From assembly GCA_023151275.1 (NCBI GenBank), contig JAKLJI010000001.1, positions 396,409 to 460,408 of the forward strand: a DNA stretch of 64,000 bases, given 5' to 3'. Below the pieces are notes generated by a model. The model did no database searches and was not told where the DNA came from. It saw nothing but the letters and a program-made list of their open reading frames with translations. Shown here piece after piece: positions 1 to 64,000 of the stretch. A program made the position numbers and the translations under genes. Numbering within the stretch: the stretch's first letter is position 1; each line of letters opens with the position of its first letter. This stretch comes from Bacteroidia bacterium (GTDB lineage Bacteria > Bacteroidota > Bacteroidia > UKL13-3).

Positions 1-319
1 CGGAGGCAATACTTGCCAAAGCCTCTCCCCTAAAGCCCATGGTATGAATTTTAAAAATATCTTCTGTTTGTTGAATTTTAGACGTGGCGTGTCGCTCCCA
101 GCACATTCTGGCATCTGCCGCATTCATCCCGCAACCATTATCAACCACCTGAATTAAGGCCTTGCCACCCTCTTTTACGTACAAACAAATTTGGCTTGAA
201 CCGGCATCCAGCGCATTATCCAACAACTCTTTTACTACAGAAGCCGGTCGCTGAATAACCTCTCCCGCCGCAATCTGATTGGCAACATGATCTGGTAGTA
301 ATTTTATTAAACTGGACAT
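1..319 (-). CDS. mutL: DNA mismatch repair protein MutL, N-terminal part (runs off the left edge)
   Basis: The first 106 codons of MutL, the GHKL ATPase that links MutS mismatch recognition to downstream repair. The ATG is at 319 and the frame stays open to base 1. Visible motifs are the N-terminal IAAGEVI box, the ATP-binding [13 protein letters not shown] helix, the DNGCGM motif and [10 protein letters not shown]. All the GHKL motifs expected in this part are intact, so the gene looks functional. It is divergent from the glycosidase gene at 455, and the 135 bases between them must hold both promoters. The C-terminal endonuclease/dimerisation half lies outside the window. Confidence 0.95.
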
Positions 320-454
320 GAACTTGCAAAAAACCACATAAAACTAGGAAAAATCGACGCTGTGGAGAACTTTCAACGTGTCAAACGTGCATAAAAATTT
401 TCGCTTTCCACCAAAAAAGCCCTGAGCTTTACGCTACTTTGTGGATTAATCCGC

Positions 455-3367
455 ATGAAAAAAGCGCTTTTCCTTTCATTCCTATTCCTGTTTTCGCTTT
501 CACGCCTTTCAGGACAACAAATTTCCTGGAATAAATCCTATCCTTGGGTTGATTCACTTATGGCAACACTTTCGGAAGACGAAAAAATTGCCCAGCTAAT
601 CACACTTGCGGTTTGGACACAGCGCGACCAAACTCATGAAAAGGAAATTGAAAAGCTAATTGTCGATTACAAAGTTGGCGGGCTCATGTTTATGAAAGGT
701 GGCCCGGTTAAACAGGCCATTCTTTGTAATCGATTTCAATCCAAATCAAAAATTCCTTTGCTCATCAGCATTGATGGCGAATGGGGATTGAGCATGCGTT
801 TAGATAGTACACCCACTTTTCCTAGGCAAATGGTTCTTGGAGCTGCCAACAACCTGGAGCTTACCCGTGAAATGGGTGCTGAAATCGCTAAACATTGCAA
901 GCGTTTGGGCATACACATGAACTACGCCCCGGATGTTGATATCAATAACAACGCTTCAAACCCGGTAATTAACGACAGAAGTTTTGGCGAGAACCGCGAA
1001 ACCGTAGCCAAACACGGCTGGGCTTATGCCAAAGGATTGCAGGAGCAACATGTTATGGCTACAGCCAAGCACTTTCCCGGCCACGGTGATACCGAAACAG
1101 ATTCACATCACGCATTACCAATCATTAATGCAAACCGAAAGCGCCTCGACTCCTTAGAGCTTTATCCCTTTCGGGAAACCATCAACAAAGGAATTGGCGG
1201 TGTAATGGTTGGTCATCTCTTTGTGCCGGCAATTGATACAAACGCCAACAGGGCTGCATCCATTTCACCCATCATTGTTAAAGAGCTTCTACAAAAAGAA
1301 TTAGGGTTTGAAGGACTTGTTGTTTCGGATGGATTAAACATGAAAGGCGTTGCCAATTATGCATCTGCCGGCGAAGTAAGTGCCAAGGCCCTAATGGCAG
1401 GTGTTGAACTGTTGTTGTTTGTTGAAGATGTTCCAAAAAGCATTTTTTGGATAAAAGAATACATGAAAAAAGGCCTGATTACTCAGGAACAACTTAATAA
1501 TGCCTGTCGAAAAATTCTGATTACCAAGTACTGGGCCGGATTAAGTCAATACAAACCCATCAACCTAAAAAACATTTACGACGATTTGAATTGCTGCTCA
1601 ACCGATTTATTGATTCGTAAAATTGTTAAGAATGCCATTGTTGTTGCAAAAAATCAGGACAACCTTATTCCGCTGAATTATCCTCAAAACTACAAAATTG
1701 CGGTTGTGGCTGTTGGAAGCTCAAACTATACAGTTTTTCAGCAAACCATGAACAATTATGTGAAGGCTGATTATTTTTCGATTGACAAAAACGACACTGT
1801 TTTAGCCTTTGACTCCCTTGCCGCTGAACTTCAAAAATACAGCCTAGTTATTCTTAGCATGCAAAACACCAGCCGATTTGTAAGCAGGAGATTAGGCCTA
1901 ACCACTGCTCAAATTGGTTTTGTAAATCGTGTATTGAACGAACGAAGAACCATTCTGGTTAACCACGGTAATCCCTATATTCTTCAACACTTCCCGGCCG
2001 CAAGAAATGTAATTGTTGCCTTCGAGGACTTACCGCTTTACAATGAACTTTCCGCTCAAATTTTAATGGGTTCAATTGAGGCAAAAGGAGAAATGCCTGT
2101 TTCGGTAAAGCCGCAATTTGCACTTGGCGAAGGCGTAGAAACTGAAACCAATGGAAAATTAGAATATGTAATGCCTGAAGAAATTGGAATTGACCATGTT
2201 CCATTATCTTTTGTTGATTCAATTGCCTTGCAGGCCATACGAAGCGGAGCAACTCCAGGCTGCCAAGTATTTGCATCAAAAAACGGAAAAGTTTTTCTAA
2301 ACAAATCTTACGGTAAACACACCTACGATAGTCTCTCTCCCAATGTACAAAATCACCATATTTACGACCTGGCCTCTTTAACCAAGGTTTTGGGGACTAC
2401 CCTTGCAATTATGAAATTGGTTGAAGATGGGAAGTTGCATTTAAACGATCAAATTGGACTTTACCTTCCTGTTTTACGCGGAACCAACAAAGAAAAAATC
2501 ACCATACGCCAAATTCTACTTCACGAAGCCGGTTTAACCCCTTTTATTCCCTTTTACCAAGGAACATTGATAAATGGGCAAGCGGATACTTCAATCTATA
2601 GGAAAACCTCAGATAAGAAGTTTTCTGTTCAGGTTGCAGACAGTATGTTTATTCGGAATGATTACGAGCTTGAAATTTGGAAAACAATCGCACTTTCCGA
2701 AATGAAAAAACCCGGAGAATACCTTTACAGTGACCTGGGCTTCATGATGTTAAAAAAGGTTGTAGAAGTAATTACCAATGAAAGCTATGAATCTTTCCTG
2801 ACACAAAACTTCTTCAAACCACTAAATCTATCTGGTATGGGTTTCAATCCCTTGAAAAAAGGCATTCCCAACAGCAGAATTGTTCCAACAGAAAACGACA
2901 AGACATTCAGAAAGCAACTCATAGATGGCTATGTGCACGATCAGGCTTGTGCATTGTTAGGGGGTGTTTCGGGGCATGCCGGTTTATTCAGCAATGCAAA
3001 CGATGTAGGAGTAATTATGCAAATGCTTCTCAATGGCGGTGAATACGGTGGAACTCGGGTTTTAAAATCTTCCACAATCGAATATTTTACACGCAAGCAG
3101 AACAAAAAAAGCAGAAGAGGCTTAGGGTTTGATAAACCGGAAATGAACGCAATGAAGGCAAGTCCGGCAGGAAAACTAGCCTCCGCCCTTTGCTTTGGCC
3201 ATACTGGTTTTACCGGAACCTGTGCCTGGGCCGATCCAAAGACAGGCCTGGTCTATGTATTCTTATCAAACAGAATTCACCCCAGTGCTGAAAATAAAAA
3301 GTTGTCGGATGGCAATTACAGAACCCTGATTCACGACTTGCTGTATGAAATGACCAAGAAAAAGTAG
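455..3367 (+). CDS. Glycoside hydrolase family 3 (NagZ-like) fused to a serine beta-lactamase-family domain
   Basis: A 970-residue exported protein with a signal peptide ending near residue 20. The N-terminal half is a GH3 glycosidase of the beta-N-acetylhexosaminidase type. It has the KHFPGHGDTETDSH loop at about 205-218 (the NagZ His/Asp acid-base signature) and the likely nucleophile D292 in VVSDGLNM, followed by a GH3 C-terminal domain to about residue 560. The second half is a class C beta-lactamase/esterase-like domain with S641-L-T-K644 (SxxK), Y758-S-D760 (the YxN equivalent) and H916-T-G918 (the KTG equivalent). This joins muropeptide sugar hydrolysis to a penicillin-binding-fold hydrolase, so a role in cell-wall recycling or remodelling in the periplasm is likely. 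The substrate of the second domain cannot be read from sequence. The fusion is known in Bacteroidota. Confidence 0.88.
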   Translation: MKKALFLSFLFLFSLSRLSGQQISWNKSYPWVDSLMATLSEDEKIAQLITLAVWTQRDQTHEKEIEKLIVDYKVGGLMFMKGGPVKQAILCNRFQSKSKIPLLISIDGEWGLSMRLDSTPTFPRQMVLGAANNLELTREMGAEIAKHCKRLGIHMNYAPDVDINNNASNPVINDRSFGENRETVAKHGWAYAKGLQEQHVMATAKHFPGHGDTETDSHHALPIINANRKRLDSLELYPFRETINKGIGGVMVGHLFVPAIDTNANRAASISPIIVKELLQKELGFEGLVVSDGLNMKGVANYASAGEVSAKALMAGVELLLFVEDVPKSIFWIKEYMKKGLITQEQLNNACRKILITKYWAGLSQYKPINLKNIYDDLNCCSTDLLIRKIVKNAIVVAKNQDNLIPLNYPQNYKIAVVAVGSSNYTVFQQTMNNYVKADYFSIDKNDTVLAFDSLAAELQKYSLVILSMQNTSRFVSRRLGLTTAQIGFVNRVLNERRTILVNHGNPYILQHFPAARNVIVAFEDLPLYNELSAQILMGSIEAKGEMPVSVKPQFALGEGVETETNGKLEYVMPEEIGIDHVPLSFVDSIALQAIRSGATPGCQVFASKNGKVFLNKSYGKHTYDSLSPNVQNHHIYDLASLTKVLGTTLAIMKLVEDGKLHLNDQIGLYLPVLRGTNKEKITIRQILLHEAGLTPFIPFYQGTLINGQADTSIYRKTSDKKFSVQVADSMFIRNDYELEIWKTIALSEMKKPGEYLYSDLGFMMLKKVVEVITNESYESFLTQNFFKPLNLSGMGFNPLKKGIPNSRIVPTENDKTFRKQLIDGYVHDQACALLGGVSGHAGLFSNANDVGVIMQMLLNGGEYGGTRVLKSSTIEYFTRKQNKKSRRGLGFDKPEMNAMKASPAGKLASALCFGHTGFTGTCAWADPKTGLVYVFLSNRIHPSAENKKLSDGNYRTLIHDLLYEMTKKK

Positions 3368-3427
3368 AGAATCATAGTGTTTTGAAAATCAGTTATTTCA
3401 TAAATATTCTGAAAAATGAGCATTAAA

Positions 3428-3458
3428 TTTGAAAATGTGAAAGGAAAGCTTACATTTG
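3428..3458 (+). promoter_or_regulatory. Bacteroidota-type promoter of the RRM gene
   Basis: TTTG at 3428-3431, a 19-base spacer, then TACATTTG at 3451-3458. This matches the Bacteroidota primary sigma factor consensus (-33 TTTG, -7 TAnnTTTG) in both boxes and in spacing. Transcription would begin near 3462, giving a leader of about 15 nt before the ATG at 3478. It is the only complete two-box promoter I found. Confidence 0.7.
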
Positions 3459-3477
3459 ATTTTTCTATCATTTTTTT

Positions 3478-3759
3478 ATGAACATCTACATCGGAAATTT
3501 GAACTGGTCAGCTAAGGTAGAAGACCTTCAGAACCTGTTCTCCAGCTACGGCGAAGTATCATCGGTTAACATTGTCAATGATAAATTTACCGGAAGAAGT
3601 AAAGGCTTTGGTTTCGTTGAAATGCCTGACAACGCTTCAGCTCAGAATGCAATCAACAACTTGAATGGCGCGGAATTTATGTCCAGAAACATTACAGTTA
3701 ACGAGGCGCGTCCTAGAGAAGAAAGAGCTCCAAGAGAACGTCGCAGTTACGACAGATAA
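3478..3759 (+). CDS. Small RNA-recognition-motif (RRM) protein
   Basis: A 93-residue protein made of one RRM domain (residues 1-78) and a short basic Arg/Glu-rich tail. The RNP-2 motif is IYIGNL at residues 3-8 and the RNP-1 motif is KGFGFVEM at about 42-49, with the aromatic residues that stack on RNA bases in place. Single-RRM proteins of this size are common in Bacteroidota and cyanobacteria and bind single-stranded RNA; some respond to cold. The target here is unknown. It is a single-gene unit with its own promoter and terminator. Confidence 0.92.
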   Translation: MNIYIGNLNWSAKVEDLQNLFSSYGEVSSVNIVNDKFTGRSKGFGFVEMPDNASAQNAINNLNGAEFMSRNITVNEARPREERAPRERRSYDR

Positions 3760-3784
3760 CAGTCAGACCAACTCAAACAAAAAA

Positions 3785-3812
3785 GCCTTGCTAAGTGTAG
3801 CAGGGCTTTTTT
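3785..3812 (+). terminator. Rho-independent terminator after the RRM gene
   Basis: An 8-bp stem GCCTTGCT/AGCAGGGC (one G-T pair) with a 6-nt loop, followed by six T. It lies 26 bases past the RRM stop codon. Confidence 0.85.
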
Positions 3813-3868
3813 ATTGGGTTATTGGTTATTAATCAAATCCAAAAGACTTCCAGAGGTATCTCTACAAA

Positions 3869-5074
3869 TTAATCCTTACGCTTAAGGTTTTTCTTTTGCG
3901 ATGAACTCATTCTGTTAATGCGATTGTAATAACCGGATTTTGTAGCTGGTACAAACACCGAAAGGCGCTTTCCGGCAGTAAGCTTATTCCCTCTGATTTT
4001 ATTCCAGGATTTTAGCTCTGAAACATCTACATCAAACCAATCAGCAATATCACCAAGGTTGTCTCCGCGCTTGACGGTATAAAATACGCGCTTCTTTCTT
4101 ACACGTTGTTCACCCTTGTTTTGTGTTACCGGCTCTGATGATTGCTCTATTGCCACCGGTTGAATGTCGAGGTTTGCAGATGGCCTGTAAAACGAGTCTT
4201 TTAACATGGCGAATCTACCACTCTTTTCGGCTGGTACCCGAAGTGCATACCCTTGTGCGGAAAAAGGCACGATATCTTTTCTGAACACCGGATTCAAATT
4301 CCGGAGAAGGACAGTATCAATATCCATTGTTCCGGCGATTTGTGAAAATGAAAGCCATTTGTTTACACGTACTGTATCGCAAACCGGAAAAACCAAGGGG
4401 TCTGCTTGTTTGATACCATGTTCCTTGTAATAATTCAATATGTAAACTGTTGCAATAACCCGCGAGTACAAATCGCGGCAATTGGAAGGCATTACTTTGT
4501 ATATGTCCCAGTAATACAAACTGTTTCCGGCTGCATGAATGGCTTTGTTGAGCTGAACGGGAGAACAACCATAAGCAGCAATTGCCAAAGACCAACTTTT
4601 GTAAATGGAAAACAAATCTTTAAAGTGCTGTGCTGCAATTTGGCTAGACCTGATTGGATCACGACGTTCATCAACAAATGTATTTACCTTGAGCTTGTAC
4701 ATTTTGCTCACCTGATAACTCATGGTCCAAATACCACTTGCGCCTGATGGGTTTACAAAAAGAGGATCAAGCATTGAACTTGCAGCAGCTACATACTTCA
4801 AATCAACGGGTAGCCCCTTTTGCTTCAAGCTTTTTTCAAGAATAGGAAAGTAGTATTTGCTTCGCGAAACGAGGGTTCTGATTTGATCAGGATTGGCAAG
4901 ATACTCTTCAATATAAACCTTTGCCGTTGGATGATAATTGATATCGATTCCGGTTTTCAAAGCAGAAATGCGCCCTTGAAACAATTCATCCTGCCCTTTT
5001 TGGGATGCAGAAAAACCAATGGTAAAATTTATTAAAAGCTGTAGCACGGCTACGATAAAGCCCAATTTTCGCAT
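3869..5074 (-). CDS. Lytic-transglycosylase-like (MltD type) LysM protein lacking the catalytic Glu
   Basis: A 401-residue exported protein. A signal peptide (to about residue 24) is followed by an SLT/goose-lysozyme-like domain (about 75-215) and a LysM peptidoglycan-binding domain near 330-376. It follows MltD through LPVDLKYV, DP and NPSGASGIW. Where the family has the catalytic Glu of the VES(A/G)FDP motif, this protein reads A98-S99-S100-M-L-D-P, so the Glu position is Ser99. I checked this codon by codon at about 4770-4800. Such a protein probably cannot cleave glycan and may instead bind the wall or regulate an active enzyme. Without the Glu, a hydrolase annotation would be misleading. 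It is a single gene, convergent with the RRM gene. Confidence 0.85.
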   Translation of the reverse strand: MRKLGFIVAVLQLLINFTIGFSASQKGQDELFQGRISALKTGIDINYHPTAKVYIEEYLANPDQIRTLVSRSKYYFPILEKSLKQKGLPVDLKYVAAASSMLDPLFVNPSGASGIWTMSYQVSKMYKLKVNTFVDERRDPIRSSQIAAQHFKDLFSIYKSWSLAIAAYGCSPVQLNKAIHAAGNSLYYWDIYKVMPSNCRDLYSRVIATVYILNYYKEHGIKQADPLVFPVCDTVRVNKWLSFSQIAGTMDIDTVLLRNLNPVFRKDIVPFSAQGYALRVPAEKSGRFAMLKDSFYRPSANLDIQPVAIEQSSEPVTQNKGEQRVRKKRVFYTVKRGDNLGDIADWFDVDVSELKSWNKIRGNKLTAGKRLSVFVPATKSGYYNRINRMSSSQKKNLKRKD

Positions 5075-5162
5075 GCTTGAAAAATACGGTTTGTGGTAGC
5101 CTTAAACTACCGGATTAATTAAGATGTTAACAGGTTTTCGGGCAGAATGTAGCCCACCTGAA

Positions 5163-6572
5163 CTAAAGGGTTTTTACAAAGGCTAACAGGTTTGAATCTT
5201 CAAAAGTATTGGCTGTAAACTGCATTCCAATTGGCAAGCCTGCAGAATCAGCTCCATAAGGAATTGAAACGGCCGGACCTCCAAAAATATTAGCGTGAAC
5301 TGTAAAAATATCGGCTAGGTACATGGCAATAGGATTCTCAGCTTTGGCTCCAAATTCAAAAGCCACATTAGGCGAAGTTGGAGACAAGATAAAATCGTAT
5401 TGATTGAAAAGTTCTTTGGTGAAATCGGTAACAACTCTTCTTACCTTCTGAGCTTTGCTATAATATGCGTCGTAATAACCAGAAGATAAAACAAAGGTTC
5501 CAAGCATGATTCTTCGTTTCACTTCGGTACCAAAACCTTCAGAACGTGATTTACGAACAGTGGTTTCCAAATCGCGCGCATTCTTGCTTCTGTATCCATA
5601 ATGCATACCAGCAAATCGGCCCAAATTTGATGAAGCCTCTGCCGTTGTTAGGGTATAGTAAACAGGAATCATTAAATCCAGGTAAGGGAATGAAACAGGT
5701 TCAACTTCATGTCCCATTTCCTTGAGTTTAGCTATCAGGTTCAAAGCCGACTGTTTTACATCTGGCTCAATTCCTTCAGCCTCAATCGTTTCTTTAAAGT
5801 AAGCTATACGTTTTTTCCCTGAAGACTGATTCACAACAAAAGGTTCAAGTGGCTTTACAGATGCTGTTGCATCGTTTTCATCCGGTCCGCCAATTACCTC
5901 CATAAGCAACTGGGTATCCTCAATACTTTGAGTTAATGGACCAATGATATCAAATGAAGACGCATAAGCAATTAAACCCCAACGAGAAACGCGACCATAA
6001 GTAGGTTTAAAGCCAACAACTCCGCAAAATGAGGCCGGTTGGCGGATAGAACCTCCGGTATCGCTTCCCAAGGCTGCCAAGCACATTCCAGATTGAACCG
6101 AAACGGCCGCGCCGCCAGAAGATCCTCCTGAAACGCGGTTAGTGTCTAGCGCATTTTTTACCGGTCCAAATGCCGAATTTTCATTGGAAGCACCCATAGC
6201 AAATTCATCACAATTGGTTCTGCCGATTATAATGGCATCTTCTGCCAACAAGCGCTCAACAACCGTAGAAGAGTAAATGGATTCAAAACCTTCTAGAATT
6301 TTTGAGGAAGCCGAAACCTTATGATGCTTGTAGCAAATATTATCCTTAATGGAAATTACCATGCCGGCAAGTTTACCGGCTGTTCCGTTCTGAATTTTCT
6401 CCTGTACCTCTTTTGCTCTAGCGATTGCCTCTTCCTCAAACACCTCAAGCATGGCATTCAGGTGCTTTTGTGAAGCAATGGCCTCTAGGTAACCATTAAC
6501 CAAAGAAGGAACCGTAAGGGCTCCTTCTGAAATTTCTTTTCTTATCTGAGATAAGGATGTGTACCGTTTCAA
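5163..6572 (-). CDS. gatA: Aspartyl/glutamyl-tRNA amidotransferase subunit A
   Basis: A 469-residue amidase-signature enzyme. GatA releases ammonia from glutamine for the GatCAB complex, which converts Glu-tRNA(Gln) to Gln-tRNA(Gln). The Ser-cisSer-Lys triad is present: K76 in SIKDNI, S151 in SGGSSGG and S175 in DTGGS, with the same 24-residue spacing between the serines as in characterised GatA. The start is TTG at 6572; no in-frame ATG gives the family N-terminus. gatB and gatC are not in the window. tatA lies 41 bases upstream on the same strand, so the two may be co-transcribed. Confidence 0.96.
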   Translation of the reverse strand: MKRYTSLSQIRKEISEGALTVPSLVNGYLEAIASQKHLNAMLEVFEEEAIARAKEVQEKIQNGTAGKLAGMVISIKDNICYKHHKVSASSKILEGFESIYSSTVVERLLAEDAIIIGRTNCDEFAMGASNENSAFGPVKNALDTNRVSGGSSGGAAVSVQSGMCLAALGSDTGGSIRQPASFCGVVGFKPTYGRVSRWGLIAYASSFDIIGPLTQSIEDTQLLMEVIGGPDENDATASVKPLEPFVVNQSSGKKRIAYFKETIEAEGIEPDVKQSALNLIAKLKEMGHEVEPVSFPYLDLMIPVYYTLTTAEASSNLGRFAGMHYGYRSKNARDLETTVRKSRSEGFGTEVKRRIMLGTFVLSSGYYDAYYSKAQKVRRVVTDFTKELFNQYDFILSPTSPNVAFEFGAKAENPIAMYLADIFTVHANIFGGPAVSIPYGADSAGLPIGMQFTANTFEDSNLLAFVKTL

Positions 6573-6613
6573 TTTTATTCTCTAAAGTATGCAGTTGGTC
6601 AAAACAAAAAGAA

Positions 6614-6823
6614 TTACTTCTTCTCTGATTCTTTCGAACGCATGCCTTCCTCAATCTGGTCTTTTACGCTCTTTTTGGCATCATTGAATTCACGAATTCC
6701 CTGACCGATTCCACGCATCAATTCAGGAATTTTCTTGCCCCCGAAAAGAAGTACAATTGCCAGAATAATCAGAATCCATTCGCCACCGCCAAGGTTTCCG
6801 AAAAACAGAAAAATATGAGTCAT
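6614..6823 (-). CDS. tatA: Twin-arginine translocase subunit TatA/TatE
   Basis: A 69-residue protein with one transmembrane helix (about 14-32) after a Gly-Gly-Gly-Glu turn, the FGGKKIPEL hinge, and an amphipathic helix with a charged tail. This is the typical TatA architecture. TatA oligomerises to form the pore through which folded Tat substrates cross the inner membrane. tatC is not in the window. It sits between the RluB-type gene upstream and gatA downstream, all on the minus strand. Confidence 0.93.
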   Translation of the reverse strand: MTHIFLFFGNLGGGEWILIILAIVLLFGGKKIPELMRGIGQGIREFNDAKKSVKDQIEEGMRSKESEKK

Positions 6824-6873
6824 TGTCTTACAATTTGATTTGCGAAGTTAATATTTTATTTACGAATCAAGAG

Positions 6874-8592
6874 TTATTTCAACCTGAGCTGACGTTTTAA
6901 CGATTTTAGTTCCTTCTCAGTTAAGGGTCTCCATTCACCCCTTTTCAATTTTCCTTTTTCAAGGCCGGCATAAAGCACCCTATCAAGTTTATCTACCTTG
7001 TAGTTCAGGTGTTCAAACATGCGGTGAATGATTCTATTTTTTCCGGAGTGAATTTCAATACCAACTACATTCTTGTTTTTGGAATCTGGTGCCGCAATAG
7101 CATCCGGTTTAATGGGGCCATCTTCCAAAACAACGCCATTCGAAAGTGTCCATAAATCTGTGGGCTTCAGTGGTTTGTCAAGCGTTGCTTTGTACACTTT
7201 ATGCACCTCATACTTGGGATGCATCAAACGTTGCGCCATCTCTCCATCATTGGTTAATAGCAAAACCCCTGTTGTGTTTCTATCTAATCGTCCAACCGGA
7301 AAAATTCGTTCGCGTATTTTTCCTTCAAACAAATCCATTACGGTATTTCTTCCTTCAGGGTCGTCAAAAGTGGTTATTGCATCTTTCGGTTTATTCAGAA
7401 TGATGTATACCTTCTCCTCAACAGAAAGCCTTGAGCCATTGAATTTTACAACATCACCCTTGCTTACTTTCGAACCCAATTCGGTTACAACCACCTCATT
7501 AATGCTTACCAATCCGGCAGCTATCATCTCATCGGCCTCTCTGCGGCTGCAAATTCCGGCATTCGAGATATACCTGTTCAAGCGAATTGATTCTCCGCCT
7601 TCTAAATCTCTTTCTGCTGAAGGCTTCTGCTTTTTCGATTTTTCTTTTGCAGCAGATATTGCGTCCTCCATTTTTTCTGCATTTCGTTCAAAACGACTCT
7701 TTACGCGCGTTCTTGGTTCAGAACCGGGCTTAGAAAAAGAACCTGGTTTTGATGTTCTTGATGAAGAATATGACTTTTTAAATCCTCTTTCTGTAGAATC
7801 TCCATCAGCCGAACGATTTGGTCTTTCTGAACGATCGTAGCTTGATTTTCTGTCTGTTCCAGGTTTTGAATAGGAACCTGTAGGCCTATCTGAACTTGAA
7901 GAAGAACCTGATCTGGATGAAGAATACGGTTTTTTATAGCCTTTTTCCGATGATTCTCCATCAGCAGACCGACTTGGCCTGTCTTTTCGTTCGGTTCCGG
8001 GTTTTGAGTAGGAGCGGGAAGGTCTATCTGAATTTGAGGAAGAAAAGGATTTTTTAAACCCTCTTTCTGATGAATCTCCATCAAAGGAACGTCTTGGTCT
8101 TTCCGAACGCTCAGAACTTGAATTTCTATCCGTTCTACGTGGAGCAGAGCTGCTGCGTCTTTCTCCGTAAGGTTTTCTATCAGTATCTGAAGAAGCCGAT
8201 TTCTTGAAACGAGGTCCAGACTCCGAAGAACTACTTCTCTTGTAAGGAGTTCTCTTTTCCCTGAATGAATCGGATCTTTCTCCATAGCCTTCACCAGAAG
8301 CTGATCTTGAACCATAGGTTCTTGTTGGCTTTGAATCTGATTTTCCAAAGCGTGAACCCGGTCTTTTTGAAGCAGGGGAGTCTTCAGACTTCTTTTTGCC
8401 TCTTACCAATTTTCCACGTGAACCAGGCGCTTCAAAACGATAATCCTTTTCCTGAGTATCATTCGATTTTCTATTCCAACCTTTTGTTTCGGATTTTTTC
8501 GAGAATGTTTTTTTGCCAGTAGCAGACTTGGCGGCAGTTTTTCTAGCGGCAGGACGATTTCCTGAATTCGGGCCAGATGAATACTTTTTCAT
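6874..8592 (-). CDS. rluB: RsuA/RluB-family 23S rRNA pseudouridine synthase with a long disordered basic N-terminus
   Basis: 572 residues. The C-terminal 240 are a normal RluB/RsuA enzyme: an S4 RNA-binding domain starting at RLNRYISNAGI, then the pseudouridine synthase domain with the catalytic Asp437 in GRLDRNTTG. The first ~330 residues are low-complexity, rich in Ser, Arg, Lys and Gly, and contain near-repeats of an RPxRSxDGxSxExG(F/Y)KK(S/P) unit. Long basic disordered extensions on this enzyme are frequent in Bacteroidota and probably add non-specific RNA binding. RluB modifies U2605 of 23S rRNA in E. coli; the exact site here is inferred. The stop-free opposite-strand frames over the tail are composition artefacts. 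Confidence 0.92.
   Translation of the reverse strand: MKKYSSGPNSGNRPAARKTAAKSATGKKTFSKKSETKGWNRKSNDTQEKDYRFEAPGSRGKLVRGKKKSEDSPASKRPGSRFGKSDSKPTRTYGSRSASGEGYGERSDSFREKRTPYKRSSSSESGPRFKKSASSDTDRKPYGERRSSSAPRRTDRNSSSERSERPRRSFDGDSSERGFKKSFSSSNSDRPSRSYSKPGTERKDRPSRSADGESSEKGYKKPYSSSRSGSSSSSDRPTGSYSKPGTDRKSSYDRSERPNRSADGDSTERGFKKSYSSSRTSKPGSFSKPGSEPRTRVKSRFERNAEKMEDAISAAKEKSKKQKPSAERDLEGGESIRLNRYISNAGICSRREADEMIAAGLVSINEVVVTELGSKVSKGDVVKFNGSRLSVEEKVYIILNKPKDAITTFDDPEGRNTVMDLFEGKIRERIFPVGRLDRNTTGVLLLTNDGEMAQRLMHPKYEVHKVYKATLDKPLKPTDLWTLSNGVVLEDGPIKPDAIAAPDSKNKNVVGIEIHSGKNRIIHRMFEHLNYKVDKLDRVLYAGLEKGKLKRGEWRPLTEKELKSLKRQLRLK
7785..8110 (-). repeat. Degenerate in-frame repeats in the RluB N-terminal extension
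   Basis: Three related ~45-bp segments, at about 7790-7835, 7947-7990 and 8065-8110, each encode a DG(D/E)S(S/T)E(R/K)G(F/Y)KK core preceded by an RPxRS block. They have diverged at many third positions, so the protein pattern is kept better than the DNA, and repeat number may vary between strains. Confidence 0.75.
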
Positions 8593-8703
8593 AAATAGCC
8601 TGCGAAGATAATGATAATTTCAGGTTTCTCTATGAATATGAATGAATTAACACGAAAAGGAGATTTAAGTTGCCTCAAATCTCCTTCATTATTAATTCAT
8701 TGC

Positions 8704-9504
8704 CTATTTTTTGCGCCTAACCGTATGTGTTTTGCCTCCTACATTTACAGTAAATGTTCCATCGCAGGCGCCATCACCGTAGTCTAACACACGAGTTTGT
8801 CTGTCTTCAACATTTAGTTCAAGTTTACCGGCAACCACCCTCCAGGTGCAACTGTTATCAATCCTCAAATCGGTTAACGTGCGGCAGGAGAAATTTTTTC
8901 CGTTACGGTTAACTCCAGAGCTTTGGCCCGAGATTAAATAGACATCATCGTATCGGTTTTTGGTTGAAGATCCTGAAATCCATGTTCTGGTACGTGTGCT
9001 TGTCCAAGTATAGCTTTGATTGGATGGACTGGTTATTGCAATTGATGCATTAACGGAATAAACAAGCTGATTATCAGAATTTAAGCCCTTATTCTCAATT
9101 TGTTTTGAACCTTGAATCTGATTATCATTTTGATAAAAATCCTCAAAACCTATCTGAACCAAGGTTCCTGCTTGTTTGTAAGCACCTGTCCAGGAAACGA
9201 GAATTTTCCCTCTTCTCAAATTTCCATCCTCGCACAAAAAGTTTTCAGGTCCAAAATCAACTGTTAATCGTTTTGGGGAATTAAGGGTATCGATTGTTCG
9301 AATTGGATAGTTTCCCTTATTCAAACCCGTTGAATTCAAGGCCTCATCAACTTCTTTCAAAATCTGTTCAGAATTAAATTCAGCAGAATTCTGGTCTTCA
9401 AAACTAGTCCAGTCATTTCTTTCAGAATCTTGTTTGCGGCATGAGCTTCCTGCGATAAGGAAAAGAACAAGTAAAGCGATTAGCGAACGAGTTGTTGTTT
9501 TCAT
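8704..9504 (-). CDS. Uncharacterised lipoprotein
   Basis: 266 residues with a lipoprotein signal peptide; the lipobox LIAGSSC places the lipidated Cys at residue 22. The mature part has a polar linker and then a beta-rich domain with repeated Thr/Ser/Asn strands (IAITSPSNQSYTW, STRTRTW) and conserved-looking Cys residues (FLCEDG, FSCRTL, NSCTW, GACDG). No enzyme motif is visible. I do not recognise the family. A surface or periplasmic lipid-anchored binding protein is the most that can be said. It stands alone, divergent from the symporter gene at 9607. Confidence 0.85.
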   Translation of the reverse strand: MKTTTRSLIALLVLFLIAGSSCRKQDSERNDWTSFEDQNSAEFNSEQILKEVDEALNSTGLNKGNYPIRTIDTLNSPKRLTVDFGPENFLCEDGNLRRGKILVSWTGAYKQAGTLVQIGFEDFYQNDNQIQGSKQIENKGLNSDNQLVYSVNASIAITSPSNQSYTWTSTRTRTWISGSSTKNRYDDVYLISGQSSGVNRNGKNFSCRTLTDLRIDNSCTWRVVAGKLELNVEDRQTRVLDYGDGACDGTFTVNVGGKTHTVRRKK

Positions 9505-9594
9505 TTTGATTTGATTTTATTCTAAGACTGAGAAAATTGGCGAAAGTTTAATTGGTTCAAAAATGTAGCTATTTTTTATTCTTAAGTTGAAGGT

Positions 9595-9602
9595 TAAGTT
9601 TG
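9595..9602 (+). promoter_or_regulatory. -7 box TAAGTTTG, 4 nt before the symporter start codon
   Basis: A perfect TAnnTTTG box with only AAAC between it and the ATG at 9607. Transcription should begin at or next to the A of the ATG. No TTTG -33 box lies at the expected distance. Confidence 0.5.
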
Positions 9603-9606
9603 AAAC

Positions 9607-10995
9607 ATGAAGAAAATGAAACAGTTCCCTTTGGTTTACTTCCTTGCTTCTATATCATTAAGCCTGATTCTTAGTTTTTCCGGGCTTGATAATGGAATAC
9701 TCAATTCATTGTCGCATTGGGCAATTGCCCTTAGCGGCTTATGGTTTGCAGTAAAAAATAAGGGTCTAACAGGCTGGATAATGGTATCGATGATTTTGGG
9801 AATAATTCTAGGACTAGATTGGCCGGGAATTCATCAATTCTGGCAAAATATAGGGATACCAATTCCCGAAAAAATTACCGGATTGAAGGTTTTTTCGGAT
9901 ATTTTTCTTCGACTCATTAAGACCATTATCGCACCCTTGCTTCTTGCAACACTTGTGGTTGGAATTGCCGGTCATTCAAACATCAAACAAGTTGGAAGAA
10001 TGGGTTTAAAAGCAATTACCTACTTTGAGATTGTAACAACAATTGCCTTGTTCATTGGACTTGTCGCAATTAACCTCACTCAAGCTGGGAAAGGAACTGA
10101 GCTAAAAGTAGAGGGGACTCAAATTGAAAAAGCCGAGAAGCTACTCAGTCAGAAAAACAATCACGATGTCATTCTTGATATTTTTCCCGAGAACATTGCG
10201 AAATCTATTGCAGACAATCAAATCCTTCAAATTGTAGTTTTCAGCATTTTGTTTGGCATTGGTTTGGCCATGGTAGGGGATAAGACGAAGAAAAACAGTG
10301 TTTTAAGCTTCATGGAAGGATTAAGTGAAACCATGTTTAAATTCACTGATATTGTAATGTGGTTCGCACCATTAGCTGTTGGTGGGGCCATGGCTTATTC
10401 TGTTTCTTCTATGGGTTTAGGCGTTATTGGAAATCTGCTTAAACTAGTTGGAACGCTTTATGTCGCATTAATTGCTTTCGTATTACTTGTATTGGTTCCG
10501 ATTGCAATTCTTGTAAAACTTCCAATTCGAAAATTTATCAGTACAATTTCTGAACCAGTATCCATTGCTTTTGCAACAGCATCCTCAGAAGCCGCGTTGC
10601 CGAAAGCCATGGAAAACCTTGAGAAAATGGGCATTCCCGGAAAAATTGTATCATTCGTTTTACCCACTGGATACAGCTTTAACCTAGATGGTACAACACT
10701 TTATCTAAGCCTGGCATCTGTTTTTATTGCTCAGGCATCCGGAATAGAGCTTAGCATTGCTCAACAAATTCAAATGTGCTTAATCTTAATGCTTACTAGC
10801 AAAGGTGTTGCAGGTGTTAGGGGTGCATCGTTTTTAATTCTGGTAAGTACAGTTTCTTCGCTTGGATTGGATCCTCAGAAGGCATTTGCAATTCTTGCTG
10901 TAGATGCGCTAATGGATATGGGAAGAACTACCGTAAATGTTATAGGAAACTGCCTTGCGACATATGTTATCGCTAAGTGGGAAAAGGAAGTTTAA
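9607..10995 (+). CDS. Dicarboxylate/amino acid:cation symporter (DAACS family)
   Basis: 462 residues with the hydrophobic pattern of the GltPh fold. An extra N-terminal pair of hydrophobic segments is followed by the conserved core. Signature motifs are the serine-rich hairpin region (SSEAALPKAMENLE), FNLDGTTLYL of TM7, and GRTTVNVIGN of TM8, where the family binds the substrate carboxylate. These proteins import glutamate, aspartate or C4-dicarboxylates with Na+ or H+ across the inner membrane. The exact substrate cannot be read from the sequence. It is a single gene with a -7 box directly before the start codon. Confidence 0.93.
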   Translation: MKKMKQFPLVYFLASISLSLILSFSGLDNGILNSLSHWAIALSGLWFAVKNKGLTGWIMVSMILGIILGLDWPGIHQFWQNIGIPIPEKITGLKVFSDIFLRLIKTIIAPLLLATLVVGIAGHSNIKQVGRMGLKAITYFEIVTTIALFIGLVAINLTQAGKGTELKVEGTQIEKAEKLLSQKNNHDVILDIFPENIAKSIADNQILQIVVFSILFGIGLAMVGDKTKKNSVLSFMEGLSETMFKFTDIVMWFAPLAVGGAMAYSVSSMGLGVIGNLLKLVGTLYVALIAFVLLVLVPIAILVKLPIRKFISTISEPVSIAFATASSEAALPKAMENLEKMGIPGKIVSFVLPTGYSFNLDGTTLYLSLASVFIAQASGIELSIAQQIQMCLILMLTSKGVAGVRGASFLILVSTVSSLGLDPQKAFAILAVDALMDMGRTTVNVIGNCLATYVIAKWEKEV

Positions 10996-11075
10996 TCCCA
11001 TTAAAAAGTAAACAATCCACAGGAAACCTTTGCATTCCTGTTAACTCAATTCCGAATTAGGGCATACGGCTTTTC

Positions 11076-11083
11076 TAACTTTG
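11076..11083 (+). promoter_or_regulatory. -7 box TAACTTTG upstream of the M16 peptidase operon
   Basis: A perfect TAnnTTTG box ending 15 nt before the TTG start at 11099. No matching -33 box is visible. It is the likely main promoter of the tightly packed gene run from 11099 to 20098. Confidence 0.5.
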
Positions 11084-11098
11084 TGAAAAGCCAAAGTC

Positions 11099-12343
11099 TT
11101 GATACACTATTCACGTTTTGTACTAAAAAATGGGCTAACTGTTATTCACCACCTGGACGAAAACAGCCAATTAGCCGTATTAAATCTGCTTTACAAAGTA
11201 GGTTCAAAGGAAGAAGACCCAAACAAAACAGGGTTTGCTCATTTATTTGAGCATCTGATGTTTGGGGGTACTCCAAACATTCCTGAATTTGATGAACCCT
11301 TACAAGAAGCAGGAGGGGATAGTAACGCATTTACTTCAAACGATATCACCAACTACTACCTAAGCCTGCCACTTTCAAATATTGAAACTGGTTTCTGGCT
11401 AGAAAGCGACCGTATGCGTGGCTTAGCCTTTTCACAGAAAAGCCTTGATGTTCAAAAAGGTGTTGTAATAGAAGAGTTCAAGGAAAGATATTTAAATCAA
11501 CCTTACGGAGATATTTGGTTAAGAATCTTACCCTTAGCCTACAAAGAACATCCCTATTCATGGCCAACAATTGGTAAAGAAATAAGCCATATTGAAGAAG
11601 CCAATATGGACCAGGTAAAATCCTTTTTCAAAAACTTCTATGCACCCAATAATTGCATTTTGGTTGTCGCAGGAAATATTTCCCTGGAAAGGGTTAAAGA
11701 GCTTTGCTCCATTTATTTTGAAGACATACCTGCACAAGAAATTAAACGAATAAACTATCCTCAGGAATCCGTTCAAACCGAGGCAAGATTCCAAGAAATA
11801 CAGTCAGATGTTCCAAGCAATTTAATTCTAAAAGCCTGGCATATGGGTGACCGATTAAGCCAAAATTACTATGCCATGGATTTACTTTCTGATATTCTTG
11901 GCTCCGGAAAAGGATCACGTTTATACGATGAGTTGGTTAAAAAGCAGGCTATTTTCTCGGAAATTGACGCCTACATTTCTGGAGATGCAGAACCAGGATT
12001 ATTCCTCATAGAAGGTAAGTTGTTACCAGAAACTTCATTTCATCAAGCAGAAAACGCAATAAAGGGTGTTCTTGATGAATTTTTCCGCACGGGCTGCACC
12101 GATAGAGAATTAACCATGGTTCAGAATAAAACCGAAACCAATATACGTTTTGGTGATGTTAACCTGCTAAATCGAGCTATGAAATTAGCTTTTGCTGAAT
12201 ACCTAGGAGACATTGAACTGACAAACAAAGAAATCAATTTGTATTTAGATATCACGAAAGAAATACTCCTTTCAGAAGCCAAAAGAACCTTAGTAGATAC
12301 AAATTGCTCAACCATTCACTATAAAAGCTCAAGCAATGACTAG
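11099..12343 (+). CDS. M16 family zinc peptidase, catalytic subunit
   Basis: 414 residues. It has the inverted zinc motif H48-L-F-E51-H52 and a downstream acidic ligand region (VVIEEFKERY), which mark an active M16 (pitrilysin/processing peptidase) subunit. No signal peptide is evident, so it may act in the cytoplasm. The start is the TTG at 11099; the first in-frame ATG falls inside the zinc motif and would remove the active site. The next gene overlaps by 8 bases and encodes a related subunit without the zinc motif, so the two probably form a heterodimer, as in mitochondrial processing peptidase-like pairs. Confidence 0.92.
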   Translation: MIHYSRFVLKNGLTVIHHLDENSQLAVLNLLYKVGSKEEDPNKTGFAHLFEHLMFGGTPNIPEFDEPLQEAGGDSNAFTSNDITNYYLSLPLSNIETGFWLESDRMRGLAFSQKSLDVQKGVVIEEFKERYLNQPYGDIWLRILPLAYKEHPYSWPTIGKEISHIEEANMDQVKSFFKNFYAPNNCILVVAGNISLERVKELCSIYFEDIPAQEIKRINYPQESVQTEARFQEIQSDVPSNLILKAWHMGDRLSQNYYAMDLLSDILGSGKGSRLYDELVKKQAIFSEIDAYISGDAEPGLFLIEGKLLPETSFHQAENAIKGVLDEFFRTGCTDRELTMVQNKTETNIRFGDVNLLNRAMKLAFAEYLGDIELTNKEINLYLDITKEILLSEAKRTLVDTNCSTIHYKSSSND

Positions 12344-13598
12344 AATTTCAAAACCCAGTTTAAGTAACGAAGGATACAACTTACAATTCAAGCCATTTGA
12401 AAAAACATTAACTAAGCAAGGAGTACCATTCTACTTTCAAAGCGCCGGCACACAAGATGTAATTAAGATGGAACTGGTATTCTCAGGTGGAATAATTAAT
12501 CAACCTGCACCAGGCGTTGCAAGCTTCACATGCTCTATGCTTTCTGAAGGAACTAAGTCAAAATCCGGAACCGAACTGGTAAACGCACTTGACTACTATG
12601 GTGCCTATTTTCAAGCAAAAGCTAGTGAATACGATAGCGTAATTACACTCTATTGCCTAAGCAAACACTTAATGGCTGTGCTTCCATTGCTCAACGAAGC
12701 TATTGAGGATTCTATTTTCCCTGAAAAAGCTTTGAATACCTTAAAAAGAAATGCAATTGAACGCTTAAAGGTAAATGAACAAAAAAGCTCGTTTCTGTGC
12801 AGAAGAGAATTCAATTCAAAATTCTTTGGAAATGATCATCCTCTTGGCATATCAAGCAGCATTGAGGATATCAATAAGATTGATATTGCTCAAATAATAG
12901 AATATCACCAGACCTATTTCCTTAAGGGACTAAAATATATTCTTTTAAGCGGAAGATTTGAGGATTCACTTAAGGATAAAGTTGTAGAATCTATCAACTT
13001 CTCGAATAAAGTAAGTTCTAACATAATTTATCCTGAACTCACTACACAAAAAGGAAAGTTTATCGTTACTAAAGAAAAGGCCGTACAAAGCACTATCAAA
13101 CTTGGACACAAAGGAATCTCCCGCACGCATGCATATTTTCCTACATTCCAACTCATGAACACAATTTTGGGAGGCTACTTTGGATCCAGATTAATGAAAA
13201 ACATTCGAGAGGACAAAGGATTAACTTATGGAATTTATTCATCTCATGAAACAAACTCACACTATTCTCTTTGGTACATTGAAAGTGATTTAAATAAAAA
13301 GAACATAGAAATAGCGCGAAAAGAAATATTCTCAGAGATTGCTAAGATTCAAACTGAATTAGTAGAAGCAGACGAACTTAGTACTGCAAAAAACTACTTG
13401 CTGGGTTCCATCTTAAAAAGTCTTGATAATAATCTTTCTCTTTCGGGACGTATGAAATTGATCCTAGACAACGAACTCAATTACGATTACCTCAACGAGT
13501 TTAAAGAAAGGATCTTAAAAGCGACAGCTGAAGAAATACGAGAAATAGCAAATCAGTATTTGCATATAAATGACCTTATTGAAATAACAGTTGAATAA
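12336..13598 (+). CDS. M16 family protein, non-catalytic partner subunit
   Basis: 420 residues with the M16 fold. It matches the family through VFSGGIINQPAPGVASF, the FFGNDHPLG segment and the C-terminal GGYFGSRLMKNIREDKGLTYGIYS block, which includes the substrate-binding R/Y motif of M16 proteins. The HxxEH zinc site is absent (FTCSMLSEGT at that position). In known M16 pairs the inactive subunit supplies the substrate-binding R/Y pair to the active one. The ATG overlaps the stop of the catalytic subunit by 8 bases, implying translational coupling and equal production. Confidence 0.9.
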   Translation: MTRISKPSLSNEGYNLQFKPFEKTLTKQGVPFYFQSAGTQDVIKMELVFSGGIINQPAPGVASFTCSMLSEGTKSKSGTELVNALDYYGAYFQAKASEYDSVITLYCLSKHLMAVLPLLNEAIEDSIFPEKALNTLKRNAIERLKVNEQKSSFLCRREFNSKFFGNDHPLGISSSIEDINKIDIAQIIEYHQTYFLKGLKYILLSGRFEDSLKDKVVESINFSNKVSSNIIYPELTTQKGKFIVTKEKAVQSTIKLGHKGISRTHAYFPTFQLMNTILGGYFGSRLMKNIREDKGLTYGIYSSHETNSHYSLWYIESDLNKKNIEIARKEIFSEIAKIQTELVEADELSTAKNYLLGSILKSLDNNLSLSGRMKLILDNELNYDYLNEFKERILKATAEEIREIANQYLHINDLIEITVE

Positions 13599-15300
13599 AA
13601 CCCTAAAGTACATATTAGCACTATTTGCACTTACCTCATTTCTGATTAGCAACGGCCAGTCCATTGTTATTCGAAAATCATGTAGAAGCATCAATGATAA
13701 TACTATTCTCTGGTCGAGGAATCCGAATAGCTGTACTATCATTGGAAATCTAAGTTTATACGGAAGAGAAAGCAGTGTTAGTCCATTTAATGAAATTTCA
13801 TCTATCATCAACCCCAATAATTTCACCTTTACCCATACAGGTGCAAACCTTCCTACCAATAAAAACTGGGAATACTATTTTAAATGGAATGAAGATTGTG
13901 GCTCCGGTATCATTGAATCTTTTTCCGACACTGTAACTCTAGATGAAATCCAACCCGATATTTCAATAATTGATTCTGTATCTGTAGATCCTTTCACAAA
14001 CAAAGTGCATATTGGATGGAAAGGAAACCGGAGTATCGACTTTGCTTCTTATAGCCTCTACAATTACAATCGACCAGACCCAAGAGTTGCTGAGAATTTA
14101 AAAGACACCTTCTATGTTGATGGTGGCTCTGGAAATCCATCATTAACAAAACTACGTTACGAAATTACCAGTTTGGATAGTTGTGGAAATAGAAATCCAT
14201 TGAGTGGGAACATACATCAAACTATCCAGCTTTTAATTCAAACTGATACTTGCAAAAAAGAAATCAACTTAAATTGGTCGCACTATGAAGGCTGGCCGAG
14301 TATAGATAAATACTATATTCTCTCAATTGTAGGCACCCAAATATTTATCTTAGATAGTGTGAGCGGCTCAAGCACTAGTTATTCCTTGAAAAACACAAAA
14401 AGAACTGAGGCCTTAAAGTTATTCGTAAGAGCCATCAACTCAACTATTCCGGCATCTAGTTCCTCCAACTCGGTTAATTCCATTCCCTATTTTAGATTTC
14501 CTCCGGGCAGAGATTACATTGCCAGTGTTTCACGTGAAACTGGAGGTGTGAAAATATTAATCACAAGACAGGCCGAAGCAACTCCTATTAAGACAAGTCT
14601 AAAAAAGGAAGTAAATAAAATCAGCACTTATATTTCTATCCCAACAAATAGCACGGAGTATTTGGATATAAATACAGATGATAAAAGTATTTATTCCTAC
14701 ACCATAATAAACAACGGCGCATGTTCAAGTGACATAGATTCTTCAAATACATCAAACACAATAACATTAGATATTCAAACAAATATTCAACATCTACTCA
14801 CCTGGAATACCTATTCCACGTGGAACAATGGGGTAGAAAAGTACATAATCAACAGAGGATCAGGAACTAATGAAAATGAAGCTCGGAATTTTATGGTATG
14901 GAAATCAGAAATAGATACAACAACTACAGACGAAATTGAAGAAACAAAAACAGTTTGTTATAGAATAACTGCCACAGAACGAAACTCACCTTACACAAGT
15001 GAATCAAACATAGTTTGCTATACCGTAAAGGGAAATATTTTCTGGCCAAATGCCATATCGATATATGGGATAAACAGAGTTTTCAAACCAATTGGTATCG
15101 GGATTGAAGAAGAAAATTCAAGTATTGAGATATTTGACAGGTGGGGAAGAAATGTGTTCAGTACAAACAATGGAGTAACATGGAATGGGGAGGACTCAAA
15201 TGGAAAAAAAGTAATCCCTGATGTCTACTTTTACAAAGCAATAATAAAACATGGAAATGCAAAAGAAGAATACAATGGCAGTATTCAAGTCATCAACTAG
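13591..15300 (+). CDS. Secreted protein with gliding-motility-type (CHU_C-like) C-terminal T9SS sorting domain
   Basis: 569 residues beginning with a signal peptide (to about residue 23, after SNGQS). The middle contains fibronectin-III-like beta repeats (LNWSHYEGW, LTWNTYSTW). The last ~85 residues form a CHU_C/type B sorting domain: FWPNAIS, IEIFDRWGRNVF, WNGEDSNGKKVIPDVYFY and a final strand. Proteins of this kind cross the outer membrane through the type IX system and are surface-attached or released; the specific role is unknown. The TTG start overlaps the stop of the previous gene by 8 bases. Two ParB-site-like palindromes (14526-14541, 14812-14827) lie inside the coding sequence. Confidence 0.88.
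   Translation: MNKTLKYILALFALTSFLISNGQSIVIRKSCRSINDNTILWSRNPNSCTIIGNLSLYGRESSVSPFNEISSIINPNNFTFTHTGANLPTNKNWEYYFKWNEDCGSGIIESFSDTVTLDEIQPDISIIDSVSVDPFTNKVHIGWKGNRSIDFASYSLYNYNRPDPRVAENLKDTFYVDGGSGNPSLTKLRYEITSLDSCGNRNPLSGNIHQTIQLLIQTDTCKKEINLNWSHYEGWPSIDKYYILSIVGTQIFILDSVSGSSTSYSLKNTKRTEALKLFVRAINSTIPASSSSNSVNSIPYFRFPPGRDYIASVSRETGGVKILITRQAEATPIKTSLKKEVNKISTYISIPTNSTEYLDINTDDKSIYSYTIINNGACSSDIDSSNTSNTITLDIQTNIQHLLTWNTYSTWNNGVEKYIINRGSGTNENEARNFMVWKSEIDTTTTDEIEETKTVCYRITATERNSPYTSESNIVCYTVKGNIFWPNAISIYGINRVFKPIGIGIEEENSSIEIFDRWGRNVFSTNNGVTWNGEDSNGKKVIPDVYFYKAIIKHGNAKEEYNGSIQVIN
14526..14541. other. parS-like ParB binding site 1
   Basis: TGTTTCACGTGAAACT matches the widely conserved parS consensus TGTTTCACGTGAAACA at 15 of 16 positions; the inner 14 bases form a perfect palindrome. 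It lies within the T9SS substrate gene. Confidence 0.75.
14812..14827. other. parS-like ParB binding site 2
   Basis: TATTCCACGTGGAACA matches 13 of 16 consensus positions, with a perfect 12-bp palindrome TTCCACGTGGAA. It is 286 bases from site 1, in the same gene. Confidence 0.6.
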
Positions 15301-15745
15301 ATCAATTCGTATTAATACCATACAGGTGAAGTTTGAATTAAATAAGGAAAAGATTCAAACATGGATAAAGCAAGTAGCCAAAAAACATGGCAAAATAGCT
15401 ACAGACATTACATATACACTTTGCACAGATGATTACCTACTTGAAATAAACAAGCAATACCTTAACCACGATTACTATACTGATATCATAACATTTGACC
15501 TATCTTCTGAAGAAAAACTACTTGAAGCCGATATCTACATCAGTTTAGACCGGGTAAGAGAGAATGCAAAAAATTATAAAATTACCATCAAAAAAGAACT
15601 CCTTCGCGTAATGATTCATGGCATACTACATCTATGCGGCTTGAAAGATAAAACTGAATTTGACCAAAGACAGATGCGCCAAGCCGAAGATGAGGCGCTA
15701 TATTTGTACGATAAAAAATACCAGGTTCCACGTGAAACATATTAA
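15275..15745 (+). CDS. ybeY: rRNA maturation endoribonuclease YbeY
   Basis: About 156 residues from the ATG at 15275; an ATG at 15251 in the same frame is possible but less likely, because the family N-terminus begins later. YbeY is a zinc-dependent RNase for 16S rRNA 3'-end maturation and ribosome quality control. The zinc motif reads HGILHLCGLKD: the first two His are present, but the third ligand of HGxLHLxGYDH is Asp, which I believe is usual in Bacteroidota members. Its start lies inside the end of the T9SS substrate gene and its end overlaps mnmG by 14 bases. Confidence 0.9.
   Translation: MAVFKSSTRSIRINTIQVKFELNKEKIQTWIKQVAKKHGKIATDITYTLCTDDYLLEINKQYLNHDYYTDIITFDLSSEEKLLEADIYISLDRVRENAKNYKITIKKELLRVMIHGILHLCGLKDKTEFDQRQMRQAEDEALYLYDKKYQVPRETY
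15724..15739. other. parS-like ParB binding site 3, covering the mnmG start codon
   Basis: GGTTCCACGTGAAACA matches the parS consensus at 14 of 16 positions. The GTG start of mnmG (15732-15734) is the right centre of the CACGTG core, and the ybeY stop lies just after the site. Confidence 0.7.
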
Positions 15746-17609
15746 TTTATTTCCAAGCTACGATATTATAGTTGTTGGTGCAGGACATGCAGGATGTGAA
15801 GCAGCAAATGCAGCAGCAAAACTCGGGTCAAAAGTTTTATTGATTACCATGGATATGAACAAGATTGCACAAATGAGCTGCAATCCAGCCATGGGAGGAA
15901 TAGCAAAAGGGCAGATAGTACGAGAAATTGATGCGCTTGGTGGAGGATCAGGAATTGTAACTGATCTATCTACTATTCAATTCAGAATGCTGAATAGATC
16001 AAAAGGTGCTGCCATGTGGAGTCCTAGAGCTCAAAGCGATAGGATGGTTTTTAGTGCAGAGTGGAGAAATTTACTTGAAGCAAATACCAATATTGATTTC
16101 TGGCAGGACATGGTAACTGAACTGATTATTGAAAATGGAAAATTAAGTGGCGTAAAAGTCGGAATTGGTATTGAGTTTCGGGCAAAGGCAGTTGTACTTA
16201 CTAATGGAACATTTCTAAATGGAATTATCCATATTGGACAAAAGCAATTTGGAGGGGGAAGAATAGGGGAGAAATCCGCAAAAGGATTAACTGAGCAATT
16301 GATTCAACTTGGATTTGAATCAGGAAGGATGAAAACCGGAACACCTCCAAGAATCGATGGTCGATCTTTGAATTATGAGGCAATGGAAGAACAACAGGGC
16401 GACGAAAATCCAGGAAAATTTTCGTACTCGCCAAAAACTAAACCTGTAACTAATCAACGGTCCTGCTTCATAACATACACCAATGAAAAAGTACACGAAA
16501 TCCTAAGAACTGGATTCGATGATTCACCCATGTATGCGGGGAGGATAAAAGGTCTTGGACCTAGATACTGTCCGTCCATAGAAGATAAAATAAACCGATT
16601 TGCTGAAAGAGATAGGCACCAAATATTTGTTGAGCCGGAAGGATGGAATACCGTGGAAATCTATGTAAATGGATTCAGCACATCATTACCAGAAAACATT
16701 CAACTCAAAGCACTTCAATTAATTCCAGGTTTTGAAAATGCAAAAATGTTCAGACCGGGTTATGCAATTGAATATGATTATTTTCCACCTACACAGCTAA
16801 AACCAAGTCTCGAAACACATCAAATTGAAGGACTATTTTTTGCCGGACAAATAAATGGAACAACAGGCTACGAAGAAGCTGCTTGTCAAGGTTTAATTGC
16901 AGGAATTAATGCTCATCAAAAAATAAACGAAAAAGAAGCATTTGTTCTTAACCGATCAGAAGCATACATCGGCGTACTTATTGATGACCTTATCAACAAA
17001 GGAACAGACGAACCATATCGCATGTTCACGAGCAGGGCAGAGTACAGATTACTCCTCCGCCAAGACAATGCTGATATCCGTTTAACAGAAAAAGCATACA
17101 AATTAGGAATGGTAAACAAACAAGAACTCGATGCAGTAAAATCAAAAATAACATCAACAAATGCTACAATCGAATTTTTTAAGAAAACTTCCATAACACC
17201 AAACGAAGTAAATCCAACCTTAGAAAAACTTGGAACGAACCCAATAACCCAAAATTACAAGCTGGAACAGATTCTTGCTCGCCCACAAATCTCAATAACA
17301 GATTTGATTAACCTACCAACTGTTAACCAATGGACCCAAACCTTAAGCGAAGAAGTTCTGCTTCAAACAGAAATCCAGCTGAAGTATGCTGGATACTTAG
17401 AAAAAGAACAACAGCTGGCAGATAAAATGCAAAGGTTAGAGTATATTCAAATATCACCTGATTTTGATTTTTCAAGTATTAAATCACTATCGAGTGAAGC
17501 ACGAGAAAAACTGAATAAACACAAACCGGAAAATATTGGACAAGCATCACGAATAAGCGGAATATCTCCATCAGATATATCAATTCTTCTGGTACATTTA
17601 GGCCGATAA
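15732..17609 (+). CDS. mnmG: tRNA uridine-5-carboxymethylaminomethyl(34) synthesis enzyme MnmG (GidA)
   Basis: 625 residues from the GTG at 15732. With MnmE it installs the (carboxymethyl)aminomethyl group at U34 of tRNAs that read split codon boxes. The FAD-binding GAGHAGCEAA motif starts near residue 15; MSCNPAMGGIAKG, GTFLNGIIHIG, the FAGQINGTTGYEEAACQG block and the C-terminal helical domain complete the family pattern. A longer frame begins further upstream at 15660, but the GTG gives the normal N-terminus (a short leader, then YDIIVVGAGHAG). mnmG (gidA) is a classic neighbour of replication origins, which fits the sites around it. Confidence 0.96.
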   Translation: MKHINLFPSYDIIVVGAGHAGCEAANAAAKLGSKVLLITMDMNKIAQMSCNPAMGGIAKGQIVREIDALGGGSGIVTDLSTIQFRMLNRSKGAAMWSPRAQSDRMVFSAEWRNLLEANTNIDFWQDMVTELIIENGKLSGVKVGIGIEFRAKAVVLTNGTFLNGIIHIGQKQFGGGRIGEKSAKGLTEQLIQLGFESGRMKTGTPPRIDGRSLNYEAMEEQQGDENPGKFSYSPKTKPVTNQRSCFITYTNEKVHEILRTGFDDSPMYAGRIKGLGPRYCPSIEDKINRFAERDRHQIFVEPEGWNTVEIYVNGFSTSLPENIQLKALQLIPGFENAKMFRPGYAIEYDYFPPTQLKPSLETHQIEGLFFAGQINGTTGYEEAACQGLIAGINAHQKINEKEAFVLNRSEAYIGVLIDDLINKGTDEPYRMFTSRAEYRLLLRQDNADIRLTEKAYKLGMVNKQELDAVKSKITSTNATIEFFKKTSITPNEVNPTLEKLGTNPITQNYKLEQILARPQISITDLINLPTVNQWTQTLSEEVLLQTEIQLKYAGYLEKEQQLADKMQRLEYIQISPDFDFSSIKSLSSEAREKLNKHKPENIGQASRISGISPSDISILLVHLGR

Positions 17610-17612
17610 TAT

Positions 17613-17620
17613 TTACTTTG
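17613..17620 (+). promoter_or_regulatory. Possible -7 box TTACTTTG before the methyltransferase gene
   Basis: One mismatch to TAnnTTTG. It lies 4 nt before the GTG start at 17625, the same spacing as in several perfect cases in this window. It would allow transcription separate from mnmG. Confidence 0.3.
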
Positions 17621-17624
17621 CAAA

Positions 17625-18524
17625 GTGGAAGAAATTGAATTTTGTCCGGTTTGCAAATCAAAAAAAACCGAAAAAAAATACACCTGCACGGATTACGTAG
17701 CAACTCAGGAAAAATTCACAATCCTTGAGTGTAAAGAATGTACACACCAATTTACAAATCCAAGACCAAAAGAGGAGGAAGCAGGGAGATATTATCAGTC
17801 CGAAAACTACATCTCCCATGCTGGAAGTGATAAATCTAAACATGGTATTACATACTTTTTGTATGATTTGGTCAGAAACTACTCAATCAGCAAAAAGCTA
17901 AATCTCATAAAAAAATACCAAAGTAATGGCGAATTACTTGACCTTGGCTGTGGCCTTGGCTATTTCTTAAATGGGGTTAAAAAGGAAGGAACTTTCAATG
18001 CAAGTGGCTCAGACATTTCCTTGGAAGCAATCAACTATGTGAAAGAAACCTTTGGGATTGATATCAAACCAGAATCCAATTTAATGGATTTCACAAATCA
18101 TCAATTCAAAGTAATAACTCAGTGGCATGTACTTGAACATGTTTACAGGCTAGAGGATAGATTGAAGGAGTTAAAATATCTATTACATCCAAAAGGTACA
18201 ATGTTTATTGCAGTCCCAAACTCATCATCCTGGGACGCTAAACATTATAAAAACTATTGGGATGGCTATGATGTGCCAAGACATATTCATCACTTTAACC
18301 AAACAAGTTTGAAAATACTTTTAACCAAGAATGGCTTTGAACTGAAAGAACAGAAAACCCTATGGTTTGATGCACCCTATATCTCAATGAGATCAGAATA
18401 CCACAAAGGAAAAGGTGCAATTGGATTTATCCTTGGAGGATTCAAAGGAATCTACTCAAATATCCACTCACTATTTACAGGAAATCCATCTACTATTTTA
18501 TTCGTAGTAGAACACAAACAATGA
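17625..18524 (+). CDS. Class I SAM-dependent methyltransferase with N-terminal zinc ribbon
   Basis: 299 residues from the GTG at 17625. The N-terminus has a four-Cys zinc ribbon (C7, C10, C36, C39). The methyltransferase core has motif I LLDLGCGLGYFL and the acidic ending of strand 2 in GSDIS, then QWHVLEHV and the AVPNSSSWDAKHY region, as in methyltransferase_11/UbiG-like proteins acting on small molecules or sugars. The substrate is unknown. It lies 15 bases after mnmG and overlaps the next lipoprotein gene by 4 bases (ATGA). I believe this neighbourhood recurs in Bacteroidota genomes. Confidence 0.88.
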   Translation: MEEIEFCPVCKSKKTEKKYTCTDYVATQEKFTILECKECTHQFTNPRPKEEEAGRYYQSENYISHAGSDKSKHGITYFLYDLVRNYSISKKLNLIKKYQSNGELLDLGCGLGYFLNGVKKEGTFNASGSDISLEAINYVKETFGIDIKPESNLMDFTNHQFKVITQWHVLEHVYRLEDRLKELKYLLHPKGTMFIAVPNSSSWDAKHYKNYWDGYDVPRHIHHFNQTSLKILLTKNGFELKEQKTLWFDAPYISMRSEYHKGKGAIGFILGGFKGIYSNIHSLFTGNPSTILFVVEHKQ

Positions 18525-20098
18525 AAAAACTTAGTAACATATTAATTATTCTGGTATTAAGTTCTTGTGCTCAAATTGTAAGTCCAACCGGTGGCCCGAA
18601 AGATGATCAAGCACCAAAGGTAAAAAGCATAGTACCGGAAAATGAAACAACAAACTTTAACTCACAAACCATCAAAATACGTTTTGATGAATTCATTGAT
18701 ATTAAAGACCCAGAACAAATAATTATTTCACCCATAATTAAAGAAAAACCAATCATTGAATCAGATGGTAAATCTATTTCGATAGATTTAAAAAGAAGTA
18801 AACTCGAACGAGATAAAACCTACACCATCAATTTTGGAAATGCAATCGCAGACATTCATGAAGGAACACGAATAGATAACTTCAGTTATGCATTCACTAC
18901 AGGACAAATCATAGATACTTGCAAATTCCATGGAGTCGTAATTTCAGCACTGACCGGTAAACCAGAGAAAGCATTTACTATCGGATTATATACAAGCAAT
19001 AAGGTAGAAGACAGTCTATACTTAAATCACTACCCCATATACCTGAGTAAAACGAATGAAAAGGGAAACTATGAAATAAAGAACCTACCCAACCAATCAT
19101 TTGCTTTATTTGGATTTAATGACCAAAACAAAAACCTAAAGTTTGACCCAAACGAAGATTTCAGCTTAATAAATACTGCCAAAAATCCATGTGAAACACT
19201 CAATAGTATCAATTTAAAAAGTAATCAAGCAAAGCTATTCCCAAGGAATAAAATAACAGATACACTTCAACTTAATGCAACAACCTATGCATTAAGCATT
19301 TACGATAATCAAAGCATTGATATTGATCCCAAAAATCACTATTCAAGACAACAAAAATTTGATAATCAATTAGATACACTTTACTATTATACAAGAACAC
19401 GAAATGATTCTGGTAATACAGTCCTTTCATTTTTGGAAAACAAAGAACCTAGGGAAGTAAGCATAAAGAATAAAAGAAAATCTAAACCACAAGCAATTGA
19501 ATTAGATCTACCAAGTTCCTTAAATCCAAAGGAAACATTGGAACTCAAATCAAAAACACCTTTTCATATTACTTCTAAGGATTCAATTCTACTTAAACTG
19601 GATACATTACCCATTTCAGCGAAAATTCTCCGTACAGACTCTTTTACTATCCAAATCCCACTAGAATCAAAGCAGGGTGAAAACTATGAACTAGAGCTTA
19701 AAGATTCTGCATTAACGGACATTTGGGGTGTTAAACTTAGGAAGCGTAAATACAGATTTTCAATAAACCAGGAGAAAGAAACAGGAAGCATTCAATTCAA
19801 TTGGACTAATTCAGCCAATGAAAACTATATCATAGAATTGATATCAGACACAGAAAAACCAGAACGTATTATACTTATCTACGTAGAAAATAGCAAAAAA
19901 GAACTGCTTAGTTTTATGAAACCTGGCGTTTATCAACTCAGGATATCAAAAGACTTAAACAAAAACAAGAAATGGGATTCAGCTGATTGGAGATTGAATA
20001 GAGAAATGGAGCCAATCACAATTCTACCATTAAAGATTACAGTTAAATCCAACTGGGAAATAGAACAAAGTATCAACCTGGATAACATAGACTGGTAA
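18521..20098 (+). CDS. Ig-like (Big_5) domain lipoprotein
   Basis: 525 residues. The lipoprotein signal MKKLSNILIILVLSSC places the lipidated Cys at residue 16. Directly after it comes a Big_5-type Ig-like domain: SPTGGPKDDQAPKV, then IRFDEFIDIKDPE, and YTINFGNAIADIHEG. A second beta domain (about 140-230) resembles a carboxypeptidase-regulatory fold with calcium-like loops (DQNKNLKFDPNEDF). The Big_5 N-terminus is widely conserved in Bacteroidota next to cell-envelope genes; its function is unknown. It is the last gene before the proposed origin, and its stop overlaps the left arm region of the inverted repeat at 20099. Confidence 0.85.
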   Translation: MKKLSNILIILVLSSCAQIVSPTGGPKDDQAPKVKSIVPENETTNFNSQTIKIRFDEFIDIKDPEQIIISPIIKEKPIIESDGKSISIDLKRSKLERDKTYTINFGNAIADIHEGTRIDNFSYAFTTGQIIDTCKFHGVVISALTGKPEKAFTIGLYTSNKVEDSLYLNHYPIYLSKTNEKGNYEIKNLPNQSFALFGFNDQNKNLKFDPNEDFSLINTAKNPCETLNSINLKSNQAKLFPRNKITDTLQLNATTYALSIYDNQSIDIDPKNHYSRQQKFDNQLDTLYYYTRTRNDSGNTVLSFLENKEPREVSIKNKRKSKPQAIELDLPSSLNPKETLELKSKTPFHITSKDSILLKLDTLPISAKILRTDSFTIQIPLESKQGENYELELKDSALTDIWGVKLRKRKYRFSINQEKETGSIQFNWTNSANENYIIELISDTEKPERIILIYVENSKKELLSFMKPGVYQLRISKDLNKNKKWDSADWRLNREMEPITILPLKITVKSNWEIEQSINLDNIDW

Positions 20099-20204
20099 AA
20101 TGTCGCACTCTGTTAATAAACCTGTGCAAAAGGGTCATAATTAGAAGGGGATAACTATTTAGGCTTGTCACAATGTTAATCAAGGTTGATAAAAGTGCGA
20201 CATT
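20099..20204. repeat. Perfect 11-bp inverted repeat in the candidate origin
   Basis: AATGTCGCACT at 20099-20109 and AGTGCGACATT at 20194-20204, 84 bases apart. Beyond the perfect arms the similarity continues imperfectly inward (TTAATAAACCT against TTTATCAACCT, 9 of 11). The distance is too long for a terminator, so two copies of a protein-binding element in opposite orientation are more likely. Confidence 0.8.
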
Positions 20205-20483
20205 TCAATAAGGAAGCTAACATTGCGAAAGAAAATCTTATCCAAAAAAATAAGTGGATATCAAAATCAACACAAGGGATAAAATCAAACAAAACACAGT
20301 AAATCAATGGATAATCATGTGAATTTACTGTTAAGAAAAAGGTTCTAACTAAAAAATAGCTATCAACGAAAAGAAGTAATCCACCAAATTCACAGACTAT
20401 ATTATAAATACATATTAATTAGAAATAAGTCTATAATACTTTATCTGTGTGAATTGGAATGAATCAAACTTCTAAAAAGAATT

Positions 20484-20491
20484 TACCTTTG
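20484..20491 (+). promoter_or_regulatory. -7 box TACCTTTG of the pheS operon
   Basis: A perfect TAnnTTTG box ending 25 nt before the pheS ATG. Transcription would begin near 20495. No -33 box at standard spacing. Confidence 0.5.
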
Positions 20492-20516
20492 AAACCGGTT
20501 GTAAAGCCAACAGCAT

Positions 20517-21533
20517 ATGAAGGAAAGAATACAGGAACTAATAAAGCATATTGAAGAAGTAAAATTGAAGACTTCTGAAGAAGCTGAACAGTTTCGCCTA
20601 AAATTTTTATCAAAAAAAGGTGAGATAAGTACCCTTGTTGAGAATTTTAGAGAGATTGCAGCTGATCAGAAAAGAGAGACCGGACAAATTCTTAATCAGT
20701 TAAAACAGCTGGCCCAACAAAAATGGCAAGAGGCTCAACAGCTTTCTGATTCAACTAAAAAACAAAGCAATAAGTCAGCAGTAGATTATACACTTCCCTC
20801 CGAGCCACAATTTTCGGGAGCGCGACATCCGCTTTCTATTGTGGAAAATGAAATAATACAAATCTTGAGTAAACTCGGTTTTGTTTATGCAGAAGGACCA
20901 GAGATTGAGGATGATTGGCATAATTTCTCCGCATTAAATTTTCCTCCCAACCACCCTGCAAGAGATATGCAGGATACCTTCTTTATCGATGAAGAAATTG
21001 CATTACGAACGCATACTTCCTCGGTACAAGTAAGATTAATGGAAACCCAAAAGCCACCTATTCGGGCAATCATGCCAGGTAGGGTTTACCGCAATGAAGC
21101 TATTTCAGCTCGTGCAAATTGCTTTTTTCACCAGGTTGAAGGCATTTACATTGACAAAGGTGTTTCGTTTACGGATTTAAAGCAAACCTTATACTACTTT
21201 GTACAACAGCTATTTGGTGAGGATATCCAAGTTCGTTTTCGTCCAAGTTTTTTCCCTTTTACTGAACCCAGTGCAGAAATGGATATCAGTTGCCAGCTTT
21301 GTAAAGGCAAAGGATGTAATGTTTGCAAACAAACAGGTTGGCTTGAAATTTTGGGATGTGGAATGATTGATCCTAATGTATTGAAAGCTTCAGGCATTGA
21401 CCCCGAGGAATACTCAGGGTTTGCTTTTGGTATGGGTATTGAGCGAATAGCCATGTTGAAGTACGATGTAAAGGATTTAAGAACCTATTTCACCAACGAT
21501 ACCCGCTTTTTATCTCAGTTCAGAAATTATTAG
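20517..21533 (+). CDS. pheS: Phenylalanine--tRNA ligase alpha subunit
   Basis: 338 residues. The N-terminal coiled-coil arm (about 1-90) is followed by the class II aminoacyl-tRNA synthetase core: GARHPLSIVENEI, motif 2 PGRVYRNEAISARANCFFHQVEG, and motif 3 GFAFGMGIERIAM. The Cys-rich CQLCKGKGCNVCKQTGWLEILGCG insertion is usual in Bacteroidota and many bacterial PheS. It charges tRNA(Phe) as part of the PheS2-PheT2 enzyme; pheT is not adjacent. It is the first gene to the right of the candidate origin and lies 8 bases before the deoxyhypusine-synthase-like gene. Confidence 0.97.
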   Translation: MKERIQELIKHIEEVKLKTSEEAEQFRLKFLSKKGEISTLVENFREIAADQKRETGQILNQLKQLAQQKWQEAQQLSDSTKKQSNKSAVDYTLPSEPQFSGARHPLSIVENEIIQILSKLGFVYAEGPEIEDDWHNFSALNFPPNHPARDMQDTFFIDEEIALRTHTSSVQVRLMETQKPPIRAIMPGRVYRNEAISARANCFFHQVEGIYIDKGVSFTDLKQTLYYFVQQLFGEDIQVRFRPSFFPFTEPSAEMDISCQLCKGKGCNVCKQTGWLEILGCGMIDPNVLKASGIDPEEYSGFAFGMGIERIAMLKYDVKDLRTYFTNDTRFLSQFRNY

Positions 21534-21541
21534 AAACAAAT

Positions 21542-22516
21542 ATGACTAAAGGACCTATTTCAAATTTTATTGAGCATCATTACAAGCACTTTAATGCAGC
21601 TGCTTTAATGGATGCAGCAAAAGGCTACGAAACCCACCTTACAGAAGGCGGAAAAATGATGATTACCCTTGCAGGTGCTATGAGTACGGCTGAACTGGGA
21701 AAATCGTTAGCAGAAATGATTCGTCAGGGAAAAGTAGATATTATTAGCTGTACCGGCGCTAATCTTGAAGAAGATATCATGAATTTGGTGGCGCACAGTC
21801 ACTACAAGCGCGTTCCCAATTACCGCGATTTAAGCCCTCAGGAAGAATGGGATTTACTTGAGAACCATTATAACCGCGTTACTGACACTTGCATTCCTGA
21901 GGAGGAAGCATTTAGAAGATTACAAAAACATATTCACGGTGTATGGACCAGGGCGGAGCAAGCTGGTGAGCGTTATTTCCCGCATGAATACATGTATAAG
22001 ATTCTTTTGAGTGGAGAGCTTGAACAATACTATGAGATTGATCCAAAAGACAGCTGGATGCTGGCAGCAGCTCAGAAAAATCTTCCGATTGTTGTACCGG
22101 GTTGGGAAGATAGCACCATGGGTAACATCTTTGCCTCTTATGTTATCAAAAATGAACTCAAAGCAAGCACCATGAAAAGCGGTATTGAGTACATGGTTTG
22201 GTTAGCAGATTGGTACAGAAACAATTCTTCAGGGAAAGGCGTAGGATTTTTCCAAATAGGTGGTGGTATTGCGGGAGATTTCCCAATTTGCGTAGTTCCA
22301 ATGATGTATCAGGATTTGGAATGGCATGACGTTCCATTCTGGAGCTATTTCTGCCAAATTTCTGATTCTACAACTTCCTACGGCTCTTATTCCGGAGCTG
22401 TACCAAACGAGAAGATAACCTGGGGTAAACTTGATATTAATACACCAAAATTTATTGTTGAAAGTGATGCAACAATAGTTGCACCCTTGATTTTTGCCTG
22501 GATTCTAGGCTGGTAA
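21542..22516 (+). CDS. Deoxyhypusine synthase family protein
   Basis: 324 residues with the deoxyhypusine synthase fold: the LAGAMSTAELGKSLAEMI and CTGANLEED segments bind NAD, and K296 in TWGK corresponds to the catalytic lysine that forms the enzyme-imine with the aminobutyl group of spermidine. The ending AT(I)VAPLIFAW also fits. Bacteria lack eIF5A, so classical hypusination is not expected. Related bacterial proteins transfer the aminobutyl group to small polyamines (homospermidine-type) or have unknown acceptors. It is co-oriented with pheS and ends at a strong terminator. Confidence 0.88.
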   Translation: MTKGPISNFIEHHYKHFNAAALMDAAKGYETHLTEGGKMMITLAGAMSTAELGKSLAEMIRQGKVDIISCTGANLEEDIMNLVAHSHYKRVPNYRDLSPQEEWDLLENHYNRVTDTCIPEEEAFRRLQKHIHGVWTRAEQAGERYFPHEYMYKILLSGELEQYYEIDPKDSWMLAAAQKNLPIVVPGWEDSTMGNIFASYVIKNELKASTMKSGIEYMVWLADWYRNNSSGKGVGFFQIGGGIAGDFPICVVPMMYQDLEWHDVPFWSYFCQISDSTTSYGSYSGAVPNEKITWGKLDINTPKFIVESDATIVAPLIFAWILGW

Positions 22517-22520
22517 AAAA

Positions 22521-22553
22521 ATTTTTCGGGGCGGCGAAGCCGCCCCGTTTTTT
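22521..22553. terminator. Bidirectional terminator between the deoxyhypusine-synthase-like gene and pyrF
   Basis: A perfect 9-bp GC-rich stem CGGGGCGGC/GCCGCCCCG with a GAA loop, flanked by T runs on both strands. It serves the convergent genes on either side. Confidence 0.93.
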
Positions 22554-23355
22554 ATAAATAAGATGCCATTTCTTTCTGAAGCTTTAAGGCTTCGGCTCTT
22601 GCTCGTTCAGCAAAATCCATCTCGGAAGAGGCATAAATAATACCGCGCGATGAATTGATTAATAAGCCAATATCGTCGGTCAACCCAAATTTGCAAACCT
22701 CAGATAAACGACCCCCTTGGGCACCAACACCTGGCACCAAAAAGAAATGATTTGGAACAATACCGCGAATTGATTTGAATTGCTCAGGCTTGGTTGCGCC
22801 AATAACAAACATCAGTTCATCGGCACTAAAAGCTTTACCAAAAGTAGAAATTACGCGTTCATACATAAACTCTCCCGATTCAAGTCTTTGTTGTTCAAAA
22901 TCAGCTGACCCAGGATTTGAAGTTAAGCCAAGAACAATTCCCCATTTTTCTTTTCTGCCCATAAAAGGTTGAATGGAGTCAAGTCCCATATAAGGCGCAA
23001 GGGTTAATGCATCAGCGTCCATTTCATCAAAAAATGCACGGGCATATTGATTGCTTGTATTACCAATATCACCACGTTTGGCATCTGCAATAGACAAGCA
23101 ACTTTTAGGAATAAGCTTGAAGGTTTCGTGCAGGATTTCCCAGCCCGTTTTGCCCATAGCTTCAAAAAAGGCGGTATTCACTTTGTAGGAAACAGCCAAA
23201 TCAGAGGTTGCTTCAACAATAGCCTTATTGAAAGCCAGAACGCCATCGGCATCCTTGCTAAGGTGTTTGGGCAACAAATTGGGATCGGTGTCTAGTCCAA
23301 CGCAAAGAAAGCTCTTCTTTGCACGGATTTGGGAGATGAGTTCGGTACGGTTCAA
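22552..23355 (-). CDS. pyrF: Orotidine 5'-phosphate decarboxylase (PyrF, type 2)
   Basis: 267 residues. It catalyses the last step of UMP synthesis, decarboxylating OMP. The active-site motif DAKRGDIGNT lies at about 90-99, with FLCVGLDTD near the N-terminus and VPGVGAQGG before the phosphate-binding SRGI. The length and DAKRGD form are those of the long, type 2 subfamily. The start is TTG at 23355; the upstream gene ends 4 bases away, leaving no room for another start. It is the last gene of the minus-strand cluster, coupled to an outer-membrane protein gene. Confidence 0.95.
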   Translation of the reverse strand: MNRTELISQIRAKKSFLCVGLDTDPNLLPKHLSKDADGVLAFNKAIVEATSDLAVSYKVNTAFFEAMGKTGWEILHETFKLIPKSCLSIADAKRGDIGNTSNQYARAFFDEMDADALTLAPYMGLDSIQPFMGRKEKWGIVLGLTSNPGSADFEQQRLESGEFMYERVISTFGKAFSADELMFVIGATKPEQFKSIRGIVPNHFFLVPGVGAQGGRLSEVCKFGLTDDIGLLINSSRGIIYASSEMDFAERARAEALKLQKEMASYL

Positions 23356-23358
23356 AGC

Positions 23359-24045
23359 TTAAAACATTAGTGAGAATTCGGTGGTAAAGTTCCGAATTTC
23401 ACCGCCGCTATTCAAAGGAATTCCATTTTCAGGCCAGCTTTTTCCGAGATTGATGTTTTTCAGCCCATATTTTGCGGCAATTTGAAAAGAAACCCAATTG
23501 GTTTTGTACTGATAGGCAAGTAGGGGAAGCCAGTCATCTGCACTAAATTCTGGCTTTTTTGAACCATAACTCGATCCACCCTTGAAATACATACTTGAGT
23601 TCAACAACCGGCTGTATTGAATACCAATCCCAACTTGATGCACGCCTTCATTACCAAACTTGAGGAATCCAATAAAAGGAAAATCTGCATAAAGCATTTT
23701 TATGGTTGTGTATTCGCCATTGGCTCCATGGTTAAAATTACTGCCCCTAAATCCAATGAGACCCTCTGCTTGTAAAGCAAATTTCTTATTGGGGTTCCAA
23801 CGCCCGTAAGCACCGCCACCAATGCCAGTTAGCAGCTTCTGACTTTTCATTTCGCTTCCAAACAAGGAAGAAAAATTCAGGTTCATTTTTACACCAAGCT
23901 TCCAGGTTCCCTCAGGTCCGGGTTTGTATAAACTAAAGGTTTCATCGTTTTCATCCACCTCATCGGTAGTTAAACTATCTGTTTGTGCTTGAACCTTAAA
24001 AAGGCTTGCAAGCAGCCAACTTATCAATAAAAACCGTTTAACCAT
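23359..24045 (-). CDS. PorT-like/OMP_b-brl outer-membrane beta-barrel protein
   Basis: 228 residues. The signal peptide ends after KVQAQ (about residue 21). The mature part is an 8-10 strand beta-barrel: alternating hydrophobic strands such as KLGVKMNLNFSSL, FALQAEGLIGF, VGIGIQYSRLL and FQIAAKYGLKNINLG, ending in a C-terminal Phe. The PorT/outer-membrane protein beta-barrel family is widespread in Bacteroidota. The function is unknown. It has its own -7 box 5 nt before the ATG and lies 47 bases after the DUF4249 gene. Confidence 0.85.
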   Translation of the reverse strand: MVKRFLLISWLLASLFKVQAQTDSLTTDEVDENDETFSLYKPGPEGTWKLGVKMNLNFSSLFGSEMKSQKLLTGIGGGAYGRWNPNKKFALQAEGLIGFRGSNFNHGANGEYTTIKMLYADFPFIGFLKFGNEGVHQVGIGIQYSRLLNSSMYFKGGSSYGSKKPEFSADDWLPLLAYQYKTNWVSFQIAAKYGLKNINLGKSWPENGIPLNSGGEIRNFTTEFSLMF

Positions 24046-24050
24046 ACTTG

Positions 24051-24058
24051 CAAAGCTA
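24051..24058 (-). promoter_or_regulatory. -7 box TAGCTTTG, 5 nt before the beta-barrel gene start
   Basis: Read on the minus strand, a perfect TAnnTTTG box with CAAGT between it and the ATG at 24045. This predicts a leaderless or nearly leaderless transcript. Confidence 0.5.
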
Positions 24059-24092
24059 AGCGATTGAAATTCAAAAAAATCTTAGCGCTTTC

Positions 24093-24899
24093 TTATTTCA
24101 CCTGATACCTCACGCGAACTACATCGTAGGTGGCAAAATAACCCACAGCGCCCCCGGTAATATTTGTAGGCAGGTTTGCCGGTGGAGCTTGAAATGGTCC
24201 GGGAGCTCCGCTGGTTTGGGTTCCAAATGCAATGAGGAAATCATACATGGCTTTGTCAACAGACCTAAAGATGCAAAAAAACTCATCTCCTGATTTGAAG
24301 CGGGTAAATGGTAATTCAAAGCTGTAAGTTCTTCCAACTGGCGTTACGCTATTGTCAAACAAAACCAAGTCGTTTTGAAGGGTATCCATCTGTGAAACTT
24401 TGTCAAAAATACCCGATTGAAAATAGGTGTATTTTACAGGCTTACGCTCATCAAAACCAACATAGCTAACGGAATATCCTTCTTCCAAAAATCCTTCTTT
24501 AGGTTTAAATGTTTGAAAGATAGAATCTACCCTGAACATGGGTTCTAAAACCGCTTTTGCGCTATAGGTTTTACCGTTGTATTTGATTTGAAGCGTGTAT
24601 AAAGAATCGCGTTTCCCAACAAAACCTGGTGCAGGTTTGTAAAGCCCGTTTCCAAGGGAAAAAAAAGGTATTGAATTTACCTGAACATCAGCAGAATTAA
24701 TTGATTGATACTTGGCATCGCCAAAATAATCTGAGCTTAAACTCAATTTCACAAACGAGCTGTCTGTTTCAGTAGTAATTTCACTTTCAACCACCAATAA
24801 AGGTTCGGCTCCTGGAATATCAATGTCGATTGTCTCCTTACATGAAACTAACGTGAAGAGAAACAAAGGGGCTGTATAAAGAAATGATTTGATTGACAT
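24093..24899 (-). CDS. DUF4249 family lipoprotein
   Basis: 268 residues with a lipobox ending at C20 (LFTLVSC). DUF4249 features are the IDIDIPGAEPLLVVES start, SSFVKLSLSSDYFG, a DSIFQTFKP region and a C-terminal RVRYQVK strand. In Bacteroidota this family nearly always follows a TonB-dependent receptor gene, as here (4-base gap). It probably is the cell-surface or periplasmic partner of that receptor, comparable in position to SusD but unrelated in fold. The ligand is not identifiable. Confidence 0.88.
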   Translation of the reverse strand: MSIKSFLYTAPLFLFTLVSCKETIDIDIPGAEPLLVVESEITTETDSSFVKLSLSSDYFGDAKYQSINSADVQVNSIPFFSLGNGLYKPAPGFVGKRDSLYTLQIKYNGKTYSAKAVLEPMFRVDSIFQTFKPKEGFLEEGYSVSYVGFDERKPVKYTYFQSGIFDKVSQMDTLQNDLVLFDNSVTPVGRTYSFELPFTRFKSGDEFFCIFRSVDKAMYDFLIAFGTQTSGAPGPFQAPPANLPTNITGGAVGYFATYDVVRVRYQVK

Positions 24900-24903
24900 G
24901 CTT

Positions 24904-27300
24904 TTAGAATTTGAAATTGTAAGTTACTGATGGAACAAAAGTGAATAGGTACCATTTCTGGACTATGGGGTTGCCTTTTGAATCATTTTCATAACTAAGC
25001 GTGTATGCATTCTTTCTGCCGTACACATTGTAAACAGAAAACACCCAGTTTGATTCGTTTTTATACACTTTTCCAGGAATTTTTTTCCGACCAAGAGTAA
25101 CCGAAAAATCCATTCTGTGATAAGCAGGCATGCGGGCGCCGTTACGTTCGCTGTAATAAATTACAGGATTTTCGGCACCTAAAATGGAATAGCGTTGACT
25201 GGGCATTGTAAATGCTTCACCCGTTGCGTAAACAAAATTTCCGCTAACCGCAATTCGTTCAGTCAATTCATGACTAAGAACAACGGTGAGGTAATGCGTC
25301 CTGTCGAACCTAAAATTGTACCAATCTCCATTGTTGATGTTATCAGCTTTTCTTTCCGATTTGGAGAGTGCATAAGATATCCAACCTGTAGTTCTACCTG
25401 AAGGTTTACGGACAAAGAACTCTGCCCCGTAAGCTCTGCCTTTTCCTGCAATAATTTGACCTTCAATGGCTTCATTAAATTGAATATCCGCACCATCTCT
25501 AAGTTCAACCGTGTTATTCATCCACTTGTAATAGAGTTCAACGCTGGTTTCTATCAGATTGTCGTTAAAGTTTTTAAAGTAACCCAAGGCAATTTGGTCG
25601 GCTTGTTGTGGTTTGATGTAATTGTCTGAAGGTGTCCAAAACTCCTGACCGGTGGATGCTGTAACATTCTGAATGAGGTGCATGTATTGAAACATCCGGT
25701 TGAAAGAGGCTTTAACAGAGCTTGTAGTGCTTGCCAAATAGGTTAGGGCAACCCGTGGTTCAAATCCTGTATAGGTATTGTAAATATCACCCGAAGCATA
25801 GTTGGTGTAGGGGTTGAGCGGGTCTTTTTCAGACTCCTTCAAAAAGCCATTTTCAAGCACAGTAGGCGAGCCGTTTAGGTAATTAATTCTGCGACCTTCG
25901 CCCACATTTGAGAAAACTGAAATTCGCGCTCCGTATTCGGTGCTAAGACGGGAATTGAATTTGTAGGAATGACTCACAAAGTAATCCTGTTGAAAAGCTC
26001 GTTTTGAAGGAAGCGAGGCATTGTCAACCACAGAGTTTTCGGTGATTTTGGTGCGAACTCCCGGATCAAATTTGTAATAGGTTTGTTTGGTTCCGAATTT
26101 GATACTGCTTGAAGGTGAAATGAAGTAGTTTCCTTCTGCCTTCAGGTTGAGGTCGTTAATGAAATTGGATCTACGGAAGTTGAGGTTGTCTGAAATATTC
26201 AAATCAAAACCATAATCATAGCGAGAGTAAACCAGGCTGGTATTCACAAAAAGCTTGTTGTTGAAAATGTGATTCCACCTGAGTGTTCCCGTGTAATTTC
26301 CCCAGCCAAAGCCAAAAAACTCTCCAAATCCGAGCTTGTCCCTTCCAAGGTATCCTGAAACAAAGATTTTGTCTTTTTCTCCCAAATTATAATTGGCTTT
26401 GATGTTCAAATCGCCAAACCAGGCAGAAGCGTCTTTGGTTGATTCGCTTAAAGGGAAAAACACATCAAAATAGCTACGACGGCCGGAAACCAGAAATGAA
26501 CCTTTGTCTTTTACCAAGGGTCCTTCAACGGTTAAGCGTGATGAAAGCAGTCCGATTCCTCCAGAAGCGCCAAAATTTTTGGTATTTCCATCGCGCATTC
26601 TGACATCCAACACAGATGCAAGGCGACCACCGTATTGTGCAGGAATTCCGCCTTTGTAAATCTCGAAATCTTTGATGGCGTCTCCATTAAAGACTGAAAA
26701 GAATCCAAGCACATGGGAAGGATTATAAACAACAGCTTCATCCAAAAGAACTAAGTTATGGTCTATGTTTCCACCTCGAACGGTGAAAAGCGTACTCCCA
26801 TCGCCAGCTTGTTGTACGCCGGGAAGAAGTTGAACAGCTTTAATAATATCAACCTCCCCCAAAAGAATAGGAATGCGTTTCACCTGTTTGATATCAAGCT
26901 TAACCACACTCATTTTGTTGGATTCAACATTCGATTTATCGGCCTTATCTGTTTTGATAACCAACTCTTTGAGTTCTTTTTTATCCTCGCTGAGTTCAAT
27001 GTTTTTCCGTTGATTTTGATTGAGGGTAATGGTTAATTTTTGCGTGATGTACCCCAGGTAACTTACTTCAACGTCATAGGTACCCGCTGGCAGACTAATG
27101 GAATAAAAACCATACGCATTGCTGGTTACACCCAATTTCTTTGCAGGGATGGAAATGGTTGCGCCAATGAGGTCTTCGCCATTTTTTGCATCTTTTACTT
27201 CCCCGCTGAGCGTAAATTTCTGCTCTTGGGAAAATCCGTTAAATGGAATAAATACAATCAGGAATAAAAAGGTCGAAATCCTGAAAATTGAGTTGAGCAT
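24904..27300 (-). CDS. TonB-dependent receptor with CarboxypepD_reg-like N-terminal domain
   Basis: About 798 residues from the ATG at 27300; a TTG 21 bases upstream is possible, but the ATG gives a clean signal peptide ending at GFSQ. Order: a carboxypeptidase-regulatory-like domain (about 22-110), a plug domain with VQLLPGVQQAGDGSTLFTVRG and LDEAVVYNPSHVLGFFSVFN, then a 22-strand barrel ending in NFKF. It imports a ligand across the outer membrane using TonB energy. The partner DUF4249 lipoprotein is next. No siderophore- or glycan-specific neighbour is present, so the substrate is unknown. Confidence 0.93.
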   Translation of the reverse strand: MLNSIFRISTFLFLIVFIPFNGFSQEQKFTLSGEVKDAKNGEDLIGATISIPAKKLGVTSNAYGFYSISLPAGTYDVEVSYLGYITQKLTITLNQNQRKNIELSEDKKELKELVIKTDKADKSNVESNKMSVVKLDIKQVKRIPILLGEVDIIKAVQLLPGVQQAGDGSTLFTVRGGNIDHNLVLLDEAVVYNPSHVLGFFSVFNGDAIKDFEIYKGGIPAQYGGRLASVLDVRMRDGNTKNFGASGGIGLLSSRLTVEGPLVKDKGSFLVSGRRSYFDVFFPLSESTKDASAWFGDLNIKANYNLGEKDKIFVSGYLGRDKLGFGEFFGFGWGNYTGTLRWNHIFNNKLFVNTSLVYSRYDYGFDLNISDNLNFRRSNFINDLNLKAEGNYFISPSSSIKFGTKQTYYKFDPGVRTKITENSVVDNASLPSKRAFQQDYFVSHSYKFNSRLSTEYGARISVFSNVGEGRRINYLNGSPTVLENGFLKESEKDPLNPYTNYASGDIYNTYTGFEPRVALTYLASTTSSVKASFNRMFQYMHLIQNVTASTGQEFWTPSDNYIKPQQADQIALGYFKNFNDNLIETSVELYYKWMNNTVELRDGADIQFNEAIEGQIIAGKGRAYGAEFFVRKPSGRTTGWISYALSKSERKADNINNGDWYNFRFDRTHYLTVVLSHELTERIAVSGNFVYATGEAFTMPSQRYSILGAENPVIYYSERNGARMPAYHRMDFSVTLGRKKIPGKVYKNESNWVFSVYNVYGRKNAYTLSYENDSKGNPIVQKWYLFTFVPSVTYNFKF

Positions 27301-27408
27301 GCCTGTAAAATTTGGCCGCAAAGGTTAGGTATTCAAACCAACAAAACCTGTTTTCTCTGACCAGACAATGATTTTTACAGATAAACGGGAGAAAAACCTG
27401 CTTAAAAG

Positions 27409-29109
27409 TTACAAGACAGCCAATTTGCTATGTTTTTTTCCATAGACCAAGTAAATAACCAATCCAAGAATTAGCCAAACTGAAAAGCCAATCCAGTTTG
27501 ATAATCCGAGTTCTGTCATGAGGTAGAAGTTACCAAAAAGACCTAGAACCGGAATAATCGAATAATTATTTTTGAATGACAATACGCTCATCACCAATAC
27601 CAGAACAAGAAATGCAAGCATGGGAATTTTGTGGGCGAAATGCTCATTCAGCTTGAAGAAGTTAAAAAAGGCTTCAGTTCTAAAGACCGCCAATGAAACA
27701 AATCCAAAAACAACCAGAATCGGAACAATCCACTTTCCGTTCAAATAAGGTACCCGAAAGCCGGTATGGTATTCATTTTTGTGGCTCTCCATGCGAATAA
27801 CGCCGGCGCAAACCACTACAAAAGCAAACAAGGTTCCGATACTCGACAAATCGGTAACTTCTTTTAGGTTCATAAACAGCGCCGGAACAGCAACTAAAAC
27901 CCCGGTAACTAGTGTTGAAAAAGCCGGTGTTTTGTATTTGGGGTGAATTTTTGAAAAGGCTGAAGGTAACAAGCCATCACGGCTCATGGTCATCCAAATT
28001 CGGGGTTGCCCATTTTGAAAAACCAATAGTACACTGGCCATGGCAATAACCGCGCTTACTGCAATAATTCCGCTCATCCAGCTCACATTCACCTTTTCAA
28101 AAACAAAAGCCAAAGGGTCGCCAACTCCGAGATCCTTGTATGAAACCATGCCGGTTAGCACCAAGGCAATGAAAATGTAGAGTATGGTTGAAATCAGAAG
28201 AGAATTTATCATTGATTTGGGTAAGTCCTTTCTGGGATTTTTGCATTCTTCTGCAGTTGTTGCAAGCGCATCAAAGCCAATGTACGCAAAGAAAACAGAG
28301 CTTACTCCTTTTAGAACACCTTCCATACCGTTTGGTGCAAATGGAGTCCAGTTTGCGGGGTTAACATAAAATGCGCCCACTACAATTACCAGTGCAATAA
28401 CGAGTAACTTAACTCCAACCATAATATTGGAGGCGTTTTTTGTTTCTTTAACACCTCTGTAAATCAGTGCAGTTATTGCAATTACAATGCCTACAGCAGG
28501 GAGGTCGAGAATGGTTTTTAAGCCACCAATTTCAGGAGCATTTTTCCAAGCCAGGTAGGCTTCTTTCTGAGAGGCGCTTAAATCTTCAAAACCAGTTCCT
28601 GAGTTTAAAAGGCCGGATACTTCTTTAAAGCCTCGCATGGCACTCAGGTAGTCCATGGTAAAGTATTCCGGAATATGGAAGCCTAAACCTGCAATCAATC
28701 CGGTGAAGTAATCACTCCAACTAATAGCAACTACAATATTTCCAATGGCATATTCAACAATAAGTGCCCAACCAATAATCCAGGCAATCACCTCTCCAAA
28801 TGAAGTGTAGGCGTAAGTATAGGCACTTCCACTAACAGGCACAACCGAGGCAAATTCTGCATAACACATGGCTGAAAATCCGCAGGCAATGGCCGTGAAA
28901 ATAAACAAGGTAATCACGGCAGGACCACCGGTATAGCTTGCATTACCAATGGTAGAGAAAATTCCGGCACCAATAATGGCCGCAATTCCCATAGCAGTTA
29001 GATCGCGTAAACCAAGCGTTTTATGAAGTTGGTTATGTTCGGAGATTCCGTCAGTTGAGGCCAGCAGTTCGCTGATGCTTTTCTTTCTGAAGAAGGGCGA
29101 TTTACTCAT
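27409..29109 (-). CDS. APC-family amino acid permease (cationic amino acid transporter type)
   Basis: 566 residues with about 14 hydrophobic segments. The first helix motif IIGAGIFSTIGN is the broken-helix substrate site of APC transporters, and FFAYIGFDALATTAEECKNP is the conserved helix-6/7 segment of the CAT/YfnA group. The protein lies in the inner membrane and probably imports an amino acid by proton symport. The length and C-terminal extra helices fit the CAT subgroup. A perfect palindrome lies 29-46 bases upstream of the start and could be an operator. Confidence 0.92.
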   Translation of the reverse strand: MSKSPFFRKKSISELLASTDGISEHNQLHKTLGLRDLTAMGIAAIIGAGIFSTIGNASYTGGPAVITLFIFTAIACGFSAMCYAEFASVVPVSGSAYTYAYTSFGEVIAWIIGWALIVEYAIGNIVVAISWSDYFTGLIAGLGFHIPEYFTMDYLSAMRGFKEVSGLLNSGTGFEDLSASQKEAYLAWKNAPEIGGLKTILDLPAVGIVIAITALIYRGVKETKNASNIMVGVKLLVIALVIVVGAFYVNPANWTPFAPNGMEGVLKGVSSVFFAYIGFDALATTAEECKNPRKDLPKSMINSLLISTILYIFIALVLTGMVSYKDLGVGDPLAFVFEKVNVSWMSGIIAVSAVIAMASVLLVFQNGQPRIWMTMSRDGLLPSAFSKIHPKYKTPAFSTLVTGVLVAVPALFMNLKEVTDLSSIGTLFAFVVVCAGVIRMESHKNEYHTGFRVPYLNGKWIVPILVVFGFVSLAVFRTEAFFNFFKLNEHFAHKIPMLAFLVLVLVMSVLSFKNNYSIIPVLGLFGNFYLMTELGLSNWIGFSVWLILGLVIYLVYGKKHSKLAVL

Positions 29110-29137
29110 GATTTCGGAACAAGTAACGAAATCTTAT

Positions 29138-29155
29138 TGAAACTTGAAAGTTTCA
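29138..29155. repeat. Palindrome TGAAACTT-GA-AAGTTTCA upstream of the permease gene
   Basis: Two perfect 8-bp arms around a 2-base centre. The 2-base spacer disfavours an RNA hairpin and fits a dimeric DNA-binding regulator. It lies between gmhA (stop at 29168) and the permease start. Confidence 0.6.
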
Positions 29156-29167
29156 GGCTTACAACAC

Positions 29168-29734
29168 TTACAGATTACTTTCAATGTAATCGATGAGTGA
29201 ATGAATCACCTTGATGTGAATTTCCTGAGCACGGTCGGCGTATTGACTATGCGGTGCACGAATTTCTACATCGCAAGATCCAGCCATTTTTCCGCCGTCT
29301 TTTCCGGTTAAGCCAATGATTTTAATGCCTTTTTTGCGAGCAACGTCCATGGCATTCAATACATTTTTACTGTTTCCGCTGGTTGAAATTCCTAATAAAA
29401 CATCTCCAGTTCTACCAACAGCTTCCAGGTATCTGCTAAATACAAAATCGTAACCGTAATCGTTGCCAACACAGGCCATGTGACTTACATCACTCATGGC
29501 AATTGCACCAATTGCAGGCCTATCGTTTCTGTACCTTCCGGTTAGTTCTTCGGCAAAATGCATGGCATCGCACATCGACCCACCATTTCCGCAACTGAGT
29601 ATTTTGCCTCCATTTTTGATGGATTCAACCATAATCTTTCCGGCTTCTTCAATCTTCTGAAAATTGCTATCATCAGCCAAAAAGCGGCTTAATACATCCT
29701 GGGCTTCGGTAAAATGGTTTTTTATTGCGTTCAT
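29168..29734 (-). CDS. gmhA: Sedoheptulose 7-phosphate isomerase (GmhA)
   Basis: 188 residues of a SIS-domain isomerase. GmhA converts sedoheptulose 7-phosphate to D-glycero-D-manno-heptose 7-phosphate, the first step to the ADP-heptose of lipopolysaccharide core. Motifs are [22 protein letters not shown] (phosphate loop and active-site residues), [11 protein letters not shown] and the C-terminal [12 protein letters not shown] helix. It starts 6 bases after dsbD, so the two are probably one operon. Other heptose genes are not in the window. Confidence 0.93.
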
Positions 29735-29740
29735 GATTGC

Positions 29741-31840
29741 TTACTTCTTACGGTTTTCAAAGTTTTCTTTTCCTTTATCCAAGAAGGCTACAAAGTTTGA
29801 AATGTTCAAATCGTAGGCTTTTGGCGATACCAGCGGGTTGCCCTCGTGATCAATCAACACATAATAGGGTTGTGCGTTGGCATTGAACCGGCTAACCTGA
29901 AAATCAAAGTTTTGCTTTCCAATGGTTTTCTTTTCTTTTCCATCAAACTTGCTGGTGTACCATTCGTTTTGTGGCAACTCTGTTTTATCGTCTACATAAA
30001 GTGCTACAACAACATAATCCTCTCTAAGCCTTTTCAACACTTCTGGGTCGCTCCATACATTGGCTTCCATTTCGCGGCAGTTTACGCAACCGTGACCGGT
30101 AAAGTCGATGAAAACGGGTTTGTTAACCTTTTTGGCGTATTCCACAGCTTCTTTGTAATCAAAGAATCCATTCAGTTTGTGTGGCAATTTGAACAAGTTG
30201 CTAAAGCGCACATTTTTAGATTCGCTTGAAGCAGCATGTGAAGTAACCTGACCTTCCATTTCGCGTTCATCAACCAAGTCAAAATCGAGTGTTTCTTGTG
30301 GTGGCAGATAACCGGAAAGTGCTTTTAGTGGTGCACCCCATAATCCAGGAATCAGGTAAACCACAAAGGTAAAGGTGGCAATTGCAAGGAATAGACGAGG
30401 AACAGAAATATAAGGCACATCGCTATCGTGACTAAACTTGAGCTTACCAAGCAAGTAAAGTCCCATCAAGCTAAATACTACAATCCAAATGGCAAGGTAA
30501 ACCTCACGGTCTAATAAACCCCAATGGTAGGTTTGGTCCGGAATCGAAAGAAACTTGAAAGCAAGTGCCAATTCTAGGAATCCCAGTACAACTTTTACCG
30601 AGTTTAGCCATCCGCCTGATTTTGGCAGGTTTTGCATAGCGCTTGGGAAAATGGCAAAAAGTGTAAATGGAAGAGCAAGTCCGGCACCAAATGCGGCCAT
30701 TCCTAACATGGGTTTCAAAAATGCTCCACCCACCGCTTCAATTAGCAGACTTCCAACAATGGGGCCGGTGCAACTGAATGAAACCAAAACTAAAGTGAAG
30801 GCCATAAAGAACACACCAAGGAACGAGCCCATGCTGCTTTTTGAATCTACGGAATTTACAAATTGATGAGGGAGTGTAATTTCAAACAATCCAAGGAAAG
30901 ATGCAGCGAAAACTATAAAAATGATGAAGAACAAAATGTTTGGAACCCAGGAAGTGCTTAACCAGTTTCCAAACTCCGGTCCAAGGCCAAACAAGGAGAA
31001 TACAAAGCCAAGTGAGGAATAAATAGCAATAATGCTCATTCCAAAGGTAAGCGCCCTACGAATTCCCTGAGCTCTGTTATCGCTACGTTTGGTGAAAAAA
31101 GTAACGGTCATTGGAAGCATTGGGAACACACAAGGAGTTACAACTGCAACCAAACCACCTAAAAATGCAACAAGTAAAAAGGCCAGAAAACTTCCTTTTG
31201 TTGAACTTGTTGCCTCTGCTGGCGGCTCTATAGCAGATGATGAATCAGCAGCGGCTGTTGAGTTGGAGCTTTCTACTGCCTGTGTATCTGCCGGAATGGT
31301 TGCTGTGGCTGGAGCAACCGGTTCAACAGTTGCCTCTTTGTTTGGTTCTGCTGTGGCTGTTTCCTTTCCTGATGTTTTTATCTTCCAAGTTAATTTGTCG
31401 TTATGGAGAACACATTGGCCGGTAACGGTTGAGCATTCCTGGTATTCCATTTCAACAGAAATCTCAGGATTGGCCTTTAAAATCTTTACTTTTTGCCTAA
31501 ACTCGGCTTTTCCGGTAAAGGTTGAAACTTCCCCTTCGAATACCTCATCAAACTTTTTGTGACTTCCAATGGGTCGGGTTTTTCCAACAAGTTGATAGGA
31601 GGGGTCTTTTTTAAACTCAAGAAAAGCAACTATAGGGCCTACTTTATCGCTGAAATCATTGGAATAAATGTACCAGTCTTTGTCAATTTTACACGACATG
31701 ATTAGCTCTACTTCATCACCTGGTTTAGGGTTTGAGGGTGAAAAGGATGTTGTCCAGGTTGGTTTTTGCTTCATTTGGGCGAACCCCAATAGGTTCATTC
31801 CCAAAAGAAAAAGCGATAGAAGTAATCTACGAAACTGCAT
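29741..31840 (-). CDS. dsbD: DsbD-family thiol:disulfide interchange protein
   Basis: 699 residues. A signal peptide (to about 22) precedes an N-terminal DsbD-alpha/DsbC-corrector-like domain (to about 155), then a Ser/Ala/Thr-rich linker (about 160-215). About eight transmembrane helices follow, including the TPCVFPMLPMTV and SCTGPIVG segments with the redox Cys of DsbD-beta. A C-terminal thioredoxin domain has a CVNC active site in DFTGHGCVNCREME. It carries electrons from cytoplasmic thioredoxin to periplasmic proteins. It has a perfect -7 box 22 nt upstream and leads the operon with gmhA. Confidence 0.92.
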   Translation of the reverse strand: MQFRRLLLSLFLLGMNLLGFAQMKQKPTWTTSFSPSNPKPGDEVELIMSCKIDKDWYIYSNDFSDKVGPIVAFLEFKKDPSYQLVGKTRPIGSHKKFDEVFEGEVSTFTGKAEFRQKVKILKANPEISVEMEYQECSTVTGQCVLHNDKLTWKIKTSGKETATAEPNKEATVEPVAPATATIPADTQAVESSNSTAAADSSSAIEPPAEATSSTKGSFLAFLLVAFLGGLVAVVTPCVFPMLPMTVTFFTKRSDNRAQGIRRALTFGMSIIAIYSSLGFVFSLFGLGPEFGNWLSTSWVPNILFFIIFIVFAASFLGLFEITLPHQFVNSVDSKSSMGSFLGVFFMAFTLVLVSFSCTGPIVGSLLIEAVGGAFLKPMLGMAAFGAGLALPFTLFAIFPSAMQNLPKSGGWLNSVKVVLGFLELALAFKFLSIPDQTYHWGLLDREVYLAIWIVVFSLMGLYLLGKLKFSHDSDVPYISVPRLFLAIATFTFVVYLIPGLWGAPLKALSGYLPPQETLDFDLVDEREMEGQVTSHAASSESKNVRFSNLFKLPHKLNGFFDYKEAVEYAKKVNKPVFIDFTGHGCVNCREMEANVWSDPEVLKRLREDYVVVALYVDDKTELPQNEWYTSKFDGKEKKTIGKQNFDFQVSRFNANAQPYYVLIDHEGNPLVSPKAYDLNISNFVAFLDKGKENFENRKK

Positions 31841-31862
31841 AATTGCTTTTTTAGGTAATTGA

Positions 31863-31870
31863 CAAAAATA
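31863..31870 (-). promoter_or_regulatory. -7 box TATTTTTG of the dsbD-gmhA operon
   Basis: Read on the minus strand, a perfect TAnnTTTG box 22 nt before the ATG at 31840, giving a leader of about 18 nt. Confidence 0.5.
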
Positions 31871-32077
31871 GGTTTTAATTGGAATTGAGGTCTAAATCTA
31901 ATCGTGAAATTCCGACCAAATTCACTAAATTAAATCCAAAAGTACGGCAGCGGTTACCGTTTGGGAGTAGCAATTGTTACGCCCGGGCTTTAAAATCCGT
32001 ATGATTTCCTGCACTAAGCGCCATGTTGGGCCTGGTTTTTGTGTGCAAGAAAGAAGAACAGCAAACCGAGAACCTCA

Positions 32078-32085
32078 TAATTTTG
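32078..32085 (+). promoter_or_regulatory. -7 box TAATTTTG, 4 nt before the glucosaminidase start
   Basis: A perfect TAnnTTTG box separated from the ATG at 32090 by TACT. Transcription should start at the ATG itself. No standard -33 box. Confidence 0.5.
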
Positions 32086-32089
32086 TACT

Positions 32090-33751
32090 ATGCGCATACA
32101 CTATTCAGTACTTGGATTAATTCTCTTTATTGCGGGCCAACTTCATGCACAAACAGACTCGGCTGCAATTAAACCAATTACTCCAAAACTTACAGTAACC
32201 CAATACATTGAGAAATACAGTGCAATAGCTGTTGACGAAATGTACCGCAGTAAGATTCCGGCAAGTATTACGCTGGCTCAGGGTATTTTGGAAAGTGGCA
32301 ACGGGAATAGCCGTTTGGCAACAGAAGCCAATAATCATTTTGGAATAAAGTGCAAGGCTTCCTGGACCGGAGAAAAAGTGTATGAAGACGATGATGCGCC
32401 CCAGGAATGTTTCAGAAAGTATCCGGCGGCAATTGACAGTTACCGCGACCACTCCGATTTTTTGATGAAGAATTCCAGGTATGCGTTTTTGTTCGACCTG
32501 GACCCTAGCGATTACAAAGGTTGGGCGCATGGGTTGAAGAAAGCCGGATATGCTACCAATCCGCAGTATGCCGAGTTGCTGATAACCTTCATTGAAAAGC
32601 ACAAGCTTAATAGGTTTGATGCCACAAAAATTAGTGAGGAGGAAGACCGTGAACTCAAGGAAGAGAAAGCACAGCAGCTGCTTGCCCATGGAAAGGAAAT
32701 TGAGGTGAATGGAGTTCCCGGAATTGTTGCGAAAGCCGGGGATAGTTATGCCAGTATAGCCATGACCTACGATTTAAAAGTGCACCAGTTGTATCGTTAC
32801 AACGATTTGAGTAAAGATGCCGTTTGCCAGCCTGGTGATACGCTTTATCTGAAGTCAAAAAAGAACAAAAACGACATTGCCATTCACCTGGTGGCTGGCA
32901 CTGAAACCATGTACCTGATTTCTCAGCGTTATGCCGTTAAGCTTGAGAAATTGCTCGACCGAAATAAAATGCTTGTTGGAGAGGAACCAGAAATCGGGGA
33001 GCAAGTGTTTCTGAAAGATAATCGCAACGAAAAACCTAAATTAAGAGCAGCAATTCCCGCTGCCAAGACAGATTCTGCGCAAAAACCAGAGATCAAGCCG
33101 GATCCAGTTGTTGCAAAACCTGAAACTCAAGTGGTTTCTGCACCCAAAGATTCTGCACCCAATTTGGTTGTTTACGAAGACCCAAAGCGCAACCTTGAAA
33201 CCTTACCCGTAGTAGAAACACCGGTAAATCGAATTGATAGCTTGCATGATTTTAGGGAAAACCTGAGCTTTTTCCATACCGTACAAAAAGGAGAAACCTT
33301 GTTTGGCATTTCTAGAAGATATGGGGTTCGGGTTGACGCAGTTAAATACCTCAATCTTCTTGAATCTGACAGTATTGGTGTGGGTCAGCGTTTGATTATT
33401 AATCCTGCAATTAAATCAGCAGATACCCGCGAGCCGCAGCGCATTCCCGGGGTGCATGTTGTGCGTGAAGGAGAAACCATATACAGCATTTCAAAAATGT
33501 ACAACCTGAAACCAGCCGATATTCTGGCAACCAATAACTTGTCCGACAATCGAATTGGCATTGGTCAGCACCTGGTAATTGTTCCCGGACAGGCCCCAAA
33601 CAAGCCCGAAAGCTTTATTTACACCTATTCGGCGGGAGAAACCTGGTTTAGCATTTCGCGAAAGTTTGGTTTGACAATAGAAGAACTTCGGAAATTGAAT
33701 CCGAAAGCGCCGGAGGTTTTGCAAAGCAAAGGTTCCTTAAAAATCAGATAG
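32090..33751 (+). CDS. Peptidoglycan glucosaminidase with LysM repeats
   Basis: 553 residues, exported (signal peptide to about residue 20). An N-terminal glucosaminidase domain (FlgJ/LytG type, about 35-175) has the catalytic Glu in GILESGNGNS and the NNHFGIKC and FRKYPAAIDSYRDHSDFL motifs. Five LysM or LysM-like units follow, near 210-257, 265-310, 397-443, 455-500 and 508-552, with a Pro/Lys/Ala linker between the second and third. It probably hydrolyses beta-1,4-N-acetylglucosamine links in the wall, for growth or separation. The last three LysM units are the best conserved. Confidence 0.92.
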   Translation: MRIHYSVLGLILFIAGQLHAQTDSAAIKPITPKLTVTQYIEKYSAIAVDEMYRSKIPASITLAQGILESGNGNSRLATEANNHFGIKCKASWTGEKVYEDDDAPQECFRKYPAAIDSYRDHSDFLMKNSRYAFLFDLDPSDYKGWAHGLKKAGYATNPQYAELLITFIEKHKLNRFDATKISEEEDRELKEEKAQQLLAHGKEIEVNGVPGIVAKAGDSYASIAMTYDLKVHQLYRYNDLSKDAVCQPGDTLYLKSKKNKNDIAIHLVAGTETMYLISQRYAVKLEKLLDRNKMLVGEEPEIGEQVFLKDNRNEKPKLRAAIPAAKTDSAQKPEIKPDPVVAKPETQVVSAPKDSAPNLVVYEDPKRNLETLPVVETPVNRIDSLHDFRENLSFFHTVQKGETLFGISRRYGVRVDAVKYLNLLESDSIGVGQRLIINPAIKSADTREPQRIPGVHVVREGETIYSISKMYNLKPADILATNNLSDNRIGIGQHLVIVPGQAPNKPESFIYTYSAGETWFSISRKFGLTIEELRKLNPKAPEVLQSKGSLKIR

Positions 33752-33881
33752 GCAAAATAAAATGCAACGATTCCCTACTTTTTTTCATCAACAATAATCA
33801 GTAAACTTGTAATCCTGTATCAAAGGGCAAATTTGTGGATAACCTGTGGGTTTGACTTTTAGGTACAATCAACTAACCATT

Positions 33882-34565
33882 ATGAAGAAAATAGTTTTAC
33901 TTGGTTTGATTCTAGGAATGGGAACATTTGGCTTTAGCCAGACCCGCTTTGGTTTTGTAGCCAAAGATTATGACAATTTCAGTAATTCAGACGCAAATGC
34001 AGCTGTTGAGCTAATCGTTTGGCCTGAAAACTCAGATACACTTGATTTTGAAGTTGGCGCTACCGTTTCTAATCAGGATGGCTCAGCCTTGAATGGAATT
34101 CACTACAACTTCACACCTTTGGTTGCAAAATTTCCTGCCGGAACAAATCAGTATGATTTGAGCAATAGACGTCTGTTGCCAATCAACCTGATTCCAAATA
34201 GCGCTTTCTGGGGTAAAAAAGAGTTTACCCTAACGCTTACGAACCTCATAGGTGTTGTTGACGCCCAATTGCTTCACAACCAAAAAGTATTACGTGTGAT
34301 AATTGATTATGATGGTTCATCAATTGGATTACCAAAACTGAGTGTAGAAGAGTATTCGTTGTATCCGGTTCCGGCATCCGATAAGCTGTATGTGGGTGGC
34401 GTAAAAGCCGAGCTTTACAAAGTTTATGACCTAAGCGGCAGATTGGTTCAGGAAGGTCCAAGTGCTGATAACAGCATCGATGTAAGTTCATTGATGCCGG
34501 GTATGTACATGCTCTATGCAAAAACAGACCGTGGAATGATTATCCAGAAGTTCATAAAAAATTAA
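33882..34565 (+). CDS. Secreted protein with type A T9SS C-terminal sorting domain
   Basis: About 227 residues from the ATG at 33882; an in-frame GTG at 33846 is less likely because the signal peptide begins MKKIVLLGLILGMG. The mature protein starts with a Calx-beta-like domain (VELIVWPENSDTLDFEV, then GIHYNFTPLVAKFPAGTNQ), and the last ~75 residues are a type A T9SS sorting domain: YPVPASDKLYV, YDLSGRLVQEG, SLMPGMYMLY and IIQKFIKN. It should be exported across the outer membrane and anchored or released. It ends at a strong terminator. Confidence 0.88.
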   Translation: MKKIVLLGLILGMGTFGFSQTRFGFVAKDYDNFSNSDANAAVELIVWPENSDTLDFEVGATVSNQDGSALNGIHYNFTPLVAKFPAGTNQYDLSNRRLLPINLIPNSAFWGKKEFTLTLTNLIGVVDAQLLHNQKVLRVIIDYDGSSIGLPKLSVEEYSLYPVPASDKLYVGGVKAELYKVYDLSGRLVQEGPSADNSIDVSSLMPGMYMLYAKTDRGMIIQKFIKN

Positions 34566-34583
34566 CCAAAATTTTTATTCCAG

Positions 34584-34618
34584 AAAGGCTGCATTCCAAA
34601 CCGGGTGCAGCCTTTTTT
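34584..34618 (+). terminator. Rho-independent terminator after the T9SS substrate gene
   Basis: A 10-bp stem AAAGGCTGCA/TGCAGCCTTT followed by a T run. It lies just upstream of the start at 34630, so that gene probably relies on a promoter inside or around this region. Confidence 0.9.
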
Positions 34619-34629
34619 CTTTCAAGCGT

Positions 34630-36447
34630 ATGGAAACTCAGAAGCCTTATTTTATCATAGATTTTGATAGCACCTTTACTCAGGTAGAGGCAATGGAAGA
34701 GTTAGCGGCTATCAGCCTTAAAAATGATCCGGATCGCGAGCTGATTATCGAGAAAATAAGGCAGTTGACTGATTTGGCGATGGATGGTAAAATGCCATTT
34801 CCAAAAAGTTTGAAGGCCAGAATAGCACTGCTATCAGCTAAAAAATACCACATCCAAATGCTGGTAAACCGACTTCGGAAGCGAGTAAGTGTTTCGTTTG
34901 CCAGAAATAAAAACTTTTTCAAAGCTTACCAAGGGCAAATTTTAATTGTTTCGGGTGGATTTAAGGAATTTATAGAACCTGTTGTAAAGCCTTATGGAGT
35001 AAACCCTGAACAGGTTTTTGCCAATACCTTTTTGTTTGATAAAAAGAACAACATCATAGGGGCCGATGAAACCAATGTGCTTGCCATGGAACAAGGCAAG
35101 GTAAAGTTGCTCAGGCAATTGAAATTGAAGGGAAGAGTGATTGCAATTGGAGATGGTTATACCGATTACGAACTGCTTGCATCGGGTCAGGCTCATGAGT
35201 TTTTTGCCTTTACCGAGAATATTGCCCGACCTCTCGTTATTCAAAAAGCAAAGCGTGTTGCATCCTGTTTGGATGAGATTCTTTACCAGGAAAAGTTGCC
35301 CATGGCAATTTCGTATCCAAAAAGCAGAATTAAAGCAGTTTTGTGGGGAGAACCCTGCTATGAAGCAGAAAACGAGCTTAAAAAGGAAGGCTATCAGATT
35401 TACAAGGTTCCGGCAAATGCCAATTCAAGCATGATGAGTAAGATTAAGCAGGCGAATTTGTTGGTTTTTCATCCGGCAGTTCCTTACCAGAAAGTGCTGA
35501 CTGAAATGCCTACCAAGCAATTGGCAACAGCTGTCTGGGGTGAGGTTATTAATCCTGAATTTTCATCCCATTTGGCATTATCGGGAACGGCACTTATTAG
35601 TCCGGCTCATTCACATTCCAGAAGTGTTGCGGAATTGGCCTTATTGATGATGTTGAATCTGTTTAGGCAAAAACAGGAAGAACTTTTAGGAAAGACTTTG
35701 GGAATAATCGGATATGGTCATAGTGGTTCCCTATTATCATTAATGGCTGCCAATTTGGGCATGCAGGTTTTATATTTTGATAAAGAAGAGAGACCACCAT
35801 TGGGGAACGCCATGCAATTGAAAACACCCCAAGAGGTAATCAGAAAGGCCGATGCTTTGGTGGTTTTAATGGATAAAACCTATCTCGGAAATTTGGCTTT
35901 TGGCTTGCGTGAAATCAAGCAAATGAAATCGGGTGCTATACTCATTCACCTAAGTTATGATGAACTGATAGATTCGGAGGCCGTAAAACAGATGCTAGAG
36001 CAGCAAAAGCTCGGAGGATTTGCAATGGATTGTTTAAGCGAGCGAACCTTTAAGAAAATTCGCACATTGAAAAATTCCTATATAACCCTAAACGAGCGGC
36101 TTAATACCCATCAAACTACCACAAACATCGCCAATGCTGTTTGCAAAGGCTTGATTGATTTTGTAAATACAGGAAGCACCAGTTTAAGCGAAAATTTCCC
36201 TCGCATAAGTTTACCCCCTTTGCAAACAGGACATCGGTTTATTCATATTCACAAAAATGTACCTGGGGTTCTGGCGTGCATAAACAGCATTCTTGCCGAA
36301 TCTAAAACCAATATCAGCGGGCAATACCTGAAAACTAACGATGAGATTGGTTATGTAATAACCGATGTGGACAAAGACTATTCAGAGAGTGTATTGCAGG
36401 AACTAAAACGTGTTCCCTCCACCATTCGGTTTAGGGTATTATATTGA
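34630..36447 (+). CDS. Phosphoserine phosphatase / phosphoglycerate-dehydrogenase-like / ACT fusion with a degenerate dehydrogenase active site
   Basis: 605 residues in three parts. Residues 1-220 are an HAD-IB phosphoserine phosphatase with all motifs: D11-F-D13-S-T, S108-G-G and G174-D175-G-Y-T-D. Residues ~230-530 resemble D-3-phosphoglycerate dehydrogenase, with the NAD motif GIIGYGHSGS at 358-367. The catalytic positions are changed: Tyr443 replaces Arg (SYDELID for SRGTVVD), the Glu position reads Arg472 (or is displaced by one residue), and Asn488 replaces His (NERL for PHIG). Residues ~535-605 are an ACT domain. Phosphatase activity is likely; dehydrogenase activity is doubtful. The dehydrogenase-like and ACT parts may sense NAD or serine. 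Confidence 0.85.
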   Translation: METQKPYFIIDFDSTFTQVEAMEELAAISLKNDPDRELIIEKIRQLTDLAMDGKMPFPKSLKARIALLSAKKYHIQMLVNRLRKRVSVSFARNKNFFKAYQGQILIVSGGFKEFIEPVVKPYGVNPEQVFANTFLFDKKNNIIGADETNVLAMEQGKVKLLRQLKLKGRVIAIGDGYTDYELLASGQAHEFFAFTENIARPLVIQKAKRVASCLDEILYQEKLPMAISYPKSRIKAVLWGEPCYEAENELKKEGYQIYKVPANANSSMMSKIKQANLLVFHPAVPYQKVLTEMPTKQLATAVWGEVINPEFSSHLALSGTALISPAHSHSRSVAELALLMMLNLFRQKQEELLGKTLGIIGYGHSGSLLSLMAANLGMQVLYFDKEERPPLGNAMQLKTPQEVIRKADALVVLMDKTYLGNLAFGLREIKQMKSGAILIHLSYDELIDSEAVKQMLEQQKLGGFAMDCLSERTFKKIRTLKNSYITLNERLNTHQTTTNIANAVCKGLIDFVNTGSTSLSENFPRISLPPLQTGHRFIHIHKNVPGVLACINSILAESKTNISGQYLKTNDEIGYVITDVDKDYSESVLQELKRVPSTIRFRVLY

Positions 36448-37197
36448 AAGCTCTTTACTTCTCTGTCTCAAGGCCTCGTAAAGTGCAATTCCGGCTGCAA
36501 CAGAAACGTTTAGCGAGCTAACCCCAAAATCCATAGGAATTTTGGATAGGTAAGTGCACTTGCGAATCAAATCGTTGCTGATACCCGTTTCTTCGTTCCC
36601 CATAACAATGGCTAATGGGCCGCACAAATTGGTTTCTTCAAGCGTATGCTTCGTTTTTTCAGTACAAGCAACCGTTGTAAAACCACTTTGATTCAACAGT
36701 TCAAGACTGGTTTTCAAATGTTTTTCACGGCAAATTGGAATTTTTAGCAATGCCCCGGCAGAGGTTTTTACTGCGTCTTCATTCACCGGTGCTGTTTCAG
36801 TAAATGGAATTACAATGGCATCCACACCCGCACACAAGGCTGTACGAGCAATTGCTCCCAGGTTCCTAACATCGGTAAGTCGATCTAGAACCAGAATAAA
36901 CGGGTCTTTTCCGCTTTCATACAAGGTAGGAACCAAATTTTCGAGTTTGTGGTAACTAACCGGGGAGATAAATCCGCAGATTCCCTGATGGTTTTTTGTT
37001 CCCATGAAATCAAGTTTTTCCCTCGGAACAAATTGAATAGGAATATCTGCTTTCTGGCAAAGGTTTCGAATATCATCAAAAAGAGGGTTGCGAATCCCTC
37101 TTTCTGCTTGAATCTTTATGAAATCACGACCTGCATCCAGTGCTTCTTTCACTGCATGCAGGCCGTAAATCAATTGCTTATTGTTGGCTTTGTACAT
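36439..37197 (-). CDS. rlmB: 23S rRNA 2'-O-methyltransferase of the SpoU/TrmH family (RlmB type)
   Basis: 252 residues. An N-terminal substrate-binding domain (YGLHAVKEALDAG, then VPREKLD and NHQGICGF) precedes the SPOUT knot with its three motifs: DRLTDVRNLGAIARTA, IVMGNEETGIS and SLNVSVAAGIALYEAL. RlmB methylates G2251 of 23S rRNA in E. coli; this specificity is inferred from family resemblance. The stop overlaps the fusion gene on the other strand by 9 bases. It starts 3 bases after the GT117 gene, so it is downstream in that operon. Confidence 0.92.
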   Translation of the reverse strand: MYKANNKQLIYGLHAVKEALDAGRDFIKIQAERGIRNPLFDDIRNLCQKADIPIQFVPREKLDFMGTKNHQGICGFISPVSYHKLENLVPTLYESGKDPFILVLDRLTDVRNLGAIARTALCAGVDAIVIPFTETAPVNEDAVKTSAGALLKIPICREKHLKTSLELLNQSGFTTVACTEKTKHTLEETNLCGPLAIVMGNEETGISNDLIRKCTYLSKIPMDFGVSSLNVSVAAGIALYEALRQRSKELSI

Positions 37198-37199
37198 GG

Positions 37200-40100
37200 T
37201 TACATACCAGCCTGAAGAGAATCAACTCTGGTTTTGAAATTGCTTGAAAGTTCGGTTTGCTTGTTAAACTCTGCCATTTGAGCCAGGTAGCCCATAATCT
37301 GCATGTTCTCATCAATTTCAGGACGTACCAGGTTTTTCTTCTTACCAAAGCTTAGGTAGTATTTTCCACGCTCTTCAAAGAAGTTGAACAACTCTTTGCT
37401 AAGTGCATTGGCTTTGTCTGTGGCTCCTGCCATGTAGTAGGCTTCCACAAGTCTTACGGTGAAAACATCGTACTGAATCTGGTCTTTTGGAAGCGATTTC
37501 AGGCAATAATCAATAGCCTTGATGGCCGAATCTTTTTTGCCTTCCATTACCAAAGCTTCAGCCAAACGGAAGAAAATGTTTCTAAAGTTTTTGGTTTGAC
37601 GAAGAATGGTTTCATCCAGGTAGACTCCAGGTGCTCCCATATTCCCCCACTTGAATTTATTTACCAGGTTATCGTACAGCACAGTTGTGTTGATGCGACC
37701 GGTATTGCCTTCCTGCGTATTGGTATTTACAATTGGTACAAGGCGGTAAGTTAGTCCCTCAAGCTGGAAGTATGGTTGCAAGTTCAGGTAAACATCGCTG
37801 CCTGTTGTAATGGCCCAGTAAATTGGACGAGTTTGGTAATTATTTGCAATGATATCAAGCAGAATCAAGTCAGCTTTCATCAAGGTGCTGTTTCCAATTT
37901 CCCATTTGATGCTATCTACAATAAATGGAGCATCCTCCGGACGGACAACTCCGTTTTTAAGCATTGTTTCTTTGTCAACTTTCAGGCTAAAACGCTTGGT
38001 TGGATAGTAGCGAAGTGATTCTCCACCCTGGCTTTGCACGGATCCCATTGGGTCGTTATCGTCACCAATAAAGTGAATGATGTTTTGTAATGGATAATAA
38101 TCACGGTTGTTGATGCCGTACTGGCGCTGCAATTCAGGGTTTTCGTAATGAACTACATAATCACGTGTTCCTTGCTTGTACTGCTCTGATTTCAAGCTAA
38201 AATCAACAGGTTTTGAGCCATATGCAGAACGCTTTAATCCATCTGTGTACCAATCGGTATTCAATAAACTCATGTTGATTACACGAACATCTGAGCGAAT
38301 TCCTTCTACATTCTGCGCGTACCACAATGGATAGGTGTCGTTATCGCCATTGGTAAATAAAATGGCGTTTGGTGCACATGAGTTGAGGTAGTTTTCTGCA
38401 AAGTTCAAAGCAGTGTATCTGTTTGAGCGGTTGTGATCGTCCCAGTTTTGCTGTCCCATCAATACAGGAACCGCAACAAGACTAAGAATACCGGCAGAAG
38501 CCGCTGCCACATTTCGATTTATTTTCTTACCTAAGAAATCAACCAAGGCCAATACCCCAAGTCCAATCCAAATCATGAAGGTTTGGTAAGAACCTACATA
38601 GGCATAATCTCGCTCGCGAGGCTGGTGGGCAGGGAAGTTTAGGTATAGGATAATAAAAAATCCGGTGAACAAGAACAGTGTACTTACAACTACAGCATCC
38701 TCTTTAGCATTTTTGAAGTGATACCACAAACCAATCAAACCAAGAATAAGCGGTAGGAAATAGTATTTGTTATTGGCTTTGTTGTTTTTAATGCTATCTG
38801 GAGCTTTGCTAATAGGTCCCAATCTACTTTCGTCCAGAGCTTTGATACCACTCTGCCAATTGCCTCGCACGATATCTCCATATCCTTGTTCATCGTTTTG
38901 ACGACCAATAAAGTTCCAGAAGAAATACCTCCAGTACATGAATCCCAACTGATAGCTAAGCAGGAAGTCTACGTTCTTTCCAAAAGTTGCTTTTTTGCCT
39001 TCAGGAATTTTCTCCCATTCTCTGTAAGCGGCAACGTAGTCAGGACGGTCAGCCCACATCCTTGGGAAGATTGTACAATCTTTAGGGTCGTAAACGCGCT
39101 CCAACTTTTCGCCGGTTTCAACATACTTGCCATCAAAGCCTTTGGCATATTGCATGTTTCCTTTTTTAACATCAATAACCTTGGCATAGAAGTATTGACC
39201 ATAAACCAATGGGTTTTCTCCATACTGCTCGCGGTTTAGGTAGCTCAACAAGGCAAAAGGCTGTTCAGGGTCGTTCATGTCGATTGGCGGATTGGCCAAA
39301 GAACGAATGATAATCATGCTATACGAAGAGTAACCAATGATTACAAACGAGAAGCACAATACTACCAGGTTAACCATTTGCATGGCAGCCTCGCGTTTGA
39401 ACACCAGGTAATAAATCGCCGCAGTAACTATAGCCCAGAAAAGTGCTGTTACACCGCTGGCATTGATAATAAACGATGAGAATACCAAGATTCCATAGCT
39501 TCCAACTGCAATGTATAAGCTGGTTTGGCTGCGGGTATGGGTATAATGAATTGCAGAACCTATCAGTGCTAATAGAATTACAATCAAAAGCAAGGCTCCG
39601 GAGTTGTAAAACATACCAAGACTATTTACTGTGAAATAATCAAGTTTGGTAGCCAAGCCTGGTAAGCCAGGGATTATGCCAAACTGAACAATTCCAATGG
39701 CCAAAACGGCTACGGCTGAAGCACGTAAGAATCCGGAAGTAGTGAATTTATTTTGTTTGAAATAAACCACGTAAACAATTGCAGGAATTACAAGGAGATT
39801 CAATAAGTGAACACCAATGGCAAGTCCAATTAAGTAAGCAATCAAAACTAGCCAACGATTTGCAGTTTGTTCTCCTGCAATATTTTCCCATTTCAAGATA
39901 CACCAAAATGTAAGTGTGGTAAAGAAGGATGAAGAAGCATAAACTTCTGCTTCAACCGCCGAGAACCAAAAGGTATCCGAAAAGTTCAGGGTTAAAGCGC
40001 CAACAATTCCTGAAAACATGATGGCAATGCTTTGCCAGCCTTCTGCTTCACCCGATTTTACAAGCATTTTCTTTGCTAAATGCGTAATCGTCCAAAACAT

Positions 40101-40379
40101 GAACATTACGGTAAGTGCACTGGTTACAGCTGAAACCATATTTACCCAGAATGCTACTTTAGAAACGTCGGCTCCTGCCATTAAGCTAAATACACGGCCA
40201 ATCATCAAAAAGAGAGGTGCTCCCGGAGGATGGCAAATCTGTAAGCGATAAGAGGCAGAAATAAATTCACCACAGTCCCAAAAACTAACAGTTGGTTCAA
40301 GGGTTAACGTGTAGGTTGCCAGTGATACCAGAAACAGTATCCATCCCAGCACATTGTTCGTCAGATTGTATTTGTTCAT
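37200..40379 (-). CDS. DUF2723/GT117 family membrane glycosyltransferase-like protein
   Basis: About 1059 residues from the ATG at 40379; the frame extends 33 bases upstream to another ATG. The N-terminal ~480 residues are a polytopic membrane domain starting TLTLEPTVSFWDCGEFI, with the conserved DCGEF acidic loop and HPPGAPLF motif of DUF2723, a GT-C type protein O-mannosyltransferase-like fold. After further membrane segments comes a long periplasmic domain (about 640-1059) with ALNFAENYL and TNGDNDTYPLWYAQ blocks and helical repeats at the end. It probably transfers a lipid-linked sugar to proteins or lipids outside the inner membrane. The acceptor is unknown; this family is highly conserved in Bacteroidota. 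Confidence 0.85.
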   Translation of the reverse strand: MNKYNLTNNVLGWILFLVSLATYTLTLEPTVSFWDCGEFISASYRLQICHPPGAPLFLMIGRVFSLMAGADVSKVAFWVNMVSAVTSALTVMFMFWTITHLAKKMLVKSGEAEGWQSIAIMFSGIVGALTLNFSDTFWFSAVEAEVYASSSFFTTLTFWCILKWENIAGEQTANRWLVLIAYLIGLAIGVHLLNLLVIPAIVYVVYFKQNKFTTSGFLRASAVAVLAIGIVQFGIIPGLPGLATKLDYFTVNSLGMFYNSGALLLIVILLALIGSAIHYTHTRSQTSLYIAVGSYGILVFSSFIINASGVTALFWAIVTAAIYYLVFKREAAMQMVNLVVLCFSFVIIGYSSYSMIIIRSLANPPIDMNDPEQPFALLSYLNREQYGENPLVYGQYFYAKVIDVKKGNMQYAKGFDGKYVETGEKLERVYDPKDCTIFPRMWADRPDYVAAYREWEKIPEGKKATFGKNVDFLLSYQLGFMYWRYFFWNFIGRQNDEQGYGDIVRGNWQSGIKALDESRLGPISKAPDSIKNNKANNKYYFLPLILGLIGLWYHFKNAKEDAVVVSTLFLFTGFFIILYLNFPAHQPRERDYAYVGSYQTFMIWIGLGVLALVDFLGKKINRNVAAASAGILSLVAVPVLMGQQNWDDHNRSNRYTALNFAENYLNSCAPNAILFTNGDNDTYPLWYAQNVEGIRSDVRVINMSLLNTDWYTDGLKRSAYGSKPVDFSLKSEQYKQGTRDYVVHYENPELQRQYGINNRDYYPLQNIIHFIGDDNDPMGSVQSQGGESLRYYPTKRFSLKVDKETMLKNGVVRPEDAPFIVDSIKWEIGNSTLMKADLILLDIIANNYQTRPIYWAITTGSDVYLNLQPYFQLEGLTYRLVPIVNTNTQEGNTGRINTTVLYDNLVNKFKWGNMGAPGVYLDETILRQTKNFRNIFFRLAEALVMEGKKDSAIKAIDYCLKSLPKDQIQYDVFTVRLVEAYYMAGATDKANALSKELFNFFEERGKYYLSFGKKKNLVRPEIDENMQIMGYLAQMAEFNKQTELSSNFKTRVDSLQAGM

Positions 40380-40700
40380 TGCAACGCAGGTTGATTCAAT
40401 AGTCATGTACACCTAGTTCGTGTAAAGGTTCAGGTTTTGGCAAAAACCAGTCCTCACCTGAAAAGGCGTAACAGGCAAACATAAAAGAATTTGAATAAGC
40501 CGCCAAATGCGGAATAAGAAAGGGAATTTAATTTGTTGAATGTGCTCGATTGCTAGTCGGGAAAAACAGCAGATTCGTGCACAACTTTAATCATACAGGC
40601 TGTATCAGCACTTGATAACCAGGCCCATTCTTTACTTTCTAGTAAAATCGCGCTGCATTTTGTTTCTTTGTAGCCCAAATCCATCCAAAATTCTGAACCT
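40380..40700. other. Divergent intergenic region between GT117 and the flavoprotein gene
   Basis: 321 bases with the promoters of both divergent genes. I see no perfect TAnnTTTG box here; CATTTTG and TTTCTTTG words lie 30-50 bases before the GTG at 40701. A small hairpin (GGTTTT/AAAACC) nested in TTCAGG/CCTGAA lies near 40430-40470, about 50-90 bases upstream of the GT117 start, where it could form in its leader. No gene is visible. Confidence 0.4.
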
Positions 40701-41927
40701 GTGACGAATAAAGTTGTTGTAATTGGTGCCGGAGCCGCAGGCTACTTTTCGGCGATTACCTGTGCCCAGAACAATAAAAATCTGGAAGTAATCTTAATGG
40801 AACGTGGTTCCAAGACCTTACAAAAGGTAAAGGTTTCGGGAGGAGGCAGGTGCAATGTTACACATGCTTGTTTTGATTTGAAGCAGCTTTCCCAAAGTTA
40901 TCCGAGGGGAGAGAAGCAATTGAAAAGCGCTTTTAGCCGCTTTCAACCCAAAGATACTGTTGAATGGTTTGAATCCCGAAAGGTAAAGCTGAAAACTGAA
41001 CCGGATGGGCGCATGTTTCCGGTTACCGATAATTCACAAACCATTATTGATTGCCTTGAAAAGGAAGCAGAAAAAGCCGGAGTTAAGCTTATGCTTTCAA
41101 GTCCTGTTCGCAAGCTGGTTCCTGCTTTCCATGGTGGAATAGACTTGTACCTTGAGTCTGGAGAGAAAATCCATTGCAAACGCGTGATTGTAGCTACCGG
41201 TGGAAATCCGAACCGTGAAAGCTTTAATTGGCTTCGGGAACTTGGTCATAGGATAGAAACGCCCGTTCCATCTTTGTTTACGTTTAATATTCTGGATAAA
41301 GAACTTCATGCCTTAAGTGGTATTAGTGTAAATACAGCCAGAATTAGAATCTTGGAAACCAAACTTGAGGTTTCAGGTCCGGTTTTGATTACGCATTGGG
41401 GACTTAGTGGTCCAGCGGTTTTAAAATCTTCCTCCTTGGGTGCTCGCATTCTTGCCGAGAAAGACTATCAGTTTCAGGTAGAAGTAAACTGGCTTGAAGG
41501 AAAAAAAGAAGATTCCGTTCGCCAGGAGTTAATGAACTTAAAGGCTGCAAACCCAGCCAGACAAGTGGCGGGATTATTTCCATTTACCTTACCCAAAAGG
41601 TTGAGCGCTTATTTAATGGAGAAAGCCGGGATAAACGATCAGGCAAACTGGGCAGAAATCAGCAAGGAGCAGGTGAATCAGCTTATTCGTTGTTTGATGT
41701 ACGATACTTATTCTATTGAAGGAAAAACAACTTTCAAGGAAGAGTTTGTTACCTGTGGAGGCGTACATCTAGATGATGTTGATTTCAAAACCATGGAAAG
41801 TAAGCGCTGCAAAGGGCTTCATTTTGCCGGCGAAGTTTTGGATATAGATGGAATAACTGGTGGCTTTAACTTTCAGGCTGCTTGGACAACAGGATTCATT
41901 GCCGGAAAAGCAGCTTCCGCTGAATAG
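40701..41927 (+). CDS. HI0933-family NAD(P)/FAD-dependent oxidoreductase (YhiN/BaiN-like)
   Basis: 408 residues from a GTG start. The N-terminal Rossmann FAD motif is VIGAGAAGYFSAI; KVSGGGRCNVTH is the diagnostic HI0933/BaiN segment. An HWGLSGPAVLKSSSL block and the C-terminal GEVLDIDGITGGFNFQAAWTTG FAD-contact complete the family. Members are flavoproteins of uncertain general function; BaiN in gut bacteria reduces bile acid intermediates, but this should not be transferred here. A single gene with a 321-base upstream region. Confidence 0.9.
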   Translation: MTNKVVVIGAGAAGYFSAITCAQNNKNLEVILMERGSKTLQKVKVSGGGRCNVTHACFDLKQLSQSYPRGEKQLKSAFSRFQPKDTVEWFESRKVKLKTEPDGRMFPVTDNSQTIIDCLEKEAEKAGVKLMLSSPVRKLVPAFHGGIDLYLESGEKIHCKRVIVATGGNPNRESFNWLRELGHRIETPVPSLFTFNILDKELHALSGISVNTARIRILETKLEVSGPVLITHWGLSGPAVLKSSSLGARILAEKDYQFQVEVNWLEGKKEDSVRQELMNLKAANPARQVAGLFPFTLPKRLSAYLMEKAGINDQANWAEISKEQVNQLIRCLMYDTYSIEGKTTFKEEFVTCGGVHLDDVDFKTMESKRCKGLHFAGEVLDIDGITGGFNFQAAWTTGFIAGKAASAE

Positions 41928-41951
41928 AAATTCGGTCCCGCTTAAGTTCAA

Positions 41952-42425
41952 TTAGTTATCCAGCCAATTTTGTAATTCTTCAGGCTTGGAGGTGCCAATG
42001 AGCAATAAGTCTCCGTTTTCAAATTCAAGTTGCAATCCCCAATTTCCTTTTACATTAAAGGCTCTGTTTTTTCTCGAGAAACCGCGAATTCCCCAGCCTC
42101 CATATTCTCGTAGCGGACTGTATTGTCTCACACCCATGCGCTTTATTTCGTTCCAGGAATAAAACCTGCTCTTAAAATGAAAGGGAAAAAACTGTATCCG
42201 GATTCCGTCTTCATCAATGGTGGTTTCTAAGCGAAGTACCAAAAACAGCAAGGCCATTACCAGCATAATAATGCTAGACCCAACCAAACCAGTGGCAGAA
42301 TCTTGTGAATATGCGCCGGTAAAGTAGGGAATATAGGGCAAGGTTCCCGTTCCTATCAATACAACCCAAACCCACCATTGCGTAAAACGCTGGCTTTCTC
42401 TGAATGGTTCCTTTTTGTTTTTCAT
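41952..42425 (-). CDS. Small membrane protein, uncharacterised
   Basis: 157 residues. Two hydrophobic segments (about 17-35 and 48-66) are followed by a cytoplasmic PH-like beta domain: TTIDEDGIRIQFFPFHFKSRFYSWNEIKRMGV and GLQLEFENGDLLLIGTSKPEELQNWL. This is the layout of small YdbT/bPH-type membrane proteins. The function is unknown. Its -7 box lies 4 nt before the ATG, in a 64-base region shared with metG on the other strand. Confidence 0.8.
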   Translation of the reverse strand: MKNKKEPFRESQRFTQWWVWVVLIGTGTLPYIPYFTGAYSQDSATGLVGSSIIMLVMALLFLVLRLETTIDEDGIRIQFFPFHFKSRFYSWNEIKRMGVRQYSPLREYGGWGIRGFSRKNRAFNVKGNWGLQLEFENGDLLLIGTSKPEELQNWLDN

Positions 42426-42429
42426 GCTG

Positions 42430-42437
42430 CAAAATTA
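42430..42437 (-). promoter_or_regulatory. -7 box TAATTTTG, 4 nt before the small membrane protein start
   Basis: Read on the minus strand, a perfect TAnnTTTG box with CAGC between it and the ATG at 42425. Confidence 0.5.
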
Positions 42438-42475
42438 GTTTTCTTTTCCGTTCCCTCCATTAGCTCTCAATCCCT

Positions 42476-42483
42476 TAATTTTG
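42476..42483 (+). promoter_or_regulatory. -7 box TAATTTTG, 6 nt before the metG start
   Basis: A perfect TAnnTTTG box with CGCCTT between it and the ATG at 42490. It supports this ATG over the in-frame TTG at 42481, which lies inside the box. Confidence 0.5.
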
Positions 42484-42489
42484 CGCCTT

Positions 42490-44565
42490 ATGACAGAACC
42501 TAAACGTTACCTCATTACCGCTGCCCTTCCTTATGCCAACGGTCCCGTACACATTGGCCATTTGGCCGGTTGTTATTTACCGGCCGATACCTATGTCAGG
42601 TACCTTCGGGCTTTGGGAAAGGATGTTGTTTTTATTTGCGGAAGTGATGAACACGGGGTTCCAATTACCATAAAAGCAAAAAAAGAGGGCGTGTCACCAC
42701 AGCAAGTGGTTGATAAATACCATCAAATCATGCAAGACGCTTTTCGTGACTTTGGTATTGATTTCAGCTTTTATGGAAGAACAAGCTCGACAGTGCATCA
42801 CCAAACAGCGGCAGAGTTTTTTAAAAACTTATATGAGAATAAGGTTTTTGTGGAAGAGGTTACTAGGCAATACTTTGATGTAGAGGCTGGTCAATTTCTT
42901 GCCGACCGCTACATCACAGGTACTTGCCCGCGTTGTGGAAACCCAAGTGCTTATGGCGACCAATGCGAAAAATGCGGAACTTCACTTAACCCAACAGACT
43001 TAATTAATCCAAAATCAGCACTCAGTGGGAATACCCCGGTATTAAAAGAAACAAAAAACTGGTTTCTACCCATGGGTGAAATCCAACAATCTGAAGCTTT
43101 TCAATCCTATATAAAACGCTTCGAAAACTGGAAAAGCAATATCAAAGGGCAATGTGCAAGTTGGCTAAACGAGGGCTTACAATCTAGGGCAATGACGCGC
43201 GATTTGGATTGGGGCGTTCCTGTTCCAGTAGAAGGAGCAGAGGGCAAGGTTTTGTATGTTTGGTTTGATGCCCCAATTGGTTATATAAGTGCAACCAAAG
43301 AGTATTTTGATTCCTTGGGTAAGCCTGAAGAATGGAAAACATATTGGCAAAACGAGGAAACATCACTCATTCACTTTATTGGAAAAGACAATATTGTGTT
43401 TCATGCCATTATTTTTCCGATGATGTTAATGACACATGGTGGCTACAATTTGCCTGTAAATGTGCCTGCAAATGAATTCTTAAATCTTGAAGGTGATAAA
43501 ATCTCAACCAGCAGGAATTGGGCTGTTTGGCTTCATGAATACTTAATGGATTTTCCCGGAAGGCAAGATGAATTGCGCTATGTTTTAACAGCCATTTCAC
43601 CCGAAACCAAGGATTCTGAATTTACATGGAAAGACTATCAAACCAGAGTGAACAGTGAATTGGTGAGCATTTTCGGCAATTTCGTTAATCGCGTTGCTGT
43701 TCTAATTCACAAATATTACGAAGGTTTGGTACCTGATTCGCCAGGTTTAATTGATGAAAAACTGGTTGCAGCAAATGCGGTTCTTGAAAGGGATATTCGT
43801 CAATCCGTTACAAAGATGAATGACCTTCTTGATCAGGTTCGTCTGCGTGATGCACAAGCAGAATGGATAAACATTGCGCGTGCAGGGAATAAATTTTTAG
43901 CCGATACCGAGCCTTGGAAGTTGATAAAAACCGATCCTGAATCGGTTAAAACGCTTTTGTTTAATGCCCTTCAAGTTTGTTCAAAACTTGCTATTGGAGC
44001 AAGTGTTTTCCTTCCCAAAACAGCGGAAAGGCTTTTCAACATGTTTGGGTTAAACAACAGAAGTTGGAACATGTTGGATGAAGAGGTGTTAGTTCATAGT
44101 GGACAACGAATCCAAACACCGGAAATTCTTTATAAACCGGTTGAAGATGGGGAGATAGAAACTCAACTCAATAGACTTGCTGAGATAAAAAAAGTGCAAG
44201 AATCTGTTCCCCAAAAAGCCACATTACACGAACTTAAACCGGCAATTACTTACGAAGATTTCGACAAAATTGACCTTAGAGTTGGTCGGGTATTGGAAGC
44301 GGAGCGTGTTCCAAAAGCCGATAAATTACTGAAATTAACGGTGGATCTAGGGTTTGAAAAAAGGACCATTTTATCGGGAATTGCCGAATACTATCAGCCT
44401 GATGAACTTGTTGGGAAACTTGTAACAGTTGTTGCTAATCTAGCTCCACGTAAAATCAGAGGAATTGAGTCGCAAGGAATGTTGTTGATGGCAGGAAATG
44501 ATTTTGGAAAGCTTTATTCTGTTAGTCCGGAAAAGGATATTGAACCCGGGTCGGTTGTGAAATAG
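42490..44565 (+). CDS. metG: Methionine--tRNA ligase
   Basis: About 691 residues from the ATG at 42490. Class I synthetase: the HIGH motif reads HIGHLAG near residue 19, the zinc knuckle is CPRCGN...CEKCG with four Cys (about 144-162), and the KMSKS equivalent is DKISTSRNW. The C-terminal ~110 residues are a Trbp111 tRNA-binding OB domain (FDKIDLRVGRVLEAERVPKADKLLKL). The enzyme charges both initiator and elongator tRNA(Met). The -7 box lies 6 nt upstream of the ATG, so the mRNA may be nearly leaderless. Confidence 0.97.
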   Translation: MTEPKRYLITAALPYANGPVHIGHLAGCYLPADTYVRYLRALGKDVVFICGSDEHGVPITIKAKKEGVSPQQVVDKYHQIMQDAFRDFGIDFSFYGRTSSTVHHQTAAEFFKNLYENKVFVEEVTRQYFDVEAGQFLADRYITGTCPRCGNPSAYGDQCEKCGTSLNPTDLINPKSALSGNTPVLKETKNWFLPMGEIQQSEAFQSYIKRFENWKSNIKGQCASWLNEGLQSRAMTRDLDWGVPVPVEGAEGKVLYVWFDAPIGYISATKEYFDSLGKPEEWKTYWQNEETSLIHFIGKDNIVFHAIIFPMMLMTHGGYNLPVNVPANEFLNLEGDKISTSRNWAVWLHEYLMDFPGRQDELRYVLTAISPETKDSEFTWKDYQTRVNSELVSIFGNFVNRVAVLIHKYYEGLVPDSPGLIDEKLVAANAVLERDIRQSVTKMNDLLDQVRLRDAQAEWINIARAGNKFLADTEPWKLIKTDPESVKTLLFNALQVCSKLAIGASVFLPKTAERLFNMFGLNNRSWNMLDEEVLVHSGQRIQTPEILYKPVEDGEIETQLNRLAEIKKVQESVPQKATLHELKPAITYEDFDKIDLRVGRVLEAERVPKADKLLKLTVDLGFEKRTILSGIAEYYQPDELVGKLVTVVANLAPRKIRGIESQGMLLMAGNDFGKLYSVSPEKDIEPGSVVK

Positions 44566-44569
44566 ATTT

Positions 44570-46021
44570 CTAATTTTGAAACGTAATTTTAACGAGTTCC
44601 TTCTTTTTGTTTAGCCAGAAAATGGAACTTTTATCTAAAGCGATATTGCTAGAATAATCCTGTTTTCCCAGGTCATGATGCCAGATCATATTGGACTTTT
44701 TTAAATCTACTACAACGTATTGCAGGTTTCCATTTCTAATAATGTATCCCTCAACAAGCGGTGTTTCTGAGATGGGCTTTAAAATGTGTATCCAAGAAAT
44801 TCCCGGAATAAGACTTGAAAGATTAAAGGTCTCCCCGTTTAGTGAAACCATTGGACTAGTTCTGGTATAGAATAGATTACCGCTAACAAAATAGTCAAAC
44901 AGTATATTCGGCTGATTAATAGCATCCACCCCATTGAAGTCAATTGCGGGTTCAATTATGAAGTTTCGTATTCCGGTTTCCTCCAGTTGTTTTTTGTTAA
45001 TGTTATATACTCCAATTGTTCTTTTCACTTTGTAAATAGTATCATTTTCCGGCTTTTGTTTTAAACCAATTAATAGGAGCGAATCATTTAACGGAATATA
45101 CGTTTGATAGTCTGGTAAGAGGGGAAGGGAATTCGAATGGGTTTGGTAAACGCTGTCAAAAGAAAGTAGGTCTAATTTGAATGAACTTTCATTTTTTAAC
45201 TTTTTAAAATAGAAGTGACCCCATTCTGTTGATAGGATTTCTGAAGTATCGTTGGGGTCAAAAAAGAAAAAGTCTAAGGCACAGCCTATTCCAAATTCGT
45301 TTGCCTGAAGATTCCTGAAATTAAACATTTTCATTGGAATCGGATAAGCATTAAAGGTTTCTATTATTTCATCTTCTTTCAAATTTGTTTTTCCCAATAC
45401 ATTCAAGCAGCTGCGTACTAGTTTCCTGTTGTTGAACAAGTAGATAGAGTCCAATGATTTATCCTTCAGATTCTGAATATATATCCTATCATTTTTTATC
45501 CAGCTTAAAAGGAACAACTTATTTCCTTCAATCGCTAGGTCAAAGCGTCCCGGAAAACTTCTTATTCTTGGAATTTGTACCTTTTGAACAATTACCTCAT
45601 TATGAAGCATAATACCTTTAATCGTTTCAAGGTAGTTAGGCAATTCATTCAACTGAAAACCAAGTTTTAACGTGTCGTTTATTTCAAGACTAAGAACAGG
45701 AAACTTGGAGTTTTCATTTCCAAAATTTAACTTTTGATAGAGTTTGCTATCAACCAGGTATTCATTGAACTTAAGCCCAAGCTCCGCCTCAGAAAATGCT
45801 TTAAGTTGAGCATTGGTTAGGTTCCCTTCATCGGCTATAAAAGTAATTGGGATTTTAGGGTCCCAATCACTTAAATAAGCTTTAATTGATAAGTTGCAAA
45901 GTGTACAATTGTTGAAGTTAACCGATAAGTACAGTTTTTTGTTGGGTTTCCCATTGAGGGAAACAACTAGGCAAAATAATAGGACTAGAGCCAGTAAGTG
46001 TCTATACTTTCCTTCCTTCAT
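44570..46021 (-). CDS. Uncharacterised exported protein with an N-terminal CxxC
   Basis: About 483 residues from the ATG at 46021; a TTG 30 bases upstream is in frame but less likely. A hydrophobic N-terminal segment (HLLALVLLFCLVVS) suggests a signal or anchor. The mature start has NFNNCTLCNLSI, a CxxC in a thioredoxin-like position with a following helix. The rest is beta-rich (FDLAIEGNKLFLLSWIKNDRIYIQN, PLLPDYQTYIPLNDSLLLIGL) and looks like a 6-bladed propeller, common in Bacteroidota. No clear family recognised. It converges with metG, with 4 bases between the stops. Confidence 0.75.
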   Translation of the reverse strand: MKEGKYRHLLALVLLFCLVVSLNGKPNKKLYLSVNFNNCTLCNLSIKAYLSDWDPKIPITFIADEGNLTNAQLKAFSEAELGLKFNEYLVDSKLYQKLNFGNENSKFPVLSLEINDTLKLGFQLNELPNYLETIKGIMLHNEVIVQKVQIPRIRSFPGRFDLAIEGNKLFLLSWIKNDRIYIQNLKDKSLDSIYLFNNRKLVRSCLNVLGKTNLKEDEIIETFNAYPIPMKMFNFRNLQANEFGIGCALDFFFFDPNDTSEILSTEWGHFYFKKLKNESSFKLDLLSFDSVYQTHSNSLPLLPDYQTYIPLNDSLLLIGLKQKPENDTIYKVKRTIGVYNINKKQLEETGIRNFIIEPAIDFNGVDAINQPNILFDYFVSGNLFYTRTSPMVSLNGETFNLSSLIPGISWIHILKPISETPLVEGYIIRNGNLQYVVVDLKKSNMIWHHDLGKQDYSSNIALDKSSIFWLNKKKELVKITFQN

Positions 46022-46274
46022 TTTTGGTAAGATGCAATTTAAAACTTTCAAGTTAATAACTAAAAATCATAAGTAATGCTTGTTACGCCCTAAACTTTTT
46101 TACAGGACACACAAAAAATAGCTACCTAATTATCAGGATATTGTGAAGTTTTTTTGAATCTTTTACTCCGTTCATGTACGAAAAGCGCCGCTTGTCGTTA
46201 TTAAACCCAAATTCCAACTTATGCAGTAAACACATTTACACTTCCTCATTTTCCACCCTTAAATTCTTAAAGCT

Positions 46275-47243
46275 ATGAGAAGTGTAGTGTTTGGAGGCCT
46301 TATGATTGCCTCGTTACTGCCCTGGAAAGCCCAGGCAGATGTGTTGATGAACATGAATGAAGCGTACAAAAACCGCTCCATCAACATTCAGGTTATTGGA
46401 ACAGGAACCGCCTACCGTCAGGCAATGGTTCGTATCAAAAACACCCTCCCATTTACTGTAGCGATTCAAGTTGAAGCCGGTAGAAGATTTATCGCTTTTC
46501 GTAAAGAGGTTCGCGACTTGTTGGTTACCAAAAATGATTTTGTTAGGGTCCCGCCTTTTACTACTGTAGAAAAAGTGGTTTACTCGCTTGATTGCGAAAA
46601 AAACGACCGCAAAGCCACAAGAGGTGATTTGTTTAGTATTGGAAAAATGGCCGAGCCTGAATTGGTTCAATTAGCCCAGGCCATTGAAAAAAATGGGTTA
46701 TGGGACAGAGAAGGGGCTCAGGATGCTGTGTATGTGTTAAGTGATGGTCAAGACCTAAACAATTTGCCTGTTCAAGATTGGAACCGCAACGAGCAATGGA
46801 AGGAGATTCTTGCAGGAATTCAACCACCCATTCAAGCTCCTGAAGAGGAAACCACTTTAAAAGGAATTAAAGCAAGTGCGAAACCAATTAATGCAGAAAG
46901 TAAAGCTGAATCGGATAAAGCAACCATACTAAATGAATCGGAACCCGACACTAAAACTCCTGAACCTGAAAAAGCTGTAGCATCAAAAAAGGTTGTTTAC
47001 CAAGTAAAGCAAAACCACAAGTTCAGTCTGCCTTCTGATGGAACTGTTTCCTTGATTCTTTATGATCCAGGCAACGAAAAAGCCCTTGATTTGATAAAGA
47101 ACAAGAAAATGAAAAAGGGAAAACACGAACAGAAAATTGAATTCAACCCGGAAACAGTAAAAAACGGGTCTTATGCCCTAAGGCTTTTCTTAAATGGGGA
47201 AATGATAGACGAGAAGCGAATGCACCTAAGCGCCAAAAACTAA
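46275..47243 (+). CDS. Uncharacterised exported protein
   Basis: 322 residues with a signal peptide ending after KAQA (about residue 21). The N-terminal domain (about 22-175) has NMNEAYKNRSINIQVIGTGTAYRQAMVRIKN, an AFR-KEVRDLLVTKN segment and a SLDCEKNDRKATRG loop. An acidic Pro/Glu/Lys linker (about 185-240) precedes a small C-terminal beta domain (FSLPSDGTVSLILYDPGNEKAL, YALRLFLNGEMI). No catalytic motif; I do not recognise it. Single-gene unit with a strong terminator. Confidence 0.78.
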   Translation: MRSVVFGGLMIASLLPWKAQADVLMNMNEAYKNRSINIQVIGTGTAYRQAMVRIKNTLPFTVAIQVEAGRRFIAFRKEVRDLLVTKNDFVRVPPFTTVEKVVYSLDCEKNDRKATRGDLFSIGKMAEPELVQLAQAIEKNGLWDREGAQDAVYVLSDGQDLNNLPVQDWNRNEQWKEILAGIQPPIQAPEEETTLKGIKASAKPINAESKAESDKATILNESEPDTKTPEPEKAVASKKVVYQVKQNHKFSLPSDGTVSLILYDPGNEKALDLIKNKKMKKGKHEQKIEFNPETVKNGSYALRLFLNGEMIDEKRMHLSAKN

Positions 47244-47254
47244 ATTAGGTGGAA

Positions 47255-47297
47255 AAGAAGCAAGCCGGGCACTCAGTGACCCGGCTTGCTTCTTTTT
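47255..47297 (+). terminator. Strong rho-independent terminator
   Basis: A perfect 15-bp stem AAGAAGCAAGCCGGG/CCCGGCTTGCTTCTT with a 10-nt loop and a downstream T run, just past the stop at 47243. It separates the exported protein gene from the following operon. Confidence 0.95.
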
Positions 47298-47471
47298 ATT
47301 TCCAGGTATAAGTATTTTTAAGTCCTTTCGCTGTAATATTTTGTAAAAAATTGTAATACAAACAAATAGGACACGTTTGAGAGAATTTTTTATTTAAATC
47401 CAATAAAAAAAAGGGTTGAAATTATGGTTCTGACATAAACATTCTTTTGCTTGCTACCTCATTGAAAAATT

Positions 47472-48215
47472 ATGTCAAGACTAAAAGATAAAGTTGCCAT
47501 CATTACCGGTGGCGCATCGGGAATTGGTTGGGTTACAGCGCAACGTTTTGCTAAAGAAGGTGCCATTGTTCAAATTTGGGATGTGCAGGTTGAAAAAGGG
47601 AAAGCATCGGTTGAAAATCTAAGGTCGGCGGGATTTCCTGCAGATTTTTACGAAGTAAATACCGCATCCTGGGAATCTGTTTCAAGAGCAACTCAACTCG
47701 TTTTTGCTAAGTACAGCAGAATTGATATTCTGATAAACAATGCAGGCATTACCCGGGATGCAACCCTTGCCAAAATGAGTATTGAAGATTGGCAGAAGGT
47801 AATAGATGTAAACCTTACAGGTGTTTTCAACTGTTCAAAAGCAGTTTCTGCAATCATGACGGAAACCGGTTACGGACGTATAATCAACACCAGTTCGGTA
47901 GTTGCGCTGTATGGCAATTTTGGGCAGAGCAACTATGTTGCGGCAAAGAGCGCATTAATTGGGGTTACCAAAGTTTGGGCAAAAGAGCTGGGCAAGAAAG
48001 GAATTACAGTAAATGCGGTAGCTCCGGGGTTTATAGAAACCGATATGATTAAAACCGTTCCTGAAAAAGTGATTCAGGGGATTGTTGCGAAAACACCAGT
48101 GCAACGTCTTGGAAAACCCGAAGAAATAGCCTCGGCTTATGTTTTTCTTTCCTCAGATGAAGCAGCCTATATCAATGGCCATTGCCTGAGTGTTGATGGT
48201 GGAATAACCCTTTAA
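47472..48215 (+). CDS. FabG-like short-chain dehydrogenase/reductase
   Basis: 247 residues with a complete SDR active site: the NAD(P) motif TGGASGIGWVTA near 12-23, NNAG at about 90, the serine in NTSSVV, and Y-x-x-x-K in SNYVAAKSALIG. It resembles FabG 3-oxoacyl-ACP reductases. It is the first gene of an operon with a ketosynthase III (10-base gap), a symporter and an acyl-CoA ligase, which suggests it acts on a 3-oxo/3-hydroxyacyl or other CoA- or ACP-linked acid rather than in the main fatty acid cycle. Confidence 0.92.
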   Translation: MSRLKDKVAIITGGASGIGWVTAQRFAKEGAIVQIWDVQVEKGKASVENLRSAGFPADFYEVNTASWESVSRATQLVFAKYSRIDILINNAGITRDATLAKMSIEDWQKVIDVNLTGVFNCSKAVSAIMTETGYGRIINTSSVVALYGNFGQSNYVAAKSALIGVTKVWAKELGKKGITVNAVAPGFIETDMIKTVPEKVIQGIVAKTPVQRLGKPEEIASAYVFLSSDEAAYINGHCLSVDGGITL

Positions 48216-48225
48216 TTCAATTCCT

Positions 48226-49215
48226 GTGAATAACGCTGTAATCCTCGGAACTGGCGCTTATGTTCCTTCAAGAGTAATTCCCAATTCCTGGTTTAACCAG
48301 CAACTGGGAGAGGATGTGGATACCTGGTTAAAAGCCAATGTAGAAATTTATGAACGAAGGTGGTGTGAGGAAAACGAAAGTACGGCCGATTTGTGCGAAA
48401 AAGCGGCACGCATGGCTCTTACCAATGCAGGTATTTCTGCAAATGAGCTGAGCATGGTAATTGTTGCAACCGATACACCCGAATACATTTCACCATCAAC
48501 AGCCGCAGTTGTTCAATACAGAATTGGCGCTGAACATGCAGGAAGCTTTGATTTGAATACTGCTTGTGCCGGTTTTGTTGCAGCTTTCGATACGGCAAGT
48601 AAATTTATTCAAGCCGATAAAAGACACCAGCATATTCTTGTGATTGGCGCGTATGCCATGAGTAAATACCTGGATATGTTGGACAAGAAAACGGTGACCT
48701 TGTTTGCAGATGGAGCAGGAGCAGTGGTGCTAAAAGCTGTGCCAAACACCGAGCGTGGAACCATGATTTCGATCCAACGAACCAAAGGTGAATACCACGA
48801 CTGGATGGGCATTTATGGTGGAGGAACCCGATTTCCACTAAATCAACAAGCCATTGCTAATAAAGACCACTTGCTCAAGTTTGTGAAGAAATTTCCTAAA
48901 GAGTTAAATCCAACCATGTGGACTGAAATGGCGGATCAAATGTGCAAGGACGCGGGTATTTCTGTTCAGGATGTAAGTCTGTTTGTGCTAACTCAAATCA
49001 ATGTGCATGCCATTCGTGAAACACTTACCTTGCTTAAGGTTCCCGTTGAACGTGCAATTACCAATATGCATTATTTTGGTTATACAGGGTCTGCCGCCAT
49101 TCCAATGGCCTTGCATCGGGCAATTGAAGAAAAGAAAGTTGAAAAGGGACAGTGGATTATGATGATTGGTTCTGGTGGGGGACTTGCTTTTGCTGGAACT
49201 CTCCTAAAATATTAA
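48226..49215 (+). CDS. Ketosynthase III-like (FabH fold) protein with an altered catalytic triad
   Basis: 329 residues, GTG start. The fold and nucleophile of KAS III are clear: DLNTACAGF with C114, LFADGAGAVVL, and a GSGGGLAFAG ending. In FabH the triad is Cys-His-Asn (PHQAN, then GNTSAA 30 residues later). Here these positions read T256 (LTQIN) and Y286 (GYTGSA), with the 30-residue spacing intact; the nearest His is H261. Condensation by malonyl decarboxylation needs the His/Asn pair, so the reaction probably differs, for example acyl transfer or a different carbanion source. Its place between the SDR and the symporter supports a specialised pathway. Confidence 0.85.
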   Translation: MNNAVILGTGAYVPSRVIPNSWFNQQLGEDVDTWLKANVEIYERRWCEENESTADLCEKAARMALTNAGISANELSMVIVATDTPEYISPSTAAVVQYRIGAEHAGSFDLNTACAGFVAAFDTASKFIQADKRHQHILVIGAYAMSKYLDMLDKKTVTLFADGAGAVVLKAVPNTERGTMISIQRTKGEYHDWMGIYGGGTRFPLNQQAIANKDHLLKFVKKFPKELNPTMWTEMADQMCKDAGISVQDVSLFVLTQINVHAIRETLTLLKVPVERAITNMHYFGYTGSAAIPMALHRAIEEKKVEKGQWIMMIGSGGGLAFAGTLLKY

Positions 49216-49219
49216 TTCC

Positions 49220-50713
49220 ATGGATACAGCAGGTTCGCTTTCAGTTGCTACGTTTTGGATGCTAATTGCCTACATGACGCTGGTTTTGATTCTGGTAATC
49301 CGTGGAGCTATGAAAACAAAAACCTTGAGCGATTATGCCATGGGTAGTATCCAGTTCTCTCCCTTCATGGTTGGACTGTCTGTAGCAGCGGCAATGACAT
49401 CTGCGGCTACTTTTATTATTAATCCGGGAATTGTTGCGGTTTATGGCTGGAGTGCCTTTTTAAGCTATGGAATTTTTCTTCCGCTTGCAGCTTTAGCCGC
49501 TTTAGTTGTGCTTAGTAAAAAGTTCAGGCAACATGGAGAAAGCACCGGATCACAAACACTTCCGCAATGGATAGGTAACCGCTTTAATAGCAAATCGCTT
49601 CGGAATTGGTTTGCTTACCTGAGTATTCTTTTGCTAACTTTTCTTGTGCTGATTTGTGTAGGTTTAACTCAAGTAATTTCCGCAGCCTTAAATGCAGATA
49701 GCATCTTGGTGCTTTGGCTGGTAATTGCTTTTATCTTTGGATACATGATGTTTGGAGGAGCTAATATTATGGTTTACACAAATACTATTCAAGCTCTTGT
49801 TATGATTGTGGTGGCATTGATTCTGCTCTTTTCAGGATTGGAAAATTTTAGCTCGGGCTGGGCTGGTTTTTTTAATCGTCTGCAAGCCATAGACCCTTTA
49901 CTTACAGCTTCTACCAGACCAGATTCTCCCTTATTCAGAGATTATTTTGAAATCATTTTTGCTCAGATGATTATTGGATTTGCAGTGGTTTGTCAACCGC
50001 ATATCATCACCAAATCCATGCTGCTAAAAAGTGATGCACAGGTGAATAAATACTTAACCGTTGCGGTACTTGTGCAAACCTTATTTTTTCTGGTAGTGTT
50101 TGCCGGTTTCTATGCCAGGTTAATGTTTCCTGAGTTGAGTGTGGATGGAAGTAAACTGGCAACAGATAAAATCATGTCGGTTTTTGTAGTGAAACGCTTT
50201 CCAATTGTGGTGAGTTTATTGGTGATAATGGGATTACTTGCAGCAGGAATTTCTACGCTTGAAGGCTTGATCCAATCGCTCTCTACCACATTGGTAAGTG
50301 ATGTGTTTAAGCCTTTGTTTCCAAGTGTTGAAGAACAAAAATGGTTTTGGTTTCACAAGCTCACCATTGTCATGTTGGCAATGGCAACCGGATTTTTGAG
50401 CATGCAGCAGCTGATGTCGCCAAACTTTAGTGTGGCCATGTTGGCCCAGAATGGAGTATATGCCTTTTTTGCTTCTGCTGTTGTTCCTGTTTTTTGCGGT
50501 TTGTTTTTCCCCAAAACCTCGTCCTCTAGTTTGATGCTAGCTGCAGTACTCGCCATTTTCACCCATTTCTCGGTGTATTATTTTTCGTTAACCCCCTATA
50601 TGCAAGCAACGGTAAAGAACCCCGCGATTCCTGCTTCATTAGGGATTTTGGTATCGGCATTAACAGTTCTTTTATTCGGCTTTTTTGGAAGATTTAAAAA
50701 AATTGAACAATGA
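49220..50713 (+). CDS. Sodium:solute symporter (SSS family)
   Basis: 497 residues with about 13 transmembrane helices and the LeuT-fold start of SSS transporters (an N-terminal outside segment, then AAMTSAATFIINPGIVAVYGWSAFLSYGIFLPLAALA with the unwound TM1). The family imports sugars, amino acids or organic acids with Na+. The neighbours are an acyl-CoA ligase (4-base ATGA overlap), a ketosynthase III-like protein and a reductase. An organic acid or short-chain carboxylate is therefore the likely substrate. Confidence 0.9.
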   Translation: MDTAGSLSVATFWMLIAYMTLVLILVIRGAMKTKTLSDYAMGSIQFSPFMVGLSVAAAMTSAATFIINPGIVAVYGWSAFLSYGIFLPLAALAALVVLSKKFRQHGESTGSQTLPQWIGNRFNSKSLRNWFAYLSILLLTFLVLICVGLTQVISAALNADSILVLWLVIAFIFGYMMFGGANIMVYTNTIQALVMIVVALILLFSGLENFSSGWAGFFNRLQAIDPLLTASTRPDSPLFRDYFEIIFAQMIIGFAVVCQPHIITKSMLLKSDAQVNKYLTVAVLVQTLFFLVVFAGFYARLMFPELSVDGSKLATDKIMSVFVVKRFPIVVSLLVIMGLLAAGISTLEGLIQSLSTTLVSDVFKPLFPSVEEQKWFWFHKLTIVMLAMATGFLSMQQLMSPNFSVAMLAQNGVYAFFASAVVPVFCGLFFPKTSSSSLMLAAVLAIFTHFSVYYFSLTPYMQATVKNPAIPASLGILVSALTVLLFGFFGRFKKIEQ

Positions 50714-52188
50714 AAACGGATTGGTTAAGTAAATGGGCGCTCTATCAACCCGAAAAAACCGCCCTGCGCGAGCTGGAAACCGGCTTGTCCTACTCGTATG
50801 CAGAACTAAACAGGCGAGCAAACGGACTTTTGCATGAACTGCGTCAAAGAGGGCTTAAACCAGGAGATCGGGTTGCTATGTTGGCCGAATTTAGTTTGGC
50901 CACTTTTTCCTTGTTTGCTGCTGCTCAAAAAGGAGGCTTTATTCTGGTTCCATTGAATTACAGGTTAACCAAACCAGAACTAGAGTATATCCTAACAGAC
51001 AGCAATCCAACATTGTTGTTGGCAGAAGAAAAGTACATGCAGCAGGCTATGCAACATCAGGTGCCTGTTGAATCATTATCTGTTTGGCAGGAATGGGTTG
51101 GTAGTCCGGATGAGCCGGAGACTGAGGTTTCGTTTGATGCTCCACTTTTCTTGTTGTACACTTCCGGCACAACGGGTTTCCCAAAGGGTGCCTTGTACAC
51201 ACATAGAATGGCCTTTTGGAACAGTCTGAATACGATGCTTAGACTTCAACTCAACGGCTCCGATTCCACCTTGTTGTGTATGCCTTCTTTTCATACCGGA
51301 GGCTGGAACGTATTGGCAACTCCGCTCCTTCATGTTGGTGGAACCATTCATATTCTCAGGAAGTTTGATGCTGGCATGGTGTTAAAAGGTTTGCAAGAAG
51401 ACCAGATTACTCAGTTTATGACTGTGCCAACCATGACACGTATGCTGGTGGAGCATGAATTGTTTACTCAGGCAAAGTTTGGCGCACTAAGAAATTATAT
51501 CGTGGGTGGAGAAGCCTTACCGCTTAGTTTGATTGAAACCTGGGCTTCTAAAGGTGTTTATATTCGGCAAGGCTATGGGCTAACTGAAGCTGGTCCCAAT
51601 ATTACCTCATTGCCCGCAGTTGATGCCATTCGCAAGCGCGGGTCAATAGGTTTCGTAAATTTTTATGTGGATTACAGGCTGGTGAACGACGCTGGTGAAG
51701 ATGCACAGATTCTTGAAAAAGGAGAACTTTGGCTGAAGGGTGATGTGGTTTGTCCCGGTTACTGGCGGAATGAAAAAGCAAATCTTAGTTCGTTTGATGG
51801 TCCTTGGTTCAAAACGGGTGATGTCTTAATTCGCGATGAGGAAGGCTATTTGTTTTTGGTTGACCGAAAGAAGAACATGTTCATCTCGGGGGGTGAAAAC
51901 GTATATCCGGCTGAAATTGAAAAGGAATTCCGCAAGCACGAAGAAATTGTTGAGATAGCCGTCATTCCTGTTCCCGATACCAAATGGGGAGAAGTTGGAT
52001 TGGCCTATTATACAACTCATAACGGAATACCACTTTCAGAGGAAGAACTTAGGAGATATGGCAAAAACAGTCTTGCATCATTTAAAGTGCCCAAGTACTT
52101 TGTTCACCTTAGCTCAATGCCACACAACGATGCAGGCAAACTGGATAAGCGTGCTTTACAAGCCTTACCTTTTAATCCGCTGCCATGA
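50710..52188 (+). CDS. AMP-dependent acyl-CoA ligase
   Basis: 492 residues of the ANL superfamily. The A3 motif is LYTSGTTGFPKGAL, with YGLTEAGPNITSLP (A5), WFKTGD (A7), DRKKNMFISGGENVYPAEIE (A8) and the C-terminal lysine in DAGKLDKRA (A10) that adenylates the acid. It should make an acyl-CoA from a carboxylic acid brought in by the symporter that precedes it; the two genes share a 4-base ATGA overlap. The acid cannot be deduced. The downstream helical gene also overlaps by 4 bases. Confidence 0.93.
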   Translation: MKTDWLSKWALYQPEKTALRELETGLSYSYAELNRRANGLLHELRQRGLKPGDRVAMLAEFSLATFSLFAAAQKGGFILVPLNYRLTKPELEYILTDSNPTLLLAEEKYMQQAMQHQVPVESLSVWQEWVGSPDEPETEVSFDAPLFLLYTSGTTGFPKGALYTHRMAFWNSLNTMLRLQLNGSDSTLLCMPSFHTGGWNVLATPLLHVGGTIHILRKFDAGMVLKGLQEDQITQFMTVPTMTRMLVEHELFTQAKFGALRNYIVGGEALPLSLIETWASKGVYIRQGYGLTEAGPNITSLPAVDAIRKRGSIGFVNFYVDYRLVNDAGEDAQILEKGELWLKGDVVCPGYWRNEKANLSSFDGPWFKTGDVLIRDEEGYLFLVDRKKNMFISGGENVYPAEIEKEFRKHEEIVEIAVIPVPDTKWGEVGLAYYTTHNGIPLSEEELRRYGKNSLASFKVPKYFVHLSSMPHNDAGKLDKRALQALPFNPLP

Positions 52189-53612
52189 AGCCCAAACTCG
52201 CCATATTCACCAAGTTTTGCGATGAACTGCTTCCTCTTGAAATTCATTACCTAAGTGGGGTTTTGAAAAGGGAGGATACACAACTGAATGCTATTTTTGA
52301 GAAGATACTTCGTGAAGCAGATAAAGAAACAAGACTTTATGGTTTTGATGAACGCGTAGATAAGCGGAAGTATTCCTTTCTAAAAATCCATTTGAGTCGC
52401 TTGCTTGAACAGGCGGATGTGGACCATTTCCTTACTAGAATTCAATACTTTGATGCACGCGTTCAATCGGATAATATTACCCAAGATGACGAGAAAGAAT
52501 TGATGAAAATGATGGCAAGCATCAGCAATCGCCATTATCATTTTATGCGCTTTTTTGAGTTAATGCTTCACTTCAGGCAATACTTGCTCATTCGAATTCG
52601 TATTCAACCTTATGAAGAGGTGAACAAATGGATTGAGAACTACGGGAATGCTTATGCAAATAGTATAGAACGGTTCAAAAGTTTACACCAGTTTACCCGG
52701 CATATTATTGATGAATACACCAGCCAGGAAGTAGTTACCAAAGAAGAAGAGAATGCCCTGCTTTCTATTTTCGACTCGGAAGAACTAGATGGCTTAACCC
52801 GATATGCAGCTGCTGTAAGGCTTTGGTTTTTGTTTATGAACAAAGGCGACTATCCCAGCATGAAGCAGTTAATTGCAAAAGCCTCTGCCATGATTGTTTC
52901 CAATGGATATATGGGCAGAAGGTTACTGGTGAATTTTTATGCCAATTGTCTATTGCTTCATTCAAAAACCGGTGAGCTTGATAAGGCCAGGTATTATGGA
53001 TACCTGAGTTTGAAATATCCAACCAATGATTACTTGTTTTATGTAGTTAACCTAAGCTCTGTTTTGCGCCGTCAAGGTAAATCTCAAGAAGCGATGGACT
53101 TAATGAAGCAAGCCTTTCCCGTGATGCGAACCACAAACGATTTGTACAACAAAATGGGATTTGTTGCACACTACGTGCATTGCCTGGTTGATCTAGGGAA
53201 ATTGAAGGAGGCAAGTAGATTTGCCGAAAACTACCTGGGTTCACACTTAAAGGAAGTAATGAGTACGCGTTGGCACCTGTTCTTCGCAAGCTATTTCAGA
53301 AGCCTTGTTTTGCAGGAGAAATTTCAACGCTTGATTTTTGTAGTGAACAGATACAAGCTTCGTGAAAAGGAGCTTCAGTATTCGCGCAAACCTTATTACC
53401 TGCCAACCATGAGCTGGTATATTGCACTTGCAGAGTTCATGGAGGGCTTGATATCAGAAAACAATGCCATTCAAAAAATGAAAAATTCGGCGGTATTACT
53501 AGTGCAGGACCCCCTGCGCAAAGACCGAATTTTAGAACAATTGGAGCAGCTCTTTCAACAACAACCCGAATTAATAAAGAAACTCAAGTCTGAGTTATTT
53601 AGTACTTCGTAA
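52185..53612 (+). CDS. Uncharacterised helical (TPR-like) protein, last gene of the ligase operon
   Basis: 475 residues, no signal peptide or membrane helix. It is almost all alpha-helical with a repeat-like pattern in the second half (DKARYYGYLSLKYPTN, NLSSVLRRQGKSQEAMDLMKQA, CLVDLGKLKEASRFAENYL), like tetratricopeptide repeats. The first half is rich in Leu/Phe/Arg and unrelated to a family I know. The ATGA overlap with the ligase gene shows it is made with that operon. A scaffold or regulatory role is a guess. Confidence 0.75.
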   Translation: MKPKLAIFTKFCDELLPLEIHYLSGVLKREDTQLNAIFEKILREADKETRLYGFDERVDKRKYSFLKIHLSRLLEQADVDHFLTRIQYFDARVQSDNITQDDEKELMKMMASISNRHYHFMRFFELMLHFRQYLLIRIRIQPYEEVNKWIENYGNAYANSIERFKSLHQFTRHIIDEYTSQEVVTKEEENALLSIFDSEELDGLTRYAAAVRLWFLFMNKGDYPSMKQLIAKASAMIVSNGYMGRRLLVNFYANCLLLHSKTGELDKARYYGYLSLKYPTNDYLFYVVNLSSVLRRQGKSQEAMDLMKQAFPVMRTTNDLYNKMGFVAHYVHCLVDLGKLKEASRFAENYLGSHLKEVMSTRWHLFFASYFRSLVLQEKFQRLIFVVNRYKLREKELQYSRKPYYLPTMSWYIALAEFMEGLISENNAIQKMKNSAVLLVQDPLRKDRILEQLEQLFQQQPELIKKLKSELFSTS

Positions 53613-53746
53613 TATCCTGTAAAACAATTTAATAAACAACTTATTTCTAAGGAGTATATATAAGTCTAGCCAAAGAATTAGGGACTTTAACCCGAATAAA
53701 TAAACGAGTAAACTAAATTAACCAACCATTCAAAACCACAGTAAAA

Positions 53747-54256
53747 ATGAAAAAAATCGTGTTCATTTTTGGTATGCTAGCCTTGGGCAGCAGCCTTATT
53801 TCATCCTGCAAAAAGGATGAAACTACTACCGACAACTCCAACAATGCCAGTGTTGGCATTCAAGGAAAATGGCAGTCTTCTAAAGCCAATGTTGCTCCTC
53901 TTTTGGTAACCCTATTTAAGGTTGATTCCATTTATGCTGAGTTCAACACCAACAATACCTATACTGTTAAACAATGGGACAATACAGGAACACAATTGGC
54001 TACTCTATCTGGAACCTATTCTCAAGAAAAGAGTACAACAGGAACAATTTGGACCATCAAAATTAACCAGACTTCTCCAGCTGCGCTTACCAGTGAGGGA
54101 ATCTTTGAATACAAAAACGATACACTTCGTTATGAAATCGTTCAAACAACTCCTGATATTGGCGCTGTAAAACCTACTCCAGAAAAAGGCTTTGGTTCAA
54201 CCAACAACGGTGCACTGGGAGCAATGAATGTTCAGAAGTATTTGAAGGTTAATTAA
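53747..54256 (+). CDS. Lipocalin-like lipoprotein
   Basis: 169 residues. The lipobox LISSC puts the lipidated Cys at residue 21, followed by a Lys/Asp/Thr-rich tether. The mature domain begins IQGKWQSSKANV and has short strands (YAEFNTNNTYTVKQWD, LATLSGTYSQE), like the lipocalin_4/DUF4923-type beta-barrel proteins of Bacteroidota. No ligand is inferable. It ends at a strong terminator. Confidence 0.82.
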   Translation: MKKIVFIFGMLALGSSLISSCKKDETTTDNSNNASVGIQGKWQSSKANVAPLLVTLFKVDSIYAEFNTNNTYTVKQWDNTGTQLATLSGTYSQEKSTTGTIWTIKINQTSPAALTSEGIFEYKNDTLRYEIVQTTPDIGAVKPTPEKGFGSTNNGALGAMNVQKYLKVN

Positions 54257-54266
54257 TTTTAGTAGT

Positions 54267-54314
54267 AAACCTGCCGGTTCATGATGGTGTTTAGTCTTGT
54301 CCGGCAGGTTTTTT
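54267..54314 (+). terminator. Rho-independent terminator after the lipocalin-like gene
   Basis: An 11-bp stem AAACCTGCCGG/CCGGCAGGTTT with a 23-nt loop and a run of T. It lies 11 bases before the next ATG, so that gene needs its own promoter in this hairpin region, or read-through. Confidence 0.85.
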
Positions 54315-54325
54315 AATGCATACCA

Positions 54326-55912
54326 ATGAAGACGATTGCTGGTTTTCTGCTTGGTACATTTGTAGCATTTTCTTCAGCTCTTTCTGCGCAAAGTTCCATA
54401 ACAGATACATCGCTGGCGGTTTTTGACCGACCAATTCCAAAAAAAGTTGATAAAGAGCTTCAGTTCTTTGGGTACTTCTACAACCAGTTTGTAAATGCAA
54501 ACTACTATCCAAGTAACGACTTCCTGAGAGGACAGATATTTGGAAGAATGTTTGGTCAGAATACAACCTTAACCTCTGATTCTTTAACAACCCATTATTT
54601 TGAACAACGCTTCCTGCCTTTCTTCATCTATCAACCCAAGCTGTTAAACGGCAAAGCTATTCTTCGCGCTTCTTTTGAAATTGATTACACTTGGGGAGAT
54701 GTAGCCTACGGTGCAGGTGGAAACTTTGGTGGTGCTGTTTCGGGCGATCAGGTAAATATTCAAACGCAAAATGTAGAATTGGAGCTTATTCCGGCAAAAG
54801 GTTGGGCTGTGAATATGGGTCTTCAGCGCATGTTCGACAATCCGGGGAATGCCTACAGAACCTTTTTTGATGAACTAACAAATACGGGTTACCGACTGAT
54901 GTATTGGGGAACAGATGCAACCGGAATTAATGTTAGATACGATGGAGATTTTCAAAAGTTCAAGCTTGCCTACTGGCAATTGTATGAAAATGCCGTTCAG
55001 CTGGATGACGATGTTGTGCGTTATGAAGCCATGTACGAAAGACAGATTCATGCCAAATACAAGCTTGGAGCCAGTTTTGATTATGTAAGAGACCGAGCAA
55101 GTGGAGAAGGCGGCCCATCAATTTTAGGACAGGGATTGAACTCCTCACTCAGTGAATACAATGGTACGTTTCGTTTCCCCATAGGTGGCAATAAGTACAG
55201 AGCCGATGTTATGTGGCTGGGCACATTTATTACCAGAAATGCTGCTTATCTTCAAGACAGATGGATGTTGACAGCCTTTGCAAATTACAATTTCGGCAAG
55301 GTTGATACGCTATCAAAAATAGTGGTAAATAACTGGGGAAAACGCGCCTCAATTGGAGGACTGGGTGTTAACCTGAAAACTGGATACAGGTATGGAAAAA
55401 CAGCCATGGATATTATTCAGGCCGATATTCTTTATAGTGCCGGTGATGCAAATGGAATAGAAGATAATAAGTACAGCGGAGTTATGACCGGCAATAACTG
55501 GGGCGCTCCAGTAAGTATTTTTATAAGCAGCGGTTCCTATATTTTGTTTCCTCATGGTAACGTGGTTAATCGGTTTGTTTCGCTTGTAAACGATTTTGCC
55601 AATATGGGATATGGTTTAAGCGGAGGTGTCATTCAAGTAAGCCGCGATTTTATTCCCCATAAGCTAAATGGAAGAATTGGTTTTGCATCTGCACTTGCAA
55701 ATGTGGCACCAAAAGGTGGAGGTAATTTGATGGGAACCGAAGCAAATTTCAGAATATCCTATACCCCCAATGTATTTATGAATGTGGAGCTGCACGGTGC
55801 CTATTGTTCATTGGGTGATTTTTATTCAAGCAGCGTGGTTAATGGTGGTGTTACAACAAAACCAGCCAATCCATGGACAGTATTTTTGGTGTATAAATGG
55901 CTTTTATTTTAA
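54326..55912 (+). CDS. Outer-membrane beta-barrel protein (porin-like)
   Basis: 528 residues with a signal peptide ending after SALSA (about residue 21). The mature part consists of repeated amphipathic strands typical of alginate-export/porin families: AILRASFEIDYTWGDVAYGAGGNF, WAVNMGLQRMFDN, FKLAYWQLYENAV, and a C-terminal VFLVYKWLLF ending in Phe. A large polar loop rich in Gly lies near 240. The substrate is unknown. The alpha/beta hydrolase lipoprotein starts 6 bases after its stop. Confidence 0.82.
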   Translation: MKTIAGFLLGTFVAFSSALSAQSSITDTSLAVFDRPIPKKVDKELQFFGYFYNQFVNANYYPSNDFLRGQIFGRMFGQNTTLTSDSLTTHYFEQRFLPFFIYQPKLLNGKAILRASFEIDYTWGDVAYGAGGNFGGAVSGDQVNIQTQNVELELIPAKGWAVNMGLQRMFDNPGNAYRTFFDELTNTGYRLMYWGTDATGINVRYDGDFQKFKLAYWQLYENAVQLDDDVVRYEAMYERQIHAKYKLGASFDYVRDRASGEGGPSILGQGLNSSLSEYNGTFRFPIGGNKYRADVMWLGTFITRNAAYLQDRWMLTAFANYNFGKVDTLSKIVVNNWGKRASIGGLGVNLKTGYRYGKTAMDIIQADILYSAGDANGIEDNKYSGVMTGNNWGAPVSIFISSGSYILFPHGNVVNRFVSLVNDFANMGYGLSGGVIQVSRDFIPHKLNGRIGFASALANVAPKGGGNLMGTEANFRISYTPNVFMNVELHGAYCSLGDFYSSSVVNGGVTTKPANPWTVFLVYKWLLF

Positions 55913-55917
55913 GCACG

Positions 55918-56862
55918 ATGAGAACCTTTATTTTTTTATTTCTAGGTTTCAACCTGATTTCAGCTTGTATGACCCCATTCAGAAAGTTTCCTAAAGTTTC
56001 CACCATTGATGAACTACCTTATCCATTTGAAACCAAAACGGCGGATTTGGGAAATGGCATTCAGATAGCCTATACCGATCAGGGAAAAGGAAAGGAAACC
56101 ATTTTCTTTATCCATGGACTTGCCTCGTATATGCCCGCCTGGAAAAAGAACTTGGATGAGCTTTCAAAAACTTACCGCTGCATAGCGATTGATTTACCAG
56201 GGTATGGAAAAAGTAGCAAAGGCGCCTACGATGGCTCTATGGATTTCTTTGCTGAACAGGTTTTTAGGTTGGCAAATGTATTGGGTGTTGACCAATTTTG
56301 GTTGGCAGGACATTCGATGGGTGGCCAAATTTCATTGGTTATGGCGCTTAAGCAGCCCGAAAGGATAAAAGGATTGATTCTTGCTGCACCAGCGGGTTTT
56401 GAGACCTTCAATGAAGGCGAGAAGCAATGGTTTAGAGAGGCAGTAACTGCTAGGGCAACAGCATTAACGCCAACCGAACAAATCATTGCCAATTTTGCCT
56501 CCAATTTCGACAATATGCCATCCGATGCGTATTTCATGATTACCGATAGACTAGCCATGCGCAATGCCAAAGATTTTGATGCATTTTGTTATATGATTCC
56601 ACAAAGTGTTCAAGGCATGGTAAATGGACCCGTATTCGACCAACTTCACAAAATAACTCAACCGGTATTGGTGCTTTATGGAAAGAATGATAATCTAATC
56701 CCCAATCGCTTTTTGCATGGAGGAACAACAGATGCCGTTGCAAAAAAGGGATGTGCCCAACTTAAGAATCATAAATTGGTAATGGTGCCAAAGGCTGGTC
56801 ATTTTGTGCAATGGGAAGGCTACTCTGTATTCAATTCAGAGGTACTAGCCTTTGTGAAATAG
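55918..56862 (+). CDS. Alpha/beta hydrolase lipoprotein
   Basis: About 314 residues from the ATG at 55918; an in-frame ATG at 55897 lies inside the preceding gene and is less likely. Starting at 55918 gives a lipobox (FNLISAC, C17). The alpha/beta hydrolase motifs are FIHGLASYMPAW (oxyanion hole), AGHSMGGQIS (nucleophile Ser near 136), YGKNDNLIP with the acid, and KAGHFVQWEG with the catalytic His. It is the second gene of a likely pair with the barrel protein, suggesting that a hydrolysed substrate is exchanged across the outer membrane. Confidence 0.88.
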   Translation: MRTFIFLFLGFNLISACMTPFRKFPKVSTIDELPYPFETKTADLGNGIQIAYTDQGKGKETIFFIHGLASYMPAWKKNLDELSKTYRCIAIDLPGYGKSSKGAYDGSMDFFAEQVFRLANVLGVDQFWLAGHSMGGQISLVMALKQPERIKGLILAAPAGFETFNEGEKQWFREAVTARATALTPTEQIIANFASNFDNMPSDAYFMITDRLAMRNAKDFDAFCYMIPQSVQGMVNGPVFDQLHKITQPVLVLYGKNDNLIPNRFLHGGTTDAVAKKGCAQLKNHKLVMVPKAGHFVQWEGYSVFNSEVLAFVK

Positions 56863-56935
56863 TACTTTTTCAGGGTCTTGGCTTTTACCACTTGCAACCC
56901 TATACGGGTTTAAAGTGACTTAAGGCCAAAACCTT

Positions 56936-57682
56936 ATGAAAAAATCAATTTACTTTCTGCTGCTATTTGCGGCCTTGTATTCCTGTAAAAAAGAAGAAAA
57001 CCCGGTTACCGGTGAAACGCCAAAAAGCAATTGTTTTCTGGCTGAACAAACTTTACAAGATACCTTTCAAACCAAGTATGAGTGGGATAATATGAACCGA
57101 TTGATCCGCTCTGTCAATCTCAATGTATTTACGAAGGATTCATTTGAAATTACCTATCAGTACAAAGGAAATAGCGTTGAATTGAGCAATGGAAGTATCT
57201 ATTACCTAAATGCATCCGGAAATGCAGATAGTGGAAATGTGTTGGTTCGGGTTGGTCCTAATACCCAACCCGGAAAATTGTATTTTACATACAATGCTCA
57301 GCAACAAGTTACCAAGCGTTTGTTGCTTATTTCTCTAGGCTTTGGAGAACTTGAGTTGGAGACAGATTTTACTTGGAAAGACGGAGATATTGTGGCACAG
57401 CTTCAAACCACAACTGCTCCTGGTTTTAGTTCTGAGAATTACACCGTGCTTGTTCCACATCAGACCCTACTAAATGAATCGGGTAACTGGCAGAATAAAG
57501 CGCTATTTGCAGGTGTTGCGCCAAAGCATGTAGTAGAGAAAGAAATCAGAGATTATAATGGTTCCGAACCCGAGGAGTACCTATACAGCTATGAGCAAAA
57601 CGCGGGAAAAATTACTCGCCGCTTTACAGTGCTCTATTCAGACACCATAGAGAAACTTGATTATAGTTGGAGTTGCCGCTAA
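56936..57682 (+). CDS. Uncharacterised lipoprotein
   Basis: 248 residues with a lipobox ending at C17 (FAALYSC). The mature part is rich in beta strands with the YEWDNMNRLIRS, YQYKGNSVELSNGS and YTYN-like pattern of RHS/YD-repeat-related proteins, as in DUF4595-type lipoproteins. No catalytic residue is apparent. It is convergent with the porin gene and separated from it by a perfect hairpin. Confidence 0.8.
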   Translation: MKKSIYFLLLFAALYSCKKEENPVTGETPKSNCFLAEQTLQDTFQTKYEWDNMNRLIRSVNLNVFTKDSFEITYQYKGNSVELSNGSIYYLNASGNADSGNVLVRVGPNTQPGKLYFTYNAQQQVTKRLLLISLGFGELELETDFTWKDGDIVAQLQTTTAPGFSSENYTVLVPHQTLLNESGNWQNKALFAGVAPKHVVEKEIRDYNGSEPEEYLYSYEQNAGKITRRFTVLYSDTIEKLDYSWSCR

Positions 57683-57734
57683 CATAATTTTGTTCCCAAA
57701 TAAACATGGTCAACCCTAGTAAGGAAAAAAGACA

Positions 57735-57779
57735 GTTAACAAACAGGGCGATTCCACCGGAAGCGCCCTGTTTGTTAAC
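57735..57779. terminator. Perfect 16-bp hairpin between convergent genes
   Basis: GTTAACAAACAGGGCG at 57735-57750 pairs with CGCCCTGTTTGTTAAC at 57764-57779 around a 13-nt loop. On the minus strand it is followed by a TCTTTTTT run, so it terminates the carbon-uptake operon; on the plus strand the following T run is weak. Confidence 0.88.
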
Positions 57780-57781
57780 AA

Positions 57782-59074
57782 CTAAATAGCCATCTGCCAT
57801 TGAAGAATCAACATGCCTTTTCGTGTTTCTTCTTTCCAGCTTTGGTTGTTGAATACTGGTCTGTTCTGGTAGTTCAAACTGAGTTTGTGTTGATGTCCGT
57901 TTAGGAAGTAATTGCAACCAATGTCCCAAACATTCATTCGGTTATTGAGGCGATCATAGCGTGCACTCATCAATTGAGCAAATGGCATGATTCTACCGCC
58001 AATCAAGCTAAGTTTTTCAGGAAGGAGATAACCGCCTTGCAGGTAAACTACACATCCTGTACCGTACATGGGGAATGCCGTTCCCGGCCCGCTTCCGTTG
58101 CTGCTAACACTTGCAACTCCATCCGAAGTGTTCATAGGCGCATTGTTGCGGATATAGTTTTTTCCATAGTTCATTTTGCCCACCATGGCATAGATGTTCC
58201 AGGCTGCACCATTTTTTCCGCTAGGATGATCCACATACAAATCAATGGCCAGGTTTCTCAGGTTTTCAAACACAGTATCCTTGTTGCTAGCGTCTTTCCA
58301 ATGCCACATTGCGTTTCGCTGAAATTGAAACCCAGCTCCCAGATTAAATACTTTTTTCTTTCCCAAATAGGTGCCGGTGGTGTAAGGAGTTAAATTGCTT
58401 TCCTCATCCTCAAATTGCCACATTAGGTAGGTGCTTGCTTGTGGCTTGGGTGGATTGTAAGAGAAATCAGAATAGGTGTTGATGGGTTTTACTGCGGAGG
58501 AATTCTGTACAGACATTGGGCTAGCAAGCATTACACGATAATCCAACTTAAGAAGTTTTCCTTTGGCATACACCCCTAACTTCCGAAGAAATTGGTCGCT
58601 TGCATCGTTGGTGCTTTGCTGAAACAAGGGTGCATCAGCTCCAAGTATGCTTAAAACGGATGGGGATGAAAATCGCGCAAATCCGCCCCAACCGCTTAGT
58701 CCTGCTCCAACATGTATGCTTCTTTTGAACTGATATTCCAAGGCCACATCATGAAAGAACAAGCCAGGTTTCCTTGTTCCGGCAGCATTAAAATTGTTGA
58801 TTCCAAACTGGGTGTATAAAAAGGTTTTGGGCTTAATCATACCAAAACTTTGAAGCCGTACCCTGCGCAAACCAACATCAAAGCCAGATTTATTCTCAAT
58901 GCCAAAGAGGGTACTTCCGGGATTGTTGTTTGCTTCCCTTAACCAAACTTGGGAGGTAAGGTTAAACTTGATGTATTCTTGACCGTCTTCCGAAAGTTTC
59001 AACTTTACCTCAGGTTGTTGAGCCCAGGCTTGAATGGTGGTTAATGCCAGTGCTAATGCGATTTTTACTTTCAT
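57782..59074 (-). CDS. Outer-membrane porin-like protein of the inorganic carbon operon
   Basis: 430 residues with a signal peptide ending at WAQ (about residue 19). It has porin-type strands (YIKFNLTSQVWLREAN, DVGLRRVRLQSFGMI, KTFLYTQFGINNFN, VFNLGAGFQFQRNAMW) and the DVGLRR region of phosphate-selective porin-like proteins. It starts inside the stop of the SulP gene (4-base ATGA overlap), so it is made with the transporters. This suggests an outer-membrane channel for the same anions, bicarbonate or carbonate; that role is inferred. Confidence 0.82.
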   Translation of the reverse strand: MKVKIALALALTTIQAWAQQPEVKLKLSEDGQEYIKFNLTSQVWLREANNNPGSTLFGIENKSGFDVGLRRVRLQSFGMIKPKTFLYTQFGINNFNAAGTRKPGLFFHDVALEYQFKRSIHVGAGLSGWGGFARFSSPSVLSILGADAPLFQQSTNDASDQFLRKLGVYAKGKLLKLDYRVMLASPMSVQNSSAVKPINTYSDFSYNPPKPQASTYLMWQFEDEESNLTPYTTGTYLGKKKVFNLGAGFQFQRNAMWHWKDASNKDTVFENLRNLAIDLYVDHPSGKNGAAWNIYAMVGKMNYGKNYIRNNAPMNTSDGVASVSSNGSGPGTAFPMYGTGCVVYLQGGYLLPEKLSLIGGRIMPFAQLMSARYDRLNNRMNVWDIGCNYFLNGHQHKLSLNYQNRPVFNNQSWKEETRKGMLILQWQMAI

Positions 59075-60723
59075 GCTTTTTTCCCTGTTTTTCGTGACGC
59101 AAAAGGATGGGTAGAAAGAGGTGCGTGTTCATCCAATCCAACAATTTCAAAAGTACCTCCCATTCTGCGGTAATTGTTTTGAATTTCATGAAGATTTTCC
59201 ATTACCGTATGATCAATTAGCCGTGTATTGCTGAAATCGATAATGATGTTTTTCCCTTGTGGGAGTTCCAGAATTCGTTTTTTGAAACCAATAAAATTGC
59301 TGAAAACGGCCGAATGTTCTACATCAACATGGTAATTGTCCTCGTCCTTCATGTCAATGGTTAGGAAGGGTCTGAACATGCCTTTTAAAGGTAAACCATT
59401 GGCCAGGTGAACCGCAATCTTTACTAAAATCCCGGCCAGTATGCCAACCAACAAGTCCGTAGCCAAGGTAAAAATGATGGTTGAAATGAAAATAAGAAGC
59501 TGTTCCTTTCCAATTTTGTAAGTCTTCATGAATTCCTTCGGAGAGGCAAGTCTATAACCTGTAACCATCAACATAGATGCCAATGCCGAAAGTGGAATTT
59601 GGTGGATGATTTGACTTAAGAATACGACGAAGATGAGAAGGAAAAGACCATGGAAAAAATTGGCCCATGGCGATTTTGCTCCATTGTTGATATTGGCTGA
59701 ACTCCTTACTACTTCTGCTATTATGGGCAATCCACCCAAAAAACTACTCAAGGCATTTCCTGCTCCTTTTGAGTAAAGTTCGCGGTTGTAATTGGATACG
59801 CGTTTTTCTGGATCTAGTTTATCAACGGCAGCTGCTGTAAGTAAGGATTCTAAAGAGGCTACCAATGCATAAGTAATAATCATCTGAATACTGAATGCAG
59901 TGAACAGCAAATCAAATTTTGGCAGCACAATTCCATCCAGGAAATTGGAAGGAAGTGAAACCAGAAACTTCGGTCCCACTGTGTATTCGTGGTGGTTCAA
60001 AAACAAGTACTTGTGCTCGTGTTCCAGGTCAAAGTAATGGCCAAGCGGTATGGCAACTAACACCACAATTAAGGGTGCTGGAAGTTTTTTGATTAGTGGA
60101 TGCTTTACCAGTGGAAGTCCTATCAGTATTACCAAAGAGATGGCTGAAATAATTGCGATTTCAGGGTTTATGTTCATTAAACTGCTTGGAATCGCTGCAA
60201 TGATTTCTAACATTTCTTTGCCTTCGGGCTTAACACCTACTGCGGTATGAAACTGTTTGGCAAAAATCATGATGCCAATAGCCGCAAGCATGCCATGCAC
60301 CACAGAGGAAGGGAAAAAATTACTCAGTACACCCGCACGAACCATTCCGAAAAGAATTTGGAGTACTCCGCAGGCAATGCCCACTGCAAGGGTATGCTGG
60401 TAAGCAAACATTTCAACCTGTTCCGGACTTAAACCTGCAGGAGCCATGGATTTAAATCCTTCCATGCTTGTTAAAACAATAACTGCTAATCCGGCTGCTG
60501 GTCCATTAATGGTGAGGTAAGAACCTCCTGTAAAGCTAAGAATAAGACCACCAATGATTCCGGCTATTAATCCTGCCATAGGTGGAACTCCGCTTGCAAG
60601 TGCAATCCCTAAACAGAGGGGTAATGCAATTAGCGAGATGATAAAGCCTGAGCTTAAGTCCGATTTCCAGTTTTGGAGCAGACTTTCTTTTAAATAGGGA
60701 ATTGATATTTTAGGTGAATTCAT
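59071..60723 (-). CDS. SulP-family anion transporter with STAS domain
   Basis: 550 residues with about 12 membrane helices and a C-terminal STAS domain (about 465-540; IIIDFSNTRLIDHTVMENL). SulP signatures are ALPLCLGIALASGVPPMAGLIAGIIGG in TM1-3 and GGSYLTINGPAAGLA. The family moves sulfate, bicarbonate or other anions. Next to dabAB, bicarbonate is the most likely substrate, as in cyanobacterial BicA, a SulP protein. It follows dabB by 11 bases. Confidence 0.88.
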   Translation of the reverse strand: MNSPKISIPYLKESLLQNWKSDLSSGFIISLIALPLCLGIALASGVPPMAGLIAGIIGGLILSFTGGSYLTINGPAAGLAVIVLTSMEGFKSMAPAGLSPEQVEMFAYQHTLAVGIACGVLQILFGMVRAGVLSNFFPSSVVHGMLAAIGIMIFAKQFHTAVGVKPEGKEMLEIIAAIPSSLMNINPEIAIISAISLVILIGLPLVKHPLIKKLPAPLIVVLVAIPLGHYFDLEHEHKYLFLNHHEYTVGPKFLVSLPSNFLDGIVLPKFDLLFTAFSIQMIITYALVASLESLLTAAAVDKLDPEKRVSNYNRELYSKGAGNALSSFLGGLPIIAEVVRSSANINNGAKSPWANFFHGLFLLIFVVFLSQIIHQIPLSALASMLMVTGYRLASPKEFMKTYKIGKEQLLIFISTIIFTLATDLLVGILAGILVKIAVHLANGLPLKGMFRPFLTIDMKDEDNYHVDVEHSAVFSNFIGFKKRILELPQGKNIIIDFSNTRLIDHTVMENLHEIQNNYRRMGGTFEIVGLDEHAPLSTHPFASRKTGKKA

Positions 60724-60734
60724 AAATTATTTTT

Positions 60735-62603
60735 TTAAGATGAACGATAGGGCATTTCAGGTGGAGACTTCAGGTGTGGCCCTAAAAACACCCGTGCATA
60801 AACGCGGATAAGTGCAATTCCGCTAACAATAAAACCTAATGAAACCATGGTGGCCAAAAAGGCTTGGTTTTCGTGAATATGTCCAAATACCAAATCTATA
60901 CCAATAAAGGTACCGCTAATGGGAAAGCCGGATACAGCAAGGCAGGATAAGAGTAAAAGAACAGCAAGCTTTGGATGATATTTTATATGACCGTGAAACT
61001 GGTCTAGGTTGATTCCTTCTTCAAGTTTTTTCATCCTTCGCAGGACCAACCAGCCACTAATTCCGCCAATAGCAACACCACTTAGGTATAGAATAAGTTC
61101 TTTTGCTCCCACCTTTTCATTGAAGGAAATTGCTAGTGCAACCCAGGTATGATTCATCAAAACCAGCGACCAGGCCAATGTCGTTTGACGGCGTTCTGTA
61201 AAGGCTTTTAATACCAGGAGTAATCCAATGCCGGCAAAAATTTCTGCCAGGTAATGGTGAATATACACCGGAATATTCTGCTGGTAGAAAGAGCTGATGA
61301 GTGCAGGAATAAAACTCAAACCAAATAACAGGAGGGCTCGATTAAGGTTAAGATTTCCAAGCTTTTTGCCAAGTTGCTTGAAGGGTTGCCAGTAATAGGT
61401 GTACATCAAGGTATCTAGGTTCCATTCTTTGAGGGATAGTACGTATAAGCTGTACTCAATTCGCTTGGGCCAACTGTCTTCCAGGCTAGGCTTCCTTGGC
61501 TCAAAATGGAAAAATTGTTCGCGAATGCGATAAGCTACAACCGATGGTGATATGAGCAATTGGTAGGTTCTGAGTAAAGCATTGCCTGCAAAATGGTAAA
61601 GTGCAAGGTTGTGAAAGCCAAGAGCTGTTTCCAAAAACATAAGTCCAATCTGCGCTATTGATGAATAGGCAATTTGCGTTTTAACAGAACTTTGAACCCG
61701 TGCAATCAGGTTGGCAATGATGGCAGTTGCAATTCCTAAAGCGGCTACAAGAACCCGCATGGTATATTGCATCTCCCAAAGATGATGTGTTCTGATAAGC
61801 AGGAACAAACCAATATGTACCGAGAGGGAACCATAGAAAATTGCACTGGATGGAGTTGGACCTTCCATGGCTCGTGGCAACCAGGATGAAAAGGGCAATT
61901 GTGCCGATTTTACTGCTGCTGAGAGCAAAAGCATCAGAGCAATAAAAGTTCCGGTTAGGGAATGGGTTTGAAAGGATTCAATCCAAGCGGGAATCCTTTC
62001 AAGCTTAAGAAAAGTGATATTCTCACCAAATAAATGATGGCTTAACCACATTGCCAAGATCAGACCAACATCTCCTATGCGGTAAACAGAGAATACCTTT
62101 ACTGCATTTTTTACGGGCAAATACCGGTTGCGGTAAAAGGCAATCAGGAGAAATGAAGTGATTCCTAGAATTTCCCAACCCATAAAGAGCGTTTCCAAAT
62201 TTCCTGAACAAACCGTTAGTGTATAGCCGGTAAAAAACAGGAGTATGGTATTGAAGAATCGCTTGTACCCGCTCTCTTTGTGCAGGTAGTATCGACTGTA
62301 ATAGGCCACCAGAAAGGTTAAGAATGAACCAACCAATAAGAAAACCAAAGTTAGTTTATCAAAGAAGAAATCAATAAAAAATTCGTAGTGTTCATTGCTA
62401 AATAGCACCACTTCCTTGATGTTTAAGTGCGGATGTCCATGTATCAACCAGTAAACCGAGAAAACACTTAAAATGCCCAGATGCAAGCCGGTTACTAAAA
62501 AAGCAAGTGTTGACAACGCATTCTCATTGCGTGATGGAATAATCAGGCTTAAGAGAAATCCCGTAAAGGGTAGAAGTATCAGGATGGGAAGTATATGGTT
62601 CAT
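60735..62603 (-). CDS. dabB: DabB, proton-conducting membrane subunit of the inorganic carbon pump
   Basis: 622 residues related to NuoL/MrpA-type proton channels, with about 16 hydrophobic segments (LPILILLPFTGFLLSLIIPS at the N-terminus, GWEILGITSFLLIAFYRNR, AAVKSAQLPFSSWLPRAMEGPTPSSAIF). The last segment has the conserved HG-x-PLPxxAMxGPTP-like motif of the family. It forms the energy-coupling membrane part of the DAB complex with DabA. It overlaps the stop of dabA by 4 bases (ATGA), typical of dabAB. It is not part of a complex I operon. Confidence 0.88.
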   Translation of the reverse strand: MNHILPILILLPFTGFLLSLIIPSRNENALSTLAFLVTGLHLGILSVFSVYWLIHGHPHLNIKEVVLFSNEHYEFFIDFFFDKLTLVFLLVGSFLTFLVAYYSRYYLHKESGYKRFFNTILLFFTGYTLTVCSGNLETLFMGWEILGITSFLLIAFYRNRYLPVKNAVKVFSVYRIGDVGLILAMWLSHHLFGENITFLKLERIPAWIESFQTHSLTGTFIALMLLLSAAVKSAQLPFSSWLPRAMEGPTPSSAIFYGSLSVHIGLFLLIRTHHLWEMQYTMRVLVAALGIATAIIANLIARVQSSVKTQIAYSSIAQIGLMFLETALGFHNLALYHFAGNALLRTYQLLISPSVVAYRIREQFFHFEPRKPSLEDSWPKRIEYSLYVLSLKEWNLDTLMYTYYWQPFKQLGKKLGNLNLNRALLLFGLSFIPALISSFYQQNIPVYIHHYLAEIFAGIGLLLVLKAFTERRQTTLAWSLVLMNHTWVALAISFNEKVGAKELILYLSGVAIGGISGWLVLRRMKKLEEGINLDQFHGHIKYHPKLAVLLLLSCLAVSGFPISGTFIGIDLVFGHIHENQAFLATMVSLGFIVSGIALIRVYARVFLGPHLKSPPEMPYRSS

Positions 62604-64000
62604 GCCTCAACTCCTTTCTTTATAAACACAGGAAGATTGCCCTCTTGTTCTTCATACAATTGCTCCTCATGGATAAGTACGGGTAGTTCTTCATCAACAA
62701 GAGTGAGTTCTTGGAACTGCCTATTTTTAAAGAGATAAATCTTTCCTGTTTCGGGATGAATTGCCGTTAGAATTATCCATTCGTTTATAAACCAGCTGGC
62801 AGTTTCAGGTGATTGATTTAGAATTTGTAGAATCAATTCCGGGACTTGCTCAATAATCATCAGCAAACGTAAAGGGTCGTGAATTTCTATCATTTGCGAT
62901 GGGAGCCCGGGTCTTAGGTCTCCATCAGCCCCATTCGCAAGACCAATAAGTCCCATAACATTGTGTGGTAGCTTACTTCCGGCACCAAGTTTTTGATTGT
63001 CAACCCGAGAAAAATAGTATTCCAGATTAATACCTCCACAAACTGGTGCAGCTGCTTTAAGTATGCCAAGCAACAAACTTCCGTCAGGGTCGTTTTTGGG
63101 GTCGTAAGAGTTTAAAAAAGCTCTTCTATCCAGGTAAACATTGCGGGTTAAGCGTCGGCTTCCAATAATGCACAGGCAATTGCTGGCATGGTTTAACTCG
63201 GGCCTTGGCTCAAACAAAGAAACCACGCGTTTACGTATGCGGGAATGAACCAATGCAGCAGGACCTTTTGACTTGCTACTTACCAAACGCCTTGAACGTT
63301 CCTTGGCATTGATGTCTAAAGCAGCAATAAAGTGTTTTTCATTTTCCTGATGCTGTTGTTTCAGGTTCTCCGGTAAACTTTCAATATCGTAGAAAACAAT
63401 ATCGTCGCTTGCTGTATCGTGCAGTGCGCTAACAAATCGGGTACTCTCAGGGATACTTATTCCTTTTTGTTTAAGCAGCTCACGCACTTTTTCATGGTTG
63501 GCCATAAAGGCAAATACCCGTGCATTAACACTTCCCGGTCTTCCTGAGCAAGCGCCGCAATCGTAAGCCGCATAATAAGGATTGTTGATACTGCTTGAAC
63601 CATGTCCAACTACATAAACCAAATCAGCAAAGTTTTTGGTAAATCCAATGCTGTTGAGTTGTCCCAATACTCGGTCTGCCATTTCCTCAACCGTGAATCC
63701 AAGTTGCAAACCGTTTTCAAGCTGTGGAACATCATCCGCTTCAATTTTTAATTGCGTAGCATGGTGCATGTGTTTGAACGAGGAAGCCGCAGCTGCCGAC
63801 ATGGAAGGTCGAAACAGGTTGTTAAGTAGTTTGAGAGCTGTCCAAGGTGCAAGCAGTTGTGCAGTTAACCAACCCGTCCAAAGTGAATGCGAGCGTTGAT
63901 GAAAATGTGCATCCTCTTCGCTGTGCGAATCTGCTTCTGTTTCAACAATTAAGTGATTGGGAAAAACAGGTGCAGGACAGACTTTATCGAGAAATTTTCC
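62600..64000 (-). CDS. dabA: DabA (DUF2309), zinc subunit of the inorganic carbon pump; N-terminus beyond the right edge
   Basis: At least 466 C-terminal residues; the frame stays open to base 64000 and the N-terminal half is missing. It contains the carbonic-anhydrase-like zinc site: H in VVGHGSSS and C in YDCGACSG, 15 residues apart, exactly the spacing of His524 and Cys539 of the Halothiobacillus DabA. The other two ligands (Cys-x-Asp) lie in the missing part. DabA is proposed to hydrate CO2 to bicarbonate in the cytoplasm in one direction, driven by protons through DabB. Confidence 0.9.
   Translation of the reverse strand, partial: GKFLDKVCPAPVFPNHLIVETEADSHSEEDAHFHQRSHSLWTGWLTAQLLAPWTALKLLNNLFRPSMSAAAASSFKHMHHATQLKIEADDVPQLENGLQLGFTVEEMADRVLGQLNSIGFTKNFADLVYVVGHGSSSINNPYYAAYDCGACSGRPGSVNARVFAFMANHEKVRELLKQKGISIPESTRFVSALHDTASDDIVFYDIESLPENLKQQHQENEKHFIAALDINAKERSRRLVSSKSKGPAALVHSRIRKRVVSLFEPRPELNHASNCLCIIGSRRLTRNVYLDRRAFLNSYDPKNDPDGSLLLGILKAAAPVCGGINLEYYFSRVDNQKLGAGSKLPHNVMGLIGLANGADGDLRPGLPSQMIEIHDPLRLLMIIEQVPELILQILNQSPETASWFINEWIILTAIHPETGKIYLFKNRQFQELTLVDEELPVLIHEEQLYEEQEGNLPVFIKKGVEA

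Follow-up and report, generated by a model that had tools for sequence, protein, structure and literature searches.

Placement of the chromosomal replication origin (oriC) beside gidA/mnmG has been reported for Gammaproteobacteria (PMC10225481, PMC6323995), and in a Bacteroidetes endosymbiont without dnaA the origin was assigned by skew alone (PMC2768785). The search rule for a basal unwinding system (BUS) published in PMC8287927 calls for one box that has no more than 2 mismatches, allows for a second box with at most 4 mismatches that is at most 3 bp away, and demands three or more NAN trios within 16 bp. No published Bacteroidota origin with the placement described below was found, in a search that left most subscription papers, preprints and DoriC outside its scope.

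The window, that is, the whole stretch of 64,000 nucleotides analysed here (G000:C11:396409-460408), belongs to contig C11 (752 kb) of a 3.90-Mb host genome in 76 contigs. An earlier note on this DNA had singled out 418 bases without genes as a candidate replication origin; the map of open reading frames gives exactly these limits, with flanking frames at 18521-20098 and 20517-21533 that are both on the plus strand, as had been claimed, and the high AT content noted at the time is reflected in a GC content of 0.297. All genes around the gap run on the plus strand, in the order ybeY, mnmG, a methyltransferase gene, a gene for an Ig-like (Big_5) protein whose start looks, by eye, like that of a lipoprotein, the gap, pheS and a deoxyhypusine synthase gene (Table 1). 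The gap is very probably the chromosomal origin, common to one Bacteroidota family. This reading, which is also that of the earlier note, is supported because position and size of the gap are conserved family-wide, because a conserved module of paired boxes was discovered there without a supplied DnaA motif, because the strand-corrected skew switches locally at the gap, and near it in four of six relatives' contigs, and because parS clusters beside the gap both here and in a complete relative; it is weakened by a contig-wide skew minimum that lies elsewhere and by the skew of the complete relative, which prefers another place, as well as by boxes that are mostly weak, a host copy without three trios on the expected strand and a module consensus that is not specific.

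Table 1. Features of the candidate origin locus (window positions; mismatches of box-like words are to TTATCCACA)
Feature	Positions	Strand	Remarks
weaker parS-like site	8410..8425	.	2 mismatches
parS-like site TGTTTCACGTGAAACT	14526..14541	.	1 mismatch
parS-like site TATTCCACGTGGAACA	14812..14827	.	1 mismatch
ybeY	15251..15745	+	PF02130
parS-like site GGTTCCACGTGAAACA	15724..15739	.	1 mismatch; ybeY/mnmG junction
mnmG/gidA	15744..17609	+	PF01134; start approximate
methyltransferase gene	17625..18524	+	PF13489
Ig-like protein (Big_5) gene	18521..20098	+	PF13205; left neighbour of the gap
candidate oriC gap	20099..20516	.	gene-free, AT-rich, GC 0.297; Ig-like protein gene to pheS
second origin motif AGTGCGACATT	20099..20109	-	left arm of inverted repeat
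DnaA-box-like word	20111..20119	-	2 mismatches
DnaA-box-like word	20123..20131	-	2 mismatches
DnaA-box-like word	20146..20154	-	2 mismatches
DnaA-box-like word	20184..20192	-	2 mismatches
second origin motif AGTGCGACATT	20194..20204	+	right arm of inverted repeat
DnaA-box-like word TTATCCAAA	20238..20246	+	1 mismatch
DnaA-box-like word	20253..20261	-	2 mismatches
DnaA-box-like word	20306..20314	-	2 mismatches
conserved pair, upstream box TAATCCACC	20377..20385	+	2 mismatches
conserved pair, downstream box AAATTCACA	20386..20394	+	3 mismatches
probable unwinding element	20394..20447	.	50-bp windows with the lowest G+C of the gap begin at 20394-20398
trio-like stretch CTATATTATAAATAC	20397..20411	.	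one box-proximal CTA, then A at 20401, 20404, 20407, 20410
TACCTTTG	20484..20491	+	taken to resemble the Bacteroidota -7 promoter element
pheS	20517..21533	+	PF01409, PF02912; right neighbour of the gap

The arrangement was followed through a sample of 40 genomes including the host, 37 of which had a match to pheS and from which 30 loci were fetched. The Ig-like gene, an AT-rich gap of 390-481 bp and pheS are kept together in every one of the 21 same-family genomes in which pheS was matched (three other members of the family gave no such match and were left out of the count); among the nine fetched loci from other families, none has this arrangement. A scan of named genomes, covering the best 80 of 596 relatives, yielded eight loci arranged in this way (L109-L115 and L175), all of them from metagenome bins; two are genomes already counted and L110 is visible only to a contig edge. 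L135 and L143 reach a contig edge and were left out, which leaves 70 of the remaining 72 loci among these best 80 of 596. In none of these 70 does the gap exceed 350 bp (L180); the tail of the left neighbour is by eye unlike that of the Ig-like protein, and the fetched flanks contain no parS-like site at 1 mismatch or fewer. The Ig-like gene is found closely 3′ of mnmG also in the other-family genomes G036 and G038; there, pheS is 250 kb away and on another contig, respectively.

With up to 2 mismatches from TTATCCACA, the gap contains 8 words, against 1.90 (sd 1.45) in dinucleotide shuffles, and 8 is reached in none of 300 of these; the earlier note had counted at least six words close to the DnaA box. 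When at most 1 mismatch is allowed a single word is left, TTATCCAAA, a number equalled or exceeded by 43 of 300 shuffles and hence not significant, so that the case rests on the two-mismatch cluster and on the comparison across relatives. Taken together, the 27 family gaps hold 189 box-like words at up to 2 mismatches (58.8, sd 6.7, in shuffles) and 28 at up to 1 mismatch (4.3, sd 2.0); most boxes are weak. Along C11 the density of words with up to 2 mismatches peaks at the gap and in the 418-bp window just left of it, with 8-9 per 418 bp; the mean is 1.48 and the next peak away from the gap reaches 7. One window of contig C55 likewise has 8 box-like words per 418 bp.

Gibbs sampling of the right part of the 27 gaps, for which no DnaA motif was supplied, returned AAAAaAAgTTATcCaccaAATTCACA, placed alike in 26 of the 27; this module consists of two box-like words arranged head to tail. 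In fixed register, the upstream word is at most 4 mismatches from TTATCCACA in 19 of 26 modules and the downstream word in 22 of 26. A 30-bp profile built from 25 relatives, with the host genome left out, ranks 20369-20398 first in 892 kb (C11 plus C55), with 27.99 bits versus 16.12 for the runner-up; the 18-bp core alone gives a smaller margin (23.02 versus 20.25 bits). The runner-up of the core profile, C11:750270, is near the contig-wide skew minimum and was considered as an origin; it was rejected, being inside an open reading frame, which we take for ffh, with neither a box cluster nor a parS-like site nearby. As a search string the module consensus is not specific: at up to 2 mismatches it occurs at 10 places in the host genome versus 2 for a reversed control, and among the matches listed for relatives at this threshold one is in a gap (G005); at 1 mismatch the gap is the sole place in the host genome.

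Directly after the box pair, at 20394, begin the most AT-rich 50 bp of the gap; these windows have 7 G+C per 50, and only 6 windows as poor in G+C exist across the 64 kb. A three-base period follows the module on its 3′ side throughout the family: the longest runs of A sum to 120, versus 68.7 (sd 5.6) after shuffling, and those of T to 76 versus 61.1 (sd 5.4), values whose significance the shuffles somewhat overstate since the gaps share ancestry. The host boxes TAATCCACC and AAATTCACA, at 2 and 3 mismatches and 0 bp apart, fall within the BUS rule for pairs, as do those of 11 of the 26 family modules in fixed register, and 16 of 26 have a single box at up to 2 mismatches. The strand that carries the trios in B. 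subtilis is the one complementary to TTATCCACA. On this strand, within 16 bp, the host gap has a run of two consecutive 3′-NAN-5′ trios where the BUS rule asks for at least three; at least three are present in 16 of 26 family modules (8.1, sd 2.2, shuffled), and on the box strand in 25 of 26 (11.5, sd 2.5).

The earlier note had described the DNA, from lines counted by hand, as C-rich to the left and mostly G-rich to the right of the gap, and the raw GC skew indeed goes from -0.100 at 18001-20000 to +0.063 at 20001-22000. That this change is not simply due to the coding strand, as was also claimed, agrees with a strand-corrected skew calculated from third codon positions; its best changepoint within 100 or 150 kb falls 140 bp from the gap centre, and within 100 kb it is -0.129 on the left and +0.061 on the right (0/500 permutations). 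Gene spacing restricts the resolution of such changepoints to 1-2 kb, and the skew data taken together are precise to a few kb at best; a bootstrap of the host changepoint has an interquartile range of -381 to +362 bp and a wide 5-95% range, -4.8 to +78 kb. An expectation of the earlier note that was not borne out is a minimum of the chromosome-wide cumulative skew within a few hundred bases of 20.3 kb: over C11:236409-620408 the raw cumulative curve is V-shaped with its minimum at window position 30286 and a plateau from about 15 to 32 kb, and the contig-wide minimum, raw and corrected, is near 748 kb.

In the relatives, the strand-corrected skew switches 3.7-13.3 kb from the gap in four of six contigs, at 13/500 permutations or better: the offsets are +3.7 kb in G022 (0/500), -4.6 kb in G015 (13/500), -11.8 kb in G003 (1/500) and -13.3 kb in G002 (0/500). 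G023 has a weak changepoint at +3.6 kb (50/500), and that of G020, at +28 kb, is not significant (237/500). Pooling of all six within 55 kb gives -0.060 on the left, +0.040 on the right and a changepoint at -4.9 kb (0/1000 permutations); its bootstrap range (5-95%) is wide, -54 to -1 kb, and its peak is nearer parS/mnmG than the gap.

Farther away, some of the skew is adverse. On C11 it is negative again from about 600-620 kb to near the contig end, beginning some 190 kb right of the gap. The stretch of C11 from about 600 to 748 kb thereby presents about 140 kb of negative skew on the expected leading-strand side, for which an inversion or a misjoin of the contig are alternatives. In G023, the sole single-contig genome in the list of relatives, for which skew was taken from 34 sampled 20-kb stretches, denser near the gap, a two-step model places the switch preferably at 0.02-0.48 Mb; a switch at the gap, at 3.08 Mb, scores 39 units worse. 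Because the parS cluster of G023 sits close to its gap, the adverse skew in both genomes would be due to rearrangement of a single arm. In the host it is the flank downstream of pheS that is disturbed, in G023 the upstream one, and these opposite sides suggest that the rearrangements were independent.

The nearness of mnmG and of parS-like sites, pointed out in the earlier note, stands: three of the sites are 4.4-5.6 kb left of the gap, each with 1 mismatch. The whole host genome has 21 places with up to 2 mismatches from TGTTNCACGTGNAACA, versus 11 for a reversed control; the CACGTG core is intact in five of these, four in the window (8410, 14526, 14812 and 15724) and the fifth on contig C33. 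G023 has 24 such places (control 21), six with the core; three of them, at 3087223, 3088177 and 3090160, are clustered within 3 kb and 4.5-7.4 kb from its gap, and the other core sites are at 0.25, 1.98 and 3.01 Mb. Sites with at most 1 mismatch from TGTTYCACGTGRAACA are present in 38 of 40 genomes. Since parS is found within 1 kb of mnmG in 21/21 family genomes and in 12/15 other-family genomes having both, the linkage of parS and mnmG looks older than the placement of the gap beside pheS.

That the candidate is situated away from dnaA, again as noted earlier, follows from the contigs. The host dnaA is on C55, an intact open frame of 492 residues with the motif GGRDHSTVIHA, which we take to be the DnaA signature; no dnaN was recognised by eye among its neighbours. 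Since each end of C11 is 335 kb or more from the gap, dnaA must be at least that far away. Among 21 family genomes with both dnaA and pheS, the two are on different contigs in 19, which by itself is no proof of distance, and 1.14 Mb apart in G023. G014 is unlike the other 20: 2.4 kb separate its dnaA from pheS, which places dnaA within a few kb of the gap (G014:C16:32015-36802). The dnaA contig was considered as the site of the origin and discarded; near dnaA the number of box-like words per 418 bp does not exceed 5, and the raw skew of this contig dips only slightly, near 80 kb, at a distance of 31 kb from dnaA.

Several other explanations have to be weighed. The origin might be nearby but outside the gap, for instance 4-6 kb farther left, where ybeY, parS and mnmG meet, with the gap as an accessory DnaA-binding region. 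The pooled changepoint of the relatives and the constancy of parS beside mnmG, within the family and largely beyond it, speak for this; the reading frames from 11099 to 20098 abut or overlap and thus leave no long gene-free stretch, box density on C11 is highest at the gap, and the changepoint of the host genome coincides with it, for which reasons we regard such a placement as unlikely. An origin several hundred kb off, the switch at the gap being then the edge of an inverted segment, is quite improbable, even though it would accommodate the contig-wide minimum near 748 kb and the region preferred by the sampled skew of G023. It would have to explain why the switch is seen again near the homologous site in four other genomes, why parS clusters lie by the gap in both the host and G023, and why the conserved module sits there; moreover, the end of C11 from 745 kb is without a box cluster (its count of box-like words per 418 bp never exceeds 5), beyond C11:700 kb there is no parS-like site with an intact core at up to 3 mismatches, and the disturbed flank is not the same in the two genomes.

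The gap is also directly 5′ of pheS and carries TACCTTTG, which we liken to the Bacteroidota -7 promoter element. By word counts, TACCTTTG is present in 10 of the 27 family gaps versus 0.5 expected, and it is probably a pheS promoter within the origin gap. That the gap as a whole should serve pheS as a regulatory leader, with a promoter, an attenuator or a riboswitch, and owe its conservation to gene expression instead of replication, is very improbable: an Rfam search of the gap yielded nothing up to E = 1, a terminator scan found none, promoter-like matches in a promoter scan were at chance level, and pheS is without this gap in those other-family loci that could be judged; boxes, skew and parS would be left unexplained. 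The clustering of DnaA-box-like words would fit a DnaA-titrating or DnaA-reactivating locus (datA- or DARS-like) as well, yet such loci are not expected at a skew switch beside parS, nor are paired boxes followed by an AT-rich stretch expected of them, and we give this explanation hardly any credence.

Returning to the gap as oriC, a second motif deserves attention. The inverted repeat mentioned in the earlier note is present as perfect 12-nt arms (20098-20109 and 20194-20205) with 84 nt between them, and each arm carries AGTGCGACATT. The top 8-mers across the 27 gaps are ATGTCGCA and TGCGACAT (14 gaps versus 0.1 expected, by word counts), and within the 11.5 kb that the 27 gaps add up to, ARTGCGACATT has 18 copies, spread over 12 gaps. 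Contigs of seven family genomes, 2.33 Mb that include the gap of each, have 6 copies: 4 are from gaps, and the other 2 share an intergenic region that lies 46 kb left of the host gap. Seven named family loci have 8 copies, every one of them in the gap. Genome-wide, copies also occur outside gaps: 47 were counted in 15 family genomes (43 Mb), versus 27 for a reversed control, and 7 of the 47 were placed in gaps (G000, G004, G005 and G008), the remainder amounting to about one per Mb, near chance; the host accounts for 8 copies, 2 of them in the gap (control 2). The motif is patchy, being absent from the gaps of the three congeners G001-G003, and among the papers listed by a literature search none was related to it by title.

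The AGTGCGACATT pair 46 kb left of the gap, at C11:370454 and 370648 (194 bp apart), is between divergent genes that by eye are acyltransferase-like and isoaspartyl-peptidase-like. It was considered as a DnaA-titrating locus and dismissed, as there is one weak box there.

Our guess is that ARTGCGACATT is the site of an origin regulator. A fuller proposal, namely that family origins carry this motif, frequently in at least two copies, for a protein other than DnaA and ParB which controls or marks initiation, and that melting proceeds via a relaxed trio in which the A of the box strand is conserved instead of the middle A of the complementary strand, is put forward tentatively, as less likely than not.

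To what is observed at the gap (position, conservation, box enrichment, AT-rich stretch, parS cluster and local skew switch) we would add, as the steps that we infer, binding of DnaA, melting, initiation and the direction of the forks. DnaA, encoded elsewhere, might load onto the several weak boxes across the gap and onto the conserved pair at 20377-20394, and from this pair could extend along a single strand of the adjoining AT-rich stretch, from about 20394 onwards. This stretch would be melted by DnaA, whereupon helicase would load bidirectionally. Segregation of the new copies would be the task of ParB, bound to the parS cluster that lies 4.4-5.6 kb left of the gap.

If so, the likely origin of a little-known Bacteroidota family is fixed at a conserved spot unrelated to dnaA. 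Estimates of growth rate from read coverage, the orientation of chromosomes and work on strand bias could be anchored on it; the 27 homologous gaps provide material for asking which DnaA boxes and which trio bases are truly conserved, and the second origin-enriched motif may be used as bait for pulling down its binding protein.

Compared with known systems, the gap resembles catalogued oriCs (DoriC / Ori-Finder; PMC6323995, PMC10225481) in being intergenic and AT-rich, with a DnaA-box cluster near a local skew switch; unlike these, it sits between an Ig-like protein gene and pheS, its boxes are mostly 2 mismatches from the consensus, and it has an extra origin-enriched motif. With BUS (PMC8287927, PMC6669920) it shares paired boxes 0 bp apart followed by an AT-rich stretch and, family-wide, the three-base period; it differs in that the host gap has fewer than three trios on the expected strand and in that the stronger period-3 signal of the family is A on the box strand. 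Judged from its sequence, the host gap is thus BUS-like in layout, yet its own copy falls outside the published BUS rule. As for the E. coli-type oriC between gidA (mnmG) and mioC (PMC10225481), two genes separate mnmG from the gap and the right neighbour is pheS, but here, too, mnmG is only a few kb away.
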